Positions 1 to 21,917 of a DNA stretch of 21,917 nucleotides are shown here, one piece after another. Position numbers and translations under genes: made by a program. This stretch comes from a virus, in IMG/VR virus record IMGVR_UViG_3300018466_000013, positions 1 to 21,917 of that record, one strand, 5' to 3'. The notes under the pieces are model-generated. The model was not told the DNA's origin and did no database searches. It saw only the letters and a program-made list of their open reading frames with translations. Within the stretch, counting starts at the first letter, position 1; every line of letters starts with the position of its first letter.

Positions 1-2
1 AT

Positions 3-656
3 GTCAGATTAAGAGATGCTTGGAAGAATCGTGCAAACGATCCACGTATGAAATATATTAATGCGTGGAATGGTTGGGACGGTCAAGGTGATGCAGGCCG
101 TTACGATGTAGTTAAAGGCACTATAGGTACCGCTACATCTGATCACAAATGGCACATTCACCTAGAAATTCGTCGTAAGTACGTTAATGACATGAATGCT
201 ATGCGAGCTATCCTTTCTATTTTGAAGGGTGAGCCTTATAACTCAGCCGCAAAGCCACCAGTAGAGGAGGAAGAGATGGCTTTAACTGATGTCGAAATGA
301 ATAAGATTGCTGAAAAGGTTTGGGCGCTGAAGTATGGAACTAATTCAACTGAGAATCGTTTTGTAGTTCGTGATCAAACAGCAAGTAATTATAATATGCT
401 TAGCGCTATTTATGCTTATGATGCCGCTAAGGGAGTAGCTGCTCTAGCTGAAGTTGTTGCAGGAATTGGTGAAAGAGTAGACCTTGATCCTGCCGAAATT
501 GCAGCTTTAAGAGAAGCGTTGGCTGTGCCTACAGCAGGAGAGAACGCCACCGCTGTAGTTGAAGCATTAGGATCAACCAGTGCTGAAGAATTAGCTGCTA
601 CACTTCGTAGTATTTTAGGAACAGATCGTGCAGAAGCACTAAAGAACGCACTATAA
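3..656 (+). CDS. Endolysin, C-terminal part (5' end outside window)
   Basis: The frame is open to the left edge, so this is the 3' part of a longer gene; the ATG at 48 is internal. The visible N-terminal part carries SDHKWHIHLEI (about residues 46-56 from the ATG at 48). This HxH-type motif precedes a helix ending in ILKGE and resembles the end of peptidoglycan-cleaving peptidase domains in actinophage lysins; the HxH would help bind the catalytic metal. An EEEE linker follows, then an Ala/Glu-rich helical tail (ERVDLDPAEIAALREAL and on) that may be a wall-binding or oligomerising region. A terminator follows directly, so this gene ends a transcription unit. The enzyme class (M15-like carboxypeptidase or similar) cannot be fixed because the front of the domain is missing. 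Confidence 0.7.
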   Translation, partial: VRLRDAWKNRANDPRMKYINAWNGWDGQGDAGRYDVVKGTIGTATSDHKWHIHLEIRRKYVNDMNAMRAILSILKGEPYNSAAKPPVEEEEMALTDVEMNKIAEKVWALKYGTNSTENRFVVRDQTASNYNMLSAIYAYDAAKGVAALAEVVAGIGERVDLDPAEIAALREALAVPTAGENATAVVEALGSTSAEELAATLRSILGTDRAEALKNAL

Positions 657-673
657 ACACAATCAAATAATTT

Positions 674-714
674 AGACGTCGATGTGTCGTATTAGCATGT
701 CGACGTCTTTTTAT
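674..714 (+). terminator. Rho-independent terminator after endolysin
   Basis: Perfect 9-bp inverted repeat AGACGTCGA (674-682) and TCGACGTCT (700-708), extended inward by weaker pairs, followed by TTTTTATT. It sits 17 nt after the endolysin stop and just before the SD of the next gene. Confidence 0.85.
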
Positions 715-724
715 TGGGAGAGAT

Positions 725-1438
725 ATGAATAATCTAACAGACGGTGAGTATGACCTAACTATTTATGTTCCTACTAAGGGTAGGCCAGGAAATGCTCTTA
801 GACTTCAGGAGCAGTTCTACAACACGATTAAGTTAAATAGTAGGATCGTGTTCATTATCTCAGATAATGATAAGAAAGCTGACCAATATCAAGGACTAAA
901 TGAAGCTATGGTTGTAACTCCAGATAGACCAGGATTTGTTTCCCCTCTTAATCTAGGTTATTTGAAGGATAGAAGAAAAATCTACAGCTATGCTGTAGGA
1001 TTCATGGGCGATGATCACATGCCGAGAACATTAGGGTGGGATGAAATTTTTATCAACAACCTAATGGAAATGGGTTCGGGATTTGTCTATGGTAGAGATG
1101 GATTACAAGATGCAGCTATTCCTACTTATGTGGCAATGACAGCGGACATCCCACTAACATTAGATTTTATGACTCTACCAAGTCTAATGCACTTGTATGC
1201 AGATAATTTTTGGCTCGAGCTAGGAAAAGCTATAAATAGCATACGATATATTCCTGAGGTTTATGTTGAACATATGCATCCAGCCGTAGGCAAAAGTATT
1301 TCAGATGCAGGATATGTATTTTCCAGTGACTCAGCACTAGATAAAGCTGATAAAGCTGAGTATCATAGATACTTAGTAGATGATTTAGAACATCATGCAA
1401 AAATACTTTCAGGAATGATCAGGAGACAAGTTATATGA
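725..1438 (+). CDS. GT-A type glycosyltransferase (family 2-like)
   Basis: A 237-residue protein. The N-terminal strand YVPTKGRP (about 14-21) is the nucleotide-sugar-binding opening of GT-A folds. FMGDDHMP (about 93-100) supplies a DxD-like metal/sugar-nucleotide motif, and VEHMHP (about 181-186) is the late histidine segment usual in these enzymes. No signal peptide or membrane helix is visible, so it should act in the cytoplasm. The SD-like GGGAGAG ends a few bases before the ATG. The last 4 nt overlap the next glycosyltransferase (ATGA), so the two are translationally coupled and probably act on one pathway. The acceptor is unknown: virion protein, DNA base or host glycan are all possible. 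Confidence 0.75.
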   Translation: MNNLTDGEYDLTIYVPTKGRPGNALRLQEQFYNTIKLNSRIVFIISDNDKKADQYQGLNEAMVVTPDRPGFVSPLNLGYLKDRRKIYSYAVGFMGDDHMPRTLGWDEIFINNLMEMGSGFVYGRDGLQDAAIPTYVAMTADIPLTLDFMTLPSLMHLYADNFWLELGKAINSIRYIPEVYVEHMHPAVGKSISDAGYVFSSDSALDKADKAEYHRYLVDDLEHHAKILSGMIRRQVI

Positions 1439-2142
1439 AAACAGAATTAGTATTCACAGCTTACAACAGACCAGATTACTTAGGTCCGACAGTTAGTAGC
1501 TGGAATGGAGTAAGAAACTTAAAGAATTGGAATACTACATTCTTTATTGAACCTTCAGATAAGCAAGAAATAGTAGGAGAAATGGCTCTAGCATTAAGTA
1601 CTACTGTAACCGCCAGAGTTAATGAAACTGTACAAGGAGTATTAGTAAATCCTTGGAATGCTCTTAATACAGCATTTGAAAATGGCGCAGATTTTGTTGT
1701 TCTAGCAGAAGATGATGTTATTGTTAGTCAGGACATTCTTGAAATGTTCGAATGGACTGCCTTGGAGTATCAGACCAGCTACAAAACTTTAGCTATCAAT
1801 GCATTTTCTGATCTCGGTCAAGGTAAAGCTAATCAGCTTTACAGTGCAGGTCACTTCAGTCCCTTGATCTGGGGAACGTGGAGAGATCGCTGGGAAGAGC
1901 ATTTATGTGATACCTGGGACAAGGACTACTCTACTGGGTTACCTGACGGGTCGCAAGCTGGATGGGATTGGAATATTAACAGAATTCTAACAGCTAAAGA
2001 TATGCGAATTATTAAACCTGTACAAAGTAGATCCAACCATATAGGCTTGTTCGGAACGCACATGACCCCTGATCTCATGGCAACAAGTCAAGGTGCAGAC
2101 TTTACCGAAATCAGGGGCCGACAGCGCTATATTGAAGTTTAA
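1435..2142 (+). CDS. Second GT-A glycosyltransferase (GT2/GT13-like)
   Basis: A 235-residue protein opening with LVFTAYNRPDYL, a GT-A first strand. FVVLAEDDVIVSQD (about 87-100) contains the acidic EDD cluster that binds metal and sugar nucleotide, in the position and context of the GT13/GT2 group. The C-terminus has SRSNHIGLFGTHM, similar to the NIG..G segment near the end of such phage transferases. The start codon lies inside the stop of the previous gene (ATGA at 1435). Its 3' end overlaps the convergent minus-strand gene by 4 nt, with no terminator between them. The sequence differs clearly from its neighbour, so the pair is not a recent duplication. Confidence 0.75.
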   Translation: MKTELVFTAYNRPDYLGPTVSSWNGVRNLKNWNTTFFIEPSDKQEIVGEMALALSTTVTARVNETVQGVLVNPWNALNTAFENGADFVVLAEDDVIVSQDILEMFEWTALEYQTSYKTLAINAFSDLGQGKANQLYSAGHFSPLIWGTWRDRWEEHLCDTWDKDYSTGLPDGSQAGWDWNINRILTAKDMRIIKPVQSRSNHIGLFGTHMTPDLMATSQGADFTEIRGRQRYIEV

Positions 2143-2723
2143 TCTAGTGGTGGTTGTCCTGGAAGTTCAGGATTCTCTCCTGCTTTAGTAGATCCAAGGA
2201 ATCGAAGATCAGTTCCATAATAAAGATCTCCTGGTGTAACATCCTGAGATAGTCTATCATCACTGAAAACATCAAATCCCGAATGGCTCAGAAGATAATC
2301 TGCTAACTGGCTGCAAATCATGCGTCCAGATTTGGAGATATAATTTCTGAGCCATTTTGGCTTGAATCCCCAATGAGCTAGAGCTAATGCAAGATAGTCA
2401 GTGAAACTGTAAGGAATTCCTCCTTTTCGAGACATTAATCTTCGTGCCTCTACAACGACCTGAGTCCTTTGTTCCGGGCTTAAAGGTAGTCTGGTATACA
2501 CTACATCAGTCTTATATTCTCGGTCCAGAGGAGCGAATCTAGCGCCGTTAGGCATGGCTTCCAATACTGTATCATCATCCATGACAACAAAGACGTGAGT
2601 ATATCTACACGCATCTCCTGTTAGTGCCTGTCCCAGATTTACCCACCAGCCTGTGAAGCCAGTGATTCTTGTAAACCCTAGGTCTCCTGGTTTCAGGTTC
2701 ATCTCATCTGCAATAGTTCCCAT
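2139..2723 (-). CDS. Permuted NlpC/P60-like (YiiX-type) cysteine hydrolase
   Basis: A 194-residue protein. KPGDLGFTR (about 11-19) is the typical entry of the permuted papain-like group. THVFVVMDDDTVLEAMP carries the presumed catalytic His, and MICSQLADYLL (about 135-145) the presumed nucleophilic Cys. The His-before-Cys order is that of the circularly permuted NlpC/P60 (YaeF/YiiX) group, whose members hydrolyse peptide, amide or ester bonds in wall or lipid substrates. No signal peptide is visible. The SD AAGGAA precedes the ATG on the minus strand. The gene runs opposite to nearly everything else in the window and heads a small minus-strand island. A role in wall degradation is plausible but unproven. 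Confidence 0.65.
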   Translation of the reverse strand: MGTIADEMNLKPGDLGFTRITGFTGWWVNLGQALTGDACRYTHVFVVMDDDTVLEAMPNGARFAPLDREYKTDVVYTRLPLSPEQRTQVVVEARRLMSRKGGIPYSFTDYLALALAHWGFKPKWLRNYISKSGRMICSQLADYLLSHSGFDVFSDDRLSQDVTPGDLYYGTDLRFLGSTKAGENPELPGQPPLD

Positions 2724-2729
2724 CGAAAT

Positions 2730-2766
2730 TCCTTCCTAAAAAGTCTTAATGTATTTATCGGAAGGA
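2730..2766 (-). promoter_or_regulatory. SD-covering hairpin with CCGATAA motif
   Basis: On the minus strand TCCTTCC (2766-2760) pairs perfectly with GGAAGGA (2736-2730), which is the SD of the YiiX-like gene. The motif CCGATAAA begins inside the left arm. The loop is 23 nt, so the structure is only moderately stable. Confidence 0.4.
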
Positions 2767-2775
2767 CTCTCATTA

Positions 2776-2895
2776 TTAGTTATTTCTCTCGTGACAGTAA
2801 CAGCCACATCTTCTATCAGCACAGGCTGTATGTTGCCCAATAGAGCATGCTGATGACGGAATCTTTGACTTCAACATTTGTATTAATCTAGTCAT
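2776..2895 (-). CDS. Cys/His-rich miniprotein (39 aa)
   Basis: An ORF of 39 codons with Cys17, His22, Cys25, Cys30, Cys32, Cys34 and His35, in the pattern C-x4-H-x2-C-x4-C-x-C-x-C-H. The core IGQHTACADRRCGCYCH resembles small Cys/His proteins found often in actinobacteriophages, probably zinc-binding. The function is unknown. The SD before the first ATG is weak (purine-rich only). A second ATG at 2877 lies exactly 7 nt after a TAGATT -10 candidate, so a leaderless 33-residue form that keeps all Cys/His is equally possible. It lies between the YiiX-like gene and copy 1 of the 30-nt repeat. Confidence 0.6.
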   Translation of the reverse strand: MTRLIQMLKSKIPSSACSIGQHTACADRRCGCYCHERNN

Positions 2896-2913
2896 AACTT
2901 TCTTCTCTTCCAA
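2885..2913 (-). promoter_or_regulatory. Promoter candidate of Cys/His miniprotein
   Basis: On the minus strand TTGGAA (2913-2908), a 17-nt spacer and TAGATT (2890-2885). The -35 is the last part of repeat copy 1. The spacer equals that of the promoter at 3316-3344, which supports both. Confidence 0.45.
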
Positions 2914-2937
2914 GTGTAGGTAAGTATCTAGTTCCTC
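2908..2937 (-). repeat. 30-nt direct repeat, copy 1 (promoter-associated)
   Basis: Thirty nucleotides identical to 3339-3368. On the minus strand it begins GAGGAACTAG and ends CACTTGGAA, so its 3' edge supplies a -35 hexamer. There are two copies, each upstream of a minus-strand small gene, 431 nt apart. Confidence 0.9.
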
Positions 2938-2949
2938 GGGTAAGGTTGG

Positions 2950-3291
2950 TTATAGTTTGAACATTGGAGTGGAGTTGTAAACATACTCCGCTGTTTTCTT
3001 CTCCTGTTCATAAGCTGAATCAATTATTGCTTCCGCTGCATCTTCAGCAGATCCATGCTTTGTTACTAATCTTGTAGCAGATCTGAAATGCTTGGATGCA
3101 TCCATGACGCCGAGTTTATCTTTATTGTCAAGCCACCATTTGGCAACACATCGAACAGTTATAAACTGCTGGAGATCATCTTTATCGAATCCTCGCTCAA
3201 GCAACTTGTTGATGTAGGCTTGACGAAGGTATGCCGCAGCACTACGCTGTTTGGGTGTACCAAGGTTAAAGGTAGGGAGGTTCATAGTCAT
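2950..3291 (-). CDS. Unknown helical protein (113 aa)
   Basis: I do not recognise this protein. It is mostly helical and soluble, with charged and aromatic stretches (FDKDDLQQF, CVAKWWLDNKDK) and an alanine-rich helix near residue 85. It has no membrane segment or zinc motif. The start ATG at 3291 has only a weak purine-rich SD; a second ATG lies two codons in. It has its own promoter candidate (3316-3344) with a palindrome around the -10. The duplicated 30-nt element lies upstream, and the other copy lies just past its stop. It may be an accessory early gene, and the operator-like palindrome would fit control by a phage regulator. Confidence 0.7.
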   Translation of the reverse strand: MTMNLPTFNLGTPKQRSAAAYLRQAYINKLLERGFDKDDLQQFITVRCVAKWWLDNKDKLGVMDASKHFRSATRLVTKHGSAEDAAEAIIDSAYEQEKKTAEYVYNSTPMFKL

Positions 3292-3304
3292 CTTTCTGTA
3301 CTAG

Positions 3305-3332
3305 TTGAGAACTCAATTCTACCAGTTCTCAA
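3305..3332. promoter_or_regulatory. Operator-like palindrome around -10
   Basis: Perfect 9-bp inverted repeat TTGAGAACT (3305-3313) and AGTTCTCAA (3324-3332) with a 10-nt spacer. The spacer holds the -10 hexamer of the minus-strand promoter. No T-run follows on either strand, so it is not a terminator. Confidence 0.6.
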
Positions 3333-3344
3333 GCACTATTCCAA
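3316..3344 (-). promoter_or_regulatory. Promoter candidate of 113-aa gene
   Basis: Minus strand: TTGGAA (3344-3339), 17-nt spacer, TAGAAT (3321-3316), with TG one base upstream of the -10 (extended -10). The predicted RNA start is about 18 nt before the ATG. Confidence 0.6.
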
Positions 3345-3368
3345 GTGTAGGTAAGTATCTAGTTCCTC
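3339..3368 (-). repeat. 30-nt direct repeat, copy 2 (promoter-associated)
   Basis: Identical to 2908-2937. It lies 48 nt upstream of the 113-aa gene on the minus strand and includes the -35 hexamer at its downstream edge. Confidence 0.9.
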
Positions 3369-3396
3369 CTAGGGGATGGTAAGGGGAAGATTCAGC

Positions 3397-3425
3397 TTGC
3401 AGAACAGATCAAGATGCTGTAAACT
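3397..3425 (+). promoter_or_regulatory. Weak + strand promoter candidate
   Basis: TTGCAG (3397-3402), 17-nt spacer, TAAACT (3420-3425). This divergent gap needs a promoter for the + strand block starting at 3465, but both hexamers match the consensus poorly. Confidence 0.25.
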
Positions 3426-3464
3426 TGCAACATCTAAGAACAAGCAGAACAGGAATCTGATAAA

Positions 3465-4418
3465 GTGCTGACCAGGAAACAAAGACGTGAGCGTGAGAAG
3501 GCTAAAGCATATGCTTGGGTAGCTTACATGTTCACTCACGAGTCTGAGGAGATCAAAAGACTTCTCAAATATGGCACACCATCAGATCGTCTCATCAGAC
3601 TAGCTGCTAGATCAAGAAAGATGGTCGTTGCTAGCGGGGAGAAGAAGAAAGTTTTTTTTCCTGTATCTTTGAACAAAAGTGCTGGACAGAAGATGATCTT
3701 CAAGGTAGCTCAAGACATTGATACTTACATTAAAACTATTCCTGTTCAAGCTTATGAATTAGTTCAGCATGTGAAAGAAAATGTTACTCATCGTCGTAAA
3801 GACACTCAGGCCAACTTACACATAGTAGCTGAAGCTATAGCTCATCGTGCAGCATCTGAATTCAAGCATGAGGTTCTGTTTGCATTTGATTCTATTAATA
3901 CTTGGATTAAAGCAGTTTATCAGCGAGAGCTAGGCTACTTAACTTTGCGTAAGTGTCTTGAGCTACTGGAATCTGCTGGAATACTTAAGATTCGTGAGTG
4001 GGGTGTTCGTGGCAATAGAGCTAAGTGTACTAAGATTGAAATCGTTCCTGTTACTAGCAAACTTACCGCTCTAATATCAAAAGTAGATATTTGGGTAGAC
4101 TCTGCTATTCACGGTATGATGGCAGTTTATGCACGTGAGTCCACTACTCGTCAGGATGTTCTTGAGGGTAGATTCCATCATTATGCTGCTGAATTGCTTG
4201 CCAAGGAATTATCTGACGGTCCTGCATGGCCTGAGCTTGTTACTGGACATTTTCCTGCTAAGCGTGATAAGCTTGTGCAGGCAGAAGAGGTTTCTGCTTC
4301 GATGACCTTTGAGGAAATGTTATATGAAATACAAAATGATTTACGTGTGGGCGAACTGGTGCATTCCGTGCAAGCGAATGGCTTCAGTCGTGCCAGTAGT
4401 AATGCAGCAATACGATGA
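3465..4418 (+). CDS. Putative winged-helix DNA-binding protein
   Basis: A 317-residue protein with a GTG start and AGGAA about 9 nt upstream. The N-terminus is very basic. Residues about 110-195 look like a winged helix: a helix around FDSINTWIKAV, then LGYLTLRKCLELLESAGIL (turn and recognition helix), then a wing IREWGVRGNRAKCTKIEI. Plasmid and phage replication initiators and regulators use this layout, but no catalytic motif is visible, so replication or regulation is inference. An 8-T run at 3652-3659 encodes part of VFFP. The last 95 nt also encode the start of a thioredoxin in another frame. The C-terminal tail after SMTFEEM may therefore be under mixed constraint. Confidence 0.5.
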   Translation: MLTRKQRREREKAKAYAWVAYMFTHESEEIKRLLKYGTPSDRLIRLAARSRKMVVASGEKKKVFFPVSLNKSAGQKMIFKVAQDIDTYIKTIPVQAYELVQHVKENVTHRRKDTQANLHIVAEAIAHRAASEFKHEVLFAFDSINTWIKAVYQRELGYLTLRKCLELLESAGILKIREWGVRGNRAKCTKIEIVPVTSKLTALISKVDIWVDSAIHGMMAVYARESTTRQDVLEGRFHHYAAELLAKELSDGPAWPELVTGHFPAKRDKLVQAEEVSASMTFEEMLYEIQNDLRVGELVHSVQANGFSRASSNAAIR

Positions 4419-4614
4419 TCTGATTGAATTAGTCAAGGTGGACGCTGATTCTGACAGCAATGAACCGACTCTTGAGCGCTACGATGTTAGGTCTATTCCA
4501 ACTTTTGTTGTAGAGACAAACGAAGGAAGAGTGCTGGGAACAGTAGTTGGTCAGCAATCCGAGACAGATCTTATTAACTTTATAGAGGAATGCTTGATTT
4601 CTGCTGATGAATGA
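4324..4614 (+). CDS. Thioredoxin-like protein
   Basis: A 96-residue protein with WANWCIPCKRM (Cys13 and Cys16), the thioredoxin active site with CIPC in place of CGPC, followed by VKVDAD and VRSIPTFVV with the cis-proline. Its length is slightly under that of a classic thioredoxin. It should be a cytoplasmic dithiol reductant, perhaps feeding ribonucleotide reductase or a phage enzyme. I chose ATG 4324 because AGGAAA lies 8 nt upstream; a TTG at 4309 would lack an SD. The first 95 nt, including the CIPC codons, lie inside the 3' end of the upstream gene in another frame, an unusually long overlap. Confidence 0.8.
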   Translation: MKYKMIYVWANWCIPCKRMASVVPVVMQQYDDLIELVKVDADSDSNEPTLERYDVRSIPTFVVETNEGRVLGTVVGQQSETDLINFIEECLISADE

Positions 4615-4619
4615 GATAG

Positions 4620-4645
4620 CCGATAATGCCTTCTAGGAGGTATTA
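4620..4645 (+). promoter_or_regulatory. CCGATAAT motif and SD hairpin
   Basis: CCGATAAT (4620-4627) follows the thioredoxin stop. TAATGCCT (4624-4631) can pair with AGGTATTA (4638-4645; one G-U pair) around a 6-nt loop, covering part of the AGGAGG SD of the next gene. Confidence 0.4.
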
Positions 4646-4647
4646 CT

Positions 4648-5085
4648 ATGACTATCAATATGGGTCCAGAGTTTCTGGAAACAGCTTTCGAGCTTGGGGA
4701 TGAAAGAATTCCTGTGAAGTATTCTATGCTTCACACTGCGATCATGCAAAAGATGTTAGAAGAAGCGAAAAACGTTCCAATGACGACAGCTAACTATATT
4801 CTTATTGAGCGTATTGCTACAAACTATATCATTATCAAGATGCGTGAAGCGGCAGGATTTGAAAACCTTAATCCAATCGCTCAGGACAAGCAGAATGTTT
4901 ATCTTCTTTCTGTCCTGGCACAATTCCAGAAGATGCTGGCAAAGGCTACTGCTCAAGAAGACCGTGAAGCTACTCTACGTGAAGTTAGAGATATTATTAA
5001 GAGAGTTCTTAGTACATCAAGCAGTCCAGCCAAAGCAGAATTACTTAATGATCTAGTAGAAGAGTTTAGAAAAGTAGGAATCTAA
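4648..5085 (+). CDS. Unknown helical protein (145 aa)
   Basis: I do not recognise it. It is almost wholly helical: a central region with TANYILIERIATNYIIIKMREAAGF split over two helices, then a charged helix LREVRDIIKRVL and a C-terminal helix. It has a strong AGGAGG SD, and its stop shares one base with the start of the next gene (TAATG). Its size and position some 1.1 kb before the large terminase would allow a small terminase subunit or a packaging helper, but no DNA-binding motif confirms this. Confidence 0.7.
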   Translation: MTINMGPEFLETAFELGDERIPVKYSMLHTAIMQKMLEEAKNVPMTTANYILIERIATNYIIIKMREAAGFENLNPIAQDKQNVYLLSVLAQFQKMLAKATAQEDREATLREVRDIIKRVLSTSSSPAKAELLNDLVEEFRKVGI

Positions 5086-5309
5086 TGTATAGGCCAAAAA
5101 CTACTCCAAGAGTTTGGCATTCTGAAGATAAGTCTTTAACATTCAGAATGGATGAAAACGGAATTACAGATATTTGTCCAGGACCTAATTCTAAACTTAT
5201 GAAGTATCTCAGAAATGAAATAACTGATTCACAATATAGGCTAATGTATCCTCGTAAGTTTGCTACTAAACAAACACAACATATTCATTGGGCACAAAAC
5301 CTAGAATGA
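5085..5309 (+). CDS. Unknown small protein (74 aa)
   Basis: The start codon overlaps the upstream stop by one base, so translation is probably coupled. It is basic, with a WHSEDKSLTFRMDENGITDI segment that looks like two short strands and a C-terminal part rich in Tyr, Gln and His. No known family is evident. It ends directly before a strong terminator, closing the operon that began at 3465. Confidence 0.65.
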   Translation: MYRPKTTPRVWHSEDKSLTFRMDENGITDICPGPNSKLMKYLRNEITDSQYRLMYPRKFATKQTQHIHWAQNLE

Positions 5310-5310
5310 G

Positions 5311-5347
5311 AAAAACGCAACTCGACTTCGGTTGGGTTGCGTTTTTT
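5311..5347 (+). terminator. UUCG-capped terminator
   Basis: AAAAACGCAAC...GTTGCGTTTTT forms a 16-bp stem (5311-5326 with 5331-5346, including G-U pairs) closed by a TTCG tetraloop and ending in a T-run. It begins 2 nt after the upstream stop. A CCGATAAA motif follows at 5355. Confidence 0.95.
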
Positions 5348-5398
5348 GTGTTTACCGATAAAACTAGACAGGCTCACAATTAATTTAAGGAGACAGTT

Positions 5399-6211
5399 GT
5401 GTCTACTGTAATGCTGACAGAATCAGATTTTAATCACATCATTTATCTTGCTGGATGTACTCTAGCAAAAAAGCCCGGCAAAAATAACTGGGTAGAGGAA
5501 GATGCCGTAGGCGGACTTCCTGACTATATTTGCCGCATTGCACGTGCTATTCTGCGAGGAGACAAATCTAAGTCTGTATCACAGGCTATCGCTATTGCTG
5601 TAGGTCGTGTAAAGACCTGGTCTGGTGGCGGAGGAGGCGTTGACGCTGATACTCGTGCCAAGGCTGCAAAGGCGCTAGCTGAATGGGAGTCAAAGAAAAA
5701 GGCCGCCAAGTTTAATAATAAGAAAATGAAGCTATCCTCTGACAAGGAAATTACTTTATTCTTAGCTAATTCTTACAATATCGATGACGTTCGTCGACAG
5801 TATAAGGCAGCCAACCCTGGAGGCAACAGGAACTATATTTGGGTTCGCGAAGTATGGAATAACTTCTTAATTGTCACTAAGGAAACTTATCCTAATGGAG
5901 ATATGGAAGCGGCAGTTACGCAGTCAGTAAAAGTACCTTATACTGTTGATAAAACAGGTAAAGCTACTTTTGGTGAAGAGAAGGAAGTTAAGCAAGCCTA
6001 CGTTGAACTTTCTGCTTCAGAATTACAGACTAGTTTAACTGATGCCCAGCTAGTAACAGCATCTCACATTCCTTGTACATACAAGGATCGTGGAAGTTTA
6101 TCAGAAATGGTAAGATTATCTTCTCAGCCAGGATCTGCTGAATACGTTCGTCAAATAGTTGCATTGGAAGGTAAGCCAAACCTTATCGCGCTATTAAGCA
6201 ATAGAGGATAA
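5399..6211 (+). CDS. GLPxYI-domain protein upstream of terminase
   Basis: A 270-residue protein with a GTG start and AAGGAGA 6 nt upstream. Residues about 25-105 hold a recognisable actinophage module: NNWVEEDAVGGLPDYICRIA, then SVSQAIAIAVGRVKTW, a glycine run, and DADTRAKAAKALAEWESKK. In other phages this module is often fused to head-protein or protease genes; its function is not known to me. Residues 110-270 form a different domain with DVRRQYKAANPGG and a Ser-rich C-terminus. Its stop lies 1 nt before the terminase ATG, so the two are coupled. A small-terminase or packaging role is possible from position alone. Confidence 0.7.
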   Translation: MSTVMLTESDFNHIIYLAGCTLAKKPGKNNWVEEDAVGGLPDYICRIARAILRGDKSKSVSQAIAIAVGRVKTWSGGGGGVDADTRAKAAKALAEWESKKKAAKFNNKKMKLSSDKEITLFLANSYNIDDVRRQYKAANPGGNRNYIWVREVWNNFLIVTKETYPNGDMEAAVTQSVKVPYTVDKTGKATFGEEKEVKQAYVELSASELQTSLTDAQLVTASHIPCTYKDRGSLSEMVRLSSQPGSAEYVRQIVALEGKPNLIALLSNRG

Positions 6212-6212
6212 T

Positions 6213-8033
6213 ATGAACCTATCAGACTTATTGGTTGGAACGCTGGACGAGAATCCAAAGTCTGACCTGGATGACATATTTGAGGAGGAGCCTGTATCTC
6301 TTGACGTTTTCGTGCGAGATAAGAAGTTTATGGGCTCTCCTCCATTATCTGCCGTACAGTATGAATGCGTACGCTACGCGGAAAGAATTTACTTCCCGGA
6401 GCTATACCCTCTTATGGGTGAGCACTTCGATCCTTATTGGGCTGAACCTCTCAGAATGGTTAACTTTGTTAATCTTCAGTGGGGCAAGGGTTCAGGTAAG
6501 GGACACGTATGTAGAACTATTTCTCTGCGTGTAGCATATCTACTACTTTGTCTTCGCTCACCGCAGGATTATTTCGGCATGCCTGGACAGGACTCTATTC
6601 ACCTACTTAATGTTGCGATGAACGCACAGCAGGCGCAGAGAGCGTTCTTCGATCCTGTAGAAAAGCTTGTGAGAACTTCTCCATGGTTTTCTCAAAGGTC
6701 TGCCCCTACTCGTGGTGCGATTGTCTATGCAAAAAACGTAGAAGCGATCTCAGGGCACTCAGAGGCTGAATCTCAGGAAGGTCTTAACCTTCTTCTAGGC
6801 GTAGCTGACGAGATTGACGGTTTTAGGTCTAAGGAAGAGGTACGAGGAAATACTACAGGACGAGTACCACAGAATACCGTAGAAGGAATTCTTGATATGA
6901 TGCGTACATCATCATCTACTCGTTTTCCTAGAACATTCAAAAATGTTCGTATTTCTTATCCTCGTTATCTTGGATCAGCTATTCAGCGTCTTACAGCTCA
7001 AAGTCGTGAAGATAATGAAAAGCATGGTGACAAGTCACGTCATTATGTGTCTGGCCCATTACCTACATGGGAAGTTAATCCTAACTTCAAGCAGTTCACA
7101 CTAGTTCCTGTAGCTGGAAGTACTGTGGAAGTACCTGAGATCTTCGTATCGGACTACGAAGAAGATGCTAACATGGCTAAGGCTAAGTATGAATGTAAGC
7201 CTAGCAAGGCCTCTGATCCATTCTTCCGTAATGAGTTTTTGGTGCGCTCAGCCTTTACTCCTGTAGAGCGACAGCCTGTCGAAGTTATGTATTACCGAGA
7301 TGGAGATGGATGGGAAGTCAGATACGATTTTTCCCCTGATTTGAAACCTATCAAGGGCGCACAGTACGCCATGCACGGTGACCTGGCAGTAACAGGAGAC
7401 CGTGCAGGAATTGCTATGGCACATACTGTCCGTAAGGAAGAGTTTGAGTCAGAAGTAACTCTAGAGGATGGATCAGTAATTACTTCTAGGGAATTGCGTC
7501 CCATCATCAAGGTGGACTTTGTATTCAGTTTTGAGGCCAACAAAGGTGAAAACCCTCCACGAGAAATTCAGATTCGTTGGGCTCGTGAATTAGCTTATGA
7601 GTTGCGTAGACGAGGTTTCAGAATTAAGCGTTTTACTTTCGATGGTTATGAATCTCGTGATTCAATGCAACAGCTTGAAAAAATGGGCGTAGAGTCTATG
7701 AAGGTATCTACTGATCGCTCTAATGAACCTTGGCGTAACCTTATGGATGTTATGTACGATGGAAGACTTATTGCGGGCCATAGAGATCTTCTGGTTGATG
7801 AATTGCTAGGTCTTACTAAGCTACCAAATGGTAAGGTAGATCACCCTAGATTAGGTTCAAAGGATGAAGCTGACGCCTTAGCTTGCGCAGTTTTTGGAGC
7901 TGTTGAGCAAGGTGGCCGTGAAAATTCAGACGGAGAAGTGGCTTTTTATAGAAAATCTGAGATCACAATGGGTCCTAGAGTTGATCTTCCTATAGGAATG
8001 TCACATATTTTGATGATGCCAGAACAATTTTAG
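6213..8033 (+). CDS. terL: Terminase large subunit
   Basis: A 606-residue packaging motor. The Walker A variant WGKGSGKGH lies at about 90-98 and Walker B GVADEID at about 196-202, forming the ATPase. The C-terminal RNase H-like nuclease shows Asp390 and Asp396 in MHGDLAVTGDRAG, Asp477 in FTFDGYES and Asp554 in KDEADALACAV. Together these pump DNA into the prohead through the portal and cut concatemers. Length and motif order are complete. The AGAGG SD lies in the end of the upstream gene. The portal gene follows after a hairpin-containing gap of 46 nt. Confidence 0.93.
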   Translation: MNLSDLLVGTLDENPKSDLDDIFEEEPVSLDVFVRDKKFMGSPPLSAVQYECVRYAERIYFPELYPLMGEHFDPYWAEPLRMVNFVNLQWGKGSGKGHVCRTISLRVAYLLLCLRSPQDYFGMPGQDSIHLLNVAMNAQQAQRAFFDPVEKLVRTSPWFSQRSAPTRGAIVYAKNVEAISGHSEAESQEGLNLLLGVADEIDGFRSKEEVRGNTTGRVPQNTVEGILDMMRTSSSTRFPRTFKNVRISYPRYLGSAIQRLTAQSREDNEKHGDKSRHYVSGPLPTWEVNPNFKQFTLVPVAGSTVEVPEIFVSDYEEDANMAKAKYECKPSKASDPFFRNEFLVRSAFTPVERQPVEVMYYRDGDGWEVRYDFSPDLKPIKGAQYAMHGDLAVTGDRAGIAMAHTVRKEEFESEVTLEDGSVITSRELRPIIKVDFVFSFEANKGENPPREIQIRWARELAYELRRRGFRIKRFTFDGYESRDSMQQLEKMGVESMKVSTDRSNEPWRNLMDVMYDGRLIAGHRDLLVDELLGLTKLPNGKVDHPRLGSKDEADALACAVFGAVEQGGRENSDGEVAFYRKSEITMGPRVDLPIGMSHILMMPEQF

Positions 8034-8035
8034 AA

Positions 8036-8074
8036 TTCTCCTGCCGATAGCTTAAAAAGATGTCGGCAGGAGGA
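8036..8074 (+). promoter_or_regulatory. Hairpin hiding the portal SD
   Basis: CTCCTGCCGA (8038-8047) pairs perfectly with TCGGCAGGAG (8063-8072), plus a G-U pair and an A-U pair inward, around an 11-nt A-rich loop. The SD AGGAGG (8068-8073) lies wholly in the right arm. CCGATAG, a variant of the recurring motif, lies in the left arm and loop. No T-run follows, so a terminator is unlikely. Confidence 0.75.
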
Positions 8075-8079
8075 AACTA

Positions 8080-9930
8080 ATGGCAAGAGAAGATATGGCT
8101 ACACCTAAGCCCCGCTCCTTAGTGGAAATAGGTTTCAATGACAATATGCCTTTTACTGAACCTTATAAAGGCTCTCATCTTGTTTACAAGCATTCCGAAG
8201 TAACTGTTAAGCAATTAATAAGAATGCGTCGTACAGACGGACAGGCCCGCGCCTTGTACCGTCTTCTTACTTTACCTATTAGAGCAGCCCTACAAACTGC
8301 TACATTCGTTCCTGCTCAAATCGAGGAGGGAGGCGAAGAAGAGGCTGAGTTTATTGAGCAGTTATTCACACTGCCTCCTAATGCTGGTGGAATGAGTGTC
8401 CCACTAACCAGAATCATTGCTCAGATGCTTCAGGCTGTATTCGATGGGTTTTCTCCGTTTGAAATGGTTTATTGGCAACCTAAGACTGGGCCACTTAAAG
8501 GTAAGTGGACTCTCAAGAAGCTTAATTATCTGCCAGCCGACACTGTAAAATTCTTGGTAACTAAAGACGGTAGCTTTGATGGATTCCGTCAGGTTACTCA
8601 CCGTCCCGGTGGAGAGATTATTGATGTTAAGATTCCTAGAAATTCTTGTGTATATTATGCCGCCCAAGAGGAAGAAAACAAGTTCTATGGCCTTAGCTAT
8701 TTTGAAGCAGCATTTTATCACTTTGATAAAAAGGTAAAACTTTACTATTTGATGCACCTGGCAGCACAGCGCTCTGCTGTTGGTACTCGTGTTGGTACTA
8801 TTCCTGAAGACCATGATGACAATGAAAAGGTTGCATTCCAGATGGGTCTATCTGACCTTGGTGTAGCTCAGTGGATGACGAAACCTGAAAATTACCTTGT
8901 GGAATTGCTGAAGGAAGGTGGAAGTTTCGACTTCCTGTCTTACATTAATCACCACAACTCTCAGATGTCTAAGTCTATTTTGGCAGCATTCTTTGATGAG
9001 AACCAAGGAACTGGTGGAGACGCGTCTCTAGTTGACTTCGGCAAGCAGACTGACTCATTGTTCGTTATGATGCTTCAGACTATTATGACAGAAATTGCTT
9101 CTATCATAAATCACTACATCATTCCTCGCTTCATTGATTGGAATTTCAAGTCAGGTAAGTATCCTGAATTCCGCTGGGGTCCATTCACTGATGATGATAA
9201 GAATGCCATTCAGGAAGTATTCACAGCTCTTGCAGGTATTCAAGGTGGAAACTTTACACCAGAATTTTTCCGCGAGACTGAAAAGAAGATGGCAGATAAG
9301 TTCGGCCTAGAAATCGATTATGAGACTATTGAAAAAGAAGAAGAGGCACTTAAGACTGCTGAAGCTGTAGCGCCTACAGGAGAAGTATCTGCCGATGGTG
9401 AAATCTCTCCCGATAATACTATTCCTACAGATATGCTTCCAGAAGGCTTTACATTAAGTCATTTACTGGATATGGGGTTTGTGTTAGCTACAGAGTTTGG
9501 TGACAAGCCGGAAGATGATAAATTGGTCATCGAGTTAGCAGGACAGAGAAAAGTTCTGACTCAAGAAGGTGTTCGTCGTTATGGGCTGCCTATTGGTACT
9601 CCATTAGGCACAGGAGTTAAGCCTGGCAATACTAAGCCTAAGAATAATCCTAATGACACTCCTGCCGCAGGTACTATTCATAAATCTAGTGATCCTCGCG
9701 TCAGCCAAGGATCAGATGCCAAGAATAAGGGAGAAGGTAATACTGGATCAGCGGCTGTACTAAGGTTACTATCAAATCCTAAGTTGCCAGGTGTTAAACT
9801 ATTAGTTTATGCAGACGGTACTGTTCAATTCCAATTCGGGGATGGTACTAAATCAAATCGCCAAGAATTTGACTGGAAGAAGTTCCAGGAGAAGGGCTGG
9901 GGAGTAAATAAGGGTGAGAAACTAAAATGA
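8080..9930 (+). CDS. Portal protein
   Basis: A 616-residue protein. The N-terminal half fits the DUF935-like portal group: MRRTDGQARALYRLLTLPI (about 50-68), DGFSPFEMVYW (about 126-136), NKFYGLSYFEAAFYHFDK, and IIPRFIDWNF followed by FRWGPF (about 348-370). Twelve copies should form the ring through which DNA passes. The clip and crown region is followed by an unusual C-terminal extension (about 430-616), with a Gly/Pro/Asn-rich linker and a final strand-rich piece near VKLLVYADGTVQFQFGDG. Position after terminase and before the protease is standard. The next gene overlaps by 4 nt. Confidence 0.88.
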   Translation: MAREDMATPKPRSLVEIGFNDNMPFTEPYKGSHLVYKHSEVTVKQLIRMRRTDGQARALYRLLTLPIRAALQTATFVPAQIEEGGEEEAEFIEQLFTLPPNAGGMSVPLTRIIAQMLQAVFDGFSPFEMVYWQPKTGPLKGKWTLKKLNYLPADTVKFLVTKDGSFDGFRQVTHRPGGEIIDVKIPRNSCVYYAAQEEENKFYGLSYFEAAFYHFDKKVKLYYLMHLAAQRSAVGTRVGTIPEDHDDNEKVAFQMGLSDLGVAQWMTKPENYLVELLKEGGSFDFLSYINHHNSQMSKSILAAFFDENQGTGGDASLVDFGKQTDSLFVMMLQTIMTEIASIINHYIIPRFIDWNFKSGKYPEFRWGPFTDDDKNAIQEVFTALAGIQGGNFTPEFFRETEKKMADKFGLEIDYETIEKEEEALKTAEAVAPTGEVSADGEISPDNTIPTDMLPEGFTLSHLLDMGFVLATEFGDKPEDDKLVIELAGQRKVLTQEGVRRYGLPIGTPLGTGVKPGNTKPKNNPNDTPAAGTIHKSSDPRVSQGSDAKNKGEGNTGSAAVLRLLSNPKLPGVKLLVYADGTVQFQFGDGTKSNRQEFDWKKFQEKGWGVNKGEKLK

Positions 9931-10211
9931 CAATGAATCAGTTCACATTAGAGTTACGAAACTCTCTGGTTGAGCTGGCTGCAAAGGGAATTACTTTTGA
10001 GGCCAAGGAGCCTGAGTTCGTAGAATTTGCTGGTAAGAAGCTAAAGCCGGGAAGGTATGGCAGAGGTAAAGGATACGCCAAGGCCTTCCTTATTGTTGAA
10101 TCTGATGGGCAAGTATACTACCAGAATAAACATGGAGTAATAAGTAAAAGATTGACAGAAAAGGCATTCCTAACTCATTGGGATGCAGGAATGTCAACTT
10201 TTTTGGAATAA
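9927..10211 (+). CDS. Unknown small protein after portal (94 aa)
   Basis: The start overlaps the portal stop (ATGA). The first 30 residues form a helix (FTLELRNSLVELAAKGI). They are followed by a basic turn GRYGRGKGYAKAF and strands FLIVESDGQVYYQ that echo the end of the portal (LVYADGTVQFQF). No family is recognised. Coupling to the portal suggests a capsid or portal accessory role. Confidence 0.7.
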   Translation: MTMNQFTLELRNSLVELAAKGITFEAKEPEFVEFAGKKLKPGRYGRGKGYAKAFLIVESDGQVYYQNKHGVISKRLTEKAFLTHWDAGMSTFLE

Positions 10212-10259
10212 ATTTAAATTATGCCGATGTACAATGTGTCAGTATAATGGAGGTATGCA

Positions 10260-11405
10260 GTGGATAACAATTTTGTAATCATTCCTAGTAGGGATGGTGC
10301 AGCTTACGATGAGATGACAGAAGCATCTATTGAGCTGTCAAGGAAGAGTTCTGGCACCCTGTTCAGGAAGCATATTCTTAACGTAGGTAGGGATCTTGTT
10401 CATCCTGCTGTCGGCCGAATTAAGATTGACGATGCTTTCGTTACAGCGCTAAAAACTAACTTTACTAACAAGGCTTGCGATATTGTACAAGTTCCTCTTG
10501 CTAATGACAAGAACGAGCACGTAGAAGATCCTGATCGTAACGTTGGTGAAGTTGTAGATATTGAAGTTAAAGATAACAAGGTTTATGCAGTAATTGATGC
10601 TCGTGATCCTAAGGCTGTCGAGAAGTTCAAGAATAAAACCTATATTGGTGCATCAGCAATGATTGCTATGAACTATACCGACACATCCACCACCAAAAAG
10701 GTTGGGCCTACTCTTTGTCATGTAGCTGTGACTAATCGTCCCTACATTACTAATTTAGAGGATTATGAAGAAATAGTAAAGGCATCAGCCGATAATTCAG
10801 AAGAAGCGGTTCTTTTAACTGAATCCGCCGAAACTGTTGTAGACGACAATTCAGGTTCAGTAGAAGAACCAGAGGTAGAGGAGCCAAAAACAATGACTAA
10901 GGAAGAGCTTCTTGCAGCTCTGAAGGATGAGCACAACATTGATGTTGTAGCTCTTCAGGCTGAGGCTGCTAAGCCAGCAGAAACAGATACTACTGCCGAG
11001 CTTTCAAATAAGCTTGTAACTGCACTAACTGAAGCAGGCGTAGTTAAGCTAACTGCTGACGATGCAGGCGCAAATGTAGAGCAGGTTGTAGGAGCTGTAG
11101 TTGAGCTAGCAACTGATAATGTAAAGCTAACTAATCGCATCGAAGCTCTTGAGCTTTCAAATCGCGAGAAGGATGCAGACGCTGAAGTAAAGGCTAAGGT
11201 AGCTGAAGGTTTCATTGATCCTGCTAGTGCAGACGCAATGAAGGAACTGTATCTAAGCAACCAGGATCTTTACACTAAGCTTCTACCAGCAGAGCCTAAG
11301 GTTGACCTAAGCGGAACACCAGTAGGAACATCTGTAGAGGAAAAGGACGAAACACAGGTAGATGTAAATGCTGAAGTAGCCCGTCTAAGCGCATTGAACA
11401 TCTGA
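10260..11405 (+). CDS. Capsid maturation protease with scaffold domain
   Basis: A 381-residue protein with a GTG start and GGAGG 6 nt upstream. Residues 1-170 resemble Mu gpI-like prohead proteases. His87 in KNEHVEDPDRNVGEV, Ser132 in YIGASAMIAM and His154 in GPTLCHVAVTNRPYI would form a Ser-His-His type site; this assignment is from pattern, not alignment. Residues about 175-381 are acidic and helical (long Glu/Ala/Val stretches, a predicted coiled coil), as expected of a scaffold that fills the prohead and is later degraded. The decoration and major capsid genes come next, which matches the role. Confidence 0.82.
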   Translation: MDNNFVIIPSRDGAAYDEMTEASIELSRKSSGTLFRKHILNVGRDLVHPAVGRIKIDDAFVTALKTNFTNKACDIVQVPLANDKNEHVEDPDRNVGEVVDIEVKDNKVYAVIDARDPKAVEKFKNKTYIGASAMIAMNYTDTSTTKKVGPTLCHVAVTNRPYITNLEDYEEIVKASADNSEEAVLLTESAETVVDDNSGSVEEPEVEEPKTMTKEELLAALKDEHNIDVVALQAEAAKPAETDTTAELSNKLVTALTEAGVVKLTADDAGANVEQVVGAVVELATDNVKLTNRIEALELSNREKDADAEVKAKVAEGFIDPASADAMKELYLSNQDLYTKLLPAEPKVDLSGTPVGTSVEEKDETQVDVNAEVARLSALNI

Positions 11406-11436
11406 GGAATTTAATTAAAAGAGAGGTCGATTAGAT

Positions 11437-11829
11437 ATGGCAACAACAGATTTTGAGAGAATTCCTTCTCCTGGCTATACAAGCCCTACAGGTACCTACG
11501 CCCCAACAGAGATTCTTTACTCTGCTGTTGGTCTGCGTCAGAAGGGTGTAACTCTAGCCGCAGGACAAGGAATCCTTCCAGCAGGAACAGTAATTGCACA
11601 ACACACAACTACTAAGCGCTACCATGTTTACACAAGTGGTGGCTCTAACGGACTTGGTACTCCGGTAGGTGTTCTTCGTCGTGCAGCAGACACAAGTACA
11701 GGAGAGCAGCAGGGTAACATTGTTATCTCTGGCGCACTAAAGCTTTCTCTAGTATCTGGTGCTGATTCAGGAGCTATCACTTCCCTTAACGCTCGCACAA
11801 GTGCAGCTATGGGAACTTTTATTTTTTGA
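11437..11829 (+). CDS. Head decoration protein (lambda gpD-like)
   Basis: A 130-residue protein of small residues and strands. Features include SPGYTSPTGTYAPTEILYS near the start (a flexible N-terminal arm), LAAGQGILPAGTVIAQ (about 40-55), a Gly-Ser loop, VGVLRRAADTSTGEQQGNIV and LKLSLVSG. The GILPAGTV...GVL pattern is typical of gpD-family proteins that trimerise on the capsid surface and lock it after expansion. It lies between protease/scaffold and major capsid genes, now separated from the latter by an HNH cassette. Confidence 0.8.
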   Translation: MATTDFERIPSPGYTSPTGTYAPTEILYSAVGLRQKGVTLAAGQGILPAGTVIAQHTTTKRYHVYTSGGSNGLGTPVGVLRRAADTSTGEQQGNIVISGALKLSLVSGADSGAITSLNARTSAAMGTFIF

Positions 11830-11853
11830 GATAATATGTACCTATATGTCCGT

Positions 11854-11882
11854 TTTACATTTACGAGCATATAGTGTACAAT
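11854..11882 (+). promoter_or_regulatory. Promoter of HNH cassette
   Basis: TTTACA (11854-11859), exactly 17 nt, TACAAT (11877-11882): the best sigma70-like promoter in the window. The RNA would start near 11889, inside the left arm of the terminator that follows, so RNAs from this promoter would lack the full hairpin. A 7-bp inverted repeat CTATATG/CATATAG (11842-11848, 11868-11874) flanks the -35. Confidence 0.65.
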
Positions 11883-11883
11883 T

Positions 11884-11913
11884 AGAAGGCACCCATATGG
11901 GTGCCTTCTTTTT
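11884..11913 (+). terminator. Terminator after decoration gene
   Basis: AGAAGGCACCC (11884-11894) and GGGTGCCTTCT (11899-11909) form a perfect 11-bp stem with an ATAT loop and a T-run. The overlapping promoter lies directly upstream. Confidence 0.95.
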
Positions 11914-11931
11914 ATCTTGGAGAACTAAAAT

Positions 11932-12483
11932 ATGAAATGTTGTTCCCGCTGTAAAATTAATAAACCTTTAGACTGCTTTAGTAAGCTAGGTTCAGCTAAA
12001 GATGGTTTGCAGTCTAAGTGCAAACAGTGCTTTTCTGAATATAACAAAAAGCGTTATGAGGAAAAAGGTGAAGAGATTCGTGCTAAAGTTAATGCTCGCG
12101 CTAAAGCTTTAGGCAAAGACTTGTATGAAAAATTTCAACGACCTTATGCGCAAGAATATTACAAGAAGAATCGTGAAAAAATGCTAGCAGCTTCCGCAGC
12201 TAGAGATAAGGCTAATCCTGAAGCTCGTAAGGGCCGCAAAGCTAGACATCGAGCCAGAACCTTAATATCTATGTCTAAATTAGATAGAAAGAAATCTACT
12301 CTTCATCGCAAACGGATCAAGAATGATCCTTGTTTCTACTGTAAGGGTTTTACTTCTACGATGCATGATGATCATTACTTTCCTTTGGCTAGGGGCGGAA
12401 CAGATCATTGGTTTAATATTGTAAGGGCTTGCTCGACTTGCAATCAAAAGAAGAACAGTCGCCTGGTAAGTCAGGGTATATAA
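11932..12483 (+). CDS. HNH homing endonuclease (free-standing)
   Basis: A 183-residue, very basic protein. The N-terminal zinc knuckle has Cys4-x2-Cys7 and Cys30-x2-Cys33. A long Lys/Arg helical linker (about 40-125) should bind DNA. The HNH core at about 134-175 has CFYC, DDHYFPLARGG (His148 general base), Asn162 and CSTCNQKK, with a second zinc pair. The gene sits between the decoration and major capsid genes, which are usually adjacent. It has its own promoter and a terminator on each side, as expected for a mobile selfish insertion. The likely target is the intergenic site in related phages that lack it. Confidence 0.88.
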   Translation: MKCCSRCKINKPLDCFSKLGSAKDGLQSKCKQCFSEYNKKRYEEKGEEIRAKVNARAKALGKDLYEKFQRPYAQEYYKKNREKMLAASAARDKANPEARKGRKARHRARTLISMSKLDRKKSTLHRKRIKNDPCFYCKGFTSTMHDDHYFPLARGGTDHWFNIVRACSTCNQKKNSRLVSQGI

Positions 12484-12496
12484 GATTTACGAAATT

Positions 12497-12521
12497 GAGG
12501 CTCCTAAGGGGCCTCTTTTTT
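12497..12521 (+). terminator. Terminator after HNH gene
   Basis: GAGGCTCC (12497-12504), loop TAA, GGGGCCTC (12508-12515; one G-U pair), followed by six T. It closes the HNH cassette. Confidence 0.9.
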
Positions 12522-12566
12522 GTTGTCTTTGAAATTACTTTTAACGCTTTTCTGACTTCTCAATAA

Positions 12567-12581
12567 AACTGTCCGATAACT
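12567..12581 (+). repeat. 15-nt intergenic repeat with CCGATAAC, copy 1
   Basis: AACTGTCCGATAACT is identical to 15201-15215. It lies in the major capsid leader, 46 nt after the HNH terminator. GTCCGA here can pair with TCGGAC at 12637-12642. Confidence 0.6.
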
Positions 12582-12636
12582 GAATTAGTAACAAAATCTT
12601 AAAGACCAACTGGAAGAGCCATATTGGCAGTGCAGG

Positions 12637-12692
12637 TCGGACCTCAAGGGGTCGCTACTTTACTTTTTTGGGAATGCAAAAACTGCGGCCCC
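12637..12692 (+). promoter_or_regulatory. Structured leader of major capsid gene
   Basis: The gap 12522-12713 has no gene. GGGGTCGC (12648-12655) pairs with GCGGCCCC (12685-12692; one G-U). A T5/A5 pairing sits inside the loop, ending 8 nt before the SD AAGGAG. A competing stem GACCT (12640-12644) with GGGTC (12649-12653) uses the same bases, so two exclusive folds are possible. Confidence 0.5.
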
Positions 12693-12713
12693 TAATTATG
12701 AAGGAGACTCAAA

Positions 12714-13736
12714 GTGCCAGATATTAGTCTATTGGAGCCTTTGGTTCTGTTGGGCGTCGTGGAAAAGCTTCCTGCTGCTCAGAATATGATTCTTTTAAAC
12801 AGTACTCCAAAGCGCCAGGTACCTACTCAGACATTTAGTTGGGACATCATTCGCGGTTCTCGTATGATGGCAAAGCCTAACGTTCCTAACTCAGAAGCAC
12901 ACATCGTTGGTCGTCTAGGCCGCGAGCAGGCAAGTGCTAGCTTGCTATACGTTCGTGAGAAGAAGGTTTTCGAGCCTACTACTCTAATGTGGCTTCGTGA
13001 GGTTGGAACAGTAAACGGTAAGGTCAACGCAGAGCGTGAAGTTGTTCGTGAGCTTCAGGATCTTAACAGCCGTATTGATGCTTTTGTAGAGTATACTCTA
13101 TGGAAGGCAGTCGGCGGTAACCTTGTGCTAGACTTCCCAGACGTACAGGCAAGCATTGATTACAAGTTCCCAGCAGACCACCGCGTTGACGCTGGTACTC
13201 CATGGGCAACTGCAACACCTACAGAAATCATCGAAGATGTTCAGGCATGGCGTAAGCTCATCCTTAACCATGGCCGCGTAAATGCAAATAAGGCATATGC
13301 TACTCAGGCAACTATTGACCGAATTATGCACGCATTTGCAGCTAACGCTGACGTAAACGGATCACTTGTGCTACAGGCCGGTGGTGCACTACTATCTGAC
13401 AGACTAAAGGATGCCTACGTAGCTACTGGAACACTTCCAGGATTCCTAGGTCTTGACTGGCAGGCAGTTGAGCACGTATATGAGACAGACGCAGGAGATG
13501 AAGTAGGTTACCTAGCAGATGACACTGTTATCCTTGGTAACTTCGACACAAACCGTCCAGTAGAATTGGTTGAAGGACCAACTGCTGACTTCTCAGCTCC
13601 AGCTAACTTCATTGGTCGTTTCTCAAAGAGCTGGACTGAGCCAGACCCTTCAGGCCGTCAGGTTCTTATTGAGTACAACTTCCTACCAATTATCACTCGC
13701 CCAGAGCAGTTCGTAATTGCCGATGTCGGGGCCTGA
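12714..13736 (+). CDS. Major capsid protein (gpE-like)
   Basis: A 340-residue protein with a GTG start and AAGGAG 7 nt upstream. It fits the lambda gpE family of the HK97 fold. The N-terminal arm LLEPLVLLGVVEKLP is followed by MILLNSTPKRQVPTQTFSWDI (written here only in part of the strand), REQASASLLYVREKKVF, and a helix with AEREVVRELQDLNSRIDAFVE (spine helix). DVQAWRKLILNHGRVNANKAY follows, then a C-terminal strand RQVLIEYNFLPIITRPEQF. It pairs with the gpD-like decoration gene upstream, as in lambda-type heads. It ends in a terminator-like hairpin. Strong codon use and SD fit the most abundant virion protein. Confidence 0.92.
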   Translation: MPDISLLEPLVLLGVVEKLPAAQNMILLNSTPKRQVPTQTFSWDIIRGSRMMAKPNVPNSEAHIVGRLGREQASASLLYVREKKVFEPTTLMWLREVGTVNGKVNAEREVVRELQDLNSRIDAFVEYTLWKAVGGNLVLDFPDVQASIDYKFPADHRVDAGTPWATATPTEIIEDVQAWRKLILNHGRVNANKAYATQATIDRIMHAFAANADVNGSLVLQAGGALLSDRLKDAYVATGTLPGFLGLDWQAVEHVYETDAGDEVGYLADDTVILGNFDTNRPVELVEGPTADFSAPANFIGRFSKSWTEPDPSGRQVLIEYNFLPIITRPEQFVIADVGA

Positions 13737-13753
13737 AATTAAATAGCTTTACC

Positions 13754-13787
13754 AAGAAGGCCTCTGACTTGCGTCGGGGGCCTTCTT
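13754..13787 (+). terminator. Hairpin terminator after major capsid gene
   Basis: AAGAAGGCC (13754-13762) and GGCCTTCTT (13779-13787) are perfectly paired. The six bases inside pair too (with G-U) around a TTGC loop, giving a 15-bp stem. The following T-run is weak, so termination may be partial, or the hairpin may protect the capsid mRNA 3' end. Confidence 0.7.
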
Positions 13788-13816
13788 GCTGTAGTATTGT
13801 ACTTGTCCTGCACATA

Positions 13817-13845
13817 TAGACGCATGATCAGCGCTGTGCTACACT
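13817..13845 (+). promoter_or_regulatory. Weak promoter candidate
   Basis: TAGACG (13817-13822), 17 nt, TACACT (13840-13845), four of six matches each. It lies in the 159-nt gap between the capsid terminator and the phosphoesterase gene. TATACT overlaps at 13845-13850. Confidence 0.3.
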
Positions 13846-13895
13846 ATACTTAGTTGCCTGACGAATACAGGCGCTCACATTAAGGAATTTATATT

Positions 13896-15197
13896 TTGTC
13901 TCAGCCTATTGAATGGACTGACGAAAACAAGAAAAAGCTTCTATCTTGTATTACAGTAGAAGATTTTCTTCTAAATTTTCCAGGCCGAAACGTAGAAACA
14001 CTAAAACGTCGTCAAAGAGAATTGAAGCAGACAGAATCAGATGTTACTCCCTCAACTGATGTTCCAAGTATTCAGTTAACTGGCGACACAGGAATTATCA
14101 ATACAGGAGCTGTAGAGGAAAAGATTACTGACTGGACTAATACTCTGGCAGTTTGGGGTCTTGATCCTGAGGTATTCGAAGTAGTTGAGCCTGTTACAAT
14201 GAAGGCTTGGGGCACATCTGGTAATATGCGATTCAGTTATCGTGCCCAGATTCAGAAGAAGTCAGATGAATCTGGCGCAATCGGAGATAACTTTGATGTA
14301 GCTGGATGGCGTGAGACCTTAAAGGCACTCTCAGCCAACCCATCTAAAACTCTTTTCGGAGATACAGGTCTCACCTATACTATTTTAGTTGCAGACCCTC
14401 AACTAGGTAAGCCTGGAACACAAGAGGCTTTAGTTAACTGGACTAATGGTATTGAAGGCCACATTAATAGAATTCGTAATCTTCAGCATTCTGGACTACC
14501 TGTCAGTGAACTTGCTATTGCCTTTATGGGTGATGAGCATGAAGGTGCTGTAGGTAACTATGCATCTCAGCCGTATGAAGTTGAGATAAGTTATTCTGAC
14601 CAGATTGAACTTGATTTTGATATGAGAATCTGGAGCATTTACGAATTGCTAGAGCTAGCTCTACCTATTCAGATTTCTTCAGTGCCTTCTAATCATGGTG
14701 AGCACACACGCTTTGGCTCAGCTAAGGCTATGACAAGTATTTATGATAATAGTTCTACTATGGTCGCTAAGCTTGCTAAGAGAGTGTTTGAAGGGTCTTC
14801 TCATGAAGAGCTATTGACTTGGCACATTGCAGAAGATCGTCAGGATACTAATTTGACACTCAATGGAGTAAAGGCTAACTTTACTCATGGGCACATCTCT
14901 CAAGGATCTGGTGCTAAAACTGGTGGAGTAAGCTCTAAGGCTGCTATTGAAAAGCAGATCCTTGGACGTAGAGAAGAGATTGGTGATACTACACTATTCT
15001 TCTCAGCTCATTATCACCACTTCAACACCATTGAGGATAGAGGCCGTACATTCTTTGGTTGCCCTGCTCTTGAGGCTGAAAAGTCCTCACGATGGTTCTA
15101 TGATTCATCTGGAGTATGGTCAAGGCCAGGAATGCTAGGTCTTGTTATTGGTTCTGCCGCAGGAGAGCGTGGATGGGATGAGTTGTCAGTAATTTAA
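13896..15197 (+). CDS. Calcineurin-like metallophosphoesterase with SANT-like N-terminus
   Basis: A 433-residue protein with a TTG start and AAGGA about 9 nt upstream; no better start is in frame. Residues about 6-44 (WTDENKKKL...GRNVETLKRRQREL) look like a small SANT/Myb-type helical DNA-binding unit. Residues 160-420 are a metallophosphoesterase: Asp167 and Gln169 in VADPQLG, GDEHEG (212-217), SNHGEH (265-270), THGH (330-333) and AHYHH (371-375). These are all five metal-binding blocks, with Gln in place of the usual His in block I. Such proteins act as nucleases or phosphodiesterases (Mre11-like) or cyclic-nucleotide enzymes. A role inside the head-gene cluster is unexplained; DNA repair or packaging cleanup is a guess. 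Confidence 0.8.
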   Translation: MSQPIEWTDENKKKLLSCITVEDFLLNFPGRNVETLKRRQRELKQTESDVTPSTDVPSIQLTGDTGIINTGAVEEKITDWTNTLAVWGLDPEVFEVVEPVTMKAWGTSGNMRFSYRAQIQKKSDESGAIGDNFDVAGWRETLKALSANPSKTLFGDTGLTYTILVADPQLGKPGTQEALVNWTNGIEGHINRIRNLQHSGLPVSELAIAFMGDEHEGAVGNYASQPYEVEISYSDQIELDFDMRIWSIYELLELALPIQISSVPSNHGEHTRFGSAKAMTSIYDNSSTMVAKLAKRVFEGSSHEELLTWHIAEDRQDTNLTLNGVKANFTHGHISQGSGAKTGGVSSKAAIEKQILGRREEIGDTTLFFSAHYHHFNTIEDRGRTFFGCPALEAEKSSRWFYDSSGVWSRPGMLGLVIGSAAGERGWDELSVI

Positions 15198-15200
15198 ACT

Positions 15201-15215
15201 AACTGTCCGATAACT
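15201..15215 (+). repeat. 15-nt intergenic repeat with CCGATAAC, copy 2
   Basis: Identical to 12567-12581. It follows the phosphoesterase stop by 3 nt. ACTTA (15213-15217) can pair with TAAGT (15223-15227) in a short hairpin. Confidence 0.6.
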
Positions 15216-15237
15216 TAATATGTAAGTGGTTCACACT

Positions 15238-15268
15238 AAGCCAGGCACTTACGGTGCCTGGCTTTTTT
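15238..15268 (+). terminator. Terminator after phosphoesterase gene
   Basis: AAGCCAGGCAC (15238-15248) and GTGCCTGGCTT (15254-15264) form a perfect 11-bp stem with a 5-nt loop and a T6 run. Because it lies in the way, the GTG at 15226 cannot be the start of the next gene. Confidence 0.95.
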
Positions 15269-15288
15269 CTATAATTGGGCAGGTTACT

Positions 15289-15693
15289 ATGGAGGCGATA
15301 CAAGGCGTGTTAGATGCAATAGGTCCTTGGATTGGTACAATCGGCCCCCTGCCTTTACTTTTCATCGCTCTAGCCCGTGGATGGCTATTAACTCCAGCAG
15401 GTATGCAAAGGGCTTTTGAATCTCAGGAAGCTAGAATTCAAGAAGCAAAGGCAAATGCAGATGCTAGAGTTGCTGATGCAAAAGAACGAGAACGAGAGTG
15501 GAAAATTAAGGTAGATGAAACTCTCGAAATTGTAAAACAGCAGGGAGCACAATTAGATGTAGTAACCGAATTGGGTGAAACTTCTGTTAAACTACTTGAA
15601 GCTGTCCATAGTGCAAGTAAATTTGGCATGATGGCATCAGAAGAGCAAAAAGCTCGTACAGCTCACGTAGTACGTCCAGGCAGGGAGGGATAG
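15289..15693 (+). CDS. Membrane-anchored coiled-coil protein (134 aa)
   Basis: I start it at ATG 15289, after the terminator, with GGGCAGG 5 nt upstream. Residues about 8-30 (AIGPWIGTIGPLPLLFIALA) form one hydrophobic, Gly/Pro-interrupted membrane segment. It is followed by Arg/Trp and then a long charged coiled coil (EARIQEAKANADARVADAKE, continuing to about residue 85). The C-terminus is basic. Topology suggests a membrane anchor with a cytoplasmic or periplasmic stalk, as in small holin-like or spanin-like phage proteins, but no family is recognised. It begins a group of three small genes with tight spacing. Confidence 0.7.
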   Translation: MEAIQGVLDAIGPWIGTIGPLPLLFIALARGWLLTPAGMQRAFESQEARIQEAKANADARVADAKEREREWKIKVDETLEIVKQQGAQLDVVTELGETSVKLLEAVHSASKFGMMASEEQKARTAHVVRPGREG

Positions 15694-15697
15694 AACA

Positions 15698-15877
15698 ATG
15701 GCTATCCACGAGGACGCCCCACGTGAAAACTTAGATCAGGTTGAAAAAGAAATTGAACAAGCAAGAAAATCAACAAGCGACAGGTCAGAAAAGGTAAACG
15801 ATTTGAATTTCAGGCTAAGAGAACTTAGGCGTCGAAATCATTTCAGACTGATGCTTGAAGAGATTTTTAATGAATAA
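15698..15877 (+). CDS. Small coiled-coil protein (59 aa)
   Basis: A 59-codon gene with an excellent SD (GGGAGGG, 7 nt upstream), starting 4 nt after the previous stop. It is almost entirely charged helix: ENLDQVEKEIEQARKS, then EKVNDLNFRLRELRRRNHF, heptad-like, so probably a coiled coil. There is no membrane segment. It may pair with the coiled coil of its upstream neighbour. The function is unknown. Confidence 0.75.
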   Translation: MAIHEDAPRENLDQVEKEIEQARKSTSDRSEKVNDLNFRLRELRRRNHFRLMLEEIFNE

Positions 15878-15889
15878 GGAGGTCAGACA

Positions 15890-16246
15890 ATGCTAGTAGA
15901 GTTGTGGGGCGATGTAGGCTTCTTAACCTTCACAGTTTCATCGGGATTGTTCACACTACTGTTCTTAACAATGTCTAGATGGTATAAGTCTTTTACAGGA
16001 ACGCTTATTGCAATTCACATGGTTGCTGTCGCATTTTTGTGTTCTTATGTTTCTCTTCGTATCTGGGACATCCCTTTACCCGCTGTTGAATGGGTTCGTT
16101 TAATCATGTTCTGGATTCTAGGAATCTCTATGCTGGCTGCTGTAGTTGGATTCCTTGAAGTTCAATTTGGTAAGCGCGGAGCAGGAATTAGAAAAAGGTT
16201 AGCAAACAGATATTCCGATGTAACTGAAGACGAAAGAAAAGACTAA
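15890..16246 (+). CDS. Three-helix membrane protein, possible holin
   Basis: A 118-residue protein with AAGGAGG 7 nt upstream. Three hydrophobic segments are visible: about 10-28 (FLTFTVSSGLFTLLFLTM), 36-55 (GTLIAIHMVAVAFLCSYVSL) and 68-88 (WVRLIMFWILGISMLAAVVG). A basic, charged tail follows. RWYKSFTG between helices 1 and 2 and the W-V-R start of helix 3 recall small actinophage membrane proteins annotated as holin-like. A holin would release the endolysin, but that gene is 15 kb away, so a lysis role is only a suggestion. Infection-related membrane functions are equally open. Confidence 0.72.
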   Translation: MLVELWGDVGFLTFTVSSGLFTLLFLTMSRWYKSFTGTLIAIHMVAVAFLCSYVSLRIWDIPLPAVEWVRLIMFWILGISMLAAVVGFLEVQFGKRGAGIRKRLANRYSDVTEDERKD

Positions 16247-16265
16247 CCGAGAGGTGTGAGTAGAC

Positions 16266-16796
16266 ATGGCAAGACCAAGAAAAGCAGTACCTGCAAAGGT
16301 AGATGAGACAGTTATTAACCAGGAAAATCCTGGCACTAGTGAAACAGCCAGACCTTCAACTGAAGAAAAGCAGGCACCTGCTGTAGCAAAAGCTGCGCCT
16401 GCAATGGAAGTTGATGAGACTGTAGTTAATCAGGAACATCCTGGTACAAGTGCAGTAAACAGAGATCCAGATCCTCAGCTTGTTACTTCTGAAAGTGGAG
16501 TAACTTTTGATATTAGTAAGTCACCACATCCTGAAATTGTTGTTAATACCGATGATGCTGAGAAGAACAGGCGTCGTCAGACTTCAGCCGTTCTTGATGC
16601 AAGATCAGAAGATAAGGAAGATAATAACGATTTCTTCACCCTAAAGTTCCTGGAGACAGGACTAACATACGCTCAGCGTGTATGGAAAAAAGGAGAAGAA
16701 ACTGAAGTGCCTAAGGATCGTGCTAAGGCTTGGATGGATATGAGTGATGAAGCTCAAATTAAGCGTTGGGGTAAAGTAAAGTTTGAGAAGAGGTAA
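16266..16796 (+). CDS. Unknown protein with repeated VDETV-NQE-PGTS peptide
   Basis: A 176-residue acidic protein. Two copies of a 14-residue peptide stand at about 12-25 (VDETVINQENPGTS) and 49-62 (VDETVVNQEHPGTS) within an otherwise disordered, Ala/Pro/Glu-rich N-terminal half. The C-terminal 55 residues (FFTLKFLETGLTYAQRVWKKGEE and on) form a compact strand-rich domain, of a kind seen next to connector genes in actinophages. It is followed 3 nt later by the adaptor gene, so it is probably a head-associated protein. The repeated peptide may be a binding or tether site. Confidence 0.72.
   Translation: MARPRKAVPAKVDETVINQENPGTSETARPSTEEKQAPAVAKAAPAMEVDETVVNQEHPGTSAVNRDPDPQLVTSESGVTFDISKSPHPEIVVNTDDAEKNRRRQTSAVLDARSEDKEDNNDFFTLKFLETGLTYAQRVWKKGEETEVPKDRAKAWMDMSDEAQIKRWGKVKFEKR
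16299..16340 (+). repeat. Coding repeat copy 1 (14 codons)
   Basis: Encodes VDETVINQENPGTS. It corresponds to 16410-16451 at the protein level, although most codons differ in their third base. Confidence 0.85.
16410..16451 (+). repeat. Coding repeat copy 2 (14 codons)
   Basis: Encodes VDETVVNQEHPGTS. Twelve of 14 residues equal copy 1, while at least six codons differ only synonymously. Confidence 0.85.
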
Positions 16797-16799
16797 GTC

Positions 16800-17327
16800 A
16801 TGAGTTTAGCGTCACCTACAGTAGGTCAATTAGCTACCTTTACAGGCAGGCCAAGTAGTACGTTTGGCGACTTTGCTGGCGAGGCGCTAACTCAAGCTAC
16901 TCTACTTTTCATGTTAGCTACTGGACTAGATGCATATCCAGAAGATGAAAGCCTATATCAATTAGCTACTTATGGAATTCTTGATATGGCTGATAGTATT
17001 TATTTAAGTCAGCCATATAAGGAATCAACAGCGTCACCATTCCAGTCTGAAAGCATTGGATCTTATTCTTATAGCAGAATGACTAAATCTGTTAAAAAGG
17101 GTACTGATACTGGTGTTACTTGGTTTGATATGGCTGTTAGTAAGTTGAAGGCTTCTGGCTCTGGCGTAACCGATTCAGGGTCTATTATTGGTATGGAGTG
17201 GGACGGAATAGAAATTACTTCTACTGGTAAGGCTAAAATTGTAGGAGGATCAGGAACCCAACCTGATTATCGAGGTACCTGGGAAATTGATACTTGGAAT
17301 CCTGAAGACTATAATAGAGTTTACTAA
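16800..17327 (+). CDS. Head-to-tail adaptor
   Basis: A 175-residue protein. The helical core SPTVGQLATFTGRPSSTFGD, then ATLLFMLATGLDAYPEDESL and ILDMADSIYLSQPY, has the connector pattern of HK97 gp6-like adaptors, which dock below the portal. A short middle region with SIGSYSYSRM is typical of this group in actinophages. The C-terminal part (about 120-175) is strand-rich. It lies directly before the stopper, neck and tail-terminator genes, the standard connector order. Confidence 0.75.
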   Translation: MSLASPTVGQLATFTGRPSSTFGDFAGEALTQATLLFMLATGLDAYPEDESLYQLATYGILDMADSIYLSQPYKESTASPFQSESIGSYSYSRMTKSVKKGTDTGVTWFDMAVSKLKASGSGVTDSGSIIGMEWDGIEITSTGKAKIVGGSGTQPDYRGTWEIDTWNPEDYNRVY

Positions 17328-17336
17328 GCAGGAGAT

Positions 17337-17753
17337 ATGAGACACTTATTTTCATCTACAGTAGAAATTCTGGTAGCTACAACAAGTATTGTTGAGGGCG
17401 CTAGAGTACAAGCATGGGAAAAATCTACAGCTGTCTTTGATCCAACTTGTGCTCCTGGAGAAATGAAATGTAGGTTGGATCTCATCTTCCTGCGTCCTGG
17501 AAAAGATGCTCCGGCACCTATTGTTGCAGGAAGGTCCCCTGATAGAACTGGAGTTCTATTATGCAGTAATACTCCATCATTGCAGGGCGGCCAGATTGTA
17601 AAGGTCATTAGTGGCGCACATCTTGGTGCTATGTTTTTACTAAAGATGCGACCTGATGAGGCGCAAGGTTTTTCTGGATCACATCATATTGAAGTACAGA
17701 TCCATGAAGTAAACCAAGCAGGATTCGCTTATCCTTCGGGAGCCGTAACATGA
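17337..17753 (+). CDS. Head-tail stopper (head closure) protein
   Basis: A 138-residue strand-rich protein: STVEILVATTSIVEGARVQAW at the start, CRLDLIFLRPGKDAP in the middle and GGQIVKVISGAHLGAMFLL, then HHIEVQIHEV at the end. The beta-barrel layout and the place second in the connector cluster fit a closure protein that stops DNA leaking before the tail joins. GGAGA precedes the ATG, and the next gene overlaps by 4 nt. Family assignment is mostly from gene order. Confidence 0.65.
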   Translation: MRHLFSSTVEILVATTSIVEGARVQAWEKSTAVFDPTCAPGEMKCRLDLIFLRPGKDAPAPIVAGRSPDRTGVLLCSNTPSLQGGQIVKVISGAHLGAMFLLKMRPDEAQGFSGSHHIEVQIHEVNQAGFAYPSGAVT

Positions 17754-18115
17754 TAAGAGTAGAAAGATATATAGCTGGAATTGATACTGAAGTTAACCGT
17801 CTGGCCGCTGGTCCGACGAGCGCAGATCTACTTGCCTTCGAAGTAGTTCTAGAGGACCAGTTCAGGGCCACTCAGGCAGCCGTACACGTTATTACTAGAT
17901 CTCTTAAGGGTTCAGGTAGGTCCGAGTTTAAGATGGACAATAATTCCTGGGTTGGTGATATTACTTATGGTGGTCCATCACCAGGATTTATTCATAACCC
18001 AGTAGATTATGCTGAGTTTGAACGTGAAAGAGACGGTGCTCACGATTTCCTTGAGCCAGCAGAAAGATTGAGTGACGGGTACATTCAGGCGATGACAGAA
18101 TTCTTGGAGGGTTGA
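17750..18115 (+). CDS. Neck / HK97 gp10-like connector protein
   Basis: A 121-residue protein that starts inside the previous stop (ATGA). An N-terminal helix (LLAFEVVLEDQFRATQAAVHV) leads into a strand region SWVGDITYGGPSPGFIHNPVDYAEFERERDG and a final helix. GFIHNPVDYAEFERERD is the hallmark of gp10-like neck/tail-completion proteins (G-P/H-N-P-V-Y-A-x-x-E). It acts between the stopper and the tail terminator. Confidence 0.75.
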   Translation: MIRVERYIAGIDTEVNRLAAGPTSADLLAFEVVLEDQFRATQAAVHVITRSLKGSGRSEFKMDNNSWVGDITYGGPSPGFIHNPVDYAEFERERDGAHDFLEPAERLSDGYIQAMTEFLEG

Positions 18116-18117
18116 TA

Positions 18118-18591
18118 ATGGCTGAAACGATTCAAAGAGCAGCGGTCAACTACCTTCTGACTTTACCTGAAGTTACTGCATCAGTAGGAAGCAATGATGA
18201 AGGACCTTTCATCTATCGTAATGAAATCATTGTCAATCTTGAAGACAATCAATATTCTGCTGTCAGCGCTATTGTTGTTGAAGACGGTGGACCATTAGCA
18301 GTTAATTCCTTGACTAGGTTTCGAGCTAGACGACTTCGTGTCACTATTTGGGCTAATGGTATTAGAGATGCTATAGGTAATCTTACTCAGCCTGCGACAG
18401 TGCCAGAAAAGATCAATGATACGTTCATTGTATTGGATAAGTTCCTACATCGTACAGATCCTGAACCTGTTATGTGGAGTACTATTAAGACCATCAGTTC
18501 TGACAGAATTGGGGATTTGAGTGCCCCTGTATCTGTTATTGATGGCGATGGAATTCAGATTGCTACTGTAAACTACTCAGTATTATTCTAA
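18118..18591 (+). CDS. Tail terminator protein
   Basis: A 157-residue protein from ATG 18118, chosen because GGAGG lies 7 nt upstream; a TTG at 18112 would sit on the SD. It opens with a helix IQRAAVNYLLTLPEVTA and continues with the strands VSAIVVEDGG, RLRVTIWANG, a helix VPEKINDTFIVLDKFLH and VNYSVLF at the C-terminus. This is the alpha/beta layout of lambda gpU-like terminators that cap the tail tube and join it to the neck. It is followed by the CCGATAAT hairpin and the glycosyltransferase. Confidence 0.72.
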   Translation: MAETIQRAAVNYLLTLPEVTASVGSNDEGPFIYRNEIIVNLEDNQYSAVSAIVVEDGGPLAVNSLTRFRARRLRVTIWANGIRDAIGNLTQPATVPEKINDTFIVLDKFLHRTDPEPVMWSTIKTISSDRIGDLSAPVSVIDGDGIQIATVNYSVLF

Positions 18592-18592
18592 C

Positions 18593-18648
18593 CGATAATA
18601 CCTTTAGCTAACCAGATCCCAGGAGGATAAATGCTAAAGGTATTATTG
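18593..18648 (+). promoter_or_regulatory. 14-bp hairpin across glycosyltransferase start
   Basis: ATAATACCTTTAGC (18595-18608) pairs perfectly with GCTAAAGGTATTAT (18633-18646), plus a G-U and a C-G pair outside. The 24-nt loop holds the SD AGGAGG (18621-18626). The right arm begins at the G of the ATG and covers codons 2-6. The left arm overlaps the recurring CCGATAAT. Confidence 0.8.
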
Positions 18649-19752
18649 AAGGCCCCTATGAGTGTTTACTCAGGGTATGGCAATGACGGCATTGGTATTG
18701 CCCGAGCCTTTATGAACAGTGGCGCTGATGTTTATCTTCAGCCTTCACACGTGGATGCTCCGCTTCCAGAAGATATTGCTATGCTTCTGACTAAGCGTCT
18801 TGTAGCTCCATTTGATTTGATGATTCATCATGTAGATCCAGCACAACTCGGTCTACTGAATGAAGAGCGTAGAGGCTCTAAAGTTACAGTTGCTTGGACT
18901 ATGTGGGAATATACCTCTTTAAATAATCTTAAAGGTAGATCCAAATTAAAAAAGGCACTAACAAACTATGATTTGGTGCTGGGATATGATCAAGTTACTG
19001 CTGATTGTTTTAGACCTTATGCAGGACCTAAAACATCTGTAGGTGTACTTCAAGGTGGATACCTTCCTGATAACTGGACTAAAGTAGAAAAAGACTGGCA
19101 CAGTAAGCGATTCGGTTTTGCTATGTGTGGAGTTCTGTCTGACAGAAAAGATCCGTTTGTGACTATCATGGCATTCAAAGAACTCAAGGAAGAGTATCCT
19201 GAAGAGTTTGAACCTGCCGAACTTCATCTTAAGACTACTGCCCCAGGACTACATTCAGCTATGGAGCAGTGGGTACCTAAATTAAGAGTTCACTACGACT
19301 CATGGCCAGAAGATGTCCTAAAAGAATTTTATTCTGTTCAGCATGTATTGTGTGCTCCTTCTCGTGGAGAAGGTAAAAATATGCCTGCATTAGAGTTTCA
19401 GTCAATGGGTGGAGCAGTTATTGCTACTAATTGGGGCGGTCATACTGGATGGCTATCTCCAGAGTATGCCTATCCTCTAGATTACAAACTAATGCCCCTA
19501 GACGGAAATCCTAGAGTATCTAATGCTAGAGCCGATAAGGATCATATGAAGGCTCTTATGCTTCACACTTTCCGCAATCGAGATGAGGTCAAGGCTAAGG
19601 CTAATTTAGCCTCACAAATTATTCCTCAGACAATGAGCTGGGACACTAAGATTAATCATCTTTACCGAAAGGTATCTGAACTAGTACCAGGCAAAGGTAC
19701 CGAAATTTTACATAAGGCACTAATGTCAGGAGCTAACAATGAGAGCTTTTAG
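18631..19752 (+). CDS. GT-B glycosyltransferase (GT4-like)
   Basis: A 373-residue protein. The N-terminal Rossmann part opens with KAPMSVYSGYGNDGIGIARAF (seen here as SGYG followed by an acceptor helix). The C-terminal sugar-nucleotide domain has a CGVLSDRKDP strand near 166-175 and APSRGEGKNMPALEFQSMGG, where Glu247 and Glu255 form the GT4 E-x7-E motif. It should transfer a sugar from a nucleotide donor in the cytoplasm. It sits between the tail-terminator and tail-tube genes, so a tail or other virion protein is a reasonable acceptor. Fold and motifs differ from the two GT-A enzymes at 725-2142. The next gene overlaps by 14 nt. Confidence 0.82.
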   Translation: MLKVLLKAPMSVYSGYGNDGIGIARAFMNSGADVYLQPSHVDAPLPEDIAMLLTKRLVAPFDLMIHHVDPAQLGLLNEERRGSKVTVAWTMWEYTSLNNLKGRSKLKKALTNYDLVLGYDQVTADCFRPYAGPKTSVGVLQGGYLPDNWTKVEKDWHSKRFGFAMCGVLSDRKDPFVTIMAFKELKEEYPEEFEPAELHLKTTAPGLHSAMEQWVPKLRVHYDSWPEDVLKEFYSVQHVLCAPSRGEGKNMPALEFQSMGGAVIATNWGGHTGWLSPEYAYPLDYKLMPLDGNPRVSNARADKDHMKALMLHTFRNRDEVKAKANLASQIIPQTMSWDTKINHLYRKVSELVPGKGTEILHKALMSGANNESF

Positions 19753-20014
19753 AAAACAGGATGGCACCCTAGTCTATTCAGATAGAGATCCAGCTTGGGT
19801 AAAAGATGGTATTGAAATCAGATGTCCAGGTAAATTCAATAAACTGTTCTTGATTCTCAGAGTAGAGCATATGCCACAGCCAGGTACATACATGGAGATA
19901 GCTTGTGCAGATTGTGCTAAGTGGGCTAGAGAAAATGGAGCCCCTGGTGCAAGGCGATTCTTACATTATTATGATACTTCAGGTAAGTGCGTGTATAACA
20001 AGGTAACAGTTTAA
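19739..20014 (+). CDS. Small Com-like zinc-ribbon protein (91 aa)
   Basis: A 91-residue protein that overlaps the glycosyltransferase by 14 nt, with AGGAG 6 nt upstream. IEIRCPGKFNKLF followed by YMEIACADCAKW resembles the two halves of a Mu Com-type ribbon (IRC..CNKL ... EIxCxxC). The first knuckle has lost its second Cys (CPGK), while the second (CADC) is intact, with a late Cys near VYN. RRFLHYYDTSG follows. Com is a translation activator in Mu. Here an RNA-binding role is only a hypothesis, although this genome shows unusual start-site hairpins. Confidence 0.6.
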   Translation: MRAFRKQDGTLVYSDRDPAWVKDGIEIRCPGKFNKLFLILRVEHMPQPGTYMEIACADCAKWARENGAPGARRFLHYYDTSGKCVYNKVTV

Positions 20015-20021
20015 TACTTTA

Positions 20022-20065
20022 GCCGATTACTTAAGTGATTGGTAATTAGGCAGTCTCCTGCCTAA
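20022..20065 (+). promoter_or_regulatory. Two tandem hairpins before tail-tube gene
   Basis: CCGATTAC (20023-20030) pairs with GTGATTGG (20035-20042; two G-U) around TTAA. TTAGGCAG (20046-20053) pairs perfectly with CTGCCTAA (20058-20065) around TCTC. There is no clear T-run. A small AATCT/AGATT stem (20069-20082) then frames the SD AAGGAGA. Confidence 0.5.
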
Positions 20066-20087
20066 ATAAATCTAAGGAGATTAAATT

Positions 20088-20645
20088 ATGGCAGGATCTA
20101 ACTTCGAAGGCTTTTCAATTAGCCATGCAGCTATCCTAGATGGAACTGATGGTACTGAAGAAGAATTCGGTGATATTTACGGCGTACGTTCAGGAACTAT
20201 CGCAGCCGATACAGGTAACTACGACAACACCGGTGATGACTATGTTCTATCATCATGGTTCTGGCTAAACTTTGCCACTGTTACTGTTGAAGCTGGATAC
20301 CTTCCTTTCCAGACTATTTCGTTGCTTTCTGGTGCTACTTTGACAAGCTCAGGTTCAGGTGCTGGAACTACTTATGAAATGGGTCTATGGGAAGAAGATT
20401 CTGTAAACCAGCCAGCACGTCCTATGCTTATTCGTGTCCCTTCAAAGGACTCTGATGGAGCTATTCGAGTTATGGACTTCATCCTTTACAAGGTTATCTT
20501 CGGTCCTATTAACTTCACAGGCCCATCTTACAAGTCTGGTCTATTGCTTAACTACACAGGTCGAGCAGTTATCTCAGACAAGGACGAAAAGGGTGTAACA
20601 CTAGCTAAGCGTGCCATTGGCCGTGTAGTTAACCGCGCAGCGTAA
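20088..20645 (+). CDS. Major tail (tube) protein
   Basis: A 185-residue strand-rich protein with AAGGAGA upstream. It contains SISHAAILDGTDGT, a Gly/Asp loop, VLSSWFWLNFATVTVEAGYLP (read as a strand pair), SLLSGATLTSSGSGAG, PMLIRVPSKDSDG and VMDFILYKVIFGP, ending in a basic helix. The strand layout with a mid-protein loop and the place before the chaperone pair fit siphovirus tube subunits that stack in hexamers around the tape measure. Family similarity is general rather than specific. Confidence 0.78.
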   Translation: MAGSNFEGFSISHAAILDGTDGTEEEFGDIYGVRSGTIAADTGNYDNTGDDYVLSSWFWLNFATVTVEAGYLPFQTISLLSGATLTSSGSGAGTTYEMGLWEEDSVNQPARPMLIRVPSKDSDGAIRVMDFILYKVIFGPINFTGPSYKSGLLLNYTGRAVISDKDEKGVTLAKRAIGRVVNRAA

Positions 20646-20688
20646 TCCAACCAAAAACAATAAGTCCTAGTAGCCCCTGGAGGCAATA

Positions 20689-21210
20689 ATGGCAACTGCA
20701 CGAGAGAAAAAAGACGTAGAAGTAATCATTAATGAAGGTGACGTTGTAGAGCTATCTACAGGTTTCAAGGTAAGAATTCTTCCTTTGAAGTCTCGTCAGT
20801 TCTTCAAGCTTTTACGTATTATTACACACGGAGCTGGTGGGCTCCTTATGAACCTTAACTTTTCTGGTGACGATACCCCAGAGCAGTTCGGATCTAAGCT
20901 TATTGCTTTAGTCGGATATGCTATTCCGGATGCCGAAGATGAAGTTATTGAGTTCCTTCTTTCCATTACTGAAGCCGAAGGTACCAAGTCTGGTAGAAAG
21001 CTGTCCAAGGAAGAGAAGGCAGCTAATCTTGAATTGACTGAGCAGCTCATTGAAGAATTAGACAATCCTGAGCTTGAAGATATGGTTACCTTAGTGGAGA
21101 CAATTGTTTCACGAGAGGCTAATGATCTACAAGCATTGGGAAAACGTCTAATGTCAATGTTCGACCTAGCGAAGAAGACAGGCCAGATCTCGGACAGTCC
21201 AGCTCAGTAA
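20689..21210 (+). CDS. Tail assembly chaperone G
   Basis: A 173-residue protein with TGGAGG upstream. The N-terminal half (VVELSTGFKVRILPLKSRQF) is a strand-turn-strand found in gpG-like proteins, followed by helices. The end is acidic and helical (LTEQLIEELDNPELEDMVTL). It keeps tape-measure protein soluble during tail assembly. Its 3' part contains the slip site GGGAAAA; most ribosomes read on to the TAA at 21208. The upstream tail-tube gene and downstream tape-measure gene confirm the role. Confidence 0.88.
   Translation: MATAREKKDVEVIINEGDVVELSTGFKVRILPLKSRQFFKLLRIITHGAGGLLMNLNFSGDDTPEQFGSKLIALVGYAIPDAEDEVIEFLLSITEAEGTKSGRKLSKEEKAANLELTEQLIEELDNPELEDMVTLVETIVSREANDLQALGKRLMSMFDLAKKTGQISDSPAQ
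21138..21144 (+). other. -1 ribosomal frameshift site GGGAAAA
   Basis: G GGA AAA in the zero frame of the G gene, a canonical X XXY YYZ heptamer. The -1 frame is open from 21126, past the G stop, to 21701. Only a weak TTCG/CGAA hairpin (21160-21173) lies downstream. Confidence 0.85.
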
Positions 21211-21701
21211 TCGCCAATCTGATACCAGATATTCCAGGAATAGAATTATCTGGTCCTGTATCTCGTGCGTTTCACATCATCTCTTCAACTTATGGTTGGG
21301 AAGATGATGTGATTCTTAATAAGACGTTGAGAAGAATTAGGCAGATACTAGCATTAATTTCTGAGGACAAAGCACAGAAATTACGCAACCATCGCCTTGA
21401 GCTATCCTGGCAGACTAGAAGTTTAGCTATGATTATTGCGGCTGCCGGGAGCAATTCTAACGAAGAGCTTATGAAATTTGCATCTAACCTGACGATAGAT
21501 AAGGAAGAGTACGAGCAATTTGGTGAAAGTGCACAAATGAAACCAGTTACGGTTAACAAGGGATTGCCTTTGAATGCTCAAACTCAAGAATTAGCTGCTA
21601 AGAGAAACCTTGAAGCTGCCGCAGACGCTAATGCTAACAGTAGTCATATGTTAGCTATGTTCGGAAGTGCCTTAGAAAAAGGTAAGCCCGGACACGATTA
21701 A
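21144..21701 (+). CDS. Tail assembly chaperone T part (G-T fusion by -1 shift)
   Basis: This frame has no start codon with an SD near its opening; it is read after the -1 slip, giving a 337-residue G-T protein (152 residues of G and 185 of T). The T part begins TSNVNVRPSEEDRP and holds IPGIELSGPVSRAFHIISST, then a basic helix RRIRQILALISEDKAQKLR. It also has SWQTRSLAMIIAAAGSN, ending in an Ala/Asn-rich helix. The T domain recruits the tail-tube protein to tape measure bound by G. The ATT at 21309 is only an internal codon. Confidence 0.82.
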   Translation, partial: TSNVNVRPSEEDRPDLGQSSSVIANLIPDIPGIELSGPVSRAFHIISSTYGWEDDVILNKTLRRIRQILALISEDKAQKLRNHRLELSWQTRSLAMIIAAAGSNSNEELMKFASNLTIDKEEYEQFGESAQMKPVTVNKGLPLNAQTQELAAKRNLEAAADANANSSHMLAMFGSALEKGKPGHD

Positions 21702-21718
21702 CCGAAACCTTGGAGGTT
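21702..21718 (+). promoter_or_regulatory. CCGA motif and small SD hairpin
   Basis: CCGAAACC follows the chaperone stop. AACCT (21706-21710) pairs with AGGTT (21714-21718) around TGG, covering part of the tape-measure SD GGAGG. With only five pairs it could be chance. Confidence 0.3.
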
Positions 21719-21722
21719 GCAC

Positions 21723-21917
21723 GTGACTAGTCCTACTGGATCAGAGCATGTCTCTCGTTATCGTGCAATCGGTGAATTCGAAAACCTGATCCGAGAAGCT
21801 AAGAAGGCACAACGTGCCCTTAAGGATCTGCGTGAAGAGGAAGCTAAGCTAAACGCTCAGTCTATGGCGGACGATAAAAAGGTCGCCGCATCTAAGGCTG
21901 AGCGTTCACGCGCAGAA
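21723..21917 (+). CDS. Tape measure protein, N-terminal end (runs off window)
   Basis: A GTG start with TGGAGG 7 nt upstream; the frame is open to the right edge (65 codons visible). After TSPTGSEHVSRYRAIGEFEN comes a charged coiled coil (REAKKAQRALKDLREEEAKL) rich in Ala, Lys and Glu, typical of tape-measure N-termini. These set tail length and pass to the membrane at DNA ejection. Position after the frameshifted chaperones supports the call strongly. Confidence 0.8.
   Translation, partial: MTSPTGSEHVSRYRAIGEFENLIREAKKAQRALKDLREEEAKLNAQSMADDKKVAASKAERSRAE

Follow-up and report, generated by a model that had tools for sequence, protein, structure and literature searches.

The start-site hairpin of the glycosyltransferase (GT) gene examined here is real, and its 5' arm carries a sequence resembling the -10 element of promoters used by FliA- and WhiG-type sigma factors. 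We put the probability at roughly two in three that the two form a switch of the type known from T4 gene e, run by a FliA/WhiG-like sigma factor of the phage. The hairpin would then act as a translation lock, with the gene's own late promoter held in its 5' arm. Messenger RNA reading through from upstream would have both arms, fold, and bury the GT start codon together with the context of its Shine-Dalgarno (SD) sequence, and 30S subunits would be unable to load efficiently onto this folded form. RNA polymerase carrying the phage FliA/WhiG-like sigma factor would start at the ACCGATAA promoter and produce a short, translated transcript with its 5' end at about 18604-18606, close to where the left arm ends on the loop side. 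The purpose of such a lock may be to keep the GT from being expressed early or to uncouple GT dosage from the upstream operon.

Results and discussion

The start-site hairpin of the glycosyltransferase gene

The window analyzed, a 21.9-kb tailed-phage genome fragment from IMG/VR, encodes the GT between the genes for the tail terminator and the major tail protein (Table 1). This gene order matches that of Microbacterium phage Magritte and, apart from some differences in annotation, those of the Arthrobacter phages Kitkat and DanielleIgnace. As the cultured relatives of the GT and portal proteins point in that direction, the host of this phage group is probably an actinobacterium; Bacillus phages, among others, are matched by the portal as well. 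A conserved 91-aa protein (phrog_31736, 19739-20014) with a single Cys (RCPGK), then CADC, and without a Pfam match is encoded between the GT and the major tail protein.

Table 1. Positions of the features discussed in the text
Feature	Position	Strand	Remark
Upstream gene, tail terminator	18112..18591	+	Synteny with Magritte and Kitkat
TAAA, possible -35	18569..18572	+	Weak; spaced 18 nt from the -10 and missing in several relatives
ACCGATAA, proposed -10 of a sigma-28/WhiG-type late promoter	18591..18598	+	In the left arm
Left (5') arm of the start-site hairpin	18593..18608	+	Partner of 18633-18648
Predicted transcript start	18604..18606	+	-10 octamer plus 6 bp, the distance known from E. coli aer
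Inner mini-hairpin AUCC-CAGGA-GGAU	18616..18628	+	Pairs part of the GT SD
SD AGGAGG	18621..18626	+	In the 24-nt hairpin loop
GT gene (phrog_2170, Glyco_trans_1_4)	18631..19752	+	Proposed to be gated by the hairpin
Right (3') arm	18633..18648	+	Begins with the last base of the ATG and covers GT codons 2-6
Second example, SD-pairing hairpin at the portal gene	8034..8073	+	Portal start at 8080
Portal -10-like GCCGATAG	8043-8050	+	In the left arm
Portal SD AGGAGG	8068-8073	+	In the right arm
Third example, GCCGATAA (4619-4626)	4619..4648	+	Arm directly following it pairs the SD of the gene at 4648

Exact complementarity extends over 14 pairs, between 18595-18608 (ATAATACCTTTAGC) and 18633-18646 (GCTAAAGGTATTAT), which bears out the claim of an earlier sequence-only reading that the arms are exactly complementary; one G-U pair (18594/18647) and one C-G pair (18593/18648) lengthen the stem to 16. 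The 24-nt loop (18609-18632) contains AGGAGG and the first two bases of the ATG at 18631, and the right arm consists of the first codons of the gene, just as that reading had placed them. Its view that a 14-bp stem is improbable by chance also agrees with our counts, since the window contains no other perfect 14-bp inverted repeat whose loop measures 3-60 nt, and Markov-shuffled windows contained a mean of 0.025 such repeats (at least one in 4 of 200). The fold lies 4.6 sd below dinucleotide shuffles. When codons 2-8 were recoded synonymously, 0.7% of the recodings of the window were equally stable, as were 0.2-4.3% across nine sequences (the window and the close relatives described below); the choice of these codons favors the stability of the RNA hairpin in every one of the nine. 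Classification of the hairpin as a known RNA family or a terminator was rejected, as no Rfam 15 family matched the window above its gathering score and no intrinsic terminator, defined by a GC-rich stem followed by a T run, was found in 18400-18800.

Conservation and covariation

Close relatives of the GT in IMG/VR provided 8 further distinct sequences with 75-83% amino-acid identity, giving nine with the window, while no relatives were found in bacterial or archaeal genomes and no nucleotide match was found among cultured phages. The stem occurs at the same position in all nine sequences, mostly with 12-18 pairs. Paired cells make up 93.8% in alignment A3, against 32-51% after a slide by 1-3 columns. 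The search for compensatory arm changes in related phages, which had been proposed as a check on the hairpin, gave a positive outcome, and the hairpin withstood the refutation test set by the sequence-only reading (arms that mutate without compensation): 6 pairs (9 cells) are altered on both sides, compared with shuffled means of 1.6 and 1.7, and none of 500 shuffles was as high as observed, with the reservation that the relatives are not independent and the counts thus overstate the number of events. At least three lineages have compensations of their own at the GT. The stem of L089 has 18 pairs, three of them swapped (C-G to U-A, U-A to C-G, and G-C to A-U); that of L088 has 15 pairs and is largely rebuilt; and L087, in which the start codon is shifted, has 16 pairs including four G·U and one A-U to G-C swap. 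The stem of L005 is weaker, with two inner mismatches. The inner AUCC/GGAU helix is nearly invariant and therefore yields no covariation evidence of its own.

Covariation alone cannot separate pairing in RNA from pairing in DNA, and one arm contains a promoter-like motif, so that the inverted repeat might instead be an operator or other DNA site with the RNA hairpin as an incidental product. We regard this as very unlikely, given that one-sided changes among the inner pairs mostly produce G-U wobbles (six cells) and less often non-pairs (three cells), that the spacing between the arms ranges from 21 to 33 nt among the relatives, that the arm sequences are not conserved as expected of a dimer site, and that the GT codon choice favors RNA stability.

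The hairpin is specific to this gene. Six of these genomes yielded 458 gene starts with an SD; ranked by the length of the SD-enclosing stem, the six GT copies came first, and a hairpin common to all gene starts was rejected because the GT copies are the top outliers. A covariance model found one strong site per genome, at the GT only, by which a dispersed repeat or mobile element was likewise rejected. Presence of the hairpin in every GT relative was rejected as well, since distant, mostly GC-rich relatives (≤67% amino-acid identity) and Magritte are without it; both the long stem and the CCGAT motif are missing at their GT genes. The suggestion of the sequence-only reading that the hairpin gates the start of translation is thus well supported, by the compensatory changes, the biased codon choice, and the uniqueness among gene starts. 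Instead of the long stem, four of the distant relatives (L045, L047, L057, and L063) have small SD hairpins immediately before the GT start, for example GACC-CAAGGA-GGUC, and these are possibly an older form of the inner AUCC/GGAU helix.

The extent to which the stem has been rewritten also bears on the proposal that a phage RNA-binding protein opens or locks the hairpin. In phage Mu, Com opens mom by binding, and Com has a zinc-finger domain and a CxxC motif. The two systems would share the use of a start-site hairpin of a phage gene for translational control, which is predicted here, and the sequence-only reading had suggested a Com-like protein encoded just downstream. The 91-aa ORF is small, Cys-containing, and conserved downstream in all relatives examined. 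It has no Pfam match even at E = 10, however, and its close relatives keep a single Cys; by Pfam there is no Com homologue, and the stem, freely rewritten between relatives, offers no conserved binding sequence, its one kept part (CCGAT) being explained by the genome-wide motif described below. With neither a family match nor a conserved stem sequence, Com-like binding was rejected, and an operator of this kind has in our estimate only a slight chance of being correct. Some factor could nevertheless bind GATCCCAGGAGGAT, which is conserved in the loop.

A promoter-like motif in the left arm

The sequence-only reading overlooked both a promoter-like -10 element in the left arm and a matching hairpin at the portal gene. 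The element at the GT, ACCGATAA, is a copy of RCCGATA, the most over-represented intergenic motif in these phages. Counting 6-mers de novo in 231 same-strand gaps put CCGATA (27 occurrences versus 2.5 expected, 7 antisense) and GCCGAT (23 versus 3.2 expected, 2 antisense) at the top, ahead of AGGAGG. Across relatives, RCCGAT recurs in the gaps before the portal, prohead protease, GT, and major tail protein genes. Most of its sites share the strand of the structural genes, and in the relative G004 (136 kb) hardly any occur between about 22 and 88 kb. Alignment of 40 sites gave the consensus RCCGATAAT, in which purines peak at offsets +15/+16. The -35 region shows no more than a weak T.A (-22 to -20), and the TAAA located 18 nt upstream of the -10 in the window is absent in several relatives.

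The E. coli FliA promoter has the form TAAAGTTT-n11-GCCGATAA, and transcription of aer starts 6 bp beyond the -10 octamer (PMC2859248); the elements of WhiG promoters are TAAA and GCCGATAA (PMC8325347). Both RCCGATAAT and the GT site agree with this -10 sequence, so that the phage motif shares its -10, RCCGATAA, with the promoters of FliA, sigma-D, and WhiG (sigma-28). It differs from FliA promoters in a weak -35 and an apparent spacing of 18 nt where FliA has about 15-16, and from FliA and WhiG promoters in preceding phage structural genes. From these similarities we infer that the motif is a promoter used by a FliA/WhiG-like sigma factor of the phage. A host sigma-70 promoter was rejected, as no match to one was found at the GT site. 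The putative -10 element in the left arm probably decides whether the GT hairpin can form.

A candidate sigma factor in related phages

Reading the motif as a FliA/WhiG -10 leads to the prediction of a FliA/WhiG-type sigma factor. A sigma-70-family factor is encoded by the relatives G001-G004 and G006-G008 and by phage Magritte; the gene was not found in the window, which is a fragment, or in the G005 record. The six proteins that were read out have 228-248 aa, and their genes follow a helicase gene (L131 1261-2007, which is Magritte gp47, and L133, L134, L135, L136, and L138). Magritte gp47 is annotated only as 'DNA binding protein'. For all six, the best family is FliA_WhiG (TIGR02479; E 3.6e-14 to 9e-34), with scores of 53-117 bits that are all below the NCBIfam curated cut-off of 189.6, and we therefore call them FliA/WhiG-like instead of filing them as family members. 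The best solved structures for the two proteins compared were those of WhiG (6pfv, 6pfj) and FliA (6pmi, 1rp3). Shared with FliA is the block RIRG...D..R..DW..R, with which the invariant residues D81, R84, D87, and R91 align. In FliA, we take D81, R84, and R91 to be determinants of -10 recognition, a role for which a literature search returned nothing.

Like T4 gp55, SPO1 gp28, and the sigma factor of phiEco32/7-11, which belong to other branches of the sigma family, the phage-made factor likely guides the RNA polymerase of the host to late genes. This placement of phage late sigma factors in other branches is supported in part by PMC8948821. A literature search of partial coverage found no phage late sigma factor of the FliA/WhiG type. 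Together, these results give the phage group a putative motif for late promoters and a candidate for its late sigma factor.

Predicted read-through and short transcripts

A transcript starting at 18604-18606 would keep 3-5 of the 16 left-arm bases, and in transcripts computed from 18605 on the stem no longer folds. Because the predicted start is near the inner end of the left arm, short transcripts would lose the stem, and because this loss depends on the start site, translation of the GT would be tied to the promoter used. Opening the GT start region between the SD and +16 is predicted to cost 20.3 kcal/mol in the read-through RNA versus 8.0 kcal/mol in the short RNA. At the portal gene, the same cost falls from 20.4 to 5.0 kcal/mol. 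There, a 14-bp hairpin pairs the SD itself (CTCCTGCCGATA...TCGGCAGGAGG), and this layout is kept in at least 7 distinct portal sequences.

When all starts were compared, a drop of at least 8 kcal/mol in the short transcript was predicted for 14 of 38 starts with the motif versus 1 of 103 without, an association to which the GT and portal homologues, counted in several genomes, contribute much. Other families also occur in these counts, with the gene at 4648 of the window and those at 17644 and 96215 of G004. The major tail protein and prohead protease genes have the motif without such a hairpin; with motif-bearing late genes of this kind, the placement of a promoter within a hairpin is not a general rule.

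The main rival to the promoter switch is translational coupling, because in each of the nine sequences about 1-11 nt separate the upstream stop codon from the stem. In the window, the TAA of the tail terminator gene (18589-18591) abuts the hairpin, and the stop codon of the terminase gene likewise adjoins the portal hairpin. With a stop codon right at the stem, terminating ribosomes could open it, and those finishing the tail terminator would melt the outer stem and make GT synthesis proportional to that of the upstream protein. Coupling nevertheless leaves unexplained why the left arm contains a motif found throughout these phages and why motif-bearing starts are enriched in occluding hairpins, also among comparable gaps (gaps of at least 30 nt; a drop of at least 8 kcal/mol in 10 of 25 motif starts versus 1 of 69 without). 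As the explanation of the hairpin we consider it unlikely, and coupling and the promoter switch can coexist on read-through mRNA.

A GT message without the left arm could also arise if the 16-bp stem were cut by an RNase III-type enzyme, or the stem could be an element of mRNA stability. Typical RNase III sites are longer than a 16-bp stem, the -10 motif would be left unexplained, and so would the portal hairpin, in which a cut would run through the SD. We regard processing or stabilization as very unlikely.

Comparison with T4 gene e

The part of PMC3014915 that deals with such genes in T4 describes gene e, and also soc, gene 49, and I-TevI, as having the SD and/or the start in a helix on long early transcripts. 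There, the 5' strand of this inhibitory helix is encoded by DNA that also contains a late promoter, and late transcripts, which start inside that strand, are without it. Features that may correspond are found in the phages described here. Occlusion of the GT SD and start in read-through mRNA is predicted (20.3 kcal/mol) and accompanied by covariation in nine sequences, and the 5' arm contains a sequence motif, putatively of the late-promoter type, that is enriched genome-wide. By analogy, the layout looks like an independent version of the T4 lysozyme switch. It differs in the phage lineage and the genes concerned (glycosyltransferase and portal), in the promoter class, which is GCCGATAA here and TATAAATA in T4, and in the GT SD and start being in the loop of a long stem; the layout here is known from sequence. 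If true, the gene e design, documented so far, in the literature covered, in T4-related phages, would also occur in a lineage unrelated to them, under another class of sigma factor and in front of structural genes instead of lysis or homing genes.

A broader proposal is that late genes in this clade of uncultured phages are transcribed with a FliA/WhiG-like sigma factor encoded by the phages themselves, and that promoters of this factor are embedded in the 5' arms of several start-site hairpins (at the portal, the GT, and at least 1-2 more genes), such that chosen late genes would be translatable only from messages started by this factor, through an independently evolved lock resembling that of T4 gene e. 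We judge the odds of this proposal to be about even.

Further promoter-like and terminator-like sites

In Magritte (L152), the motif G(C/T)CGATATCCCTG is located at 5338, 18359, and 21964, and intergenically near 29541 and 43605; before Magritte late genes, it is likely a promoter motif of the same class. As Magritte is cultured, on Microbacterium foliorum, and has both the sigma gene and this similar late motif, it provides a laboratory route to part of the model. At about 28400-28425 of G001 (L125), a terminator-like palindrome contains an ACCGAT box on both strands, such that a promoter-like box is inside a terminator-like hairpin, and a similar case precedes the gene at 54540 of G003. In the window itself, terminator-like inverted repeats directly follow genes at 5311-5346 and 13753-13788, and the first of these is followed at once by ACCGATAA (5354), in a terminator-then-promoter layout.
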